Below, piece after piece: positions 1 through 64,000 of a stretch of DNA of 64,000 nt. How positions within the stretch are numbered: the first letter of the stretch is position 1; every line of letters starts with the position of its first letter. This stretch comes from an uncultured Clostridia bacterium (GTDB taxonomy: Bacteria; Bacillota; Clostridia; TANB77; CAG-508). Both the position numbers and the translations under genes were made by a program. The DNA lies in the NCBI GenBank assembly GCA_947624195.1, contig CANQJH010000004.1:1-64000 (forward strand). Direction: 5' to 3'. The notes under the pieces were generated by a model. The model was not told the DNA's origin and ran no database searches. It worked only from the letters and a program-made list of their open reading frames with translations.

Positions 1-167
1 AATCTTACAATAGTTGTTAATGTAGAACTAAATTATCTTTATTTTTTATTAAATAGAATTTACTTTTTTAATTAACGTTTATGTTAAAATTACATTTTTT
101 TACCTCAAATTATTGTTAAATTTAATATTTTGGTATATAATTGGAAATATTATTTTAGAAAAGAGGG

Positions 168-1565
168 ATGATTATGGAATATACTTTAGTTAAAGATTTA
201 TACAGAAATACAGAAAAATACATTGGACAAGAAGTTAATGTTGCAGGTTGGGTTAAAACAATGCGTAATTCTAAAAACTTCGGTTTCATTGAATTAAATG
301 ATGGCACTTTCTTTAATAATATTCAAATAGTTTTTGATGATAAATTAGATAATTTTAATGATATATGCAAGCTAACAATAAGTTCATCTATAATAGTTGT
401 TGGTGATTTGGTTAAGACTGAAAATGCTAAGCAAGCCTTTGAAATTCATGCAACAAATATACAAATATATAAATTATCTGATACTGATTACCCTATTCAA
501 AAGAAAAATACAAGCTTTGAGTTTTTGAGAACTATTGCTCATTTACGTCCTAGAACTAATACTTTCAGTGCTGTTTTTAGAGTTCGTAGTTTGCTTAGCT
601 TTGCTATTCACAAGTTCTTTCAAGAGAGAGGCTTTGTGTATGTTAATACTCCTTTAATTACTGGTAGTGACTGTGAAGGTGCTGGAGAAATGTTTAGTGT
701 TTCATCTTTTGATTTTGAAAATATCCCTAAAGGTGAAGATAATAAAGTGGATTTTTCAAAAGACTTTTTTGGTAAAAATGCTCATCTTACTGTAAGTGGT
801 CAACTTGAAGCTGAGACATATGCTGAGGCTTTTAGAAATGTTTATACTTTTGGTCCAACTTTTAGAGCAGAAAATTCTAATACTGTAAAGCATGCTGCTG
901 AGTTTTGGATGATGGAACCAGAAATGTGCTTTGCTGATCTTTCTGATTGCTTAGATGTTGAAGAGGCAATGATTAAATATGCTATTTCATATGTTCTTGA
1001 AAATGCTCCTGAGGAAATGGCTTTCTTTGATAAATTTATTCAACCTGGATTATTGAATAAATTAAAAGTTACTTTAAATGAGCCTTTTGGTAGAATTACT
1101 TATACAGAGGCAATTAAGGAATTAGAGAAACATAATGATGAATTCGAGTTTAAGGTTTCTTGGGGTGTTGATGTTCAAACAGAACATGAGAGATATTTGA
1201 GTGAAAAAATATTTAAAAAACCTGTTTTTGTTACTGATTATCCAAAAGACATTAAAGCATTTTATATGAAGCAAAATGATGATGGCAAAACTGTTGCTGC
1301 TGCTGACCTTTTAGTTCCTGGAATTGGTGAATTAATTGGTGGTAGTCAAAGGGAGGAAGATATTTCAAAGCTCACTACTAGAATGAAAGAATTGGATTTA
1401 GACGAGAAAGATTACTGGTGGTACTTAGACCTTAGAAAATACGGTAGTGTTCCTCACTCTGGCTTTGGTTTAGGATTTGAAAGATTTATGATGTATGTTA
1501 CTGGTATGCAAAACATTCGTGATGTTATACCTTATCCTCGTACCCCAAAAAATTGTGAGTTTTAA
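168..1565 (+). CDS. asnS: asparaginyl-tRNA synthetase
   Basis: 465-aa ORF; N-terminal OB-fold ([22 protein letters not shown]) and class II synthetase motifs ([50 protein letters not shown]). Translation may begin at the second ATG (174). Confidence 0.95.
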
Positions 1566-1663
1566 TATTAAAAAATCTAAATCATGCTTATTTATCTTTC
1601 ACGAAATACATTTTTAATAGTTGAAATCACTTAAAATCATTTAATTAAAGAGTATAAAAATTT

Positions 1664-1699
1664 ACCTCAAATTAATCTAATAATTTGAGGTGAATTTTT
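1664..1699 (+). terminator. Rho-independent terminator downstream of asnS
   Basis: Perfect 11-bp stem ACCTCAAATTA / TAATTTGAGGT (1664-1674/1681-1691) followed by a T-rich tract. Confidence 0.75.
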
Positions 1700-1708
1700 T
1701 ATTTATTT

Positions 1709-1885
1709 TGTTTACTTTATTTTTTCTTAGTTTGCTTCTCTGTTTTATTTTTTTTTGCTTTATTTTCTTAGTTTGCTTCTTTGTTTTTCTTTATTTTCTC
1801 AATTTGCTTCTCTGTTTTATTTTTTTCTTTATTTTCTTAGTTTACTTCTTTGTTTTTTCTTTATTTTCTTAATTCGCTTTTTATG
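1709..1885. repeat. T-rich imperfect minisatellite between convergent asnS and adh
   Basis: Several imperfect copies of a ~40-50 nt unit resembling TTTATTTTCTTAGTTTGCTTCTYTGTTTT. Confidence 0.6.
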
Positions 1886-1917
1886 TTTTATTTATTGCTA
1901 TTTTATTGTCTTATTTT

Positions 1918-3075
1918 TTACCACGCTTTTTCATATAAAGCAACAAAGTCTTCCTTGGTTACTTCTCTTGGATTTCCTGGCTTGCATGGATCTTCCATAG
2001 CTTTATCAGCAAGCATTGCAAAATCTTCTTTTTTAGCTCCTACATCTTTTACTGTTTGTGTAATTCCTACTTCATTAGATAATTTTCTTAAACAATCACA
2101 GAAAGTTTTAATTACTTCTTCTTTGGTGAAGTTTTTAGCATCTACATGTAAAGCATGTATTAATATTTCTCTAAAGTCTTCATAAACTACTTCTCCATTG
2201 AATTCCATTACAGTTGGAAGTAATATTGCGTTTGCTAATCCATGTGGAGTATCATAAACAGCTCCTAATTGATGTGCCATTGAGTGAACTATGCCAAGTC
2301 CAACATTAGAAAATGCCATACCTGCTATATATTGAGCTAATCCAACTTTATTTATTGCTTCTTGGTTTCGGTCATTTACTGCTGAGGCTAAGTTATCATA
2401 TATTAGCTCTATTGCTTTCATTGAAAACATTTGTGACATTATATTTTTTGATTTTGTTATATATCCTTCTACTGCATGAGTTAATGCATCCATACCTGTT
2501 GATGACGCAACTGATTTTGGCATTGATGCCATAAGCTCTGTATCTACTATTGCCATAATTGGTATATCGTGCTCATCTACACATACCATTTTGATTTGTC
2601 TTTCTGGATCTGTTATTACGTAATTTATTGTAACTTCTGCTGCGGTGCCTGCTGTTGTTGGAAGTGCTATTATTGGAAGGCATTTATTTTGTGTGTTCGA
2701 TACTCCATTTAGTGATACTATATCTGCTCTATCTGGATTTGTTACGACTATACCTATTCCCTTTGCTGTATCTATGCTTGAACCTCCTCCTACTGCTACT
2801 ATTAGGTCTGCTCCAAACTCTTTGCACATTTTAACTCCATCTAGTACATTTTGAATTGGTGGATTTGGTTTTACGTCGTGATAAACAGTAAATTCTATGT
2901 TGTTAGCTTCTAAAAGTTCTGTAACTTTTGAGCTAACTCCTGCATTATACAAAGACTCATCTGTTACAACTAAAACTTTATTAAATCCTCTTTTCTTAAT
3001 TTCTTCTGGAAGGACTGCTCTTGCTCCCTCACCAAAATATGATGTTTCATTTAAAACGAACTTTTGTATATCCAT
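1918..3075 (-). CDS. iron-containing alcohol dehydrogenase
   Basis: 385 aa; GGGSSIDTAKGIG and GIVHSMAHQLGAVYDTPHGLANAILLP motifs of Fe-ADH. Confidence 0.93.
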   Translation of the reverse strand: MDIQKFVLNETSYFGEGARAVLPEEIKKRGFNKVLVVTDESLYNAGVSSKVTELLEANNIEFTVYHDVKPNPPIQNVLDGVKMCKEFGADLIVAVGGGSSIDTAKGIGIVVTNPDRADIVSLNGVSNTQNKCLPIIALPTTAGTAAEVTINYVITDPERQIKMVCVDEHDIPIMAIVDTELMASMPKSVASSTGMDALTHAVEGYITKSKNIMSQMFSMKAIELIYDNLASAVNDRNQEAINKVGLAQYIAGMAFSNVGLGIVHSMAHQLGAVYDTPHGLANAILLPTVMEFNGEVVYEDFREILIHALHVDAKNFTKEEVIKTFCDCLRKLSNEVGITQTVKDVGAKKEDFAMLADKAMEDPCKPGNPREVTKEDFVALYEKAW

Positions 3076-3130
3076 ATTATAAAACCTCCTATAAATTATT
3101 TATTTATATCTTTTATATATTGTTTGCAAT

Positions 3131-3337
3131 TTACAACAAATCTCCCCATTGATCTTGAATAGAATCTATATTTTCTTCTACATTTTCTAATAATTCTTCA
3201 TATTGATTTTCTACTTGAAATTTTCTTTGTATTATGTTATTATACGCTCCTATGTTTATCAAAACTGCTGCTAAAATACATAGTAATATAATAGTAACAG
3301 TTAATGACACTAAAGTTATTCCTTTTTCTTTAACCAT
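3131..3337 (-). CDS. small prepilin-like protein with N-terminal methylation-type signal
   Basis: 68 aa; KEKGITLVSLTVTIILLCILAAVLINIG resembles a type IV prepilin N-terminus but lacks Glu at +5. Confidence 0.55.
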   Translation of the reverse strand: MVKEKGITLVSLTVTIILLCILAAVLINIGAYNNIIQRKFQVENQYEELLENVEENIDSIQDQWGDLL

Positions 3338-3384
3338 TATTTCGTTTTTCCTTTCAATGAATTTATCAAATTGTGAATTTATTA

Positions 3385-3729
3385 TTAGATAACATCTTTT
3401 ATAGCATCACCAATAATTTTATTAATATCCGTCATCATTTTGCTAAATTCTATCTCAAAATCGAAGTACTCTTTTATGTCTTTGTGCTCAATTAAAACAT
3501 TATATAATTTAGCCACTTTTAATTTTTTATCTTCCTCATCTATTTCTTGGTTATTTTGTCTTTTTATTTCCATAATTTGAACTTCTTGTTTAAGCTTTTC
3601 AAATTCTTCTATTAATTCTTTTTTCCCTGCATCAGAAAATAATTTATCTTTTGACTGTTTTAAATTTTTATATTGAATTGAATTCTTTATCTCTTCTGCT
3701 AATTTGTTTGTTGTATCATATATTTCCAA
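3385..3729 (-). CDS. YlbF/YmcA family protein
   Basis: 114-aa helical protein; YKNLKQSKDKLFSDAGKKELIEEFEKLKQEVQ resembles the YlbF/DUF964 family. Confidence 0.7.
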   Translation of the reverse strand: MEIYDTTNKLAEEIKNSIQYKNLKQSKDKLFSDAGKKELIEEFEKLKQEVQIMEIKRQNNQEIDEEDKKLKVAKLYNVLIEHKDIKEYFDFEIEFSKMMTDINKIIGDAIKDVI

Positions 3730-3829
3730 AACTATATACCTCCAATCTTATAAGATAATTATTTATATTTTTAAAGAATTTTATTTATACTCTTGTGTAA
3801 ACATTTATATTTATTACAGTTTTATAATT

Positions 3830-5122
3830 TTAAGCATAAGCATTTCGTTTTCTAAACGCTAATAGATTTGTAATTTCTCCTTGTGTATTTTTTGCTTTGG
3901 TTGTCTTGCGTGCCTTTTCTTGTGCCATTTTTTCTTCTTGCTTTTTAGCTTCAGTTTGGCAAATAGCTTGTTCATATACGTAGTGTGTATCTTGTGCTAT
4001 TTTATTCCAACTATATAATTCCTTAACTCTTTTAACTGCATTTTTTGACACTGTATCACATAATTTTGGATCAAATAAAAGTGCTAAAACAGAGTCAGCA
4101 ATTGAGTTGGGATTTCCTGCATAGCTTTTCATACCTGTATATCCGTGCTCTACAATTTCATTTAATCCTCCTACGTCAGAGACAACAGTTGGAATACCTG
4201 CTAGCATTGCCTCTAAAGCTACTATTCCAAATGGTTCATAAGTGCTTGGAAAAACTGCTATATCTGCACATTTATACATTTTTTGTACTTTTTTTGAATC
4301 ACAATATCCTGCAAAATATATTTTATTTTCTATGCCTAGATTTCTAGCTTCGGCCTTAAGTTCATCCATCATGCCACCTTTTCCGCATATAACAAGCTTA
4401 GAGTCATGATAGTGTTCAAGTATCTTTGGCATTGCAGAAATTAAATTTTGTATACCTTTTTCATAAACTAATCTTCCTACATATAGGATGATTTTTTCAT
4501 TGTCCATTGCAAATTGTCTTCTAAAATCATAGTCTCTATCTATTCCTGAAAAATTATTCAAATTTATTCCATTTGGTATAACATTTATTTTTTCAAAAGG
4601 CAAACCAAATATCCTTTGAAGGTCACTTTTCATAAAATTACTATTTACTATAACTTCTGTTGATTCATATGTCAAAAGCCATTCTGAGTCATTTATGTAT
4701 CTTTGTACTTCATCATGTATACCACTATTTCTACCGTTTTCTGTGGCATGTATTGTTGTAACAACTGGTATTTTGTATGCTTCTTTTAATGCTTTTGTGG
4801 CATAAGTTACTAACCAGTCATGTGCATGTATTACATCAAAATTACCTTGTTCATTTATTATTTGTGATGCTTTAGATGTCATGTTGAAGTTTAACTGCAT
4901 AATCCAATCAATGAAGTTATTTGGATGAATCATGTAGTTGTCTACTCTATACACATTTACTCCTTTGTCATTTTCATAATAAGGAGTGTTACCATCTCTG
5001 TATGTTATTACTGTTACTTCATGACCATCTTTGATTAGTCTATGTGATAAATCATGTACAACTCTTGCCATACCTCCTACAATTCTTGGTGGATACTCCC
5101 ATGATAGCATTAAAATCCTCAT
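3830..5122 (-). CDS. GT4 glycosyltransferase (glycogen-synthase-like)
   Basis: MRILMLSWEYPPRIVGGMARVVHDLSHRL and C-terminal FPSTYEPFGIVALEAMLAGIPTVVSDVGGLNEIV. Confidence 0.9.
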   Translation of the reverse strand: MRILMLSWEYPPRIVGGMARVVHDLSHRLIKDGHEVTVITYRDGNTPYYENDKGVNVYRVDNYMIHPNNFIDWIMQLNFNMTSKASQIINEQGNFDVIHAHDWLVTYATKALKEAYKIPVVTTIHATENGRNSGIHDEVQRYINDSEWLLTYESTEVIVNSNFMKSDLQRIFGLPFEKINVIPNGINLNNFSGIDRDYDFRRQFAMDNEKIILYVGRLVYEKGIQNLISAMPKILEHYHDSKLVICGKGGMMDELKAEARNLGIENKIYFAGYCDSKKVQKMYKCADIAVFPSTYEPFGIVALEAMLAGIPTVVSDVGGLNEIVEHGYTGMKSYAGNPNSIADSVLALLFDPKLCDTVSKNAVKRVKELYSWNKIAQDTHYVYEQAICQTEAKKQEEKMAQEKARKTTKAKNTQGEITNLLAFRKRNAYA

Positions 5123-5338
5123 AATTTTATGCCCCTTTCAACATTTCTTTAGTAATTTTATTTATATGTTTTTTATTTCAATTAGTTTGACATTCTTATA
5201 CTATTTACATTATTTTATACATATTTTCTACAAATGTAAATAGAAAATTTACATTTTTTTTATTTTTCTATTGTAAAAATTTTTTGTTTGATATATTATA
5301 TTATGAGTAGATTATAGCTTTTTACTTAGGAGGAAATT

Positions 5339-6553
5339 ATGGCTCGAAAAACGAAAGAAAATTTAGAAGAAATAAACGAAAAAGTAGAAAAAGTTACAAG
5401 AAAAAGGACTACGAAAACAGCTGAAAAATCAAAACCAGCTGTTAAAAGTGTTGCAAAAAAAGAGCCTAACTCTACTACTAAAAAGACAGCTAATAAGAAA
5501 GAATCTGAAGCTACAACGACCACTGCTAAGAAAGAAGATAAGACTGCTACTAAAAAAGCTACTGCCAAGAAGACAGCTACTAAAAAAGATGATAAGACTG
5601 TAGCTAAACAATCTACCGCTAAGAAGTCAACTACCAAAAAAGAAGACAAAACTGTAGCCAGAAAATCTACCGCCAAGAAGTCAACTACCAAAAAAGAAGA
5701 CAAAACTGTAGCCAGAAAATCTACCGCCAAGAAGTCAACTACCAAAAAAGAAGACAAGACTGTAAATAGAAAATCTACTACTAAGAAATCTACTGCCAAG
5801 AAGACAGCTATCCAAAAAGAAGATAAGACTGTAGCTAAAAAAACTACTACTAAGAAAGCTACTGCTAAAAAAGATGGTAAGACTGCTGCTAAAAAGACTA
5901 CTACTAAGAAAGTAGCTACTAAAAAAGATACTAAAACTACTACTAGAAAATCTACAAAAAAAGCTCAAGCTGAAATTGTAAAACTTGATCCAATTGAATA
6001 CTATGATTTACCTTATAGATATAATCAAACTGTCGTAAAAGTTTTAGCTCAAAACCCTAATACCCTATTTGCTTATTGGGATATAGCTGATAGTGATAGA
6101 GAAAATTTTGAAAAGACTTATGGAAAATTATTTTTCTACAATACAAGACCTGTTTTAGTTGTTCATAATTTAACTGATAATTATACATTTGAAATTGATA
6201 TAGATGATTTTGCAAATAATTGGTATATACATGTTAGTGATGCCAAATGCCAATATGTTGTTGAACTTGGAAGGCGTCCAAAATATGAACAGCATCAGGA
6301 TATTCCAGTTAATTATCTTAATGTTGCGTTTTCAAATACTGTAGAAATTCCAAATGACCATATCATATTTTTCAAAGATAATGATAGAATTTATTTTAAA
6401 AATATAAAAACTAATAAAATTACTGAGAAAGTATTTAACAATAAAACTGATTCTCATAAAGTTAAGCATATTTATAAAGATTACAATCTTTCAGATGATA
6501 GGTTTGATTTTAAAAATCCTTTTTCTCAAAATCCAACCTCTACTGTCTTATAA
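5339..6553 (+). CDS. DUF4912-domain protein with long Lys/Ala/Thr-rich (histone H1-like) N-terminal tail
   Basis: About 200 aa of KKxTxKK repeats, then YDLPYRYNQTVVKVLAQNPNTLFAYWDIADSDRENFEKTYG (DUF4912-like). Confidence 0.8.
   Translation: MARKTKENLEEINEKVEKVTRKRTTKTAEKSKPAVKSVAKKEPNSTTKKTANKKESEATTTTAKKEDKTATKKATAKKTATKKDDKTVAKQSTAKKSTTKKEDKTVARKSTAKKSTTKKEDKTVARKSTAKKSTTKKEDKTVNRKSTTKKSTAKKTAIQKEDKTVAKKTTTKKATAKKDGKTAAKKTTTKKVATKKDTKTTTRKSTKKAQAEIVKLDPIEYYDLPYRYNQTVVKVLAQNPNTLFAYWDIADSDRENFEKTYGKLFFYNTRPVLVVHNLTDNYTFEIDIDDFANNWYIHVSDAKCQYVVELGRRPKYEQHQDIPVNYLNVAFSNTVEIPNDHIIFFKDNDRIYFKNIKTNKITEKVFNNKTDSHKVKHIYKDYNLSDDRFDFKNPFSQNPTSTVL
5639..5756 (+). repeat. 57-bp in-frame tandem repeat in the DUF4912 protein tail
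   Basis: GACAAAACTGTAGCCAGAAAATCTACCGCCAAGAAGTCAACTACCAAAAAAGAA repeated with a 57-nt (19-codon) period. Confidence 0.85.
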
Positions 6554-6611
6554 TTTTTATATCAAGCTTGTTATTATCCTTCGATTATATGTGAAAGGAA
6601 TTATTTTTTGT

Positions 6612-8237
6612 ATGAATAAAGAAACAAAAGGATATGTAAGTTTTATTTTACATGCTCATCTTCCTTTCGTACATCATCCTGAAAGTGAAGATTACCTAGA
6701 AGAGCAATGGTTATATGAGGCAATATCTGAGTGTTATATTCCTCTTATTTTAACATTTCAAAAACTTGTTGATGAAGGTGTAGACTTCAGATTTACTATG
6801 TCTCTTACTCCTCCTCTTCTTAATATGCTTGATAACAAAATGCTTCAAGAAAGATATGTAAAGTATTTGGAGAAGCATATTGAACTTTCAAAAAAAGAAA
6901 TAATCAGGACTAAGGATAATCCTAGAATAAATAAACTTTCGCATTACTATTTTGATAGATATTCAAATGATTTACATATTTTCAGAGATGTATACAATTG
7001 TAATATAATATCTGCTTTTAAAAAGTTTAATGATTTGGGTGTTCTTGAAATTATTGGTTGTGGTGCAACTCATGGATATTTTCCTATTTTGTATTTGAAT
7101 GAAAAAACTGTTAGAGCTCAAATTGCTCTTGGTGTTCAAACATATAATAAATATTTTTCAAAACCACTTAAAGGTTTCTGGCTTCCTGAATGTGGCTATG
7201 TACCAGAGGCTGATAAATACTTGAAAGAGTTTGGCATTGAATACGTATTAGTTGAAACACATGGTATACTTTATGCTGACCCTACTCCCCTATATGGTAC
7301 TTATGCTCCTATTGTATCTCCAGAAGGCGTTGTTGCTTTTGGTAGAGATTTGGAGTCATCAAGACAAGTTTGGAGTTCTATTAATGGCTATCCTGGTGAT
7401 TTTAATTATAGAGAATTTTATAGAGATATTGGATATGATGCTCCATACGATTATATCAAGCCATACATTGCTGCAAATGGAGTTAGAGTTAATACTGGTA
7501 TAAAATATCATAGAATTACTGGAAAAACTGAGAATAAAGATATTTATGATATTAGGTGGGCTTGGGATAGTGTCGAAAAACAAGCTGGACATTTCTTTGA
7601 TTGCAGATGTAAGCAAATTGATTACTTATCTCAAAACACGGAAAATCCTCCTATCATTGTTTGCCCTTATGATGCTGAGCTTTATGGTCATTGGTGGTAT
7701 GAAGGTCCAAACTGGCTTTATACTCTTGCTAAAAAAGTATATTATGATAATTGTAATTTTGAATTAATTACACCAAGCGAATATATTGACAAATACCCTA
7801 ATATGCAGATTGCTACACCTTGTCGTTCTAGTTGGGGTGCTAAAGGTTATAGTGAAGTTTGGCTTAACCCAACAAACGATTATATTCATAGACATTTGCA
7901 TACTGCTGGTGATAGAATGTGTGAACTAGCTAGTAGATACCCTAATGAGTCTCAAGATTCAATAAAAGCAAGAATCCTAAATCAATGTGCTAGAGAATTG
8001 GTATTGGCGCAAAGTAGTGACTGGCTATTTATTATTACCAATGGAACTATGGTTGATTATGCTAAGAAAAGAATAAAAGACCATATTGGTAGATTTACTA
8101 AATTTTATTTATGGCTTACTGAAGATAACGACCTTATTGAAAAAAATCAACTATCAGATGAAAAAATGACTTTTTTAAAAAATGTAGAAAATAAAGACTG
8201 TATATTCCCTGAAATAGATTATAAACTTTATATATAG
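6612..8237 (+). CDS. GH57-family 1,4-alpha-glucan branching enzyme-like protein (DUF1957 type)
   Basis: KGYVSFILHAHLPFVHHPESEDYLEEQWLYEAISECYIPLI, GFWLPECGYVPEAD, CPYDAELYGHWWYEG; start placed at internal ATG MNKETKGYVS. Confidence 0.88.
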   Translation: MNKETKGYVSFILHAHLPFVHHPESEDYLEEQWLYEAISECYIPLILTFQKLVDEGVDFRFTMSLTPPLLNMLDNKMLQERYVKYLEKHIELSKKEIIRTKDNPRINKLSHYYFDRYSNDLHIFRDVYNCNIISAFKKFNDLGVLEIIGCGATHGYFPILYLNEKTVRAQIALGVQTYNKYFSKPLKGFWLPECGYVPEADKYLKEFGIEYVLVETHGILYADPTPLYGTYAPIVSPEGVVAFGRDLESSRQVWSSINGYPGDFNYREFYRDIGYDAPYDYIKPYIAANGVRVNTGIKYHRITGKTENKDIYDIRWAWDSVEKQAGHFFDCRCKQIDYLSQNTENPPIIVCPYDAELYGHWWYEGPNWLYTLAKKVYYDNCNFELITPSEYIDKYPNMQIATPCRSSWGAKGYSEVWLNPTNDYIHRHLHTAGDRMCELASRYPNESQDSIKARILNQCARELVLAQSSDWLFIITNGTMVDYAKKRIKDHIGRFTKFYLWLTEDNDLIEKNQLSDEKMTFLKNVENKDCIFPEIDYKLYI

Positions 8238-8295
8238 AAAAGCTATCTCTTTCAGGATATAAACAAAAGACTATAATTTTTAAAGCAAAATTAAC

Positions 8296-8318
8296 ACCCC
8301 TAGAATTTTTCTAGGGGT
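8296..8318. terminator. bidirectional hairpin terminator between GH57 gene and clpX
   Basis: ACCCCTAGAA-TTT-TTCTAGGGGT perfect stem between convergent genes. Confidence 0.65.
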
Positions 8319-8399
8319 TCAATCATTTTTTATGCTATTCCTTCATTGTATATATTTTAGTTATTCTTTAAGCTATTTTTATAATTTGCATTTTATTTT

Positions 8400-9707
8400 T
8401 TATGCTATTTCTTCGCTTTGTATGTTTTTACTTCTTTTTGTTTTTTTCTGTTTTTCTGTTTTATTTTCATCTATAATAACTTCTGGCTTTTTATTTTCTG
8501 TAACAGTTTCCTTGCTTATTATACATTTCACTATTTTAGGATTTGATGGAATTTCATACATTACATCTCTCATCGTTTCTTCCATAATTGAACGTAATCC
8601 TCTAGCTCCAGTCTTTCTTTCTATAGCTTTATCCACTATAGCTTCTAAACTGTCATCATCAAATTCAAGTTCAACTCCATCAATATTAAATAGCCTCTTA
8701 TATTGCTTAACCAGTGCATTTTTTGGCTTTGTCATAATATCAATTAGAGCATTTCTGTCTAATTCTCTTAACGTAGCTATTATAGGAAGTCTACCTACAA
8801 ATTCTGGTATTAAACCAAATTTTAGTAAGTCTTGTGGTAACAATTCCTCATAAATCTTATATTTATCTACTTCTTTTGCCGATTTAATATTAGCTCCAAA
8901 TCCTATTTCTTTTTTACCAATTCTATCACCAATTATTTTATCTAATCCTTCAAAAGCACCACCGCATATGAATAAAATATTTGAAGTGTTAATTTGATAA
9001 AATTCTTGATGTGGATGTTTTCTTCCGCCTTGTGGAGGTACTGATGCAACAGTTCCTTCTATTATTTTTAGTAAGGCTTGTTGAACTCCTTCTCCACTAA
9101 CATCTCTAGTAATTGATGGATTTTCTGATTTTCTTGAAATCTTGTCAATTTCATCAATATATATTATTCCTTTTTCTGCTTTTTCTATATTGAAGTCAGC
9201 TGCTTGGATAAGCTTTAATAGTATATTTTCAACATCTTCTCCAACATATCCCGCTTCTGTTAATGTAGTAGCATCAGCGATTGCAAATGGAACTTTTAAT
9301 ATTCTTGCAAGTGTTTGAGCCAAATATGTTTTTCCACAACCAGTTGGTCCTAAAAGCATTACATTGCTTTTTTGGATTTCTACATCATCATCTAAACTTT
9401 CATTTCCAATTCTTTTGTAATGATTATAAACTGCAACTGATAATGTTTTCTTTGCCTCTTCTTGCCCAATTACGTACTCGTCTAATACTTTTTTTATTTC
9501 TTCTGGTGTTGGTAGTTTAACATCTTCAGCAAGTGTGTATGTTTCTTCATCTTCTACATAATGGTCTGTTTCAAGTATATTATCACATATTTTAATACAT
9601 TCATCACATATAAAAACACCTGCTGGTCCTGCTATTAATTTTCTTACTAAATTTTGTGTTTTACCACAAAATGAACACTTTATAACTCTGTTTTCTTTGT
9701 CAGCCAT
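8400..9707 (-). CDS. clpX: ATP-dependent Clp protease ATP-binding subunit ClpX
   Basis: N-terminal zinc finger [28 protein letters not shown]; Walker [23 protein letters not shown]. Confidence 0.97.
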
Positions 9708-9734
9708 AAATGTCTCCTTTTATGAATATCAATT

Positions 9735-10379
9735 TTATCTTTTGTCCATTATTCCATCTATTAGTCCATATTCTAGTGCTTCTTGTGCTGTTAAATAATG
9801 ATCTCTTTCTGTATCTTGTTCTACCTGCTCTATAGGTTTTCCAGTTGTTTCACTAATTATTCTATTAATTCTTTCTCTAGTCTTTAACATTTGGTCTGCG
9901 TGAATTTTGATTTCAGTTGTTTGTCCTGAGATGCCTCCACCTTGACCACTAATCAAAGGTTGATGAATTAATATTTCAGCATTTGGAGTTGCAAATCTTC
10001 TTCCCTTAGTTCCTGAAGTTAAAAGTAATGCACCCATACTTGCTGCCATGCCAATACAAATTGTTGTTACTGGGCATTTTATATAATTCATTGTATCTAT
10101 TATACCAAGTCCATCTGTTACAGAGCCTCCTGGTGAATTAATATATAGTGATATTTCTTTATCTGGGTCCTCTGACTCCAAGAATAAAAGTTGTGCAATT
10201 ACTAAACTTGCAGATGTTGGGTTAACATCCTCACTTAAAAATATTATTCTATCTTTTAAAAGTCTTGAAAATATATCAAAAGACCTTTCTCCTTTTGATG
10301 TTTGCTCAATTACATAAGGTACTAAACTATCATTTAATTCTTTCATAATTATACCTTCCTTTCTTTTCTCAAAACTCAC
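9735..10379 (-). CDS. clpP: ATP-dependent Clp protease proteolytic subunit
   Basis: [39 protein letters not shown]-like catalytic motifs; true start may be internal ([10 protein letters not shown]). Confidence 0.97.
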
Positions 10380-10556
10380 ATAATTTGTGATTTAGTTTGC
10401 CAATCCTTTAATAGTAGATAACTGAGGCTAATCTCATTTTTTAGAATATTTACAATCTATAATGCTATTTTATTATATTGCATTTATTAATATTTTTTGC
10501 TAGTCTATATTGCAATATCTTATGGGATTATTCCCAGATTTTTTTATTTTAAAACT

Positions 10557-11843
10557 TTATTTTGTCATTTTTGCATTATCTAAAATTAGTTTTACTGCTA
10601 ATTCAGTTTTTGATGATTCTTCTAAGTATTCTTTTAGTTGCTCGTTCTTTTCAATTTCTTCTAATTTTCTATTGTATTGTTTAGACATTTCTTCCATTTT
10701 GTCTTTAACATATTTGGGGTCTGCTTCTATTTTTTCATCTTTAACTATTTGGCCTAATATCAAGCTTGTCTTTACATTTTTTTCTGCGTCTGCTCTGAAT
10801 TCTTTTTTCATATCTGATTCAGTTTTGCCAACCATTTTTAAATATTGGTCTAATTTCATACCTTGATATTGTAGTCTTTGGCTAACATTTTCTATCATAT
10901 TGTCAACTTCTAAATCAATCATACCATCTGGAATATCTATTTTTGTATTTTTGCAAACTGTTTCTATTGCAGCATCTTCCATTTCATGTTTTGCTCTGTG
11001 TTCGTTTTCTTCTGTCTTTTTATCCTTTATGCTCTTTTTTAATTCTGCTAAAGTATCAAATTCACTAACATCTTTTGCAAATTCATCATCTAATTTTGGA
11101 AGTTCTTTTTCTTTAATTTCATGTAGATTTATATGAAATCTAGCGTCTTTTCCTGCCAATTCTTTAGAATAGTAATCTTTTGGGAAAGTAACATTAATGT
11201 CCTTTTCTTCACCAATTTTCATACCAACTAATTGATCTTCAAATCCAGGAATAAATGTGTTGCTTCCTATTGTAAGTTGTTGTCCTTCAGCCTTGCCACC
11301 TTCAAAAGGTTTGTCATCAACAAATCCTTCAAAATCAATTGTTACTATGTCTTGATTTTTTACAGGTCTGTCTTCTACTGATACCATTCTTGCATTGTGT
11401 TCTGCCATATGGTTTAATTCATCTTCAACATCTTTATCTGTAACTTTGTATTCAACCTTTTTTACATCAATTCCTTTATATTTGCCAAGCTTAACTTCTG
11501 GTCTTGTTGCAACTACTGCTGTAAATATTAAGTCTTTTCCTTTTTCCATTTGAACTATATCAATTTTTGGCTTGCTAACAACATCAATTTTGTTATTTTT
11601 GATTTCTTCATCATATACACTTGGTACCAAATCATTAAAAGCATCTTCATAGAAGATGTTAGCTCCATAATATCTTTCTACAATTTTAAAAGGTGCCTTT
11701 CCTTTTCTAAAACCTGGTATATTGAAGTATTTTGCACTTTGCTTAAATACGTTCATAATAGATTCTTCAAATTTAGCAGCTTCTACTGTAAATGTTAACT
11801 TAACTTCGTTTTTGTTTTCTGTTTTTTCTTGTTTTACGCTCAT
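10557..11843 (-). CDS. tig: trigger factor
   Basis: PGFRKGKAPFKIVERYYG ribosome-binding motif; FKBP domain; upstream of clpP/clpX. Confidence 0.96.
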   Translation of the reverse strand: MSVKQEKTENKNEVKLTFTVEAAKFEESIMNVFKQSAKYFNIPGFRKGKAPFKIVERYYGANIFYEDAFNDLVPSVYDEEIKNNKIDVVSKPKIDIVQMEKGKDLIFTAVVATRPEVKLGKYKGIDVKKVEYKVTDKDVEDELNHMAEHNARMVSVEDRPVKNQDIVTIDFEGFVDDKPFEGGKAEGQQLTIGSNTFIPGFEDQLVGMKIGEEKDINVTFPKDYYSKELAGKDARFHINLHEIKEKELPKLDDEFAKDVSEFDTLAELKKSIKDKKTEENEHRAKHEMEDAAIETVCKNTKIDIPDGMIDLEVDNMIENVSQRLQYQGMKLDQYLKMVGKTESDMKKEFRADAEKNVKTSLILGQIVKDEKIEADPKYVKDKMEEMSKQYNRKLEEIEKNEQLKEYLEESSKTELAVKLILDNAKMTK

Positions 11844-11886
11844 TTTACTCCTTACCTTTCTTTTATTGCTAAAACATATTAAAATT

Positions 11887-11961
11887 TGGTGACCCCTACG
11901 GGAATCGAACCCATGATTCAGCCTTGAGAGGGCTGCGTCTTAACCGCTTGACCAAGGGGCC
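11887..11961 (-). tRNA. tRNA-Glu(CTC), CCA encoded
   Basis: Reverse complement GGCCCCTTGGTCAAGCGGTTAAGACGCAGCCCTCTCAAGGCTGAATCATGGGTTCGATTCCCGTAGGGGTCACCA folds as a cloverleaf; anticodon loop CTCTCAA. Confidence 0.95.
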
Positions 11962-11994
11962 ATAACATATGATATTATACTACATAAATGACTC

Positions 11995-12399
11995 TTAGTC
12001 AACAAAATCAACACAGTTTTTAAGAATTTCTTCCAATCTTTGATTTTGTTTTGTTAAATATAAATATCCAATTAATGCTTCAAAAGCAGTAGCATACATG
12101 TAGTCCTCTGCGGATGCATGTTTTGGGAGGTGATGACTTTCTGTATTTCTTCCTCTGCGTACAATTTCTCGCTCTTCTTCTGTTAAGTTTAAATTTTTAA
12201 GTATATTAGCCTGTGCAGAAGCTCTTACGTATTTAATTGATAAGACATGCATTTTGTGAGGATTTAAGTTTGTACTATTGCTCAAATATGTTCTTATATA
12301 CATTTCGTAAACACTGTCTCCAACATATGCCCATGTTAGAGGAGACATCATATTTATTTCTTTTTCGTTTTTGGTTATTAGTTCATCTTGAAATTCCAT
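11995..12399 (-). CDS. mrnC: mini-ribonuclease III
   Basis: LTWAYVGDSVYEMYIRTYL ... HASAEDYMYATAFEALIGYLYL. Confidence 0.92.
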   Translation of the reverse strand: MEFQDELITKNEKEINMMSPLTWAYVGDSVYEMYIRTYLSNSTNLNPHKMHVLSIKYVRASAQANILKNLNLTEEEREIVRRGRNTESHHLPKHASAEDYMYATAFEALIGYLYLTKQNQRLEEILKNCVDFVD

Positions 12400-12409
12400 T
12401 TTTGTTTTC

Positions 12410-12545
12410 TTCCTTTTTTATATTTTTTTGTGGTTTATTTTTTGTTTTTGTTTTTTGTTTTGATTTTGTTTTTTGATCTTGATTTTGTGTTTGTTTTTGT
12501 TTTTGATTTCGTTTTTGTTTTGTTTTTTTGTTTTATTTTATTTTC
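12410..12545. repeat. low-complexity tract upstream of mrnC
   Basis: Degenerate (TTTTTG)n/(GATTTTG)n, i.e. A/C-rich on the coding strand. Confidence 0.6.
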
Positions 12546-12591
12546 ATATCATTTTCAACTGATTAATTGTTTTAGATAATTTAAGACAATC

Positions 12592-13461
12592 TTAATAAGG
12601 TCGTTCAATTGATATTCTGCCAAATTTACCTGCTCTAAAATCTGATAATATCATATCAGATACCTTTTGTTCATTAATTCTGCCACCAGAAAGAATTGCA
12701 CCTTTTTTACGTGCAATTTCATCTCTAATTTCTAAAATGACGTCATACTCATTATAATCGTTTTCTTTATTATTGATTTCTACATTTTTTTCAATACTAG
12801 ATATATCTATGTTATATCTTTTCTCAACATGTTCTTTATAATTTTTAACAAGAAGTTTTAATAACTCATATGCAATTTCTTCATTATCCACTGCATTTTG
12901 TCCTATACTGTTTAAGTATGCCAAATTATTTGCAACTACTGTATTCCCAAGCTTAGGCCATAACATACCTGGAGTGTCCATTAGCTCTATATTGTCATCT
13001 ATTTTTATCCACTGTTTGCCTTTTGTTACGCCTGGCATATTGCCTACTTTAGCAATATTTCTTTTAGCTAAGCTATTAATAAATGTTGATTTGCCTACAT
13101 TAGGGATACCCAACACCATAACTTTGGCAGTTCTACCAGTCCTGCCCTTTTCTATGTATTTGCTTGATATTTCCTTGTATAATATTTTAATTTGATTTAT
13201 TACTTCACTTAAACCTTTTCCAGTTGTAGCCTCCACTTTAATGCAAGGTATACTCTGAGTAGAATAATATTTTATCCATGCACTTGTTATGTTTTCATCA
13301 GCTAAATCAGATTTATTTAGTACCACAATTTTAGGCTTATTTTTGCTATATTCTTGAACGTCTGGATTTTGAGTAGACTTTGGTGCCCTTGCATCTACAA
13401 TTTCTATTATAATATCAATTAATTTTAGGTCTTTTATAATCTGCTCCTTTGTCTTTTTCAT
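12592..13461 (-). CDS. rbgA: ribosome biogenesis GTPase RbgA/YlqF
   Basis: Circularly permuted GTPase motifs NKSDLAD, GIPNVGKSTFINSLAKR, DTPGMLWP. Confidence 0.92.
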   Translation of the reverse strand: MKKTKEQIIKDLKLIDIIIEIVDARAPKSTQNPDVQEYSKNKPKIVVLNKSDLADENITSAWIKYYSTQSIPCIKVEATTGKGLSEVINQIKILYKEISSKYIEKGRTGRTAKVMVLGIPNVGKSTFINSLAKRNIAKVGNMPGVTKGKQWIKIDDNIELMDTPGMLWPKLGNTVVANNLAYLNSIGQNAVDNEEIAYELLKLLVKNYKEHVEKRYNIDISSIEKNVEINNKENDYNEYDVILEIRDEIARKKGAILSGGRINEQKVSDMILSDFRAGKFGRISIERPY

Positions 13462-13614
13462 GTGACCGTGGATACCAATTTACGCTTGTGGCTGTATATG
13501 TTTTTTCATTATTCATTTTTTTACTTCTTTCTTTTATATTTTTATAATTAAAACTACACGTTTTTTACCATAACTTTTTCAGTTGTACGATAATATCGTA
13601 CAACTGATTTTTTC

Positions 13615-15685
13615 TTATCTTTCATCTCTTGAAAAATCTGGTGATTCTTCTACTTTTCCCTCTTTTTCATCTCTTGCAATATCTGGTGATTCCTCTACTT
13701 TTTCTTCTCTTTTTTCTTTTGATAAATGCCTTACTTCAAGTGATTTGAAAAACGATTTTTCTTTGGTTGTGGTTATTGTTCTATTATATTTGCCTAATGT
13801 CCTGTTGTCAAAACCAAAATCAGCCATTTCAACATAATTTTGGGCTATATTATTTAAATCTTGTTTTGATAATTCGTCAGTGCAAAATCCAATATCATGA
13901 ACAATTTGTTTTCTTGAAATTCTAAATCCATCTGATATTGTTGCACTTTTGTAATTGTAATTAAGTTTATGTAATAAAAACTCTTGATTTTTCTTATAAT
14001 TTTCTGGATCTATGGCTTTACCATTTTGTATATCTACATCTATTCTCTTTTTCATTATGTCTATGCATTCTGCGTAAAATTCATTAAGTAAATTTTGATT
14101 TTCTATTTTTTGCTTTAATGAAAAACCTGAGTCTATATTGTAATCATCAAAAATTTGCATAATTCTATTTAGAGTATCTGCCCCTTGTAAACCTTTTGCT
14201 TTTGGAAGTATTGTTTCAAAGTATTGTTTTTCATATTCTCTTCCTTTATCTTTTATTTTGGCAAATTCAATTTCTGAAATGCCTAAGGAGCAAGCCAGCA
14301 TACTTCCTAGTTGAGTTAAAGCACCGTAACCTGTTGGAGCTAATTGCATGGCGTTATTTTTTTTATAAAGTTTTTCACCACTTCCTAATCTTTCAAATAC
14401 AGTGTTTGTCCATTCATAAAAACGTCCTTTATTTAAAGCTGCATCTTGAAGTCTTGTTTTTAATTCAATACCTTCTCTATAATTATCATCAGTGTTGTGC
14501 CCTAATTCATGAAACAAAGTTGTGGTTACAGGCCAAGATGGTTTTCCGGTTTCTATTATAGAAAACTCTTGAGTTTAATCTTATTTTATTTGTAGCTGTA
14601 TCTCCCATAGTTGTAATATCACCTAAATCTTCGAATTCTATTTTATCAATTTTTAAATCTATCTGATTTAGTCTTTCTTGAAATTCATCTATATCCCAGT
14701 TATATATTTTTTGGCTTCTAATAAAAAAAGGAATAATTAAATGTTTTACTCTACTACTATATTCTGGTTTTCTATCTAACATAGCTTGCACTTTTGATGC
14801 TATATATTCCTCTGTTATCTCTTTTGGTTTAGATTGCATAGTTGATGCTAATATATCACTAATTGTTGCATTACCAGTATACACTTGTGCTTTTGCATCT
14901 TGTATCATTGCGTCAGTACATCCAGTAAATAGTTGTATATTTTTTTGTAGACCCTCTTTTTCAATCTTTTTTAAATTTGTATTAAAATTTAAATTGTCAA
15001 TTACTCCTAAAATTGTAGCCGCTTTCTTTTGGTATTCTTCGTTTTTATATGGTCCTTCAAAATTAGGATTTTGAAGAGCTTCAATTGTAAAAGTCTTATA
15101 ATGAAATAAATTTGCACCATTTAATATATCAGTTACATTATCCTTTCCGCTAACTATCATCTTATTTAAAGCATTATTATATTGAGAACATGCGGCTGTC
15201 CATGCAGAATCTTTTTGTAATTCACCTGTTTCATTTTCTATATCGCCATAACAATATTCAGCCATTTCATATAATTGGTACAATCTTTTTGAAATAGGAG
15301 CAGTAATTGCTTTGGCAATTCTACCTGCTCTTATAAAATCTTCAATATGATTTGCATAATCTTTCCTGTTATCCTGATTTAAGGCACTTTCAAATTTCAT
15401 AAATACAGGCAATATTGCTTCTTCCGCTTTTCCATCTTGAAATAATTGCTTATTAATTGTTAGAACATTTGCTTTACTTGAGTATCCAGCAACAATATTA
15501 CTGGAAGTAAATTCCACATTGGCAATTTTGGTGCAAAGAGTATCCATTTGAGATGTTAGGTCTTCTAGTTTTAAGCCATTATTTAATTTTCCTAAAAAAT
15601 ATAGTTTAATTAATGGCTTTACTCTTTCATCAATTTCTTTTTCACTTAGTATTTTGTTAATTTCTTCAATAAACTCTTTATTCAT
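13615..15685 (-). pseudogene. zinc metalloprotease-like protein split into two frames
   Basis: ORF 15685..14507 (392 aa) and ORF 14517..13615 (300 aa, FHELGHNTDD) join as ...NSRV[F/S]IIETGKPSWPVTTTLFHELGHNTDD after removing one T at about 14560-14566. Confidence 0.75.
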
Positions 15686-15760
15686 AAAAATACGCCTTTA
15701 CTTATGTATCTTTGTAAATATTTTTTGATATAGTTGTAAATGTTTTATGTCACATTTACA

Positions 15761-16231
15761 TTACAAAGTTTTGTATTGATTTTTGTCTGCCCTATCATCT
15801 AAGTTTCTATCTAGGTCTTTATTTGCATAAAACCACTCTGTTGACTTATCAGCTGGCTTTTTTGTTTTATCTGATAGTAAATCCATTACAACAACAATTG
15901 ATAATATAACTGCTACTAATGAAATAAATGCATTTAATCCATTTGTAACTGTAAGTTGATTCCCTTGGATTATTGGCATAACATTATTGTATAAGTAAAC
16001 TCCATAATATCCAAAATTAGCAACTAGATATATTATTCCAGCGAATAATTTTCTTTTGATTACTAAAGCAATACATATTAATGAAATAAATAGTATTACT
16101 ATTTCTACTACTTGATTAATTGGCGCTACCATAAAGCTTTTTCCAATGCCAGCCATATATGCTACTACCACTCTAAATAACCAAAACATTATCATAAACA
16201 TTACTACCATGTAATTTGCTGCTGTTTTCAT
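15761..16231 (-). CDS. small multi-pass membrane protein
   Basis: 156 aa with about four hydrophobic segments; no family recognised. Confidence 0.6.
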   Translation of the reverse strand: MKTAANYMVVMFMIMFWLFRVVVAYMAGIGKSFMVAPINQVVEIVILFISLICIALVIKRKLFAGIIYLVANFGYYGVYLYNNVMPIIQGNQLTVTNGLNAFISLVAVILSIVVVMDLLSDKTKKPADKSTEWFYANKDLDRNLDDRADKNQYKTL

Positions 16232-16338
16232 TTTTTACCTCTTTTTCATCAATTTTAAAATATGTATTATGCGCATAAATTTGATTAAAACCTTTTGCAA
16301 ATCAAAAGGTCTTAATCTTTAGGAATTATCCTATATTT

Positions 16339-16689
16339 TTATTCTTCTTCTATGAAATTAAATTCATCTTTAAATTTTTCTTTAAAAATGTCAAATACTT
16401 TATTTAAAGTATCTTCATCTTCCACGCTAACATAAGATTCTTGTCCATCTTCTACATCTTCAGCATCTTTATCTTCTCTAAGAATTACAACTTCGTCAGA
16501 ATCTTCACTTTCAACATCCTCAGCTGGTAACAATATAACGTAGTTTTCTCCATCATATTCTATTAAATCTAAAAATTCAAAGTTTACATCATTACCCATT
16601 TCATCTTTTAATGTAACAATATTTGAATCCAAATCTTCATTACTCATGTTTTCTGAAACTTCATTATTGTTTAAATTTTCATCATCCAT
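16339..16689 (-). CDS. DUF1292-family acidic protein
   Basis: NIVTLKDEMGNDVNFEFLDLIEYDGENYVILLPA typical of DUF1292 (YrzB-like). Confidence 0.8.
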   Translation of the reverse strand: MDDENLNNNEVSENMSNEDLDSNIVTLKDEMGNDVNFEFLDLIEYDGENYVILLPAEDVESEDSDEVVILREDKDAEDVEDGQESYVSVEDEDTLNKVFDIFKEKFKDEFNFIEEE

Positions 16690-16802
16690 AATTTTTCCTC
16701 CTTATTCTTATGTAAATAATTACATTATACTATTATCATATACTAATTTTAAAATTTTATCAATACATTTTTTGGAATTATTTATAAATTGTTCTTGTTA
16801 TT

Positions 16803-16998
16803 ATAAGATAAATATAGTTATTTTTGAATACGCCGCGCAGGGACCACCCGTAGCGCTAGCAAGGGTCGAATGAAGCAAATTACATACAAGCGCCCAATGG
16901 CATTATGTATTGCATGAAGTACATTAATTGCACAGCCATTAGTGGCCTTATGGAATTTGCGACAGCAAGGCATGAAAAAATAACTATATTTATCTTAT
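16803..16998. ncRNA. candidate structured non-coding RNA closed by a 23-bp inverted repeat (strand unresolved)
   Basis: Perfect IR ATAAGATAAATATAGTTATTTTT (16803-16825) / AAAAATAACTATATTTATCTTAT (16976-16998) around a GC-rich core with internal helices (GCGC/GCGC, GCAAATT/AATTTGC, TACATA/TATGTA, GCCA-TTAG-TGGC); no ORF explains it. Confidence 0.6.
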
Positions 16999-17004
16999 TA
17001 ACAG

Positions 17005-17562
17005 TTAATATAAATCGTTACCATAAATTCTCTTGTAAACCTTGTAATTATTTAAAATTTTTCTTACGTATGTATTAGTTTCTTTAAAGGGTATATTTTC
17101 TATGTCACTTCCATCTTGCCTTAATGTTCCTTCTGCTATCCATTTATTTACATTTCCTATTCCTGCATTGTAGGCAGTTAGCGCTAATTCATCATTTTTA
17201 TACATTGCTTTTAAATCTGCATAATATGCTATTCCTAAATAAATATTTTTTTCTGGATTATATAATGTAGTTCCAGATTCATACTCCATTACAGTATTTT
17301 CTGCGACCTCTTTTGCGGTTTCATCCATAAGTTGCATAAGTCCGCATGCTCCTTTTTTCGAAAGAGCACCTTCTTTAAAATTACTTTCTGCTTTTATAAT
17401 CGAATACACCAATAGTGGGTCAATATCATACTGTTTTGCATATTTTTCAACATACTCTTTGTAGTCTGTTTTATATATCATCTTTAATATTTTGTTATAG
17501 TTAGTCAATGCAACGACAATAATAGTACAACATATAACAAAAAATATTATAATTTTTTTCAT
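17005..17562 (-). CDS. lytic transglycosylase (SLT domain)
   Basis: YDIDPLLVYSIIKAESNFKEGALSKKGACGLMQLMDETAKEVA ... LTAYNAGIGNVNKW. Confidence 0.92.
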   Translation of the reverse strand: MKKIIIFFVICCTIIVVALTNYNKILKMIYKTDYKEYVEKYAKQYDIDPLLVYSIIKAESNFKEGALSKKGACGLMQLMDETAKEVAENTVMEYESGTTLYNPEKNIYLGIAYYADLKAMYKNDELALTAYNAGIGNVNKWIAEGTLRQDGSDIENIPFKETNTYVRKILNNYKVYKRIYGNDLY

Positions 17563-17660
17563 TACTTCTCCTTTTTTATCTTTGGTTTATATTGCTTTCT
17601 TTTTTATCGCTTAATCTTTAGTTTATTCATATCTCTTCTTGTTTCTATTTATATATGTTT

Positions 17661-20324
17661 TTATTTTGCATCATACCAACTTTTAGCGTCTGTTACTTCT
17701 ACTTTTAATGGTACTTCTAACTTAGTTGCATTTTCCATACTTTCTTTTAAAATCTTCTTTGCTTCTTCTTTTTGTTCTTCTTTAACCTCTAATATAAGTT
17801 CATCATGAACTTGTAAAACTATCTTAGCGTCTACTTTTGACTGTTCTAATTTTGAGTATACAGTATTCATCGCTATTTTCATTATATCGGCTGCTGTTCC
17901 CTGTATAGGTGTGTTCATTGCTGCTCTTTTCCCGAATTCTCTAACCATATAATTAGAAGACTTTAGCTCTGGAATATATCTTCTTCTTCCAAAAGATGTC
18001 TCAACATATCCAGTTTCTTTTGCTGATTTAGCAACATCTTCCATGTATTTTTTTATTCCGTCATATTTTTCTAAGTAGCTTTCAATATATTCTTTTGCTT
18101 CTTTTCTAGAAGTTCCTATTTGTTCTGCTAAGCCAAAATCTGTTATACCATATACTATACCAAAATTAACTGCTTTTGCCTTTCTTCTCTGCTCTTTTGT
18201 AACTTCTTCCATTGGCACATTAAATACTCTTGAAGCAACTTCTTTATGAATATCTTCATCATTTTTAAAAGCATTAATCATATTTTGGTCTTTGGCTATG
18301 TGTGATAGTACTCTTAATTCTATTTGTGAATAATCGGCATCAATATATACATATCCTTCTTGAGGCTTAAATGCCTTTTTTATGTTTCTGCCATATTCAT
18401 CTCTGCTTGGTATGTTTTGCAAATTTGGCTCTGTAGAGCTAATTCTGCCTGTTGCTGTAATTGTTTGATGAAAATATGAGTGTATTCTGCTTGTTGCTGG
18501 ATTTATATAAGGTACCATTCCTTCAACATATGTTGAGTTTAATTTAGAAAGAGTCCTATATTCTAATATCTTTTCAACAATTGGATGTGCCAACTTTATT
18601 TTTTCAAGAATTGCTACATCTGTGCTATAGCCTTTTTTGTTCTTTTTGGCTCCTGGAAGATTTAATTTTTCAAATAAAATATTTCCTAATTGTTGGGTAG
18701 AATTTATATTAAATTCTTCTCCTGCTAAATCATATATTTCATTTGTTAAGAAATTTATTTTTTCTTTTAAGTCTTTTCCAAAATTAATTAATTCTTGCTT
18801 ATCCACTAACATTCCGTTGTACTGTATTTCTCCAAGAACAGTGATAAGTGGTATCTCGATTTCATTGAATAGCTTTAGACTTCCTTCTTCTTCTAATTTT
18901 TTCTTAGTAACCTCATATAATTTTTTTATAGCAAAAACATATATTCCTATTTCATTTTTGTCTTCGCTTGCCTGTTCAAATAGGTTTATCTGTTTTTCTG
19001 GAATAATAGCATTTATATCTACATTTAAGTATTGAATAGCTATATCTGATAATTTATGTTTTACACTTGTTGGGTCTATATCATACCCTGCTACTTCTAT
19101 ATCGTATTTAATACTTTTTGTCCTTATGCCATTTTGTCTTAAAAGGACATAATCTTCACTTAAATTATATCCAATTTTATCAATATGCTCATTTTCAAAA
19201 ACTTCTTTCAATTCTTCTAGACTAGGATTTTTTACATAGCAAACTTTTTGTAGTTCATTATCATATATGCCTATACCAATAATATTTTTCTTAATGATTT
19301 TTTCTTCGTCGTCAGATTTTTCGGTTTCTAAATAATATATCATTTCATTTTTTATGTTGATGTCTTTAATGCTATTTTTATTAATTGTTTCTACCTTAAA
19401 TTCTTCAGTTGGCTCTTCTACAACTTCTGCATTTAAGTTAAATCTTTCCATAAATCTATTAAATTTGTAATATTTAAATAACCTAATAACTTCTTGCTTG
19501 TCCCATGGTTTTAATTTCAGATCTTCTAATTTAAAAGGTAATTTTGCTTTAGTATTAATTGTTCCTATCTCTCTTGATATTTCTGCTAAGTGTTTATTTT
19601 CTAATAATTTTTCTCTAAGTTTTGGTTTGAATTTTAGTCCTTTTTCATCTTTTTCCACTTCCTTATATAATTGAGATACAGTTTTATATTTTATTAAAAG
19701 TTCTGTTGCTGTTTTTGGGCCTACTCCCGGCACTCCAGGGATTTCATCTGAGCTATCTCCCATCAGTGCCTTAAGTTCGATTAAACCTTTTGGAGGCATG
19801 CCATATTCTTCTTGTATTTTTGCTTTGTTATATATTTCTGTTTCAGTTCTTCCCATTTTGGTTCGTGGAATTCTAATTATAATATTGTCATCTGCCAATT
19901 GAAATAAATCTCTATCTCCTGATAAAATGTAAGCTTGCAAATTATCACTAGCAAATTGCTTTGCACATGAGCCTAATATATCATCGCCCTCATAGTTGTC
20001 CATTTCTAAATAATTAATATTCATGCTTTTAAGAATCTCTTTTATTTCAGGCATTTGCTCGGCTAATTCATCAGGCATTTTGTGTCTGCTTTTTTTGTAT
20101 CCTTCATATTTTTCTTTTCTAGTATTAGCACCAGTTTTTGAATCAAATGCAACCAAAATATAATCTGGCTTAACTTCATCTAAATTTTTAAATAACACTG
20201 CCAAAAAGCCATATAATGCATTAGTATATTTTCCATTATCTGTTGTTAGCATTTTATTACTCATTATTCCATAAAAGGCTCTATTCATTATTGAGTTTCC
20301 ATCAATTAGTAATAATTTTTCCAT
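17661..20324 (-). CDS. polA: DNA polymerase I
   Basis: N-terminal 5' nuclease; polymerase motifs DADYSQIELRVLSHIA, RRKAKAVNFGIVYG, VLQVHDELI. Confidence 0.97.
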   Translation of the reverse strand: MEKLLLIDGNSIMNRAFYGIMSNKMLTTDNGKYTNALYGFLAVLFKNLDEVKPDYILVAFDSKTGANTRKEKYEGYKKSRHKMPDELAEQMPEIKEILKSMNINYLEMDNYEGDDILGSCAKQFASDNLQAYILSGDRDLFQLADDNIIIRIPRTKMGRTETEIYNKAKIQEEYGMPPKGLIELKALMGDSSDEIPGVPGVGPKTATELLIKYKTVSQLYKEVEKDEKGLKFKPKLREKLLENKHLAEISREIGTINTKAKLPFKLEDLKLKPWDKQEVIRLFKYYKFNRFMERFNLNAEVVEEPTEEFKVETINKNSIKDINIKNEMIYYLETEKSDDEEKIIKKNIIGIGIYDNELQKVCYVKNPSLEELKEVFENEHIDKIGYNLSEDYVLLRQNGIRTKSIKYDIEVAGYDIDPTSVKHKLSDIAIQYLNVDINAIIPEKQINLFEQASEDKNEIGIYVFAIKKLYEVTKKKLEEEGSLKLFNEIEIPLITVLGEIQYNGMLVDKQELINFGKDLKEKINFLTNEIYDLAGEEFNINSTQQLGNILFEKLNLPGAKKNKKGYSTDVAILEKIKLAHPIVEKILEYRTLSKLNSTYVEGMVPYINPATSRIHSYFHQTITATGRISSTEPNLQNIPSRDEYGRNIKKAFKPQEGYVYIDADYSQIELRVLSHIAKDQNMINAFKNDEDIHKEVASRVFNVPMEEVTKEQRRKAKAVNFGIVYGITDFGLAEQIGTSRKEAKEYIESYLEKYDGIKKYMEDVAKSAKETGYVETSFGRRRYIPELKSSNYMVREFGKRAAMNTPIQGTAADIMKIAMNTVYSKLEQSKVDAKIVLQVHDELILEVKEEQKEEAKKILKESMENATKLEVPLKVEVTDAKSWYDAK

Positions 20325-20351
20325 AGATAAATTCCCTTTCTTTTTTATATA

Positions 20352-21782
20352 CTAATATACGCACAGATGTAATGTATCTCCATCAAAGATTAATTGTTCA
20401 CTAGAATATTCATCCCAATTTTTGGTTTGAAAATATTGTTGGTATTCTGTTTTATTTGCTTCAATTTCTAGGTTATCATTTAAATAATAATCCATTATAT
20501 GATTTCTTGCATAAACTGTGCAAAGTGCTTTTATAGTAAAACTATTATTTGGGAAATTGCAAAATGTCTGTTTTCGATTTCTATCATAATATATAGATAT
20601 CTTGTTTATTTTAATTCCATTTTCTTCTTCATAATTTCTCACATCTGTTACTATATTTTGAAGATATTCTTTTTCTAGTTTATTAGAAATGTTTATCATC
20701 ACTCCATTGCTTATATAATCAAAACCATTTACTACAAAAATAGCGATGGTTATTAATGCAATAATTATTTTATTGTTTAATCTTTTTCCTAGCATAATTA
20801 CTGATATGCCAATAATTGATCCTACCGCTGGAATGGTTCTTGCTGCTAACCCCAATGTCATTTCTTTAATAAACGTTGATGGAACTGAACAAGACAAAAT
20901 TGCTACTAAAACAACAAAAAGGTATTTTAACATATATTTGAAATCTTTTTTTATTAGTAAAATAAATGCGGATAATATCATTACAATAATTATAAAATAA
21001 TTTGGGTATAAGTTCCAGTTTCGTTCTAGTATAAAATTTGTAATAAATAAAAGGCTATATTTGCACCAAATACCTATATCTCTTCCGCTTGCATAACCTA
21101 ATACGTAGCTATATAATTTAATCATAACCAATGTTACCACAACTGCAATTATGCATGTTAAACACATCCAAGCTAATTGCTTTATTTTTTCTTTAAAAGT
21201 TTTATTTTCAAATACAATAAACAAAGTAGATATTGTTATGTAAACATTAATTATTCCTTGATAGCATAGTGCTGCTAGAGGCACCATTAAAATCGGCAAG
21301 AGCTTTTTGTTATCTACGATAAGCATTTTAGCTGATAGTACACAAAATAGCGTACCTAAGCAAATAATTCCACTTTCCACATATGCTAAATGCTCTATTG
21401 ATAATGGATTAAAGATTATTAAATATGCCCCAATAAGCATTATGCATTTATTAAATATATCTTTTTCCTCTTTTGTAAATACTTTGTATATAACATAAAC
21501 TGAAGAAGATAAGCAAACAATAGAGAATATTCCCATAAAAACAGCTACCACTTTCAAAGGAATATTTAATAAATAACTGAAGTATAGTACTAATGCAGAT
21601 ATAATTCTACTTTCTTCAAAATATTTTAAGCAATTATATCCTTTTTCAACTAGCATTACATATGTATCTGGAACTGTATGAAATTTCAAAAAATTGAAAC
21701 ATAAAATAATACTAAATATTAATATTATTGAATAAATTAATAAGTTTTCCTTTTTTATTTTTTCTCTTTTTATCAATTTCAT
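20352..21782 (-). CDS. multi-pass membrane protein, GtrII-like glucosyltransferase family
   Basis: 476 aa, about 10 hydrophobic segments, layout resembles GtrII proteins; compare 29298-30566. Confidence 0.55.
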   Translation of the reverse strand: MKLIKREKIKKENLLIYSIILIFSIILCFNFLKFHTVPDTYVMLVEKGYNCLKYFEESRIISALVLYFSYLLNIPLKVVAVFMGIFSIVCLSSSVYVIYKVFTKEEKDIFNKCIMLIGAYLIIFNPLSIEHLAYVESGIICLGTLFCVLSAKMLIVDNKKLLPILMVPLAALCYQGIINVYITISTLFIVFENKTFKEKIKQLAWMCLTCIIAVVVTLVMIKLYSYVLGYASGRDIGIWCKYSLLFITNFILERNWNLYPNYFIIIVMILSAFILLIKKDFKYMLKYLFVVLVAILSCSVPSTFIKEMTLGLAARTIPAVGSIIGISVIMLGKRLNNKIIIALITIAIFVVNGFDYISNGVMINISNKLEKEYLQNIVTDVRNYEEENGIKINKISIYYDRNRKQTFCNFPNNSFTIKALCTVYARNHIMDYYLNDNLEIEANKTEYQQYFQTKNWDEYSSEQLIFDGDTLHLCVY

Positions 21783-21800
21783 AAGTTCCCCTATCGTAAT

Positions 21801-24800
21801 CTATACTACATACTTTTTAATAACAAATGCTCCTGCACCTATTATGAATATTGTTCCTGCAATTAAAGCTATATATGTTGGTGATAATCCCGTTACTATT
21901 GTTAGTATTACTGGTGCATCATCTATATCATCCTCTTGTGGCTTCTTATTGTTTGGTGTTGAGTCTATATCTGGTGAATCACTTGGGTTATCATCTTCAC
22001 TTATTTCGGCTACGTTTGTTTTTAAGTTCAAGTTATCTTCGCCATTTATCCATGTTAACACTACTTCTACTGTTGCTGATTCTCCTGGTTGTAATAATGT
22101 GTCTTTTAATTGGTCTGTTACTATTTTGTTATCTTCTTCTCTCCACTTTGGATTGTCTGCTTGGTTGAACATTAGTCCATCTGGTATATAATCTGATATC
22201 TCTGTTGCGTATCCCTCTATCTCTCCCTCGTTTGTTATTCTTATTTGATATCTAAATTTTACTATTGTGTTTTCTATTCTCTTTTTATTTAATTCAACCT
22301 TTACTGCTGGCTCTGGATCTTGCTCTGCATAATGTCCTGTGTCCATTTCTTTTTGTACACCATCTTCGATAAGGATTACTTGGCTTACCCATTTTCTTAA
22401 TGCTAAATCAAAGTATTTTACATATACATGTTCTACATCTTGATCATCATCTTCTTCTTGCCAATCATCTGGTGTAGAATCTATATCCTCTACTGGTTTG
22501 CCATTTTCATCTGTATCGTCACTTATCTCCGCATGGTTTGTCAATATTCTGTCAGATGTGTTTGGCTCTGTTACTAAAAATGCTATTTGTACATCTTTGT
22601 AATCTGGTCCATCCATTGTTTCTGCATCATATGCTTTTAACAAGAACTCGCCTGGTTCGCTTTCATTATCTTTTGATAGATAATTTGTGCGTATACTTAC
22701 TGCCTTACTTACATCTGTTGTTATATTGCCAGCTTCATCATACATTACCCAACCGTATTTCTCATTTATCTCATTGTCTGGAATATACTGCAATCCATCT
22801 GGTATATCATCTTTTATTTCAGATGCATAACCTGATTTGGTTCCCTCATTGTATATCCTAATTGTATAAATTACTATATCATTGTTTGCTACTCTTACTG
22901 GGTCTTTTGTATGCTTGTATTCCATATCTGTTATTTCTTTTCCATCTACTACAGTGCCATATTTTGAAGCATCTACTTGTGGTATTCTTGAATCGATCGC
23001 ATCATCATTTACACCAGTTATAAATTTTCTTAATGCTAAATCAAACCTTTCAACAAATAATTTTTCAAAGTCATCGTCATCTTCTTGTCCCTCATAATAG
23101 TAGTCTTTTTGAGATAAATCATCATCATTGCTGTTCTTACCCTTATAATCTGGTAATTTGTCATCAGTTGGCAATTTGGCTTTTTCTTCATTATCCCTAT
23201 CTGGAATATCATATTCATTCTTGCTTTGTGTTATTTCTGCTATATTAGTCAATCTCTTCAATGATGGAGCAGTTGGTCTTACTCTACATCTAACTTTTAT
23301 ATCTCTATAATCTAAAGTACCTTCACCACTAAATCCTTTTAATAAATTTCCTGTTCCATCTCTACTTTGAGATAGATAGTTTGTTTTTATTGTTCTTCCA
23401 GTTGAATCCGAATTATCGACACTCCATAAATATTGCTTGTTTATTGGATCATTTGGTAAAAACTCTAACTCTGGTGGTAAATGGTCTGTTATTTCTTCTG
23501 CATATCCATCGACTCTTGCTTCATTATATACTCTAATTGTGTATGTTATTATATCATTTACAGATACACTAATTGGTTCTTTGGTATGCTTGTAGTTTGC
23601 CGTCGTTTTTCCATTTAATAGTGGACTTGTATCGACCACTGGAGCTCTATCGTATACATCACCTATTTTTAGTTCAGTATCATTTATAGCTGTTATAAAC
23701 TTTCTCAAAGCTAAGTCGAAAAATGTTCCCGGTAAAACTAAATCTTCATAGTCATCATCATCTTCATAGCCTTTACCTTGTTCTGCTGTGCTAGGTCCAT
23801 AGTTATTTTTATGATCACCTATGTTGTCTGGTTCTGAGTCCCTATCAGAAACATTGTCATTGTTAGAATCGTCCGTAATTTCTGCGACATTTTTTAACTT
23901 TGTATCAGTTGTTTGTGGATTTGCAACTACTTTACACTCTACTTGAACATCTTTATAAGATATTGTATATGTGCCACTTGTTGGATTTTTATTAAATGCC
24001 TTTATTAAATTGCCACTAGCATCTTTTTGCTTTGATAAATATTTTGTTCTAATTATTTGGCTATTATTGCTATCTTCTTCCCATTCATATGTCGTATTTA
24101 TCTGGCTTTGACTTTTAGGCACTAATTGCAAACCATCAGGTAAATAGTCTGTTATCTCTTCTGCATATCCATCTATGTCACCTTCATTGTATATTCTAAT
24201 TGTATAAACTACATTATCTCCTGTATTTACAGATAATACATTTTTATTATGATTTTTATGTGCTGTAGTTCCATCAAATGCTGCGGAGCTTCCTTCTGCT
24301 AATGCTTTTAAACTATCTTGTGTGATATCTGGTGCTCTTGATGGAGTAACATTTTTGCCTGCTATTTGAGTAATAAATTTTCTTAATGCTAAGTCAAATC
24401 TTTCAACAAATACTTTTTCAAAGTCATCATCATCTTCCTGACCCTCATAGTAGTAATTTTTTTGAGATAAGTCATCATCATTGCCGTCATTACCCTTATA
24501 ATTTGGTAAGTTTGCATCAGATGGTAAATTTGCCGTTGCTTTATTGTCTCTATCTGGAATGTTGTATTCATTTTTACTTTGTGTTATTTCTGCTATATTA
24601 GTAAACTTCTTTAATGATGGAGCAGTTGGTCTTACTCTACATCTAACTTTTATATCTTTATAAGCTAAAGTTCCACTACCTTTAAATCCTTTTAATAAAT
24701 TTCCTGTTCCACCGTTACTTTGAGATAAATAGTTTGTTTTTATGGTTCTTCCGGTTGAATCTGAATTATCAACAGTCCATAAATATTGTCTGTTTACTGA

Positions 24801-27794
24801 GTCTTGTGGTAAAAATTCTAATTCAGGTGGTAAATGGTCTGTTATCTCTTCTGCATATCCATCAATTTCTGCTTCGTTGTATACTCTAATTGTATATGTT
24901 ACAACATCATTTACGCTAAGTTTAACTGGTTCTTTGGTATGAAAATAATTGGCTGTTGTTTTTCCTTGAAGAAGTGGACTTGTATCAACTACTGGAGCTC
25001 TGTCGTATACATCACCTGTTTTTAGTTCAGTATCATTTACTGCTGTTATAAACTTTCTTAATGATAAATCAAATGGTTTAACAGTATTTGTGATTGTATA
25101 TCCACTTTCTGCATTTCCTGTCATAGATGAAGTATAGTTACTTGGTACTTCTATTTCTTTTACTGAATAATTAATTAAACGCTTTACTGCTTCATATTTA
25201 TCTAATCCAGTAAAGTCTACGCTCCATCCATTACTAGCATTTAGTTCTAATGTTTTTTTAGGTTCAAATGACTGCCCATCTTTTAATAATTCTACTGTAA
25301 TTGATGTTGGTTTTTTTACACCTTGTGCACCTGCGTCATTCCAAACTTTATGAACTGGAACATGTGTTTTTTCAGGTGTGTAACTATTTGTAATTGTATA
25401 CCCGTCTTCTGCATTTCCTGATATTGATACTTTATAGCCTGATGGTGTATTGGTTTCTTGTACTGTATATGAGATTAAATTATCCTTAGATTCATATTTA
25501 TCTAAGTTTGTAAAGTCTCCGCTCCATCCATTACCACTATTTAGTACTAATGTTTTTTTAGGTTCGAATGACTGTCCGTTTTTTAATAATTCTACTGTTA
25601 CTGAATCTGTCCTTTTTCCATCTTGATTATTTGCATCTGACCATTCTTTATGAACTGGAACATGCGTTTTTTCAGGTGTGTGACTATTTGTAATTGTATA
25701 TCCAGTTTCTGCATTTCCTGATGTTGATACTGTATAGCCTGATGGTGTACTAGTTTCTTGTACTGTATATGAGATTAAACTATTTCCCGAGTCATATTTG
25801 TCCAAATCGCTAAATTTACCGCTCCATCCGTTATTATTATTTAATTCTACTGTCTTTTTAGGTTGAAACGATTGTCCATTTTTTAGTAATTCTACTGTTA
25901 CTGAATCTGGCCTTGTTCCATCTTGATTGTTTGCATCTGACCATACTTTATGAACTGAAACCTGTGTTTTTTCAGGTGTAAATTTATTTGTTATAGTAAA
26001 GCCATCAGCCGCACTTCCTGTTACTGTAGATGTATAGCCATCTGGTACGTTTGTTTCTTTTATTGTATATACAATTAACTGCCCTACATTTTTGTATTTA
26101 TCTAATCCAGTAAATTCACCACTCCAGTTATTACTTTCTCGTAATTCTAACGTTTTTTGCGGTGAAAAAGATTCTCCATCTTTTAATAATTCTACTGTTA
26201 TAGAGTCAGGTTTTGTTGCTCCTGGAGCTCCATCATTTTGCCAAACTTTATTAACTCTTACTTGAGTTTTTTCAGGCGTATAACTATTTGTTATAGTAAA
26301 TTCCGTACTTGCACTTCCAGATACTGCTGCGGTATATCCAGCAGGAGTATTTGTTTCTTTTACTGTATACGCAATTACACTTCCATTTTCATATTTAGCT
26401 AAATTACTAAATGTATATGCCCAATCATTTGCAGCATTTAATGTTGCTGTATTTCCAGTAGGAGAACCATTTTTTACCAATTCTACTGTTATTGATGATG
26501 TTCTTTTGTTATCTTGATTGTTTGCATCTGACCATACTTTTTTAACTTTTATGCTGGTGGTTTGTGGTTGTATAGTTTGTGTATCTTGAGCACTTAGACT
26601 TTTAGAATTTGTATCAATAACTACAACTGGCTGTTGAGTTTGAGTTGTATTAGCATTAGTTGTCCAATAAGTTAATGTTCTTTCATTTGTATTTGCAGAA
26701 ACTTCAATTTTTATGCTTCCAGAAGTTCCAGATGGTAATTGTAGATAAAAATTATTTCCAATTGTAGATTCTATTTTATCTTTAGTTGTACTTCCTGTAT
26801 ATTCAGAACCATTTTCTTTTACTATTTTTAGGTTGCTTGCATTAGTTATTTCGCTTGATCCGTTGTATATTCTCGCATTAAAGTTGCTATAATTTGTTGC
26901 TTCTAGTTTATATGGTCCAATTCTTACATACGTATCAGTATATGCTACTGTTGCATTTTTTGTAAAAACAAATTTTGATCCAGCTTGCTCATAATTATAT
27001 CTAGTTTGGTTATCTGGTTCAGTAATTAGATAATCATATAGCGCTCTAAGTGGATTTTCCATTTCTCTACTAAAATATTTACTTTCAATTGAAGTTCCAG
27101 TTTCTCCATTACTGTTAGCTACATATATTGTTAGATTCTGTGATGGCTTTTTTCCACCAGTTATATACCAAATTGCAGTTTGTTGTATGGCTTCTATAAT
27201 ATCCTTAAAATACTCTTCTGCCTTATTATTATCACTTAAGCTATTTGCTTCCTTTATTGCATCTATAATCTCAGATTTAGTATAATCAGCTTCTGCTTTT
27301 GTTAATAATTCATTAACCGAATTTTCATTCTCTGGTATACATATATTATCTAATAACCACATTAATTTGTTGTAATTAGTGTTAGTTGGTAAAACTTTAT
27401 TAAAAGTATCACCTATGCTAGAATAGTTTCTCATATTAAAGTAGTTACTATAAGTTACAGCTGTTGAAACAGAGCTTGAACCATCTCCTGTTCCAAACCC
27501 TAAATTATTTTTCAAACAATAAATTACTTCATTTTCCGTTCCGTTTTTCTGTGTTGCACTACTTCCCGTTCCATTTACTTCAATAATTTTAATAATTGGG
27601 ATTTTATTGTTTTCACTACTTTGACCTGAAGTATAAAATCCACTTGGTCTACCATTTCTGCTACTTTGTCCAGATTTTAGGTATAAACTTAAATATTTGG
27701 TTCCCGTGGTTCCATAACTGTTGATATTCATAAACGCTAATGTCATCAAAATTGTGAAAACACTTATAAGTAAACACCTAGTTATTTTTTTCAT
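21801..27794 (-). CDS. giant cell-surface adhesin: signal peptide, thioester (TQXA-like) domain, five Cna_B modules, five FDLALRKFI (DUF11-like) modules, C-terminal TM
   Basis: 1997 aa; IYCLKNN...IQQTAIWYITGG; repeated KxVxKxWxDANNQDGxRxDSVTVELLKNGQSF; repeated FDLALRKFIT...YTIRVYNEAExDGYAEEITDHLPPELEFLP; C-terminal YIALIAGTIFIIGAGAFVIKKYVV. Confidence 0.9.
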   Translation of the reverse strand: MKKITRCLLISVFTILMTLAFMNINSYGTTGTKYLSLYLKSGQSSRNGRPSGFYTSGQSSENNKIPIIKIIEVNGTGSSATQKNGTENEVIYCLKNNLGFGTGDGSSSVSTAVTYSNYFNMRNYSSIGDTFNKVLPTNTNYNKLMWLLDNICIPENENSVNELLTKAEADYTKSEIIDAIKEANSLSDNNKAEEYFKDIIEAIQQTAIWYITGGKKPSQNLTIYVANSNGETGTSIESKYFSREMENPLRALYDYLITEPDNQTRYNYEQAGSKFVFTKNATVAYTDTYVRIGPYKLEATNYSNFNARIYNGSSEITNASNLKIVKENGSEYTGSTTKDKIESTIGNNFYLQLPSGTSGSIKIEVSANTNERTLTYWTTNANTTQTQQPVVVIDTNSKSLSAQDTQTIQPQTTSIKVKKVWSDANNQDNKRTSSITVELVKNGSPTGNTATLNAANDWAYTFSNLAKYENGSVIAYTVKETNTPAGYTAAVSGSASTEFTITNSYTPEKTQVRVNKVWQNDGAPGATKPDSITVELLKDGESFSPQKTLELRESNNWSGEFTGLDKYKNVGQLIVYTIKETNVPDGYTSTVTGSAADGFTITNKFTPEKTQVSVHKVWSDANNQDGTRPDSVTVELLKNGQSFQPKKTVELNNNNGWSGKFSDLDKYDSGNSLISYTVQETSTPSGYTVSTSGNAETGYTITNSHTPEKTHVPVHKEWSDANNQDGKRTDSVTVELLKNGQSFEPKKTLVLNSGNGWSGDFTNLDKYESKDNLISYTVQETNTPSGYKVSISGNAEDGYTITNSYTPEKTHVPVHKVWNDAGAQGVKKPTSITVELLKDGQSFEPKKTLELNASNGWSVDFTGLDKYEAVKRLINYSVKEIEVPSNYTSSMTGNAESGYTITNTVKPFDLSLRKFITAVNDTELKTGDVYDRAPVVDTSPLLQGKTTANYFHTKEPVKLSVNDVVTYTIRVYNEAEIDGYAEEITDHLPPELEFLPQDSVNRQYLWTVDNSDSTGRTIKTNYLSQSNGGTGNLLKGFKGSGTLAYKDIKVRCRVRPTAPSLKKFTNIAEITQSKNEYNIPDRDNKATANLPSDANLPNYKGNDGNDDDLSQKNYYYEGQEDDDDFEKVFVERFDLALRKFITQIAGKNVTPSRAPDITQDSLKALAEGSSAAFDGTTAHKNHNKNVLSVNTGDNVVYTIRIYNEGDIDGYAEEITDYLPDGLQLVPKSQSQINTTYEWEEDSNNSQIIRTKYLSKQKDASGNLIKAFNKNPTSGTYTISYKDVQVECKVVANPQTTDTKLKNVAEITDDSNNDNVSDRDSEPDNIGDHKNNYGPSTAEQGKGYEDDDDYEDLVLPGTFFDLALRKFITAINDTELKIGDVYDRAPVVDTSPLLNGKTTANYKHTKEPISVSVNDIITYTIRVYNEARVDGYAEEITDHLPPELEFLPNDPINKQYLWSVDNSDSTGRTIKTNYLSQSRDGTGNLLKGFSGEGTLDYRDIKVRCRVRPTAPSLKRLTNIAEITQSKNEYDIPDRDNEEKAKLPTDDKLPDYKGKNSNDDDLSQKDYYYEGQEDDDDFEKLFVERFDLALRKFITGVNDDAIDSRIPQVDASKYGTVVDGKEITDMEYKHTKDPVRVANNDIVIYTIRIYNEGTKSGYASEIKDDIPDGLQYIPDNEINEKYGWVMYDEAGNITTDVSKAVSIRTNYLSKDNESEPGEFLLKAYDAETMDGPDYKDVQIAFLVTEPNTSDRILTNHAEISDDTDENGKPVEDIDSTPDDWQEEDDDQDVEHVYVKYFDLALRKWVSQVILIEDGVQKEMDTGHYAEQDPEPAVKVELNKKRIENTIVKFRYQIRITNEGEIEGYATEISDYIPDGLMFNQADNPKWREEDNKIVTDQLKDTLLQPGESATVEVVLTWINGEDNLNLKTNVAEISEDDNPSDSPDIDSTPNNKKPQEDDIDDAPVILTIVTGLSPTYIALIAGTIFIIGAGAFVIKKYVV
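25080..26560 (-). repeat. five Cna_B-type modules, ~300-bp spacing
   Basis: TTTTTTCAGGTGT-type module boundaries recur at about 25370, 25670, 25970, 26270. Confidence 0.85.
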
Positions 27795-27927
27795 TTTATT
27801 TTTCCTCTTTATACTATTATTTATTTAAACTTTATCAATCTTATTTTATTACAAAAGAATATTTTTTACAACAATTTTATTGATTTTATTTTATCATTTT
27901 TTGTAAATTTTAGTTTTTTGTTGAATG

Positions 27928-28938
27928 TTATCCTTTTATTGCTAATTTTATTTTATTATCAGTTACGTCTAATCTTGCAAAACCGCCAATTGGAAAGGTT
28001 ATAATTGGTGTTGTATGACCAAAGTCAACTCCTGCAATAATAGGAATTTTAGTTAATTCTGGTTTGTTCTTTATCATTTTAGTCCATTTTTCTTTTGTCA
28101 TATTGCAATTTTTTTGTTCTCTTCCGATTACTAGTCCTTTTACTGTTTTAAATTCTGGCAAATGAATTAAAGATTGTAGGTTTCTATCAAATTCAACCAA
28201 AAAATGCTTATCAGCCATACCATCATCTTCAAGAAATAAAATTTTATTTTTGATATCAGGCATGTACTCTGTGCCTTGTAATAAATTTAAAGTACAAAGG
28301 TTTCCACCAACAATCTCTCCTTCAGCTGAGCCTTCATTTATTACAAACATGCCATCATTTTTGATAAATTCTCTATTTTCTTGATCTTTGAACCACGCGT
28401 CATCACTCCACTCAGAAGACGAGTTTATTTCTATCTCTTTATCTTCAAAAAACATTTTTTTGAAATAATCAAGTTCATAATCAAAGCCTTTAAGCATACC
28501 AAAGCTAGAATAATGCGGACCATAGTATGTAACTAAACCAGTTTTGGCATATATAGAATCTAATAATGCCGTAATATCTGAATATCCACAAAAGATTTTA
28601 GGATTTTGTTTTATTAAATCATAGTCTATATAATCTAATATCTGGTTTGAATTATAGCCGCCAATTACGGTTAAGATAGCCTTGACGTTTTTATCTCTAA
28701 ATGCTTCATTTAAGTCCTCTACTCTATGTTCTACACTAGCAGCCACATAATCTTCATCCGCTTCATTAACATACTTTCCGAAAGTTACTTTTAACCCTAA
28801 CTTCTCTAGCCTCTCTGTTGCTAGCTTTTTGCTGTCTTCACCTATTATCGCCATACTTCTTGATGGTGCAATGATTCTAACTTCATCACCTAATTTTAAT
28901 TTACTTGGTATCATAAAATACTCCTTCCTAGTATTCAT
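27928..28938 (-). CDS. LD-carboxypeptidase family (peptidase S66 / MccF-like)
   Basis: IPSKLKLGDEVRIIAPSRS, GGYNSNQILDYIDYDLIKQNPKIFCGYSDITAL, GGNLCTLNLLQGTEYMPDIKNKILFLED. Confidence 0.9.
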   Translation of the reverse strand: MNTRKEYFMIPSKLKLGDEVRIIAPSRSMAIIGEDSKKLATERLEKLGLKVTFGKYVNEADEDYVAASVEHRVEDLNEAFRDKNVKAILTVIGGYNSNQILDYIDYDLIKQNPKIFCGYSDITALLDSIYAKTGLVTYYGPHYSSFGMLKGFDYELDYFKKMFFEDKEIEINSSSEWSDDAWFKDQENREFIKNDGMFVINEGSAEGEIVGGNLCTLNLLQGTEYMPDIKNKILFLEDDGMADKHFLVEFDRNLQSLIHLPEFKTVKGLVIGREQKNCNMTKEKWTKMIKNKPELTKIPIIAGVDFGHTTPIITFPIGGFARLDVTDNKIKLAIKG

Positions 28939-28987
28939 ACTATCATACTTTATTTATTTTATCATAATTTTGATTTTGCTTAATTTT

Positions 28988-30566
28988 CTAATATCCAATT
29001 TTTATTACAGCAATTCCGTCAATTATTTTGATAGAATTCTCACTTGGAAAAATCTCCATGTCATAAAATTCTTGACTAAATGCGATATTTTCATATGTTT
29101 CGCTTGTGTAAATATTTCTACCTATTCCTAAATTATCTTGTAAAAATATTTGCCATGTCCATTTATATATATTACTAACATCAAAATATGTCAATTTTAA
29201 AAGTCTTGGATTTTGTATACTAAAGTTCATTTTGCCAATAATGCAAATTGGTGTTTCGTTTGTAATTTCATCTGTATTTTCAATTCTTTCTATAATCCTA
29301 TTTCCGTACTGCTGACATTTGTTTATTAAATAGATTTGTTGCCACATATGTTGCATTATCTGTTAAAATAAATGTCCATATAGAAATTAATATAATTAAA
29401 ATAGATAATACATTTATTTTATCCAATTTTACCAATTCAATTTGTTTTAATAATAGAATAATCGGTAAATACAACCCGGTTGCCATTAACAAGTTCAACT
29501 CTTTTCCCTGAGCAATTATTTCTATAATACATGTAAAAATAGGAAACATCAATATCACAATAATCATAAATATTAATTTACAAGGCGTCTTGTAAATTTT
29601 GTTATTTATTATTAACGTTATAAAATTAATCACAATAAGCAATAATAAAATTACATTAAATATATGTCTAAAAGTAAATTTAGAACTTTCGATTATTGAA
29701 TTGGTAAAGTAAAAATTATAAAAAGTAACATATGTATTTTTTATTGAAGGCAATAAATTTTTTAAAGTTTCAAGACTTAGAACTTTGTTTCCACCATTAT
29801 AGTCTGTAATACTTAAGTTTAAAATTTTAACTATAATATTAAATAAAATATAGTAAATAATTATTCCAACAATTAGAGTTACAATATTAAGTAGAATTTT
29901 TTTGATTATATCTTTAAATTTAAGTTCTTTTTCAGTGCATGTATTAATTAAAAATACTATTGCAAGTAATGTTACGATTACACATAAATAAGCTTGATAA
30001 AAACCTAAAGTCAGAATTATGCAAATTACAGACAATATAGTATTTTTTATGTTTGTTTCTTTGTTTAAAAAATAAACAGACATTACTGCAAATAATAATG
30101 CCAAAGTGTAACTATCTGCGGTATAAGCATACATAAGGGTAAGAGAAAAAGTAGGAGTAACAACCATTAAAATGCCCATCAAAATCTTTACGTAATTTTT
30201 CTTCACTTTAAGCACATCTGTTAATATTAGATTAGAAAAAGCTACAATAGCTATTGAGATAAAGGAGGTTAGCGCAGATGATACAACAGTGCCTCTTAGT
30301 AAGTCTATAAAAGGAATAAAGAATCTACCAAGAGATATCTCCCACCCTTTAGCTAAAAAAGAGCCATAATGCCAGTATCCATCATACGCTAAAAGTTCAT
30401 GAGAATATAAAGTAAAATGCACCATAAGTCCAATTATAAATGTTGTAAAAAATACAATTTTTCTGTCGCGGTTAAACCATTTATTTGTTTTTTCTAAAAA
30501 ATTATCTATCATAAAATTACCATATCTCCTACTGTGTATATTATATAATATAATGTTTTTTGTCAA
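28988..30566 (-). pseudogene. GtrII-like membrane protein interrupted by a frameshift near the 3' end
   Basis: ORF 30566..29298 ends ...ATYVATNLFNKQM|SAVRK*; removing one nt at 29315 continues as QQYGNRIIERIENTDEITNETPICIIGK... in the overlapping ORF 29356..28988. Confidence 0.7.
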
Positions 30567-30596
30567 TAACTTTAGGACTTAAAAACACTTAAATTT

Positions 30597-31535
30597 TCAA
30601 AGTCTATTAATAAATTTCTTTTTTACTTCATAAGAAGAGTGAACGTAAATAGAAAGTGTAATTCCTATATTAGCATGTCCTAATACTTCACTTAATGATT
30701 TTACATCCATTCCTACCCTGATACACCTAGTTGCAAATGTATGTCTAAGACAGTGATATTTTTTATATTTTATTCTACATGCAGATAATATTTGCCTATA
30801 TGAATATCTATACACTAACGGCTCAGTGTATTTGTCTTTCTGCCCAGTCAGTATATAGCTATCCTTAGGATACATTTTGCTTGCACTTTTTAAGTTGGGT
30901 ATTATTAATTTCGAAATTGGGACTTTCCTCTTAGATTTAAGAGTTTTAGGACTTGTAACAATTGTTTTTGATTTTTCATTAGTACTATACAGTCTTTGTA
31001 CTGTTCTTTGAACATAAATTAATTGATTATCAAAATCTATATCTGACCATTTAAGTCCGCATACTTCACCTATTCTAAGTCCAGAATACAGACTTATTAA
31101 CATACCGAGATTTTTAAGCGTATTATATTCTAGCAAATATTTTGTTAGTCGGTTTCTTTCTCTCTCAGTAAAAACTTCTATCTCTGTACTTTCAATTTTA
31201 GAACTTGATATTAGGTCTAATTCGATTTGAAAATCTTTAAATTTTTTCCTTAGAAACCTTAAAATCGTTTTAAGTCTTATAACTAATTCATTTACATTTT
31301 GTCTGTCTCCTAATAAATTATCTCTCTTACTTTTTATATAACTATTAAAATCATATTCAATCAAGTCGGCTAATGTCATGCTTCCTAAGTCTTTTTTAAA
31401 ATATTTCTCAATAATGTACTTATAATTATAATATGTTGATTTTTTTACATTATTTTCTTTAAAAGCTAAATATATATCGCATCCTTTCTCAAATGTTATA
31501 TCATCTAAATTAGTCATTTTTTTACTTCCTTTCAT
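30597..31535 (-). CDS. tyrosine recombinase / integrase
   Basis: 312 aa; catalytic motifs SGLRIGEVCGLKW, HCLRHTFATRC, LGHANIGITLSIYVHSS. Confidence 0.92.
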   Translation of the reverse strand: MKGSKKMTNLDDITFEKGCDIYLAFKENNVKKSTYYNYKYIIEKYFKKDLGSMTLADLIEYDFNSYIKSKRDNLLGDRQNVNELVIRLKTILRFLRKKFKDFQIELDLISSSKIESTEIEVFTERERNRLTKYLLEYNTLKNLGMLISLYSGLRIGEVCGLKWSDIDFDNQLIYVQRTVQRLYSTNEKSKTIVTSPKTLKSKRKVPISKLIIPNLKSASKMYPKDSYILTGQKDKYTEPLVYRYSYRQILSACRIKYKKYHCLRHTFATRCIRVGMDVKSLSEVLGHANIGITLSIYVHSSYEVKKKFINRL

Positions 31536-31671
31536 TTTACATTTTATATATATTTATTTTTCCATTATATGATTTTTAAGTTTAATCACCTCCTATTATA
31601 GTAATGTCAAATTATAAACGATTTAACTATCAAAGATATCCTCTATCATCTCCTCTCTATATTAATTGCAA

Positions 31672-31701
31672 AAAAGCCATTGTATTTTTACAATGGCTTT
31701 T
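31672..31701. terminator. hairpin terminator between integrase and queH
   Basis: AAAAGCCATTGTA-TTTT-TACAATGGCTTTT perfect stem with flanking A/T tracts. Confidence 0.8.
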
Positions 31702-31829
31702 ACTATTTGATAAATAGACTTAGCAAGAAAGTTTTTCCATTTTTCTCTCCTATAGATTATCATCTTTTCTCACTCATGTCAATATCCATATTCAATTTTA
31801 TATATTTTTGTATGGTATTTCGTTTACTC

Positions 31830-32435
31830 TTATGCATTGAGTTTTGAATACTCCTCTTTATCCTTCAAGATACGTTCATAATACCTATCTTTTTCCGAAA
31901 ATATGCAGCCACAGTACTTCTGTAAATATAAAGATAATTCTTTGGCTTTTTTCTTTCCTTCCCAAAATCCTTCTCTAAAGTCCCTATACAAAAAATCTAT
32001 ATTATACTCTTTGCTTAGCTTTTGCATATATGTTTTAATGAATTCATGATTTTGATATATGCTATACAAAAGTGTTGTTGAGACAGTATCATAACCGTTT
32101 GCTTTAGCATATTCAAACGTCCTTTTTAATCTTACTGGATAGCAGTAATTTGTGCATCTAGCTTTTAGGTCTTTTACCGCTTCTTTGCAAAATTCATCTA
32201 AGCCATATTCATCTTCAAATATGGCTGCTACATTTATACTTTTTGCATATTCTTTTAAACAATCTCTTCTAGCCTTGTATTCCATGTATGGATGTATGTT
32301 AGGGTTATACCAAAATAGTGTTGGCTCAATTCCTTCTTCTCTTAATTTATCAATGCAATATACGCTACAAGGTGCGCAACAAGTATGTAATAGTAATTTC
32401 ATCTTTGCTCCCATTTCTATTTCTTTATTTTTCAT
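31830..32435 (-). CDS. queH: epoxyqueuosine reductase QueH
   Basis: MKLLLHTCCAPCSVYCIDKLREEGIEPTLFWYNPNIHPYMEY; CxxC motifs of DUF208/QueH; start may be internal (MKLLL). Confidence 0.9.
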   Translation of the reverse strand: MKNKEIEMGAKMKLLLHTCCAPCSVYCIDKLREEGIEPTLFWYNPNIHPYMEYKARRDCLKEYAKSINVAAIFEDEYGLDEFCKEAVKDLKARCTNYCYPVRLKRTFEYAKANGYDTVSTTLLYSIYQNHEFIKTYMQKLSKEYNIDFLYRDFREGFWEGKKKAKELSLYLQKYCGCIFSEKDRYYERILKDKEEYSKLNA

Positions 32436-32457
32436 CTAATTTGTTCAATCTCAATTT

Positions 32458-33504
32458 TTATTCAATTTTAATTTGGTTGCTATACTTTTTGCTGGTTTCT
32501 CTTTCTGGCAAATTAATTCCTAAATGTTTGTACGCTGCGGGCAATGGTATCCTTCCTCTTGGCGTCCTTCCTACAAAGCCAATCTGTACTAGGTATGGCT
32601 CATATACATCTTCTATCGTAGAAACTTCTTCTCCTAGCGTAGTAGCCAAAGCGTCCACGCCCACTGGTCTTCCTTGATATTTATTAATTAAAGTATCTAA
32701 TAATCTTTTATCAATTGCATCTAAACCAATATCGTCTATATCTAGTTTATTTAGTGATATTTTTGCAATATCTAAAGTTATTTTTCCATTTGCTAGAACC
32801 GAGGCATAATCTCTTACTCTTTTTAAAAGTCTATTTGCAATTCTTGGTGTTCCTCTTGACCTTTTAGCAATTTCCATTGCTGCTTCTTCTTCTATATCTA
32901 TGTCTAAAATTTCAGCTGACCTTTTTATTATCGTTTTTAAATCTTCTGGCTCATATAGCTCTAATCTTTCAACTATGCCAAATCTATCTCTCAAAGGTGT
33001 AGTTAATGAACCTGCTTTTGTTGTTGCTCCTATCAATGTAAACTTTGGTAAATCTAATCTTATTGATTTAGCTGTTGGTCCTTTGCCAATTATAATATCT
33101 AGTGTAAAATCTTCTAATGCTGGATACAATATTTCTTCAATATTTTTGTTTAATCTATGTATTTCATCTATGAATAGCACATCAAATTCTGACAAGTTTG
33201 TAAGTAATGCTGCTAAATCACCTGCTTTTTCTATTGCTGGGCCAGATGTTATTTTTATATTAGAATTCATTTCATTTGAAATAATATTTGCTAGAGTCGT
33301 TTTTCCTAGTCCTGGAGGGCCATATAGCAAAACGTGGTCAAGAGGCTCGCGTCTAAGTTTCGCAGCCTCTATGTAAACTTTCATATTTTCTTTTACTTTT
33401 GTTTGTCCAATATATTCTTTTAGCGTTTTAGGTCTTAAAACATTTTCTTGCTTTTCTTCATTTTCGTTTTCAAGTCCTGGATTTATTAAATCATTTTTCT
33501 CCAT
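32458..33504 (-). CDS. ruvB: Holliday junction DNA helicase RuvB
   Basis: [51 protein letters not shown]. Confidence 0.97.
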
Positions 33505-33553
33505 TACTATACCTCATTTTAGCTAAGTTTTTATAGTATCATTTGCTTTGATA

Positions 33554-34666
33554 CTATTTTGAGCTTTTGTCTTCTAACAACATTTCTCTTTTTTTGTTTT
33601 CCTTTAATAATTCTTTGTTGTACTTTTTAATCTGCTTACTTCCTAATCCTAGAATAGCAGCAATAATCAATGCTAAAGATAATGCCTTCCAAATGCCATC
33701 ATTTATTAGTATTACTGTAAATAGTCCTATTGTTGTGCTTATACTATATAAAATGTATACAGCTTGTTTTTGGGTATATCCGTGTTTCATTATTCTATGA
33801 TGTAAATGTCCGCTATCTGCATCAAATACTGCCTTTAATGATTTTCCCTTTACTATTCTTCTGACAATAGCGAAAAGTGTATCAAAGATAGGAAGACCCA
33901 ATACTAAAACTGGTGCAATTAACACAAGCAATGTAACTGTTTTGGCTATTCCTAGTATACTTATTACGGCTAATGAAAACCCTAAGAATTGTGCTCCCAC
34001 GTCTCCTATAAATGTTTTAGCTGGATTTGCATTGTATGGGAAGAATCCCAATATTGCTCCTGCTAAAGCAGTTATTAAGATTATTGATATTATTGGAGAG
34101 TCAGTTGTTGCAAATATTAAAAGTAAAAATATGCAAGAAATTAAAGTAATACCAGATGATAGCCCATCCAAACCATCTATTAAATTAATTGCATTGGTTA
34201 TACCCACTATCCAGCCTATAGTTAAAATAAAACTAATTGGATCTGGTAATATTCTTCCGCTTATATCGTTAATCCTTATTCCAAAAGCATATATTATTAT
34301 TGCCGCTATAATTTGAACTATCAATTTTTGAATTGGTTTTAGAGAATGTACGTCATCTAAGAATGTAAATATGCTTAAGAATATCATTCCTGTCAAAAAT
34401 CCTATCAATTTAAGTTTGTAGTTTTCCGTATCATTTAAATCTAGTTTTCCTTCTATTGACATAGTAATAACAAGATATAAAGCTGATACTAGGAATCCGG
34501 ATATTACTGCTATACCTCCTAGTCTTGGCATTGGTTTTTTGTTAACTCTCCTATCTTCTGGATAGTCTATAGCCCCTACTTTTTTTGCTAATTTTATTGT
34601 GTATGGTGTTACTACAAATGAAGTTATACACGCTAATAAAAATGCTATTGCAATATCTCCCCACAT
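33554..34666 (-). CDS. undecaprenyl-phosphate sugar-1-phosphate transferase (WecA/TagO-like)
   Basis: MPRLGGIAVISGF, NAINLIDGLDGLSSG, FIGDVGAQFLGF, DSGHLHHRIMKHG. Confidence 0.92.
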   Translation of the reverse strand: MWGDIAIAFLLACITSFVVTPYTIKLAKKVGAIDYPEDRRVNKKPMPRLGGIAVISGFLVSALYLVITMSIEGKLDLNDTENYKLKLIGFLTGMIFLSIFTFLDDVHSLKPIQKLIVQIIAAIIIYAFGIRINDISGRILPDPISFILTIGWIVGITNAINLIDGLDGLSSGITLISCIFLLLIFATTDSPIISIILITALAGAILGFFPYNANPAKTFIGDVGAQFLGFSLAVISILGIAKTVTLLVLIAPVLVLGLPIFDTLFAIVRRIVKGKSLKAVFDADSGHLHHRIMKHGYTQKQAVYILYSISTTIGLFTVILINDGIWKALSLALIIAAILGLGSKQIKKYNKELLKENKKREMLLEDKSSK

Positions 34667-34683
34667 AATATTACCTCCATATT

Positions 34684-36411
34684 TTAATAATTAAACATAT
34701 AGCCATCTCTTTCTGCATCAATTTCTTGATCTACTGTTACTTTGTCCAATATATTTAAATCGTTTAAGTTGTATAAAACACCTTGATAACCGATATTATT
34801 TAGTTTTATTTTAACATTTTCATTTTCTTTTGTATACTGTTCAAATTCTTCTAATCTAGTTTCTACATATATATTTGATATTTTTATACCTTGGATAGAT
34901 GCGCACATTACCATTAATGTATTTAAAGAAATTATTATTGCAAATATAATTCCTGAAACAAATGCCACTTTGCTTTTTCTATTTTTAAGTAATTGATATA
35001 ATGCAATTATTGGAAATACATAAATAAATGCAATATATCTAGCCCACCAATTTCCTTCAAATATTAATAGGATAATTCCTGTTGATAATATTAGTAAAAT
35101 ATATGGTATTAATTTATTGTAATCTTTATTTTTAATCCACTTAATAATCAAGTATATAAAACCAATTGTAGTTAATATAAATATACCACTATATAAGGGA
35201 CCAAATCCAGACATTCTAATATCTGGTATATTATAATTTTTTATTTCATCTTTCGTAAATGTAAATGGTATTTTTAATTCTGGTTTTGTAGTTTCTTCTG
35301 CATCTGTTGGATATGCATTTACTCCTTTTGCAAATAAAGAAATGAAGAATGTTTCTACTCTATTTTTACCTTCAAAAGATTTTGGTGCTTGCGCAGAACA
35401 TATATCAGCTACACGATCTTTGCCATATAGAGGATAGAACAAATTACCATTAAATATTGCATTTTTTGCATATGATGAAAATCCTACAACCGCTACTGCA
35501 ATAATTACCGTAACTGCGTAAAAAATTGTTTGTTCTTTTAGTTCTTTTAAGAAACTTTCTTTGCTCTCTTTATGCTTTCTCCAAAGGTTATATAAATAAG
35601 ATACTCCGCAGAATATACCAGCATAAGCTAAACCGGTAAATTTTATATTAACACTCCATAAAATTGCAGAAGCCAAAATCATTAATGTTTCTACTTTGCT
35701 TTCATCTTTATAGTCATTTTTTTGTATATTCAAGCAATATAAAACTAATATGATTGCTAAACCTAAAATTGAATCTACATACAAAGTATTCACTTGTACC
35801 ATTGTTATTGGATTTACCACTAAAAGTAAAGCAACCAGTATGCCCACAAAAACATTGCTTCTCTTAGCTACATAACTTAAGACAATGCCAAATACTATGA
35901 ACATAAATAAAAACGTAAATATTTTAGCAGATTCAATATTAGAAGTTATACTATATACTACAGCTCCAAATATTTCAGTAGCTTTAGGATAATGATTTAC
36001 CCATTTAGTATTTATATTTTCACTAGAAGGTGTAAATGCATTACCTTTCTCCTGTGTAAAGTCTTGTGAATTTTCATATACTGGATTCCATCCGTTTTTT
36101 AAACTTCCAATAGCTAATTTATGATAAGTATTACCATCAAATGTACTATCATAGATTCTTCCAAATATGAGAATACCTATAATGAAAACTGCACTTGCTA
36201 ATATAATACCTATTATATTAGTCAATTTTTTATCTTTTTTGTAAAATAACATAAATGCTACTATAGATACAATATAAATTATTGGTAAGTGCCAAGGAGT
36301 AATTGTAACCTTAACAAAAAATAAAATTGTAGTAATTAATATAATTAATGTAATAAACATTAACATAAAAACTGAAGATTTTTTTACAATTTCAATTATT
36401 TTTTCTTTCAT
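34684..36411 (-). CDS. multi-pass membrane protein, putative GT-C glycosyltransferase
   Basis: 575 aa polytopic; located in glycan cluster. Confidence 0.6.
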   Translation of the reverse strand: MKEKIIEIVKKSSVFMLMFITLIILITTILFFVKVTITPWHLPIIYIVSIVAFMLFYKKDKKLTNIIGIILASAVFIIGILIFGRIYDSTFDGNTYHKLAIGSLKNGWNPVYENSQDFTQEKGNAFTPSSENINTKWVNHYPKATEIFGAVVYSITSNIESAKIFTFLFMFIVFGIVLSYVAKRSNVFVGILVALLLVVNPITMVQVNTLYVDSILGLAIILVLYCLNIQKNDYKDESKVETLMILASAILWSVNIKFTGLAYAGIFCGVSYLYNLWRKHKESKESFLKELKEQTIFYAVTVIIAVAVVGFSSYAKNAIFNGNLFYPLYGKDRVADICSAQAPKSFEGKNRVETFFISLFAKGVNAYPTDAEETTKPELKIPFTFTKDEIKNYNIPDIRMSGFGPLYSGIFILTTIGFIYLIIKWIKNKDYNKLIPYILLILSTGIILLIFEGNWWARYIAFIYVFPIIALYQLLKNRKSKVAFVSGIIFAIIISLNTLMVMCASIQGIKISNIYVETRLEEFEQYTKENENVKIKLNNIGYQGVLYNLNDLNILDKVTVDQEIDAERDGYMFNY

Positions 36412-36472
36412 TTTCTTTTTGTTATGTTACTTATTAACATAACTTTTCCCTTTCTAAATTAAATGTGTTTAT

Positions 36473-37420
36473 CTAATTTTCATTTGTTTCTCTTACTCCG
36501 TTATATTCTTTTATTAAATACAAAGGTCTGTTTTTGGTTTCATTGAATATCCTTCCTAGATATTCTCCTACAATTCCAAATAAAAGAATTTGTATTCCAG
36601 AAAAGAATAGTACTAATAAGATTATTGCCTGAAAAGCTTGAATTACAACTCCTTCTATGCAACATTTAGCAATTACATATATAAAATATATAAATAATGC
36701 CATGAAAGTTGGAATGGCTATAAATGTAGAAATTCTAAGTGGTGATGTTGTAAATGATGTTATTCCGTCTATTGCAAGGTTTACAAGTTTTCGATAATTC
36801 CACTTGGTTTGTCCAGCTATTCTTGGGTCTCTATCATATAATATTGCTTTTTTATTGTACCCTATCCAGCTAAACATACTTTTTGAACATCTTTGAGATT
36901 CTCTAAGTTTTTTTAAAGCATTTACACATCTTCTATCTAAAAGTCTAAAATCTCCAGTGTCTTTTTGAATTTCAACATTTGTTAATGTTTGTAGTAGTCT
37001 ATAATACATTTTTGATGTGAACTTTTTAAGCCATGTTTCACCTTTTCTCGATTTGCGTTGTGCGTAAACATCGTCATAACCTTGTTCCCAATATTCCAAC
37101 ATTTTGGGGATTAATTCTGGTGGGTCTTGTAAGTCTGCATCCATAAATATTACTGCGTCACCCTTAGCATAATCAAGTCCAGCTATCATAGCAGTTTCTT
37201 TTCCAAAATTCCTAGAAAAATCTACATATGATATTCTGTTATCTTTTTCTCTATATTCTTTTATTAGTTCTAGAGTTTTGTCTTTTGAGCCATCATTTAC
37301 AAAAAGAATCTCAAATTCATAATTTTGTATACTATTTATCATCTTTTCAATTCTTTCATATAAAAATGGTAATGAATCTTGCTCATTATATGCTGGAATT
37401 ATAATTGTGACTTTTTTCAT
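36473..37420 (-). CDS. GT2 glycosyltransferase with C-terminal TM pair (GtrB/DPM1-like)
   Basis: VTIIIPAYNEQDSLPFLYERI, FMDADLQDPPELIPKMLEYW, two C-terminal TM segments. Confidence 0.9.
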   Translation of the reverse strand: MKKVTIIIPAYNEQDSLPFLYERIEKMINSIQNYEFEILFVNDGSKDKTLELIKEYREKDNRISYVDFSRNFGKETAMIAGLDYAKGDAVIFMDADLQDPPELIPKMLEYWEQGYDDVYAQRKSRKGETWLKKFTSKMYYRLLQTLTNVEIQKDTGDFRLLDRRCVNALKKLRESQRCSKSMFSWIGYNKKAILYDRDPRIAGQTKWNYRKLVNLAIDGITSFTTSPLRISTFIAIPTFMALFIYFIYVIAKCCIEGVVIQAFQAIILLVLFFSGIQILLFGIVGEYLGRIFNETKNRPLYLIKEYNGVRETNEN

Positions 37421-37499
37421 TTTAACTCCTCTTTTATTATAATTATCTGTTTTTCTTTTAACAATTTACCTTTTATTTATTGTTTTTACTTTTGACAAT

Positions 37500-39113
37500 T
37501 TACTTCTTAATTTTAGACCATGTAAACTTTTTTATTTCTATTGTAGCAATTGGAATTAGCACTATAATGTATGGGATAATATATCTTGATTTTGCCTCCC
37601 AAATTATATGGAAGAAAAAGCCTCCAATAAATATGGTTAAGAGTAATATTAATTCATTAGACAAATTTTTTCTATTTTGTATTAAAACAATCATTGTGCA
37701 TCCAAATATTATCAGCATTAATACTTTTTGTTGAAGAATTACAACATCCTTTGCATTATCCAGTGCTTGTGCTGAAAAATCTTTAACAATGTTATCATTT
37801 TGGTCTAATAATATTTTTTTCCTTATAGAAGACTGGTTATTTTCAGTCCACATAGAACATATCTTTGCTAAATAAAATCTAAAAGTATATTGTGGGTTTT
37901 CTTTAAAATAATTTAGTCTTTCTTTAATTAGATTTATATAGATTCCATTTGAATTTTCAAAATCGTGATAGGCATAATCTGCATATTCATATGTGTACCA
38001 CCCTGGCGCATAATCAGATACAGTCATTCCCATATACACATATCCTAATATTGGAAACGATTTGTTTTTATCCAAACCAGCTTTACCTAAATAATAATTT
38101 TTAATTAGGCTTGCAGGTACAAAAGTAAAAACTATGAAACAAACTATAGTTAATAACTTTAAAAAAAATATTTTATAATTTTTAGATATTGTAGAATTTT
38201 CAATGTTTTTGTGTGCTTTGCTTCCTACATTTGATTTACTTGTTTCATCATTTTTTAGCAAATCTAGAAATAGGTAAATAAGTATTGCTAAGAAGAATAT
38301 TAACGTATTCATCCTAAGTAAGTAAGATAAAGAAATGCAACCAATAAAGTAAATAATATATTTTAGCTTTCTTTCATTGCAATATCTCATTGCAAAATAC
38401 GTACCAAGCATTGCTAGTCCCATACTCGAAAAGTCTCCATATACAAATGTACAAAGTACAGGTATTGACCAAAACATAGCAATTAAAGTTATTCCAAGAT
38501 ATTTGTTTACATTATATTTTTTTGATAGTTCTTTACTTATTAGAAATATTGATATTAATGTTACTGTATTACATATTACATTTAAGAATTCTATAATTTT
38601 ATAATCAGTAGAATTCAATATTCTAAAAATAATACTCCAAATAAATGCTAACGTAATCTGTTGTTGATATCTTTCTACGTATATATCATTAGTTATTGCA
38701 CCTCCATATGTACTTCCCTCTAAAAATTTCGCTACGTTTCCGTCTTTCATTGCAACTGCTAACCCATAAGTAGTTTTTTGATCTGCAACTGGTGTTCCAC
38801 TTTTATAATTTATTATCACTACTTGCATTGTTACATACAGAAATATTACTAACCCAAATATGAGGTATTTTTTCTTTATTTTATTAGACTCTTTTTTTAA
38901 CCCTTTACATATAATAAATACAAGTATTGACAATACAACTGCAAATGTTAAAAATAATAATGTATTGTTTTTAATGGTTACTACCTCATTCATTTGCATA
39001 GTTGATGTATAGATTATATTTAGTATGAAAACAAGTGTTACAAGAAATAATCCAATTATGAAAATTAACTTTTTTATAAAATTACTCACTATTTTCTCCT
39101 TTTGTTCAATCAA
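37500..39113 (-). CDS. multi-pass membrane protein, putative GT-C glycosyltransferase
   Basis: 537 aa polytopic protein between two GtrB-like genes. Confidence 0.6.
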   Translation of the reverse strand: MIEQKEKIVSNFIKKLIFIIGLFLVTLVFILNIIYTSTMQMNEVVTIKNNTLLFLTFAVVLSILVFIICKGLKKESNKIKKKYLIFGLVIFLYVTMQVVIINYKSGTPVADQKTTYGLAVAMKDGNVAKFLEGSTYGGAITNDIYVERYQQQITLAFIWSIIFRILNSTDYKIIEFLNVICNTVTLISIFLISKELSKKYNVNKYLGITLIAMFWSIPVLCTFVYGDFSSMGLAMLGTYFAMRYCNERKLKYIIYFIGCISLSYLLRMNTLIFFLAILIYLFLDLLKNDETSKSNVGSKAHKNIENSTISKNYKIFFLKLLTIVCFIVFTFVPASLIKNYYLGKAGLDKNKSFPILGYVYMGMTVSDYAPGWYTYEYADYAYHDFENSNGIYINLIKERLNYFKENPQYTFRFYLAKICSMWTENNQSSIRKKILLDQNDNIVKDFSAQALDNAKDVVILQQKVLMLIIFGCTMIVLIQNRKNLSNELILLLTIFIGGFFFHIIWEAKSRYIIPYIIVLIPIATIEIKKFTWSKIKK

Positions 39114-39203
39114 TTGTTTAGTTATTTATAATTTACATAAATCATATTAACTAAATATAGTTTTATCCTATATATGTATACTTTTTTCACTGATTAAAAT
39201 TTA

Positions 39204-40151
39204 TTACACATTAATAGTTTTGTCAACTATATATTGTGGTCTTGCTTTAGCTTCATCATATATTCTTGCGACATATTCACCAATCATCCAAAGAGAAATT
39301 AATATAATTCCACCCAAGAAGGTTATAGTACACATTAGTGAAGTCCAACCTGGAGTTAGATTGTTCCATTTAAAAGCGAAAGATAGAATTGAATAAATTA
39401 GAACAATCACAGATATGACAACAGAAAGTATACCTAATCCTCCAACCACCTTAAGAGGTTTTGTTGAAAAACTAATTATTCCATCAGAAGCTAGCTTAAG
39501 CATTTTTTTTAGTGGATATTTTGTCTTTCCTGCAAAACGTTCTTTTCTTTCATATTCATATGCATATTGCTTAAATCCAACCCAGCTAAATAATCCTCTT
39601 AAAAATTTATTGTGTTCAGGTAAAGAGTTGACTACATCTACTACTTTTCTATCTACAAGTCTAAAATCTCCAGTATTTTTTGGAATCTCTATATCTGATA
39701 GTTTATTTATCATTGAATAAAATGCTTTTGCAGTTAAAAGTTTAAATGGAGATTCTCCTTCTCTTGATTTTCTTTTACCATAAATTACTTCATACCCTTC
39801 TTCCCACTTTTTCATCATATCTGGTATAAGTTCAGGTGGATCTTGAAGGTCTGCATCCATTATAATAATGGCGTCACCTGTGACATATTTAAGTCCAGCA
39901 GTTACTGCAACTTGGTGTCCAAAATTTCTTGAAAATGATATTAATTTTATTTTTTTATCTTGCTTGGCTATATTTTCCAGAATTTCTAAAGTCTTATCCT
40001 GAGAACCATCATTTACAAAAATTATTTCGTAGTCATACTTTGCTCTCATATCATATAATATTTTAGAAACTCTTTGATAGCATTCTTCTGCAACCTCTTC
40101 TTCATAGTACATTGGTATTACAAGTGAAATTTTTTTCATTTTTTTCACCAC
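39204..40151 (-). CDS. GT2 glycosyltransferase (GtrB/DPM1-like)
   Basis: ISLVIPMYYEEEVAEECYQRVSKIL, IMDADLQDPPELIPDMMKKWEEGYEVIYGKR. Confidence 0.9.
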   Translation of the reverse strand: MVKKMKKISLVIPMYYEEEVAEECYQRVSKILYDMRAKYDYEIIFVNDGSQDKTLEILENIAKQDKKIKLISFSRNFGHQVAVTAGLKYVTGDAIIIMDADLQDPPELIPDMMKKWEEGYEVIYGKRKSREGESPFKLLTAKAFYSMINKLSDIEIPKNTGDFRLVDRKVVDVVNSLPEHNKFLRGLFSWVGFKQYAYEYERKERFAGKTKYPLKKMLKLASDGIISFSTKPLKVVGGLGILSVVISVIVLIYSILSFAFKWNNLTPGWTSLMCTITFLGGIILISLWMIGEYVARIYDEAKARPQYIVDKTINV

Positions 40152-40190
40152 AATGTTGATTTATTTTGATAATCAACATATTCCTTTCCT

Positions 40191-41708
40191 TTATTTTCTT
40201 ACTTTATTTAAATTTTTTAATTTTTTTAGTATGTTATCTACTAATGTTTCCACATTATTTATACAGTAAGCTCCTAGCAAACAGAATATTGGCAATAAGA
40301 AATATCCATATCTCGACTCAGCTTCCCATATTATTAGAAATAGTGCAATTCCTACTATTGAAATTCCTAAAACCTTTACTGTTTCGTTCTTTTCTTTTTT
40401 TAGCACTTCCATTATAATTCCAACTAGCATTATAACAAAAAGTGTTTTATTAAAATGTCTCATATATGGTCTAAAAAATGCATGTGATTTTGTTCCTATA
40501 ATATATTTATATGGAATACTTTCAGTATCTAATGTATCCCACCCTATTGTTTCTAACACATCATAACCTTCATCATTCCAGACAAAATTAAATTTGTTAG
40601 CTAAAAATTTAATATAACCTAAGGCTCCATAATTTTTTAGTCTTTCTTTTATCTTTTCAATATTTGCTTTTTTCTTTTCTTCATAATTTCCTGAGGAAGC
40701 TGTATAATCCGAATCTTTTTGATTATATCCTCCATATCTGCCTTCTATACCTCCATCATCATTAGGATTTGACAACCCCATCATAATCCAGTGAGTTAAT
40801 GGATATTCTATATCATTTTTTCTTTTGTCTTGTATAATAAATTTCTCACATACTTTGTTAAATCCTGTAATTAAAATTACAAATGTTAAAATAATTATAC
40901 ATAAGTCTTTAAATGTTTTTTTGTTCATATCTGTAAAAATTTTATTTATAATTATCGCAACTAATATGATACAAGCCACTGGTTTAATGCAGTATCCAGC
41001 CACACCCATTAAGGTCATCATTATTAAGCTTGTATAGTATTTCTTTTTTGACTTATCTTTATTTTCTTTTGCAATGAGCCAGAAATACAATGTTGCAACA
41101 GGAAACAAAACAGATAATGTATCTGTATAAACAATTGGAGCATATAAATAAAGTGGTGCGCAACCAAGTAATAATATCAAAGCATTTAATACTAATTTAT
41201 TTCCACCTATTTTTTTCGCTACTAATATAGTAAAAACAGCACTTATAAAAATAAACAATATGTTTATGAAATATGCTCCTACCTCACTTCCAAAGAAAAG
41301 TTTCATTGATAAGGTTACTATTATTAGTGCTCCCCAGTTATTTGGAAATATTTTATAGTAATACATGTAGCCATAGCTTCCTGTATTAGCAATTTCATGT
41401 GCACTTTCCATGATAAATTTAAAATCCCAATTATATTGTACTCTAAAATAATAAACAGATAAATATGTTAACATAAGAAATATTATTAATCCAACAATTG
41501 TAATAATCTTAGTAGTTTTATCTTTTAATTTATTTATAATAAATTTGTTACATAAAATTAGCAACATTATTCCAATAATTATACCAACTATATTTCCAAT
41601 AATATTTACGTTAATTATATGAGAGCAATTTATTAAAAATAGAACTAATATTATTGCAAAATATGCAATAAATGTATAACTTTTATAAAAGAAATTTTTT
41701 ATCATCAT
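40191..41708 (-). CDS. multi-pass membrane protein, putative GT-C glycosyltransferase
   Basis: 505 aa polytopic protein in glycan cluster. Confidence 0.6.
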   Translation of the reverse strand: MMIKNFFYKSYTFIAYFAIILVLFLINCSHIINVNIIGNIVGIIIGIMLLILCNKFIINKLKDKTTKIITIVGLIIFLMLTYLSVYYFRVQYNWDFKFIMESAHEIANTGSYGYMYYYKIFPNNWGALIIVTLSMKLFFGSEVGAYFINILFIFISAVFTILVAKKIGGNKLVLNALILLLGCAPLYLYAPIVYTDTLSVLFPVATLYFWLIAKENKDKSKKKYYTSLIMMTLMGVAGYCIKPVACIILVAIIINKIFTDMNKKTFKDLCIIILTFVILITGFNKVCEKFIIQDKRKNDIEYPLTHWIMMGLSNPNDDGGIEGRYGGYNQKDSDYTASSGNYEEKKKANIEKIKERLKNYGALGYIKFLANKFNFVWNDEGYDVLETIGWDTLDTESIPYKYIIGTKSHAFFRPYMRHFNKTLFVIMLVGIIMEVLKKEKNETVKVLGISIVGIALFLIIWEAESRYGYFLLPIFCLLGAYCINNVETLVDNILKKLKNLNKVRK

Positions 41709-41774
41709 TCATTCCTCCGAGTTAATATACGATTAATGTAATTTTACAGCTTGTTTCAAAATCTCTTTTGCTGG

Positions 41775-44039
41775 CTAGTGTATGTCCTTCTTTAACTTTT
41801 TAATTAATTTTATTAATCCAAGCTTTTGTAGTACCTTTATCAATGCCCTGTAAGGTGCATATTTCCACATTTTCTCTTTAAAAGCATCTAATTTATAATT
41901 ATCTAAATAACCATAATATAAATTATAATTGTGTATTTCCCAAAGATACTTTACTTGTATTACGAAAAAGGATTTTGTTATTAATTCTTTGCATAAACTG
42001 ATATTGTTTGCTAGTCCTTTACCATTTTCAATTTTTTGTTCATTAGGATTTTTTACAGTTTGTTCAAAAATAGTTGTCATATTTTCTATCATTTTATCAA
42101 TTACAAAATTATTTAGTATCCTTTTTCTACATTTTGCTTTATATTTATCTATGTTACTTGTTATTTTTTCTATTGCGGTTGCATAATTATTAATCTCTTC
42201 ATCTTCATATTTAAAATTATATATTTCGTCTTCTTTTTGCATACAAGGAACTATTATGCCAACATCACTACTTACTAATTCCTTTTGTCCTCCAACATCA
42301 CTTGATATTACTGGAACACCCATAGAAAGCGATTCATAAGCTGTAAGAGCTAGTCCCTCTTTAATAGAGCAGTTAATAGTCATATCACTTATACTATATA
42401 TTTCTTTTGTCTCTTCAATGTTTCCTAAGAACATTAACGAATCCGAAAGTCCCATGCTTTTGGCTTCACTTTGCATTTTATTTAACAAGTTTCCATCTCC
42501 AACAACTAAAAAAATATAATTTTTATCTTTTAGTTTTTTTACGACATTTAAGAATAGAAATGGTCTTTTTTGTTCGGTTATCCTACATATATAGCTTACC
42601 ACCATTTTATCTTTTGGTATGTTATACTTTTCTTTTAGTTCTTCTTTGTTATACTTATCCGGATCAAATTCTTTTTCATCCACCCCTATATAAACTGTTT
42701 TTGTTTCTTCCGGCTTTCTTCCGAAATGGTCAATTAATATCTTTCTACTATTTTCATTACATGTCAAAGTTTTGTCAATTACAGACTCTGTTTTACTAGA
42801 ATCTCTTGAATAACCACCGTTTCTATTGTACCACTCTTCCATATGCACATAATCTATAATTGGTGTTTCTGGATGATTTGCTTTTATTAATGGTAAAAAA
42901 GCATATCCCATCTCACTATTTGAATTAAATACAATATCAATATTGTTTTTTTCAATTATATAATTGACAAATGCAAACCAATATTTTTGATCTAAAAATG
43001 TTGTCAAATCATAAACTCTACATTGTTCATCAAAATGTTGTCTACAATCATTATTACTAACCTCTGTTGTAATAACAGTAAAATTAAATTTATTTTTATC
43101 AATTCGTTTTATTAAATCCAAATTAAACTTATCTGCTCCACCTGTAACCATCCATGGAATTATCATTAAAATATTTATTTTTCCATCTCTTTTTGCTTTT
43201 AGTTTTGGAATAGATTCAACACTATCAGTAATATCATCCCAGTCATAATCAAATTTTGGATAGTTTATAGCTTCTACAGTATTTTTTATAGTAGACGCAG
43301 TTTGATGAACTATTTCCATAGCTCTTTCATGGTTATTTTTTGACCTTTGTAATTCTCCTTCTTCTTTTTTTCTTCTATACCATATTCCATAGAAATTTGC
43401 TTTTACAGGGAATTTACCTTTTGATATCATTTTTAGCCATAAATTCCAGTCTTCGTATACACCTTTTTCCTTAATTCCAAATCCGCCTACTTCGTTAAAA
43501 TCTGATTTTTTTATTAATGATGTTAAAATCAAATCATTTTGAGTTTTCATTTTATTTGAATTAAACAACTTATTCCATGTATATTCCAATCCTTCAAATC
43601 CAATCGAATCTGTATAAGCCCATGACGCTTTTGGATTTGTTTCTAATGTCCAGTATAAACACTCCAAACAGGTCGCCTCAATTAAATCATCTGCATCCAA
43701 GAAAAATACATATTTTGAATTACTATCCGATTTTTCTACTCCGTAGTCTCTAGCTACTGATGGGCCTTCATTTTTTTTATGTAAAACCTTTATCCTCTTA
43801 TCCAATGAGGAAATCTCATCTAATTTTTTTAATGATTCTTTATTTTTTGAACCATCATCTACAATTATCCATTCCCAACAAGGAAAAGTTTGATTTAATA
43901 TACAATAAGCTGTTTGATTTATATATTTTTCTCCATTATAATATGGTGATATTATAGAAATGATTGGTTTAATATTTTTTTCTTGAAATTCTATTTTTTC
44001 TAGTTTTCTACCTGGTGTAATAGAATAATCTATATTCAT
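41775..44039 (-). CDS. bifunctional GT2-GT4 glycosyltransferase
   Basis: N-terminal GT2 (ISIISPYYNGEKYINQTAYCILNQTFPCWEWIIVDDGS); C-terminal GT4 (ISSDVGGQKELVSSDVGIIVP). Confidence 0.85.
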   Translation of the reverse strand: MNIDYSITPGRKLEKIEFQEKNIKPIISIISPYYNGEKYINQTAYCILNQTFPCWEWIIVDDGSKNKESLKKLDEISSLDKRIKVLHKKNEGPSVARDYGVEKSDSNSKYVFFLDADDLIEATCLECLYWTLETNPKASWAYTDSIGFEGLEYTWNKLFNSNKMKTQNDLILTSLIKKSDFNEVGGFGIKEKGVYEDWNLWLKMISKGKFPVKANFYGIWYRRKKEEGELQRSKNNHERAMEIVHQTASTIKNTVEAINYPKFDYDWDDITDSVESIPKLKAKRDGKINILMIIPWMVTGGADKFNLDLIKRIDKNKFNFTVITTEVSNNDCRQHFDEQCRVYDLTTFLDQKYWFAFVNYIIEKNNIDIVFNSNSEMGYAFLPLIKANHPETPIIDYVHMEEWYNRNGGYSRDSSKTESVIDKTLTCNENSRKILIDHFGRKPEETKTVYIGVDEKEFDPDKYNKEELKEKYNIPKDKMVVSYICRITEQKRPFLFLNVVKKLKDKNYIFLVVGDGNLLNKMQSEAKSMGLSDSLMFLGNIEETKEIYSISDMTINCSIKEGLALTAYESLSMGVPVISSDVGGQKELVSSDVGIIVPCMQKEDEIYNFKYEDEEINNYATAIEKITSNIDKYKAKCRKRILNNFVIDKMIENMTTIFEQTVKNPNEQKIENGKGLANNISLCKELITKSFFVIQVKYLWEIHNYNLYYGYLDNYKLDAFKEKMWKYAPYRALIKVLQKLGLIKLIKKLKKDIH

Positions 44040-44060
44040 TTTTTCCTCCCTATTTAGTTT

Positions 44061-44834
44061 TTATAATTCTTCTGCAAATCTCTTTTGTAATTTATTAAAA
44101 ATTAAATATCCTATTATAGTTATAATTATTCCAAAAATTATTACTCCAAATATGCGTCCTATATCTGGCATTTGCTGGTAATAAAATATGTTTCTATATC
44201 CTTCAATAACATACGTCATTGGGTTTAAATTAAGTATCCATCTAAATTGTTCAGGTATTGTCTCAATCGAATACACTATAGGAGTTGCATAAAATAGTAA
44301 TTGTAAAAATACTCCTATAAAATGTTGTAAGTCTCTAAAATATACTGTTATGCTTGATACTATTAGTGCAAATCCTATTTGCATTATATATTGAGCTAAC
44401 AATAATAGTGGATAGAATAAAACGTATACTGTTAGTCCCATTCCATATCCTAGAACAAATCCTAATATTATGATTGATGAAATTACAAAAGTTACGGTTT
44501 CGCTTGTAACCAAAGAGATTGGAAGTATCTCTCTTGGAAAATACACTTTTTTAATTATATTTCCATTTTCAATCATTACAAATGAACCTCTATTTATTAC
44601 ATTTGTGAAGTATGTCCAAGGTATTAATCCACAAACCATAAAAACAGTATAATTTTCAATATTGTTTCTCATGATTAATGGAAAGATTATTGCATAAACT
44701 GTTATTTGCAAAAGTGGATTAATAAAAGACCACAAAATTCCTAAAAAAGATTTTTTGTACTTTCCACCTATATCCTTTTTTATACTTGTCTTTAACAATT
44801 CTCTGTATTGATATAATTTTTTAAATATACCCAT
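44061..44834 (-). CDS. ABC-2 type polysaccharide export permease (Wzm/TagG-like)
   Basis: KKSFLGILWSFINPLLQITVYAIIFPLIMR; MTYVIEGYRNIFYY. Confidence 0.88.
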   Translation of the reverse strand: MGIFKKLYQYRELLKTSIKKDIGGKYKKSFLGILWSFINPLLQITVYAIIFPLIMRNNIENYTVFMVCGLIPWTYFTNVINRGSFVMIENGNIIKKVYFPREILPISLVTSETVTFVISSIIILGFVLGYGMGLTVYVLFYPLLLLAQYIMQIGFALIVSSITVYFRDLQHFIGVFLQLLFYATPIVYSIETIPEQFRWILNLNPMTYVIEGYRNIFYYQQMPDIGRIFGVIIFGIIITIIGYLIFNKLQKRFAEEL

Positions 44835-44931
44835 TTAACTTTTCCTCTCAGTTTTTTCTAATTTATAATGAATTACTTTATTCTCATTTATTACTTACTA
44901 AGTTGCTCTTTAGATATTAATCTAGTGCTTC

Positions 44932-45669
44932 TTAAGTTGTTTCTTTTATATATTCATCAATTACTTCTTCAGTATTTCCATCCATTCTAATTACGCCTTT
45001 ATCAAGCCATATTGCTCTGTCACATAGCATTTTAGCAGAACCTAAGTTGTGTGTTACAAAGACCATTGTTTTGCCTTCTTCCTTTAGTTCCTTCATTTTA
45101 TTTATACATTTTTCTTGGAAATGTTGGTCCCCTACTGATAGTATTTCATCTACTAGCAATATGTCTGCATCTACATTTATTGCAACAGCAAACGCTAGTC
45201 TCATAAACATACCAGATGAGTAAGTTCTTACAGGGTTGTCTATATATGAGCCAAGCTCAGAAAACTCAATGATTTTATCAAGTCTCTTATCTATTTCTTT
45301 TTTTGTAAGTCCAAATATAGAAGCATTAAAATATATATTTTCTCTTCCCGAAAAGTCTTGATGAAAGCCAGCTCCCAGCTCCAATAGTGATGTTAGCTTT
45401 CCAATTGTAGTAATTTTGCCTTTATTAGGATAAATTATTTTTGTCATTAATTTAAGCAATGTAGACTTGCCACTTCCATTAACTCCAATAAGAGCAACCG
45501 CTTCACCATTTTTTATAGTAAGACTAATGTCTTTCAATACTTCTCTTTTTTCCTTTTTATTTCTTTGCCAAAATAATAACTTTTCTTTTACACTATTAGC
45601 CTTATCAAGATACACATTAAATGTTTTATAAACATGCTCTACAATAATCCTATCTTCACTATTTTGCAT
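44932..45669 (-). CDS. polysaccharide export ABC transporter ATPase (Wzt/TagH-like)
   Basis: GVNGSGKSTLLKLMTKIIYPNKG; YSSGMFMRLAFAVAINVDADILLVDEILSVGDQHFQEKC. Confidence 0.92.
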   Translation of the reverse strand: MQNSEDRIIVEHVYKTFNVYLDKANSVKEKLLFWQRNKKEKREVLKDISLTIKNGEAVALIGVNGSGKSTLLKLMTKIIYPNKGKITTIGKLTSLLELGAGFHQDFSGRENIYFNASIFGLTKKEIDKRLDKIIEFSELGSYIDNPVRTYSSGMFMRLAFAVAINVDADILLVDEILSVGDQHFQEKCINKMKELKEEGKTMVFVTHNLGSAKMLCDRAIWLDKGVIRMDGNTEEVIDEYIKETT

Positions 45670-45866
45670 TTTCTTGCTTACGTTCCTTTCTTTTTAATTA
45701 AAATTTTCTATCTTTCTGACTAAATTTTTTATAACTCACTTAAATTTAATATTTGAAATCATACGTTTACAAAATTGCGTTTAAATTTTCACTTGACTAC
45801 TCAAAATCATAAGTTTTATTTATATGTATCTATATAATAATATAAAACTTGCGTATTGTCAAAATA

Positions 45867-46796
45867 TTAATATCCTTCATCCATAAAATCTACCCTTTTG
45901 TGGTCTTTTTTAAATCTCTTTTTAGTAACAAGTAAGCCCGGTATCCACAAAATACTCACCATAAGTTTATTAAAAAAGCCCTTCACATTTTTTATCGCAT
46001 TTTCTCTCGCTGCCAAGTTTGCAAACAATATATATTGCTTATAAATATACATTTTCTTACTCAAGCTTACTCCCTTTAAATCTCTGTTTAGTAATTCTTT
46101 GAAATATTCATAATATCCCAAAGGAGCTACTTGAAATACTTTAGTTATATTTTTTGTATATCCGTCATTTTTGTAATCACCAATTACTATAGCCTCATTA
46201 ATCCCTATTACGTCATAATCTATGTCCATCTTGTTATACATCCTTGCCTCTGTGACAAACTTTTCATCAGCTTCTAAAATATGTTTATATTTTTTTCTAA
46301 TTTCTGTTTTAAAAACCAGAATTTTTTCACCTGTTATTTTTTCTTTGAAATATAAGCTAAACATATCACTTCTATGATTATCTTCTGGGAATTTACTGCC
46401 ACTAATCTTATTTTGTTCATTTTTCTTTAAAAATACTAAAGCATAAACTGTATCATCTTTTAACAATCGGTCTTCATATTTTTTGATTATATCGAAAGCA
46501 CCTGTTACAAAGTAATCATCAGAATCACAGTCCATTACTACATCTCCTGTCACATACTGCATCAAATTATTAATAGCAGACATTTTGCCTTGATTGGTTT
46601 GATAGTAATACTTGATATCAACAATTCCTTGTTTTATAAAATTATCAATTACAAGTTTTGTTTTATCAGTAGAGCCATCATCCATGATTAGCCACTCATA
46701 ATCAATATTTGAGCTATTATTTATTACTAAACTTGTATATAGTTTCTCTAAGTCTTCGGCTCTATTATATGTCGCTGTTAGTATTGAAATTTTCAT
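45867..46796 (-). CDS. GT2 glycosyltransferase
   Basis: ISILTATYNRAEDLEKLYTSL, MDDGSTDKT. Confidence 0.85.
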   Translation of the reverse strand: MKISILTATYNRAEDLEKLYTSLVINNSSNIDYEWLIMDDGSTDKTKLVIDNFIKQGIVDIKYYYQTNQGKMSAINNLMQYVTGDVVMDCDSDDYFVTGAFDIIKKYEDRLLKDDTVYALVFLKKNEQNKISGSKFPEDNHRSDMFSLYFKEKITGEKILVFKTEIRKKYKHILEADEKFVTEARMYNKMDIDYDVIGINEAIVIGDYKNDGYTKNITKVFQVAPLGYYEYFKELLNRDLKGVSLSKKMYIYKQYILFANLAARENAIKNVKGFFNKLMVSILWIPGLLVTKKRFKKDHKRVDFMDEGY

Positions 46797-46817
46797 TTTT
46801 TATATGTAACCTTTCTT

Positions 46818-47957
46818 TTAAATGATTGATTTAATCTTGTCTATTATATCTTCATAAGTTTTATTATTAATCTCATTTTTAATTAAGTCATTGTCATCTT
46901 TTTGTATTTCTTTGGAAAGTATTTTCTTAAGTCCTTGATATATGCCATTTTCTGTATTTTCAAGAACAACTGCTTTATCATAATGATCTATGCTTTCCTT
47001 TGCTGGTATATCTGTTATAATAATCTTTTTGTTTAGTATTTTAGCTTCTTCTATTACCATACCATAACCTTCATAATATGAAAGTAGGCAAAAATAATCT
47101 GCTTCTTTAATATATGGATATGGATTAGTTTTTTCTCCAAGCAAATAGAAATTTTCAGTTTCTCCTAATTTATCAATTTGTTTTTGTAGCGAATATCTTA
47201 ATGGTCCATCTCCAACTATATAAACTTTGCTATGTATACCATCTTGCTCTAGCTTTGCATGAACATTTATAAACCTATCTATTGCTTTTGGATCTGCTAA
47301 TCTAGCAACACTTACTAAATTAATATCTTTTTCTTGGTATGGTAGTTCTATCTGTTCTTTTGATTTCTCAATAATTTTTTTATAATCAATGTAATTTCGA
47401 ATTACTACTTCTTCAAAATCATTACCATATTTTTCATTAAATTTATTTTTTATGTCTTCGCTTACAAATACAATTTTGTCATACTTTTTGTATAATTTCT
47501 TATCAAATGAATATTTTATCTTATCCTTTAATCCTTTTGAAAAGAACTTAGAAAGGTCTGTATGTATCCATGCTATCTTTTTTGCTCTTGAATTTTTAGC
47601 AAATAATCTTGTAATAGGACCTTCCAAAAATGCAACATTTACATCATATCCTTCTGGTGCTTTACTTGAAAATAATAATTTGAATGATATCAGCATATGT
47701 TTTAATTTGCTATATTCTTTATATGGTTTATTATACATGCTTATAATTTTAATTTTATCATCTAACTCTTTTTTCAGTTCTCCTCCATCATATATTGTAA
47801 ATACAGTAATGTCATAATCATTAGCTAGCTTATTTACTAAATCAACTAATACTCTTTCAGCTCCGCCAATTGTTAGACTGGTAATACCAAATAAGATTTT
47901 TTTCAAGTTCCGCACCTCCTTTTTTATGCTCTTAAAATTCTTTAAATTCTGTAGCAT
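46818..47957 (-). CDS. GT4 glycosyltransferase
   Basis: KKILFGITSLTIGGAERVLVDLVNKLA; LLSYYEGYGMVIEEAKILNKKIIITDI. Start may be internal. Confidence 0.85.
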   Translation of the reverse strand: MLQNLKNFKSIKKEVRNLKKILFGITSLTIGGAERVLVDLVNKLANDYDITVFTIYDGGELKKELDDKIKIISMYNKPYKEYSKLKHMLISFKLLFSSKAPEGYDVNVAFLEGPITRLFAKNSRAKKIAWIHTDLSKFFSKGLKDKIKYSFDKKLYKKYDKIVFVSEDIKNKFNEKYGNDFEEVVIRNYIDYKKIIEKSKEQIELPYQEKDINLVSVARLADPKAIDRFINVHAKLEQDGIHSKVYIVGDGPLRYSLQKQIDKLGETENFYLLGEKTNPYPYIKEADYFCLLSYYEGYGMVIEEAKILNKKIIITDIPAKESIDHYDKAVVLENTENGIYQGLKKILSKEIQKDDNDLIKNEINNKTYEDIIDKIKSII

Positions 47958-48000
47958 AGCATTTATATTTTTTATTTATTTGATTTTTGTCTCATCTTTT

Positions 48001-49494
48001 TTAGTATTTATTTATTTTTGTTCCATCTTCTTTTTTCAGCTTTTCGATTTCATTTAATAGCAAAACATTTGAAACTACAATTACAACCATGCAAGATGAA
48101 GCAAAAAATACAAATCCTGAAACAGTTGCTAAAACTAAACTTAAAGCACAACCCGATAGATACATCATCAAATTAGAATTAAGTTTTTTAATATGTTTCA
48201 ATGCTTGCACAACTGAATAAATCATTATTACAATAAATGTTCCTATATATAGTATAAATCCAATTATTCCAAAGTTTAGCGCAAAGCAATGGATTTCGTT
48301 TTCCATACGCATTTCTCTAAAATTTGTATTATATCCATTTCCAAATAATATTGTAATAGGATTTTGTTGATGTTTTACTAAAAATACATTGTATATTAAT
48401 TGTTGCATTCTATTATCATTACTTGCAATATTATGCTCTTTCGTATACTCATATAAATCCACTGTTGCCTGCTTTTGCGCTTCTGACATATAGCCTTCTT
48501 CCATAGTTCCATTGACAATGCTATTGTATATATCAAGCATACTAGTTGACACATGTAAAAGCTCTCCAGTTGAGCTATCTATATTATTTTCTGCAACCTC
48601 ACTAATTTGTTTCCTTCTTTGAAGTGTTTTAGAACCAAGTAAAATTACTGCAATTATTCCTATTGCAAGTATTGTTAGCCCTGCTATTAAAACCTTTTTG
48701 TTTTTACTAAATATAACTTCGTACATTACAAATAAAGCTAAACTAATAAAAAATCCAAATAGACCAACTCTAGTGCCAATAGCAAAACATAGATAAGCTC
48801 CTGTCAAAGCAATGGTTATTATCGAAAAGATTCTCCACTTAAGATTTGATGATTTTACTTGTACAAAAGCTACAAATAATCCCAAGCATAAGATTGCACT
48901 CAAGCTATTTCCTGACTCAATCCAACCCTTGTATCCAGTGCTTGTCTCTCCATAAGTATACGAAGAAGTATGAGTTATAATTGCAAGTAAAATCGAGCAA
49001 ATGTACACTGCAAGCATAATCACTATCGACTTTTTCAATTTTTCTATGCCAAGTCTTTTCTGCTCTATCTGCTGAGCAGTATCATCTTTTTGAATTTTAA
49101 AAGTATAATAATATGCAATTAAATCCACCATTATAAATGTAAAATTGCAAATGTATTGAATTTCTGTCATCATGCTTCCATACGAACAACCTGTAAAAAG
49201 CGGTCTAACTATTAGAAGATGACAAATTGCATAAATAATATATGTCAATCCAATTAGAAATAATTTTAATTTTGTTTTGTTTTTTGATTTTATGAAAATA
49301 CACAATAACACACAAATGGGAATTATCGGTCTTAGAAATGTTGATATTGATATGTTAGTTTCAAACGCGTTTCTAAATAAAAAACTTGCTATATCAAATA
49401 TTGGACATAAAATCACAAATAAACACAAAATATTTTGCGTAGTAAATCCACTTTTTATTTTTGAAAATTTTGATTTTTTCCCTGCATTTTCCAT
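48001..49494 (-). CDS. O-antigen ligase/polymerase-like (Wzy-type) membrane protein
   Basis: 497 aa polytopic protein with large extracytoplasmic loop and NPITILFGNGYN motif, in glycan cluster. Confidence 0.7.
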   Translation of the reverse strand: MENAGKKSKFSKIKSGFTTQNILCLFVILCPIFDIASFLFRNAFETNISISTFLRPIIPICVLLCIFIKSKNKTKLKLFLIGLTYIIYAICHLLIVRPLFTGCSYGSMMTEIQYICNFTFIMVDLIAYYYTFKIQKDDTAQQIEQKRLGIEKLKKSIVIMLAVYICSILLAIITHTSSYTYGETSTGYKGWIESGNSLSAILCLGLFVAFVQVKSSNLKWRIFSIITIALTGAYLCFAIGTRVGLFGFFISLALFVMYEVIFSKNKKVLIAGLTILAIGIIAVILLGSKTLQRRKQISEVAENNIDSSTGELLHVSTSMLDIYNSIVNGTMEEGYMSEAQKQATVDLYEYTKEHNIASNDNRMQQLIYNVFLVKHQQNPITILFGNGYNTNFREMRMENEIHCFALNFGIIGFILYIGTFIVIMIYSVVQALKHIKKLNSNLMMYLSGCALSLVLATVSGFVFFASSCMVVIVVSNVLLLNEIEKLKKEDGTKINKY

Positions 49495-49602
49495 GATTTA
49501 TTTCCTTTTTATTTTGATTTTTTCCCTGTATTTTCCATGATTTGTTTTCTTTTTATTTTGATTTTTTTCTGTATTTTCCATGATTTGTTTTCTTTTTATT
49601 TT
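49471..49602. repeat. 44-bp tandem repeat (three copies) spanning the start of the Wzy-like gene
   Basis: TGATTTTTTCCCTGYATTTTCCATGATTTRTTT... at 49471, 49515 and 49559 (44-nt period; third copy differs slightly). Confidence 0.85.
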
Positions 49603-49702
49603 TATGTTATTCTATTTTTTGCTTTAGTTATTTAAAGCTTAATACTTTAATTATATTTACTTAACCGAAATAAGTAAGACTAAATTTGGATGTGTGTTTA
49701 TT

Positions 49703-50674
49703 TTATTTAATCAAAGTAAGTAAACCTAAAATCTTGCAATAAAGCTTGTAGGTATGTTTGTTAACAGTTTTCATGTATACATTTTTCCCTGATTTTTGAG
49801 ACAAAATCTTATTTTTCTTCCACTCAGGGAATTTAGTATTAAGATTTTGCCAAGTTTCATCAAGAAGCCTTTGCTTAGCCACTTTGTCTTTGATTTGAAC
49901 CATCCTTTTTAGAGAACTGCAAAGCAAAATCCTTGTATATGTATATTCTAGCTCTTCTTTGTATTCATCATATAATTTTTCCTTCTTATAATAATCTAAA
50001 ACATTATTTAGCACATTAAATATATGACCTGTTTTGTAATTCTGCTTGTTTACAATAGAATTTTCTCTTTGTATATAATAAATCAGTGGCTCTTTCACAA
50101 AACTAAATTTATTAATTTGCGGAATAAGTTTATAAAAAAATTCAACATCTTCATAATTTAGACCAACCGGAAATTCACTTTTTATAATATCCCTTTTAAT
50201 TAGCTTATTCCAAGCAACCACTCTGCCATAAGTAAGCATTTCCTTTTTATTTTTATAAACTACCCCTGCATCAATTTTCCTTTTCTCACTTTTTGCATCT
50301 TTATTTGGATAAACCCAATAAAAATCACACTCTACATAATCAGCCTTTTCTTCAACAGCTTTATTGTACATTTTCTCATAAATGGTAACATCAACATAGT
50401 CATCTGAATCAAGGAAAGCTACATAATCTCCCTTAGCATATTTCATGCCATAATTTCTAGCATCAGATAAACCACCATTTTCCTTTTCGACATAAATAAT
50501 ATTTTTATGCTTGTCCAAAAAATCATTAATTATTTTTTTCGAATTATCCCTAGAGCCGTCGTTTACAACAATTATCTCAATATCCTTTAGAGTTTGATTT
50601 ACCAAAGAATTCAAACATTTATCTAGGTATTTCTCCACATTGTAAACCGGAACTATTACACTAACTTTTGGCAT
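49703..50674 (-). CDS. GT2 glycosyltransferase
   Basis: PKVSVIVPVYNVEKYLDKCLNSLVNQTLKDIEIIVVNDGSRDNS, AFLDSDDYVD. Confidence 0.92.
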   Translation of the reverse strand: MPKVSVIVPVYNVEKYLDKCLNSLVNQTLKDIEIIVVNDGSRDNSKKIINDFLDKHKNIIYVEKENGGLSDARNYGMKYAKGDYVAFLDSDDYVDVTIYEKMYNKAVEEKADYVECDFYWVYPNKDAKSEKRKIDAGVVYKNKKEMLTYGRVVAWNKLIKRDIIKSEFPVGLNYEDVEFFYKLIPQINKFSFVKEPLIYYIQRENSIVNKQNYKTGHIFNVLNNVLDYYKKEKLYDEYKEELEYTYTRILLCSSLKRMVQIKDKVAKQRLLDETWQNLNTKFPEWKKNKILSQKSGKNVYMKTVNKHTYKLYCKILGLLTLIK

Positions 50675-50876
50675 ATTCTTAGATTATGTTGATTAAAAAA
50701 ATCAACACTTCGTCCTTTCTTCGCTTAAAATCCGCATTTTGCTGTCTTTTCAATAATCTCAAACTGCGATAATTTTATATACCATATAATATCACAATTT
50801 GCTTATATAAACAAGGAAATTAAGGAATATTTTATAATTTTAAAATTTTGCTTTATTCAATTTTTATTATAGATAA

Positions 50877-50917
50877 AAAAGCTTTAGACTTATTTCTAAA
50901 TCTAAAACTTTTTAATT
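50877..50917 (-). terminator. hairpin terminator downstream of the ATPase gene
   Basis: On minus strand AAAAGTTTTAGA...TCTAAAGCTTTTTTATC. Confidence 0.55.
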
Positions 50918-51020
50918 TTTGCAACAGTGTTGCAAAATTTCAGACGCGTCTAGAATTTCTAATCGTCTAGACGTCTAGATAATTTAATATAAATCTTATT
51001 TTTTATCTAGTATCTTCTAC

Positions 51021-52292
51021 TTATGCATCTTTTAAACTGTTTTCATTTAACAAAAAATCATATATGCTCATGTATATAATTCCATTATCATCTTGCCATT
51101 TTATGAAATGGTCATATACTATAACTATTTTTTTAAAATTATCTCCTACATTTAAAAGTGACTGCAATTCTTGATTTCTTTTTTCTTTATCATCAATACG
51201 ATATGCTGATTGTATATAATACCTATCACTACCTCTATTAACTACAAAATCCACTTCTAGTTGCTTATAATTTTTCTTGCTTTCTGAGAGATTTTCTCTT
51301 TTTTCTATTATACCAACATCAACATTATATCCCCTTCTTCTAAGCTCAGTATATATTATATTTTCCATTATATGTGGCTTTTCTAATTGTCTAAAATTAA
51401 TTAAGCTATTTCTAATTCCTATATCTACAAAATAATATTTTGAAGGTGTTTCAATGTATTTTTTTCCTTTTATATCAAACCTTTTTGATTTTTCTATTAA
51501 AAATGCTTCTTCTAAGTATTTCAAATACAAAGCTATTGTCTTATTAGTGATGTTTTTATTTCCTTTACTTATAAATGTATTATATAGTTTCATCGGATTT
51601 GTAAGAGATCCTATACTTGATGAAATGATTTCAATTAGTGTTTTTAGTTCTTCATCATTTCTAATATCATTTCTTTCAACAACATCATTTATATAAACAT
51701 TATCTTTTTGAAAATTTAGATACTCTATCTTATCTTCTGCATTTTCTAAAGAAACTATAAAAGGTAGCCCTCCATAATTTATATATTGTTCTAATACAGC
51801 TATTTCACTTTTGTCCTTATATACTGACATATATTCCGAAAAACTTAATGGATATACTCTTATTTCATCTCCACGACCTCTAAACTCTGTTATTATGTCT
51901 GATGATAAGAACTTTGAATTACTTCCTGTAACATATACATCTAAATTTGGTTTCCTTAATAAACTATTTAATACACTCTCAAAGTCTTCTACTTTTTGTA
52001 TTTCATCTAAAATTATATAATAAACATTATTATCTTTTATTTTATTCATAATGTATTCATAAAGTTTTTTTGGATTTGTATATTCTTCATTTTCTATGGA
52101 ATCTAATTCTAATTTAATAATGTGATTTTCATCTACTCCGCTATTTATTAAATAGTTTTTGAAAATAGGATCTAATAGATATGATTTTCCACATCTTCTG
52201 ATACCAGTTATTACTTTAATTAATTTATTTTCTTTTTTAGAAATTAATTTATTTAAATAATAATTTCTTTCAATTTCCATACTCAAATTCAC
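51021..52292 (-). CDS. AAA ATPase with DUF4143 C-terminal domain
   Basis: KLIKVITGIRRCGKSYLL, YIILDEIQKVEDFESVLNSL, GSNSKFLSSDIITEFRGRGDEIRVYPLSFSEY. Confidence 0.9.
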   Translation of the reverse strand: MNLSMEIERNYYLNKLISKKENKLIKVITGIRRCGKSYLLDPIFKNYLINSGVDENHIIKLELDSIENEEYTNPKKLYEYIMNKIKDNNVYYIILDEIQKVEDFESVLNSLLRKPNLDVYVTGSNSKFLSSDIITEFRGRGDEIRVYPLSFSEYMSVYKDKSEIAVLEQYINYGGLPFIVSLENAEDKIEYLNFQKDNVYINDVVERNDIRNDEELKTLIEIISSSIGSLTNPMKLYNTFISKGNKNITNKTIALYLKYLEEAFLIEKSKRFDIKGKKYIETPSKYYFVDIGIRNSLINFRQLEKPHIMENIIYTELRRRGYNVDVGIIEKRENLSESKKNYKQLEVDFVVNRGSDRYYIQSAYRIDDKEKRNQELQSLLNVGDNFKKIVIVYDHFIKWQDDNGIIYMSIYDFLLNENSLKDA

Positions 52293-52722
52293 CTCTATTA
52301 TATATTTTTTCTTCTAATTATTTCTCTTTACTTTAATATTATATACAAAAAATATTATTTTATCAATATCTATTCCAAAAAAAGTGTCCTTTTCCACTAT
52401 TTTAGGAATAGCAAAAAAGGACTTTTTTATTTCATTAATTGTATATATTTTTTCACTCATAACATAAACTTCTCCCTTTCTATATTGTATCAAATAAATT
52501 ATTTTTTCAATGTAAAAACTTATTTAGTTTACAATACTAGCAATATATTTTTCAGTGCTTTTTATTATCGGCTGTGAATTGTAACAATATATTCATAAAA
52601 TATTTTTATGTTTACAAGATAATTTGTATACATAATAATTAACAAAAAATTATTTAATTTCCATAATAACTTATCAATTATTTTAGTCGATTTTTCGTTA
52701 TCTTCCAACCCATTGAAAAAAG

Positions 52723-53048
52723 TTATTCACAGAGTTATCCACAGTTTCCACAGCATAAAATTCGTGTCATATTTTGTCGAATATGTTTTACATAATATTT
52801 TTAGTGTTACAGATTTGTAAACTTATTATTTCATAATTGTAATATTTATGTAAAATTTATTGTCGCCTTCACGCCAGCTTTTGTTCGATTTACTGCGCTT
52901 TTCGTTGATTTTTTTATCAGTTTATTGGATTTGAAAGTTTTTCACAATTCTTATACCTTATTTTACACTATTGTTTCAAAAGCTTTACGTACGCGACGTT
53001 CTTTTGGTTTACATTTTAAAAAGTTATCCACATAAAAACTGTGGATAA
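52723..53048. promoter_or_regulatory. cluster of DnaA-box-like 9-mers
   Basis: TTATTCACA (52723-52731), TTATCCACA (52735-52743), TTATCCACA (53024-53032) and inverted TGTGGATAA (53040-53048), in an ~880-bp non-coding AT-rich region. Confidence 0.6.
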
Positions 53049-53129
53049 CTTTCACTTAAACACAAAATTTAAAATTAGTCAGTTAAAAGCAACTATTATA
53101 CCTTTCCAACCAAAAAATCCATTATTAAA

Positions 53130-53166
53130 GTAAAAAACAACCTCGCAAAATAACTGCAAGGTTGAC
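53130..53166 (-). terminator. terminator downstream of the DUF1294 gene
   Basis: Minus strand AACCTTGCA-loop-TGCGAGGTT (G-U tolerated) followed by GTTTTTTACTTT. Confidence 0.7.
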
Positions 53167-53171
53167 TTTTA

Positions 53172-53450
53172 TTAACTATTTAATTTATATATGATGTACA
53201 AAATTATACATACTTCTATGAAAATTACAAGTGGAATATATCTCTTAAAAATCTTCTCATCTTTGCGATAATTAAACATTTCTGAGCCAATCATTATGCC
53301 TACGAATCCACCAAGTATTGACAGCAACAAATAGGTAGTGTCTAACCATTTTTTGTTCATTTTAACAATATTAGTTCTTATATTAAGCCAAATAAATATA
53401 TATGAAATTAAATTAATCAAAATAAAATATCCAATTACAAAATTAATCAT
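53172..53450 (-). CDS. DUF1294-like small membrane protein
   Basis: 92 aa; LLSILGGFVGIMIGSEMFNYRKDEKIFKRYIPLVIFIE. Confidence 0.65.
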   Translation of the reverse strand: MINFVIGYFILINLISYIFIWLNIRTNIVKMNKKWLDTTYLLLSILGGFVGIMIGSEMFNYRKDEKIFKRYIPLVIFIEVCIILYIIYKLNS

Positions 53451-53459
53451 ATTCTCTCC

Positions 53460-56400
53460 TTATCCAAATAAACTTATTTGATTGCTCTGGCTCATACCAT
53501 CTAGGCAACCTGCTTTTTTTAACATATCTACTCCACTTGCTCCTAGTTTTGCTCTTAATCTTAAATCATCTATTGACATAAATTCTCCATCTTTTCGTGC
53601 TTCCTCTACACCTATTGCTGCAACTGAGCCAAATCCCGGAATGCTATTAAGTGGTGGTCTAATTCCCTCATCTTCCATTTTAAATTTAGTTGCATTTGAT
53701 TCGTACAAATCTATTGGTAAAAAGTTTATTTTTCTTTCATACATTTCATTTACTATTTCTAAAGTTTCATACATTGCATTGTCTTTTTGAGTAGCATTGT
53801 TTCCCAAAAGTTCTATTTCCTTCATTTTATTTTTAACTTTTTCTTGTCCGTGACACATTATTTCACTGTCAAATGCATCTGCTCTAATTGTAAAATATGC
53901 TGTGTAATATGCCTTTGGAATATGTACTTTAAACCATGCTATTCTAAAAGCATTAGTTACATAAGCAGCTGCGTGTGCTTTTGGAAATAAGTACTTAATT
54001 TTGTTGCAAGAATCAATATACCACTCTGGAACATTGCACTCTTCCATTGTTTTTTTATATCCTGCCCATTTTTCAGGCTCTTTGCTAACTTTTCCTTTAC
54101 GCACCAACTCCATTATTTTAAATGCGGTATTTGGTGCCACCCCTTGCTTTATCAAGTATAACATAATGTCATCACGAGTACAAATAGTTTCACTCAAAGT
54201 TGCGGTTCCATTGTTGATAAGCTCTTGTGCGTTTCCAAGCCACACATCAGTACCATGTGATAGCCCTGATATTCTAATCAATTCCTCAAATGTTGTAGGC
54301 TTAGTATCTTTAAGCATTCCTCTAACAAATTTTGTTCCAGACTCTGGTATACCATATGTTCCAACCTCTGACTTTATGGCTTCAGGTGTTACTCCCAATG
54401 CCTTAGTTGAAGAATAAATTGACATTGTTTCTTTATCATCAAGTGGTACTTTTGTTGGGTCTAATCCAGTTAAATCATAAAGCATACGAATAACAGTTGG
54501 ATCATCATGTCCTAGAATATCCAATTTAAGTAGGTTTTGGTCTATTGAGTGGTAATCAAAATGTGTAGTTATGATGTCTGAATTTGGGTCGTCAGCAGGA
54601 TGCTGTACTGGTGTAAATTCATAAATTTGTCTTCCCTTTGGTACTACAATAATTCCGCCTGGATGCTGACCAGTAGTTCTTTTTATGCCTGTGCAACCTT
54701 TTGAAATTCTTGAAACCTCAGCATTGCTTGTTGGCTTCCCTTGTTCTTCAAAGTATTTCTTTACATAGCCAAATGCAGTTTTATCAGCTACTGTACCAAC
54801 TGTACCAGCCTTAAATGTAGTTCCTTTACCAAATATAACTTCTGTATATTTATGTGCTTTTGCTTGATATTCTCCTGAGAAGTTTAAGTCAATATCTGGC
54901 TCTTTGTCGCCATTAAATCCTAAGAAAGTTTCGAAAGGTATGTCCATGCCGTCTTTATCTAATCTATGTCCGCATTTAGGGCACATCTTATCCGGCAAGT
55001 CAAATCCATTTTTTATACCATAATCAGTGAAATCAGAATACTTGCACTGTGGGCATCTATAATGAGGTGGAAGTGAGTTTACTTCTGTTATTCCAGTCAT
55101 ATTAGCCGCAAACGATGAACCAACAGAACCTCTGGAACCAACTATATATCCATCTTCATTAGACTTCCATACAAGTTTTTGTGCAATTATGTACATTACG
55201 GAAAAACCATTTTTTATAATTGAATCTAGCTCTCTGTCTAATCTGTCTTGTACTATTTGTGGAAGTGGGTCACCATATAATTCATGTGCTTTCGAATATG
55301 CTATCTCTTTAATTGTCTGTTCACATCCTGGAATATGTGGAGGACATTTTTCTGGAGAAATAGGTCTAATTTTCTCACACATATCAGCTATTTTGTTTGT
55401 ATTAGTTACAACTACTTCATATGCTTTTTCTTTGCCTAAATATTCAAATTCTTCTAGCATTTCCTCTGTTGTCCTTAAATATAAAGGTGCTTGCATATCA
55501 GCATCGTCATATCCTTGTCCTGCTTGAATTATCCTTCTATAAATTTCGTCCTGTGGATCCAAGAAATGCACGTCACAAGTAGCACAAACTGGCTTCGCTA
55601 ATTTTTCACCCAAATCTACAATTTTTCTAACTATATTTCTTAAATCCTCATCACTTTGTAATGTACCATTTCTTACAAGGTACTCATCATTTTGAATTGG
55701 TTGAATCTCCAAATAATCATAGTCTTTTGCAATATCTTCTATATCTTCATCAGATTTTCCGGCAAGTATTGCTTGATACAACTCCCCTTGGTCGCAGGCA
55801 CTTCCTATTATCAACCCTTCTGAATATTTTTTCAAAATCGATTTTAAAATAAGAGGTCTTTTATAAAAGTAATTTACATGTGAAATAGAAACTAATTTGT
55901 ATAAGTTTTTTAGTCCTACATAATCTTTTGCCAAGATTATAATATGATGGCTTTTTAACTTTTTAAAATTAGCTTTGCCAGCCTCTTTGTTGTCAATATC
56001 AGCAAGCTTTTTAATTCCTTGCTCCTCTAGCATTTTGCACATTACATTAAACACTTTTACGGTTGTATCAACATCATCTAATGCTCTATGTGCTACTTCA
56101 ACTTTTATGCCAAGATTTTCAGCAATAATTCCTAATTTGTATTTTTTATAATCTGGAAATAAATCTTTGGCTAACCTTAATGTATCTAAATAAGTGTAAT
56201 CAAATTTTAATCCTAGTTCTTCACAATTATATCTTAAAAATCCTGTATCAAAATCAGCATTATGTGCAACCAAAACTGAGTCTCCAAAGAATTCCAATAT
56301 TTTAGGCATTATCTCTTTTATGGTTGGAGCATCTTTTACCATGTCATCTGTTATATTGGTTATTTCCTGCACTCTATAAGGAATAGGCTTTTCTGGGTTT

Positions 56401-57956
56401 ACGAAACTTGAAAAAGTATCAATTACTTCTCCATTTCTAATTTTCATTATACCTATCTCAGTAATTTTTTCTGTTCTAAAAGAAATGCCAGTTGTCTCTA
56501 GGTCAAATACACAGTATGTAGTATCTTTCAAAGTTTGTCCCTTGTCTTTAGTAATTACTGGGTCCTTATCAGATACTAGATATCCTTCTACCCCATAAAT
56601 TATTTTTATCCCTGCTTTGTCATAGCCTATTTTCTCCATTAAATGATGCGCATCTGGAAAAGATTGCACAACTCCATGGTCTGTTATAGCTATTGATTTC
56701 ATGCCCCATTTTATGGCTCTATTTATTAAATCTGTTGCAGAAGTAACTGCATCCATTTGGCTCATTTTTGTATGCATGTGAAGTTCTGTTCTCTTAACTT
56801 TTGCATTATCTGTTCTTACTGCTTTTTTTATAGGCTCTGTTTCAACTACTGTGCTAGCTACAATAGTGATTTCCTTTGCAAAATTATCAAAGCCAGCCCT
56901 TCCGCCCACTTTAACGCATGTACCAGGTTTTAATCTTTTTAAAATTGCACTTTTTTTATCTGGCATTGCAAAAATCTTGCATGTTATAGTAGTTGTTCCA
57001 TCATATACATCAAAAGAAATTAAAAACTTTCCCGTCTTTTTTAATTCAGTAGGGTCAGCCAAATTTACAATTTCCCCAATGATTTGAACTGCCGAGGTGT
57101 CCATGCCAATATCTTCAATCTTAATTAGTTCTTCTTTTATGTTGCTATTTCTGCCATATATAATGCTTGGATCTTCTTGCTTTTCATCTATATCACCATT
57201 ATTATCATGACTACTTGTAGAATTTTTAACAGATTGATAAGTATTATTTGGATTATTGTCTTTACCATATTTGCCATAGCCATTGTTGCTATCGTAATTA
57301 TTTTTATTTATTTTTTTCTGAAGTTTAGATTTATCATTTAAATTGCTATTACCTTCTGCTTTCTGTCCATTTGCATCTTCATTTTCTTTATGCATTTGCA
57401 TAACTTTAGCTGAATTTTCTGCAAATTCCTTTATTATATTTTCTTTATGTTGCAAAAATTCATCTTCATTTTTTTGAGTATTTTCTTCTATAAAACTAAC
57501 ATTATAATTTTTCCCATAGATGTCCTTTATGAAATTGGTTATCTTCGTATTAATTCCTTGCTTTTCAAGAATATCCTTTCCCTTTACACTAAGATGAGTA
57601 TTTATATTTCCGTTGCTAATATCGATATTGCTTCCTTTTAGAAAAGCTTTAATAACTGGAACTTTTTTTGATAAATGTGATAGTATTTCCTTCCAGTCCT
57701 CGACCACTTTTTCATCCATCTCCTGTTCAGGAAATGAAATTTTGAAATCTACTTCATTAAAATTAAATCTTTTTTTTGCATATGTTTCAAATTTATCAAT
57801 TTCAGAAATTGGAACTAAATTATCAGACTGCAAAAAAAGCTCTAATCTATTTGTTTTTTTATACAAATTAACATTAGAGATTTTTGCATTTGCAAGTGCA
57901 AAACTATCTGTATTATAATCACTAAAAACCATTTTAAATTCTTTTAACTGTTCCAA
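53460..57956 (-). CDS. polC: DNA polymerase III alpha subunit, Gram-positive PolC type
   Basis: 1498 aa; OB fold, PHP (RTELHMHTKMSQMDAV), DEDD exonuclease (YCVFDLETTGIS), polymerase core (EPDIDLNFSGEYQ). Confidence 0.97.
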   Translation of the reverse strand: MEQLKEFKMVFSDYNTDSFALANAKISNVNLYKKTNRLELFLQSDNLVPISEIDKFETYAKKRFNFNEVDFKISFPEQEMDEKVVEDWKEILSHLSKKVPVIKAFLKGSNIDISNGNINTHLSVKGKDILEKQGINTKITNFIKDIYGKNYNVSFIEENTQKNEDEFLQHKENIIKEFAENSAKVMQMHKENEDANGQKAEGNSNLNDKSKLQKKINKNNYDSNNGYGKYGKDNNPNNTYQSVKNSTSSHDNNGDIDEKQEDPSIIYGRNSNIKEELIKIEDIGMDTSAVQIIGEIVNLADPTELKKTGKFLISFDVYDGTTTITCKIFAMPDKKSAILKRLKPGTCVKVGGRAGFDNFAKEITIVASTVVETEPIKKAVRTDNAKVKRTELHMHTKMSQMDAVTSATDLINRAIKWGMKSIAITDHGVVQSFPDAHHLMEKIGYDKAGIKIIYGVEGYLVSDKDPVITKDKGQTLKDTTYCVFDLETTGISFRTEKITEIGIMKIRNGEVIDTFSSFVNPEKPIPYRVQEITNITDDMVKDAPTIKEIMPKILEFFGDSVLVAHNADFDTGFLRYNCEELGLKFDYTYLDTLRLAKDLFPDYKKYKLGIIAENLGIKVEVAHRALDDVDTTVKVFNVMCKMLEEQGIKKLADIDNKEAGKANFKKLKSHHIIILAKDYVGLKNLYKLVSISHVNYFYKRPLILKSILKKYSEGLIIGSACDQGELYQAILAGKSDEDIEDIAKDYDYLEIQPIQNDEYLVRNGTLQSDEDLRNIVRKIVDLGEKLAKPVCATCDVHFLDPQDEIYRRIIQAGQGYDDADMQAPLYLRTTEEMLEEFEYLGKEKAYEVVVTNTNKIADMCEKIRPISPEKCPPHIPGCEQTIKEIAYSKAHELYGDPLPQIVQDRLDRELDSIIKNGFSVMYIIAQKLVWKSNEDGYIVGSRGSVGSSFAANMTGITEVNSLPPHYRCPQCKYSDFTDYGIKNGFDLPDKMCPKCGHRLDKDGMDIPFETFLGFNGDKEPDIDLNFSGEYQAKAHKYTEVIFGKGTTFKAGTVGTVADKTAFGYVKKYFEEQGKPTSNAEVSRISKGCTGIKRTTGQHPGGIIVVPKGRQIYEFTPVQHPADDPNSDIITTHFDYHSIDQNLLKLDILGHDDPTVIRMLYDLTGLDPTKVPLDDKETMSIYSSTKALGVTPEAIKSEVGTYGIPESGTKFVRGMLKDTKPTTFEELIRISGLSHGTDVWLGNAQELINNGTATLSETICTRDDIMLYLIKQGVAPNTAFKIMELVRKGKVSKEPEKWAGYKKTMEECNVPEWYIDSCNKIKYLFPKAHAAAYVTNAFRIAWFKVHIPKAYYTAYFTIRADAFDSEIMCHGQEKVKNKMKEIELLGNNATQKDNAMYETLEIVNEMYERKINFLPIDLYESNATKFKMEDEGIRPPLNSIPGFGSVAAIGVEEARKDGEFMSIDDLRLRAKLGASGVDMLKKAGCLDGMSQSNQISLFG

Positions 57957-57994
57957 AATTGTGCCCCCGTTATTTCTCCATTTTATTTAAAGTG

Positions 57995-58774
57995 TTATAA
58001 CATTTTTGCTATATCATTAAAAGCTACAATTACCGAAAATACTATTAAAGCTATAAATCCAAAAGACTGTATACTTAGTTCAATATTTTTATCTAAAGGT
58101 TTCTTTCTTATTCCTTCTATGATAAGTAGTACAATTTTCCCGCCATCTAAAGGAATAATTGGAAGTAGATTAGTTATGCCCAGTGATATTGATATAATTG
58201 AAAGTAAATATATAAATTCAGCTAATCCTGAGGTTTTTGATACCATGTCAGATATGCCAATTGGTCCAACCATATCATTTATACTTGTTTTTCCGCCAAA
58301 CAATTCTGCTAGTCCAAGTAACATGCTTTTAATTAATTCAATAACTGCATTAAATGAATATTGAACTGCATTAATAAAATTTGGCTCTCTTATAATTAAA
58401 TATCTCACAAAGATTAATATTGCATAAGCTATTATTCCAAAAATAATATTTACTAGAGCTCCTGCTGCTACGACAGCTATTCTTTTTGGAATACTAGCTT
58501 TGCTAAAAGAACCTTTTACATCTGACTCTTCTTCTTCGCCCTCCAGCTTCACAAACCCACCTAATGGAATCATCCTAATTTCATACTCTGTTTGTTTGCC
58601 TTTCTTCCTCCATATCTTGGGGCCAAAACCTATTGCAAATTCATTTACTTTTATCTTGCATATTTTAGCAACAATATAATGTCCAGTTTCATGTATTAAT
58701 ACTAAAAAACCTAGCAAAAATATTATTTTTAAAGTTGTTAACAAAAGTAAGTCTCCTCCTGCATTTTTATTCAA
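57995..58774 (-). CDS. M50 site-2 protease-like (RseP/RasP family), apparently lacking PDZ
   Basis: LVLIHETGHYIVAKICKIKVNEFAIGFGPKIW; NLLPIIPLDGGKI; only 259 aa. Confidence 0.88.
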   Translation of the reverse strand: MNKNAGGDLLLLTTLKIIFLLGFLVLIHETGHYIVAKICKIKVNEFAIGFGPKIWRKKGKQTEYEIRMIPLGGFVKLEGEEEESDVKGSFSKASIPKRIAVVAAGALVNIIFGIIAYAILIFVRYLIIREPNFINAVQYSFNAVIELIKSMLLGLAELFGGKTSINDMVGPIGISDMVSKTSGLAEFIYLLSIISISLGITNLLPIIPLDGGKIVLLIIEGIRKKPLDKNIELSIQSFGFIALIVFSVIVAFNDIAKML

Positions 58775-58775
58775 G

Positions 58776-59618
58776 TTATATTATAAACAATGTTAGTAAT
58801 ATGTATGCAAATGGGATTATAAATATAACGCTATCAAACCTATCCAACATACCTCCATGTCCTGGTATAAGCGCACTAAAATCTTTTATATTGCAATATC
58901 TTTTTATAGCTGAAGCAGCTAAATCCCCAATTTGTCCGATTAAAGTTAAAGCTATCAATACAACTGCTATTACTAAATAATTAATAGACAAAGCAAATAC
59001 ATTGTTTATAATTATTGTATAAATTAATCCCAATACCAAAGCTCCTATTATACCAGCCACACTACCTTCAATAGTTTTATTAGGACTAATTTCTGTAAAT
59101 TTATGCTTTCCAAATTTTCTTCCAATAAAGTATGCAAATGTGTCGCTTCCCCAAGCTGCAATTATAACATACCATAAGTATATCTTTCCATTTGGTTCTA
59201 TACCTTGTATTAAATCTAAAAAGAAAAATGTAATTGGTATGTAGCATATTCCAAATAGTGTTATTGCTACATCAACAATATTCTTTTTCCCTTTTGAAAA
59301 GAATAACTCTGTCGCTAATACTAATATACTGATTGGTATAATGCATAAAGCTGAAGCCCACATTGTAGTTTTGTCTACAAAGTTGAGCAAAACTATAAGC
59401 ACGCAAAATATGTATCCAAGCCATGTTGATGGGTTCGCTTTCTTTCCATTTTGAAAACATGTAAAATATTCATATAAGCATATAATTGATAATGCAGAAA
59501 TTATTATGTCAAATACTATCTTATTTGCAAATATAAATACTACAAGAACTAACGGAAAACCTAAACATGCACTTATTACTCGAGTAATTAAACTTCTTTT
59601 CTTTTTTTCCATTTTCAC
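58776..59618 (-). CDS. cdsA: phosphatidate cytidylyltransferase
   Basis: Polytopic; SDTFAYFIGRKFGKHKFTEISPNKTIEGSVAG and LIPGHGGMLDRFDSV signature. Confidence 0.95.
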   Translation of the reverse strand: MKMEKKKRSLITRVISACLGFPLVLVVFIFANKIVFDIIISALSIICLYEYFTCFQNGKKANPSTWLGYIFCVLIVLLNFVDKTTMWASALCIIPISILVLATELFFSKGKKNIVDVAITLFGICYIPITFFFLDLIQGIEPNGKIYLWYVIIAAWGSDTFAYFIGRKFGKHKFTEISPNKTIEGSVAGIIGALVLGLIYTIIINNVFALSINYLVIAVVLIALTLIGQIGDLAASAIKRYCNIKDFSALIPGHGGMLDRFDSVIFIIPFAYILLTLFII

Positions 59619-59680
59619 ACTCTACTTTCTTATTTTTTTAAGCTTTCTTGATTACAATATTTTTTGCCTTTGCCCCAAAT

Positions 59681-60382
59681 TTATTTTCCTTTTCTTCTCT
59701 GTCTATTAGAATAAGATGTTATTGCTTCATCTATATCTTTGGTAGTAAAATCCGGCCAATACTTATCTAAGAATAGTAATTCAGAATATGTAATTTGCCA
59801 TGGCAAGAAGTTACTTATCCTATATTCACCACTGGTTCTAATTAATAAGTCCGGATCCTCTTGTCCATATGTATATAAATTATCTGAAATTACATTTTCA
59901 TCAATATCTTCAATTTTTAGTTTCCCATCTAAAACACTTTGTGCTATTTTTTTAGTTGCATATATAATCTCTGCTCTTCCACCATAATTAAAAGCTATGT
60001 TTAATTGCAAACCTGTATTATTTTGAGTTCTTTCTTCCATCTTAATCATTTTATTCTTTATATTTTCAGGTAAAGCTTTTTTATCTCCAAGTATTCGTAG
60101 CTTTATGTTCTCCAAATCTGCTGTTTTTAAAAATCTATCAAGATAAAGATTTAACAGATTGATTATAGCCCCAACTTCCTCTTTGGTTCTTTTCCAATTC
60201 TCTGTAGAAAAGGCATAAACGGTTAAGTATTTCAAGCCTATTTTATTGCAATATTTTGAAATTTCTTCTAATACTTCCGCTCCTTTTTTGTGTCCTAACG
60301 GAGTTTCTAAATTATGCTCTTTTGCCCATCTTCGATTGCCATCCATAATTATGGCAATATGTTTAATATCAGAGTTTTCCAT
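59681..60382 (-). CDS. uppS: isoprenyl (undecaprenyl) diphosphate synthase
   Basis: HIAIIMDGNRRWAKEHNLETPLGHKKG; PDLLIRTSGEYRISNFLPWQITYSELLF. Confidence 0.95.
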   Translation of the reverse strand: MENSDIKHIAIIMDGNRRWAKEHNLETPLGHKKGAEVLEEISKYCNKIGLKYLTVYAFSTENWKRTKEEVGAIINLLNLYLDRFLKTADLENIKLRILGDKKALPENIKNKMIKMEERTQNNTGLQLNIAFNYGGRAEIIYATKKIAQSVLDGKLKIEDIDENVISDNLYTYGQEDPDLLIRTSGEYRISNFLPWQITYSELLFLDKYWPDFTTKDIDEAITSYSNRQRRKGK

Positions 60383-60453
60383 TTTATAAGCCTCCTTGCT
60401 AAAGATATATTATTTATGCTTTTTAATAGTCATTGCTATTTTTGCAAAGTATT

Positions 60454-61002
60454 TTACACTGTCATTATTTCTGCTTCTTTTTTAGCAAAAACATCGTCTA
60501 TTTTCGCTATATTTGAATCAGTTGCTTTTTGTATCTTATCTTCTAAATCTCTTTCTTCATCTTCTGAGATTTCATTATTTTTTAATTTTGCCTTAGCTTC
60601 ATCCATTTCATCTCTTCTAACATTTCTAACAGCAACCTTTGCTTCTTCTGCTAGTTTCTTTATATCTTTTACAATTTCTTTTCTTCTTTCTTCTGTAAGC
60701 TCTGGGAATACTAAACGTATTAATTGACCATCATTAACAGGATGTATACCTATATCAGCTATTTCAATTGCTTTTTCAATTTGTGAAATAATACTTCTAT
60801 CCCAAGGTTGTATAACAATTAATCTTGCCTCTGGTACTGAAATACTTGCAACTTGATTAATTGGTGTTGGAACACCATAATATTCTACTTGTACCTTATT
60901 CAAAATTGCCGGATTTGCTCTTCCAGCTCTTACTTCTTGATAATTGTCTTGTAAATTTACAATTACCTTTCCCATTTTTTCATTCATTACATCTAAACTC
61001 AT
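60454..61002 (-). CDS. frr: ribosome recycling factor
   Basis: VRAGRANPAILNKVQVEYYGVPTPINQVASISVPEARLIVIQPWD. Confidence 0.97.
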   Translation of the reverse strand: MSLDVMNEKMGKVIVNLQDNYQEVRAGRANPAILNKVQVEYYGVPTPINQVASISVPEARLIVIQPWDRSIISQIEKAIEIADIGIHPVNDGQLIRLVFPELTEERRKEIVKDIKKLAEEAKVAVRNVRRDEMDEAKAKLKNNEISEDEERDLEDKIQKATDSNIAKIDDVFAKKEAEIMTV

Positions 61003-61021
61003 ATAATCCTCCTAATTATTA

Positions 61022-61717
61022 TTAATCAACTTTTGTGCCTATATTTTCCTCATTTGCAGCCCTAATTATATTTTTAGGGTCACTCATTGCAAAAACCACA
61101 AGAGGAATCTCGTTATCTTTGCAAATAGAAATTGCAGCTGAATCCATAACTTTTAAATTCTTTTCCAAAATTTCTTGATATGTTACATAATCTATCTTTT
61201 TAGCAGATGGATCAACTTTTGGATCTGCTGTATATACTCCATCAATTGTTTTAGCTACCAATATTGCATTAGCTCCTATTTCAGCAGCTCTTAACGCTGC
61301 CGCTGAATCTGTTGAAAAGAAAGGACTACCTGTTCCACACGCAAATATTAAAATTCTTCCTTTTTCTAAATGTCTCATTGCTCTTCTTTGAGTAAAAGGT
61401 TCTGCAATTTGTCTCATTTCAATTGCAGTTTGAAGTCTAGTAGCTATGCCTCTTTTTTCTATTGCATCTTGAAGCGCAAGTCCGTTCATAGCTGTCGCTA
61501 ACATCCCCATATAATCTGCGGTTGTCCTCACCATGTTAGGTCCATATTTTCCTCTCCAGAAATTACCACCTCCAACTACAATGGCAATTTCAACACCCAT
61601 ATCATATAATTCTTTTATTGCATCACATATTCCATTTATTGTATCTTCATCTATGCCTGTTTTATTATCTCCCGCAAGCGCTTCACCGCTTAACTTTAAC
61701 AATACTCTTTTATACAA
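61022..61717 (-). CDS. pyrH: UMP kinase
   Basis: [58 protein letters not shown]. Confidence 0.97.
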
Positions 61718-61839
61718 AATTTTTCCTCCTTATTTATGTTAATTATTATTTCAATTTAACCGTATTCTATCATATATAAACTAAAACTTAAAGAGAATAT
61801 GAGAAAATTTTAAAATAAAATTACAATTAACATTACAAA

Positions 61840-61863
61840 AAGGTGCAATTGTAGTTGCACCTT
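61840..61863 (-). terminator. terminator downstream of LPXTG protein gene
   Basis: Minus strand AAGGTGCAA-loop-TTGCACCTTTTTGT. Confidence 0.75.
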
Positions 61864-61895
61864 CTTTAATATATAATATTATCTAAATTATTTGA

Positions 61896-62273
61896 TTACA
61901 TATCATATTTCTTTGACTTTACATAAGCAATTGATCCAATTACAACTGCTACTATTCCTACTACTGTAATCATATATATATCATTTTCTCCAGTTTGTGG
62001 TAAGTCCTTCTCTGTACCTATATCATTTATTTTAACAATATTTGACTGAACATTTCCTAGTGTATTGCCAGTGGTATTTCCTCCATTTACTCCAGGAGTT
62101 ACAGTTCCTGTTACATTTCCGCCAACATCATTTCCTAAAGTATTTCCACTAGATGGCGATGGAGTTGGTGCTAGATTTAATCCAGTTGCATTAACTACTC
62201 CAGCTAAAACAAATAAACTTACTAAAACTACAACTAAAGTTACTACTACATTTTTACTTAAATTTTTCATCAT
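61896..62273 (-). CDS. small LPXTG-type cell-wall-anchored protein
   Basis: Signal peptide, Gly/Thr/Asn/Pro-rich spacer, LPQTGEND, TM, KSKKYDM tail. Confidence 0.75.
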   Translation of the reverse strand: MMKNLSKNVVVTLVVVLVSLFVLAGVVNATGLNLAPTPSPSSGNTLGNDVGGNVTGTVTPGVNGGNTTGNTLGNVQSNIVKINDIGTEKDLPQTGENDIYMITVVGIVAVVIGSIAYVKSKKYDM

Positions 62274-62527
62274 AACGTTCTCCTCACTTTTTTCTTAATT
62301 GATAATATTATTATATCTAATTTTTTTAAAATTATAGCATGAAAATAATTACAATTTCATACTATAAATATTTTATACTTATTTTTTTTATAAGTCAACA
62401 TTTTTTTACATATTTTTTTATTTTTTTTCAAATTTTTTGTTTTGTTATATTTTAACGTGAATATCATTGTTTTTGAGCATTAAAAAATAACTTGTTTTAT
62501 CAAAAAGCTTAAGTTGCAATTAACATT

Positions 62528-63616
62528 TTAAACATTAAACTTAAATTCCACAATGTCGCCTTCTTGCATAACATAATCTTTTCCTTCCAGTCTAACTAGT
62601 CCAAGCTCTTTTACCTTTTGATAATTTCCGTTTTCTATTAAATCATTATATGATACTATTTCAGCTTTTATGAAACCTCTTTCAAAATCCGAATGTATTT
62701 TCCCTGCAGCCTGTGGCGCTTTAGTACCTTTCTTTATTGTCCAAGCTCTAACTTCTTTCTTACCTGCTGTCAAAAACGACATTAGTCCTAACAATTCATA
62801 ACTTGCTTTTATTACCTTATCTAGCCCAGATTCTTTTAGCCCAAGAGCTTCAAGCATTTCTTTTTTGTCGTTCCCATCTAAAGCTGACAATTCTTCCTCA
62901 ATTTTCACACATAATGTTATAACATCAGCATTTTCAGATTTTGCATATTCTTTAACCTTCTTTACATAATCATTGTCTTCTTTTCCAATATCATCTTCGG
63001 AAATATTAGCAACATACAAAATTGGCTTCATTGTCAAAAGAAAAGCATCTTTTATAATTTCTTTTTCATCATCAGTCAAATCAATAGTTCTAGCCGGTTT
63101 ACCTTCTTGCAATACATCCCTTACTTTTTTAAATGCATCTTCTTCTAATAAATATTTTTTATCTCCCTTTGCAAGTTTAGCAGCCCTTTCTATTCTTTTA
63201 TTAACTGTATCTAGGTCTGCCAAAACAAGTTCTAAATTAATTGTTTCTATATCCCTAATCGGGTCAACATTTCCGTCAACATGAACTATGTTTGAATCAT
63301 CAAAGCATCTTACAACTTCTAGTATTGAATCAGTTTCTCTAATATGTGATAAAAACTTATTTCCTAGACCTTCTCCCTTACTTGCACCTTTTACTAATCC
63401 AGCAATATCAACAAATTCAATTATAGCATGTGTTACCTTATCAGACTCATACATTTTAGCAAGCACGTCTAATCTTTCATCTGGAACTGGTACAACTCCA
63501 ACATTTGGCTCGATTGTGCAAAATGGATAATTAGCACACTCCGCACCAGCATTTGTAATGCTGTTAAATAATGTACTCTTACCCACGTTTGGCAAACCAA
63601 CTATTCCAATTTTCAT
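62528..63616 (-). CDS. ychF: redox-regulated ATPase YchF (OLA1 family)
   Basis: MKIGIVGLPNVGKSTLFNSITNAGAECANYPFCTIEPNVGVVPVPD; start placed at internal ATG. Confidence 0.96.
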   Translation of the reverse strand: MKIGIVGLPNVGKSTLFNSITNAGAECANYPFCTIEPNVGVVPVPDERLDVLAKMYESDKVTHAIIEFVDIAGLVKGASKGEGLGNKFLSHIRETDSILEVVRCFDDSNIVHVDGNVDPIRDIETINLELVLADLDTVNKRIERAAKLAKGDKKYLLEEDAFKKVRDVLQEGKPARTIDLTDDEKEIIKDAFLLTMKPILYVANISEDDIGKEDNDYVKKVKEYAKSENADVITLCVKIEEELSALDGNDKKEMLEALGLKESGLDKVIKASYELLGLMSFLTAGKKEVRAWTIKKGTKAPQAAGKIHSDFERGFIKAEIVSYNDLIENGNYQKVKELGLVRLEGKDYVMQEGDIVEFKFNV

Positions 63617-63742
63617 ATTAAATTTCATTCCTTTCTTGCTTCTATTCAAGGACACATATAATTATGAAAATTTAAATGTTTTCAAATTATTTTTTCCTAC
63701 TAGCTAAATTATTATACTACAAAATATTACAATTTACAACAT

Positions 63743-64000
63743 TTACTTCACGATATCATACACGGTCTTTGTGTCATCTGACTTTGCTGTATTTTTTTGC
63801 AATTTGACTCCAGATTGCAGACAAACTACTGGACGCAACCCGTTTCCGTAAGTGCCGCGATAGGTGCCGCCGCTCACGATGCCGTAATAGCCCACGCCCA
63901 ACACGTAGTTAGTGTCACCGGCAGAAGGCGACGCCAACCAATATCCATAGCAATTGCCTTTTACACCATTTGCAGTTACACTTAATTCGGTTTGTGGGAA
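63743..64000 (-). CDS. C-terminal fragment of a surface protein with C-type-lectin/FGE-like end (possible DGR target), 5'-truncated by the window edge
   Basis: Frame open to the edge: FPQTELSVTANGVKGNCYGYWLASPSAGDTNYVLGVGYYGIVSGGTYRGTYGNGLRPVVCLQSGVKLQKNTAKSDDTKTVYDIVK*; abrupt GC rise at ~63830-63935. Confidence 0.6.
   Translation of the reverse strand, partial: FPQTELSVTANGVKGNCYGYWLASPSAGDTNYVLGVGYYGIVSGGTYRGTYGNGLRPVVCLQSGVKLQKNTAKSDDTKTVYDIVK

Follow-up and report, generated by a model that had tools for sequence, protein, structure and literature searches.

A dispersed structured repeat with copy-specific complementary arms and an invertible core in gut Clostridia

The window analyzed in this study, a stretch of 64,000 nucleotides from an uncultured Clostridia bacterium, carries at positions 16803-16998 (plus strand) a full-length copy of a dispersed repeat, in the long-form subtype of the window's genus. 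The repeat occurs in many copies per genome and occupies intergenic sites without orientation preference; at fixed loci its copies are inverted in place, and the two arms of a copy change in a coordinated way. The element is probably a copy of a non-autonomous, mobile-type repeat of the bcr1-like kind, whose core is flipped and whose arms are homogenized by exchange at the DNA level.

The outer stem of the element is formed by a left arm, ATAAGATAAATATAGTTATTTTT (16803-16825), and a right arm, AAAAATAACTATATTTATCTTAT (16976-16998), both given on the plus strand, which are exact reverse complements of each other (23/23 nt, 100%) spaced 150 nt apart. An earlier note on this DNA had described the same perfect 23-bp inverted repeat closing a GC-rich core. 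The arms are specific to the copy, and the left-arm role of 16803-16825 recurs in 105 other copies. The other features of the element also lie on the plus strand. The inner closing helix pairs GCC (16832-16834) with GGC (16969-16971), which correspond to the covarying columns 33-35 and 210-212 of alignment A3. The central hairpin P3 (16840-16867), supported by covariation and by the M-K pair and GNRA statistics of its relatives, includes a C-C/G-G helix (16848-16849 with 16864-16865) and a G-C/C-G helix closed by the tetraloop GCTA (16855-16858), where relatives have a GNRA loop; the window copy represents a subtype with this GCTA loop and a slightly different internal loop in the hairpin. The 5' strand of the P4 helix, GCAAATTAC (16875-16883, A3 columns 86-94), shows the strongest covariation of the core, its partner being the 3' strand GGAATTTGC (16952-16960). 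The variable loop of P4 (16884-16951) contains in the window's genus an extra AT-rich hairpin that is missing from the short-form copies (alignment A1).

Several helices had been proposed for this core from the sequence alone. The GCAAATT/AATTTGC helix is backed by covariation across the repeat family, while TACATA/TATGTA and GCCA-TTAG-TGGC are found only in the extra hairpin of the long form. The suggested pseudoknot of ACCC or GACC with GGGT/GGTC has to be abandoned, since the GG in question pairs with CC in an ordinary covarying hairpin. The general claim of a structured element was confirmed by shuffling: the fold has z-scores of -6.7 on the plus and -5.6 on the minus strand, far better than its own shuffles on both, none of 200 being equal. 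It was also correct that no open reading frame explains the element, the ORF scan having found one chance frame of 75 aa that overlaps its left part.

Both neighboring genes lie outside the element on the minus strand. The DUF1292 gene (16339-16689, Pfam PF06949) starts 113 nt beyond the left arm, and the stop codon of the lytic transglycosylase (SLT) gene (17005-17562, Pfam PF01464) is 6 nt from the element. The SLT gene adjoins the repeat in other genera as well: in L097 the repeat follows right after the stop codon, as in the window, and in L090, L236, and L243 it sits between PolA and SLT. This adjacency could be either a coincidence or a trace of old shared copies. Elsewhere in the window, a 1997-aa reading frame (21801-27794, minus strand) encodes a surface-protein-like product with repeated domains and a C-terminal membrane segment.

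A BLAST search with the 196-nt element yielded 48 matches in the window's own genome (G000), so that the single-copy ncRNA for which this check had been proposed was not borne out. Seventeen of the copies are near full-length (86-100% identity, the window copy counted), one is cut at its end, and three have an internal deletion; altogether, about 20 copies in the genome are full-length or shortened internally, and about 20 are truncated. Among the truncated copies (L029-L047), 13 retain the 5' (GCG-side) half and one retains the 3' half (P 0.002), and many of the truncated copies stop exactly at the stop codon of the neighboring gene. Within the window, the element is the sole significant match of the covariance model R2, with a score of 124.7 bits. 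Several short copies are arranged in tandem in G028 (L125:10195-10632), and tandem copies were also seen in G257, G258, and G259.

The repeat was detected by BLAST in 6 of the 31 genomes of the genus. The first covariance model, built from 40 copies, identified it in 82 of 243 genomes and 20 of 39 genera of the taxonomic family. With the improved model, 58 of 194 genomes in a sample of the order were positive, all from the same family, and no genome outside the carrier family was positive in a sample of 291 genomes of the class. An exact core pattern matched, among named genomes, only uncultured Clostridia assemblies, nearly all of them 'Lapin' bins, which we read as rabbit gut samples; three genomes of this type contain 63, 61, and 25 copies. 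The carrier family of gut Clostridia is known here mostly from metagenome-assembled genomes. No match to the repeat was found in the viral contigs, phages, and plasmids searched. Rfam 15 produced no match for the element at the gathering score and, at E<=10, no more than two matches to eukaryotic snoRNAs, both well short of the respective cut-offs; ten diverse relatives matched nothing at E<=1. No description of this Clostridia repeat family was found in our literature searches. The repeat is dispersed, lineage-restricted, and conserved in its fold, as are structured interspersed repeats of the bcr1 kind.

Covariation in the core, which had been suggested as a check, is indeed present throughout the repeat family. 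When the columns of an alignment of 36 diverse sequences were scanned without guidance, seven predicted pairs ranked at the top. In the proposed core helices, 94.6% of cells are paired, and 86 two-sided changes were counted, compared to 24 +/- 4 after shuffling and at most 16 with the partner slid. The central hairpin follows the pattern M-C-(GNA)-G-C-[GNRA]-G-C-(GNA)-G-K. Across 108 copies, its M-K pair is C-G in 73, A-T (A-U) in 33, and A-G, which is unpaired, in two, with no instance of C-T; 93 of the copies have a GNRA tetraloop. P4 is a second covarying hairpin, the first nine pairs of which include six GT and no AC. The core evolves in the manner of a nucleic acid that folds and base-pairs; its RNA nature is not certain, because G-U pairs are rare even here, P4 included. 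In two ortholog pairs of G023 and G028 (L113/L124 and L118/L133), the members are almost the same except in the P4 loop, where they differ en bloc in a way suggestive of conversion from a different copy.

The arms follow different rules. In 105 copies from related genomes, arm pairing is 95-100% at columns 9-23 and 83-95% at columns 24-35, and falls to the background level past column 36. In older copies, the arms are about 95% complementary within a copy and unrelated between copies: the between-copy identity is 75.4% for arms, compared to 72.4% for shuffled arms and 94.9% for cores. In the window's own genome, where the copies are probably younger, the arms are still recognizably related (about 69% without gaps). 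The mismatches in the arms of the 105 copies comprise 24 GT and 21 AC, whereas tRNA stems of related genomes, used as a control, have 25 GT and no AC (Fisher P 2e-5). Selection on RNA tolerates G-U but not A-C; therefore the pairing of the arms is not maintained at the RNA level, and this ratio rules out a selected RNA helix for them.

Changes at fixed loci can be followed between the related species G258 and G257, represented, like all inversion data here, by metagenome assemblies. Among 21 mapped copies, eight have the same orientation, eight are inverted, and five are without an intact copy. In the inverted pairs, differences adjacent to the core move with the core, and those beyond approximately 35 nt stay with the flank; therefore the exchange point lies inside the arms. 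G023 and G028 provide one further core inversion of this pattern. At four columns in a set of 16 ortholog pairs, the two arms have undergone the same substitution, compared to a chance expectation of 0.07 columns calculated from the 19 one-sided changes. Template switching at inverted repeats is known to homogenize arms and to invert the spacer (PMC8604942; PMC8794818). Recombination between the arms would give the same result, and our data are compatible with either. At the fixed loci of G258 and G257, identity is 98.3% in the core and 95.7% in the flanks, for a set of copies selected for core integrity in one of the two species; among the orthologs still present, 16 of 17 are also intact. 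The slower change of cores than of flanks is compatible with some copies serving the host.

In our interpretation, the two arms act like any other inverted repeat of DNA. An exchange between them at the time of replication, by template switching or recombination, would copy one arm onto the other, and this copying would erase mismatches and sometimes flip the core. More speculatively, the folded core, as RNA or single-stranded DNA, might be recognized by a putative trans-acting enzyme that makes new copies; such recognition could explain why conservation falls on the core and not on the ends.

In favor of a mobile-type repeat, the G023 locus syntenic to that of the window copy carries the same set of genes but lacks the element. 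The other insertion sites are less easily reconciled with mobility. Most element-free sites in close relatives lack additional flanking sequence as well, with edges at direct repeats of 6-11 bp; since these sites mostly resemble deletions, no clean empty target was obtained, and the direct repeats at some of them fit deletion equally well. No target-site duplication is visible at the ends of 21 copies from the window's own genome. Insertion into the loop of a palindrome, or arms copied from the target, found no support either, the candidate empty sites being without both arms and deletion-like. Neither a parental element nor a protein partner was found: none of the copies examined contains an ORF, no ORF-sized spacer with a complementary arm was seen among 224 5' cores, and RVT_1 had no match in the carrier genomes G027 (93% complete) and G028 (72% complete), which is compatible with a gene in the missing parts of these genomes or with past activity. 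The rarity of G-U pairs in the core also counts against the bcr1-like mobile reading, as does the slower change of cores, which would not be required of an inserted copy that is purely selfish. A 180-bp AT-rich stretch of G028 (L138:5654-5834) that is absent from G023 (L105:9000-9003) is apparently unrelated to the repeat.

More tentatively, the repeat could represent a new class, a bacterial analogue of SINEs that spreads via its folded core, in which the complementarity of the ends, and not their sequence, matters and is renewed by template switching.

It is unlikely that the copies are functional ncRNA genes or RNA regulatory elements, maintained by host selection after a dispersal long past. 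Such a role would agree with the strong covariation and GNRA loops of the core, with the conservation of cores relative to flanks, and with the persistence of intact orthologs, but not with the flipping of copies in place, the range of 0 to 63 copies among the genomes of one family, or the abundance of truncated copies in the window's own genome. Nor is there any orientation preference toward genes: in tandem gene pairs, the two orientations were counted 20 and 16 times (P 0.6), and the copies face genes in every way, which speaks against a cis-regulatory element. A terminator was rejected as well, as copies flanked by convergent genes show no clear excess (12 of the 57 for which both neighbors were called). 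From the ncRNA proposal of the earlier note, the structured, covarying, ncRNA-like core survives; the single copy and the likeness to raiA do not.

An ordinary MITE, with ends bound by a transposase encoded elsewhere and a passive interior, was the alternative offered in that note, and with dozens of copies per genome it came closer than raiA or a single-copy ncRNA. Bacterial MITEs resemble the repeat in their small size, AT-rich ends with terminal inverted repeats, lack of an ORF, and many intergenic copies. The pattern of conservation is however reversed, the interior being conserved between copies while the terminal repeats vary and yet match each other within a copy. With no target-site duplication visible at the sites examined, and no longer element having the same ends and an ORF, we consider this explanation improbable, and in its strict version the present data suffice against it.

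Invertons, phase-variation switches in which a site-specific invertase flips the core and turns neighboring genes on or off, share with the repeat an invertible segment lying between inverted repeats, and half of the copies shared by the sister species are inverted, the switch occurring within the arms. An invertase nevertheless needs a recognizable site, and the arms are unrelated between copies; the copies moreover commonly lie beside the 3' ends of genes and in the gaps between convergent ones, and inversion of any 35-bp inverted repeat at a low rate would probably randomize orientation over the divergence of G258 and G257. Phase variation is thus a very improbable explanation. The raiA motif or another described large ncRNA, suggested by size and general look only, is refuted as far as Rfam 15 extends, with no match for the window copy or its ten relatives and with a multi-copy distribution.

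The bcr1-like mobile-type reading can be compared with several known systems. As summarized in PMC6542083 (citing Okstad 2004 and Kristoffersen 2011), bcr1 and related repeats of the Bacillus cereus group are 100-400 bp long, with a mean of 39 bcr1 copies per strain, are confined to one bacterial group, and have mobile features and no known enzyme; bcr1 is described as a structured stem-loop family (PMC2267715). The Clostridia repeat is likewise interspersed, group-restricted, structured, and of mobile type, a likeness at the level of description. On the same descriptive level, the TTTAT motif to which bcr1 mobility is tied (PMC6542083) was not found in the Clostridia repeat, and these accounts describe for bcr1 neither arms that are copy-specific and complementary nor inversion in place. 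Template-switch mutations show the same arm homogenization and spacer inversion but are known from yeast genes, microRNAs, and rRNA (PMC8604942; PMC8794818), whereas here they would affect dozens of copies of one repeat. Copy-specific arms, probably kept complementary by DNA-level exchange, and frequent in-place inversion are features that the accounts cited above do not describe for the known kin of the repeat. Similar length and a multi-helix fold are found in the raiA motif and other large bacterial ncRNAs of Rfam. Unlike them, the Clostridia repeat matches no Rfam covariance model, is multi-copy, and has arms free of RNA-type constraint.

The repeat adds to a family of gut Clostridia an abundant element family that is absent from Rfam. 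Its arms also call for caution, as an outer stem can covary perfectly, and lack G-U pairs, without being under selection as RNA. One small element separates RNA-type evolution, in the core, from the evolution of a DNA inverted repeat, in the arms, and its dozens of natural replicates per genome provide a direct test bed for template switching during bacterial replication.

Follow-up and report, generated by a model that had tools for sequence, protein, structure and literature searches.

Genomic Setting of the Target Gene

The window, that is, the whole stretch of 64000 nucleotides analyzed here, covers positions 1-64000 of contig C4 (end at 73818) in an assembly of 1.43 Mb and 42 contigs, with a completeness of 82.9% and a reported contamination of 0.87%. 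Homolog search led to uncultured Clostridia as the closest named records, chiefly 'Lapin' (rabbit) MAGs, from whose origin we infer the rabbit gut as the habitat of the bacterium. The gene under study lies at the right edge of the window, where the first-pass annotation had read a candidate DGR variable region (VR) from a translated string that is indeed present, on the minus strand. The full frame (C4:63743-64990, minus strand) has about 415 codons and is open throughout. According to the reading of translations, its neighbors are ychF on one side and an rRNA-methyltransferase-like gene on the other. C4 is a 74-kb contig of housekeeping genes, and its frames up to 70000 resemble ordinary genes. 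At 61896-62273, the minus strand also encodes a small protein that looks secreted and has an LPQTG sorting-signal-like C-terminus. The features of the locus are the following:

62528-63655, minus strand: flanking ychF-type GTPase gene (open frame, YchF-like by reading of the translation); chromosomal context, outside the DGR
63743-64000, minus strand: 3' portion (85 codons) of the target gene, whose translated open frame runs on to 64990 and has a prepilin-like leader and a DUF6273-related C-terminal domain
63806-63946, minus strand: stretch matching the reconstructed template, conserved anchors included (141-base match, paralog alignment; 5' anchor GGATATTGGTTGGC.., 3' IMH-like anchor GGGTTGCGTCCAGTAGTTTGTCTG)
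63836-63919, minus strand: variable block, a run of 28 VR codons varying at codon positions 1 and 2 (codon-position test, composition and adenine-restricted differences from the template repeat of sister genome G023, contig C15)

Composition and 3' End of the Variable Block

The variable block has a GC content of 0.595 vs. 0.370 in the remainder of the gene. Within 58-64 kb, the 200-base window with the highest value is 63800-63999 (0.51), followed by one at 61400 (0.415), in agreement with the sharp local GC rise reported by the first-pass annotation. The richness in NNC/NNT codons that it described was also recovered: NNC codons account for 16/28 of the block vs. 37/373 of the rest of the gene (p 9e-9) and NNY codons for 21/28 vs. 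137/373 (p 9e-5), these p-values being descriptive because the block boundaries were chosen after the homologs had been inspected. Paralog alignment showed that the conserved IMH-like 3' end is present in the window VR. A GC-rich stem-loop (GCTGGGCC...GTCCAGC) follows the stop codon in the target genes of C16, C19, C9 and G023:C15, and is absent after the window gene on C4. In BPP-1, the IMH marks the 3' end of the VR, as does a stem-loop, which is helpful though not strictly required (PMC12875486). With the conserved 3' end but no such stem-loop, the window gene may be a poor substrate, or one that served in the past.

Paralog Family in the Same Genome

Searching the genome with the segment led to six further genes of the target type, and the reconstructed template added the copy on C9 and a divergent one on C34. 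In total, nine dispersed genes with a YWLASPS...RPVV-type end were found, including the window gene on C4. Those on C9 and C16 sit at contig ends, while the C28 paralog has a frameshift inside its VR. The paralogs on C9 (L024, near 174), C24 (L015, near 6795) and C40 (L017, near 2025) share a common frame break after the prepilin leader; their frames begin at HYGENGLF, and an extra C in TTACGGAGAAAATGG was read in the C9 copy. They may be duplicated pseudogenes or carriers of a common frameshift.

Comparison of the C4 and C18 genes showed differences at codon positions 1, 2 and 3 in 13, 12 and 3 of 29 codons of the block, vs. 97, 81 and 151 of 312 upstream (block vs. upstream, p 1.4e-4). Third positions thus differ by 10% in the block and by 48% upstream. 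The same pattern was seen in five other paralogs, with values of 0.47, 0.40 and 0.08 for positions 1, 2 and 3 in the VR and 0.18, 0.17 and 0.26 upstream. Such an inverted codon-position pattern is expected of blocks copied from one common template whose AAC/AAT codons are misread at their adenines, and by implication the rewriting of the blocks came later than the divergence of the genes.

Template Repeats and Cassettes in Sister Species

For template reconstruction, the variable codons were reset to AAC/AAT and the resulting sequence was searched against 31 genomes of the genus. In G021, a template repeat (TR) was located that matches the reconstruction at 90%; some 480 bases separate it from a VR, an Avd-like frame lies in this interval and a reverse transcriptase (RT) faces the TR. 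Similar cassettes were found in G009, G030 and G023, and TR-VR pairs also occur at loci L123, L126 and L128. TRs were also found in other genera of the family, several of them adjoining an RT. Mismatches between TR and VR fall at 23/44 adenines vs. 2/90 non-adenines in G009, at 20/35 vs. 1/79 in G030 and at 17/37 vs. 2/77 in L126. Two observations were made beside these cassettes. Upstream of the DGR RT of sister genome G030 there is a 6S RNA (RF00013, 91.9 bits; L064:3596-3778, minus strand), and at two loci of sister genomes (L081:1426-2766 and L083:1387-2802) a TR-like sequence, CWSSSQNNTNNAYNANFNNG..., stands in frame upstream of the RT within a single long open frame.

The cassette of the window subtype is that of G023:C15, which consists of a target, a MutS_I protein, an Avd, a truncated TR and a truncated RT; its target protein is 67% identical to the window protein, and its TR breaks off after about 57 bases. 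Over 59 alignable bases, the window VR differs from this truncated sister-species TR at 10/16 adenines vs. 2/43 non-adenines (p 6.6e-6), a test that leans on that TR because the window's own assembly holds no cognate one. One of the two non-adenine differences is at the truncation point, and the other may reflect species divergence. Against the full G021 TR the contrast is weaker (27/40 adenines vs. 22/89 non-adenines).

DGR Machinery in the Same Genome

DGR-type RTs are present in the same genome: two stand beside TRs (C5 and C6), a third is on C1, and the one belonging to the family of the window target persists on C16 as a broken remnant. The C5 DGR is complete, with a MutS-like protein (MutS_I), an Avd above the NCBIfam cut-off, an RT and a TR, together with three VRs on its own contig plus a remote VR on C19. 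The C6 DGR is complete as well, with an RT, a TR and one VR, and the TR-VR pairs of both systems obey the same adenine rule. As sources of the window VR both were rejected: they serve other target families, and their TRs match those other VRs (for C5 the three beside it and the one on C19, for C6 its single VR) and not that of the window. Concerning RNA features, Rfam RT-14 (RF02921) matches 3' of the C6 TR (L019:9377-9235, minus strand, 89 bits) and 3' of the C5 TR (L020:9425-9270, minus strand, 41 bits, below the gathering score of 48.1). These matches lie immediately or shortly 3' of the TRs, the expected place of the DGR spacer RNA, and RT-14 may be the spacer of DGR template RNAs.

The C1 RT was also rejected as a source, since the VR that goes with it belongs to a different type, weakly Lcl_C-like, and hhalign detected no relation between the two target families. 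No TR for it was found in the loci inspected. At L021:9090-9420 on C1, a DGR-like RT has a VR-bearing target upstream with no TR between them, and all that is left, as judged by eye in comparison with L081, is a short stretch resembling the 3' end of a TR (GCGAGTTTCATTATATTAAG).

Traces of the window target's own family were detected on two contigs. The C16 remnant corresponds to residues 1-132 and 218-287 of the G009 RT, without the intervening stretch that holds the catalytic motifs, and has the G023:C15 RT as its moderately supported partner in the grouping of RTs. On C9, a stretch is 87% identical to the spacer RNA (the sequence 3' of the G021 TR), while the TR is absent. The Avd of this family had no match in the same genome and was seen in sister species only. 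Two reconstructed templates searched against the 83% complete assembly gave full-length matches to VRs only, and thus no cognate TR.

The first-pass annotation had seen neither TR nor RT in the window, as our search confirms, and had placed the rest of the system just beyond 64000, which does not hold: the remaining 9.8 kb of C4, to 73818, contain no TR or RT. It had also taken the lack of a near-repeat or RT within ~20 kb as fatal to its call; none was found over those 9.8 kb, the testable span, and such a rule is too strict, since DGRs also diversify targets at remote sites (PMC4891356).

Predicted Protein

The window protein carries a prepilin-like leader, RGITLIALVITVIIMLILAGVTL, recognized by eye (GITL..LILAGVTL), and the Pfam N_methyl motif was detected in 8/25 homologs at E <= 0.01. 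By leader and motif the protein is type IV pilin-like, its processing and assembly being predicted. Pfam DUF6273 was subthreshold on the window protein and passed the cut-off on its homolog from G023 (67% identity), whose domain was modeled with confidence (pLDDT 94.3, pTM 0.94). Foldseek gave no significant match for the full model in PDB or in the viral set, nor for the domain alone in PDB (E <= 0.001); viral structural matches, several of them to DUF6273 proteins, were below significance. DUF6273 has been judged C-type-lectin-like in one study (PMC10743442), and DUF6273 targets of DGRs occur in gut phages (PMC11792537; PMC10743442). The lectin/FGE-type scaffold proposed by the first-pass annotation has indirect support, from the family match and that study, and no significant PDB match; the case for a lectin-like domain comes mainly from the literature. 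Judging from the translated gene, the product would be a pilin-anchored surface protein with a variable tip that binds some ligand, export and binding both being predictions.

Origin and Present State of the Variable Region

The window segment is very probably the VR of a remote (trans) DGR target, located in a putative prepilin-anchored, lectin-like surface protein, and this target has probably been orphaned. The first-pass annotation had already proposed a VR shaped by template-adenine mutagenesis, a proposal now backed by the adenine-restricted differences from the sister TR, the inverted codon-position pattern and the RT, Avd and TR beside homologs. Under the mechanism we propose, a TR-RNA would be copied by an adenine-error-prone RT, next to which Avd and a MutS-like accessory are encoded. 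The resulting mutated cDNA would replace the VR stretch, rewriting the C-terminal variable region of the surface protein. Templates of this family would have written into the nine dispersed genes of the genome, and retrohoming would be the event behind the window VR.

As for its present state, we lean toward an orphaned rather than an active target, because the cognate RT and TR-RNA persist only as fragments in an 83% complete assembly. The main competing explanation opposes only this part of our reading and has an appreciable chance of being correct, somewhat below even: an intact cognate cassette, lying in the part of the genome that is missing (roughly 17%), would still diversify C4, C18 and others in trans. 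The completeness of 82.9% leaves room for such a cassette, the position of the C9 and C16 genes at contig ends is expected if repeats break the assembly, and the C4 frame is open throughout; against it, both cognate traces (the C16 RT and the C9 spacer RNA) are broken, the matching Avd was not found in the genome and the GC-rich stem-loop is missing 3' of the C4 gene. Far less probable is ordinary diversifying selection with gene conversion among paralogous adhesin genes, requiring no retroelement. The genes are indeed paralogs, their variable part probably forms a binding surface and conversion is able to homogenize stretches, but selection acting solely on amino acids does not yield third positions that are nearly fixed next to first and second positions that vary most, and the homologs of relatives adjoin TR, RT and Avd with adenine-restricted differences. 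Least probable of all is that the target belongs to a phage DGR, either as part of a prophage or because a foreign contig was binned with this metagenome-assembled genome. Although DUF6273 targets of DGRs are known from gut prophages (PMC11792537), the gene has ychF and an rRNA-methyltransferase-like gene as neighbors on a housekeeping contig of 74 kb, has homologs both on further contigs and in sister MAGs, and belongs to an assembly with a reported contamination of 0.87%.

Beyond the window target, signs of TR loss were seen on C1, on C9 and in the truncated TR of G023:C15. It is conceivable, though rather unlikely, that the DGRs of this lineage have been repeatedly decommissioned by TR loss, with dispersed, diversified pilin-anchored binding tips kept as a fixed repertoire.

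Comparison with Known Systems

The present case indicates that a VR called at the edge of a contig can be decided on even when no TR is nearby, by rebuilding the template from paralogs and then locating it in relatives. It also offers a natural setting in which to study the fate of hypervariable adhesins after mutator loss. By its own account, a large survey of DGRs in metagenomes used an approach that misses remote targets (PMC8144416), and dispersed pilin-anchored targets of gut Clostridia are therefore an under-counted kind.

Remote and leftover targets have been documented in T. denticola, strains of which keep targets after the loss of RT and TR (PMC4891356). Like those DGRs, the system described here has dispersed chromosomal targets, VR-TR differences mostly at adenines and targets that, here probably, outlive RT and TR. 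In contrast to the HRDC accessory of T. denticola, window-type systems have Avd and a MutS-like (MSL) accessory, MSL (PF01624) being a listed DGR accessory (PMC10053308). The scaffold differs too, being DUF6273-related with a prepilin leader, and the losing genome still holds RT and RNA fragments. Concerning phages, the VR lies in a DUF6273 domain as in Faecalibacterium prophage targets and gut-phage tentaclins (PMC11792537; PMC10743442), and at the C-terminus of that domain in Faecalibacterium phages and the window gene alike. Unlike those phage proteins, the window gene is chromosomal, has a prepilin-like N-terminus and exists in many dispersed copies. With the Bordetella phage BPP-1 the system shares the design of adenine-directed mutagenic retrohoming with RT, Avd, TR, spacer RNA and IMH (PMC12875486), and a 3' stem-loop is present in several relatives. 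BPP-1, however, is a phage system studied with its cassette, whereas the window target has no nearby cassette or clear GC-rich stem-loop, and relatives of the window system carry the MSL accessory. Remote and leftover DGR targets are thus already known; this one is less usual in having a pilin leader, nine dispersed copies and a cognate system whose decay can be seen.
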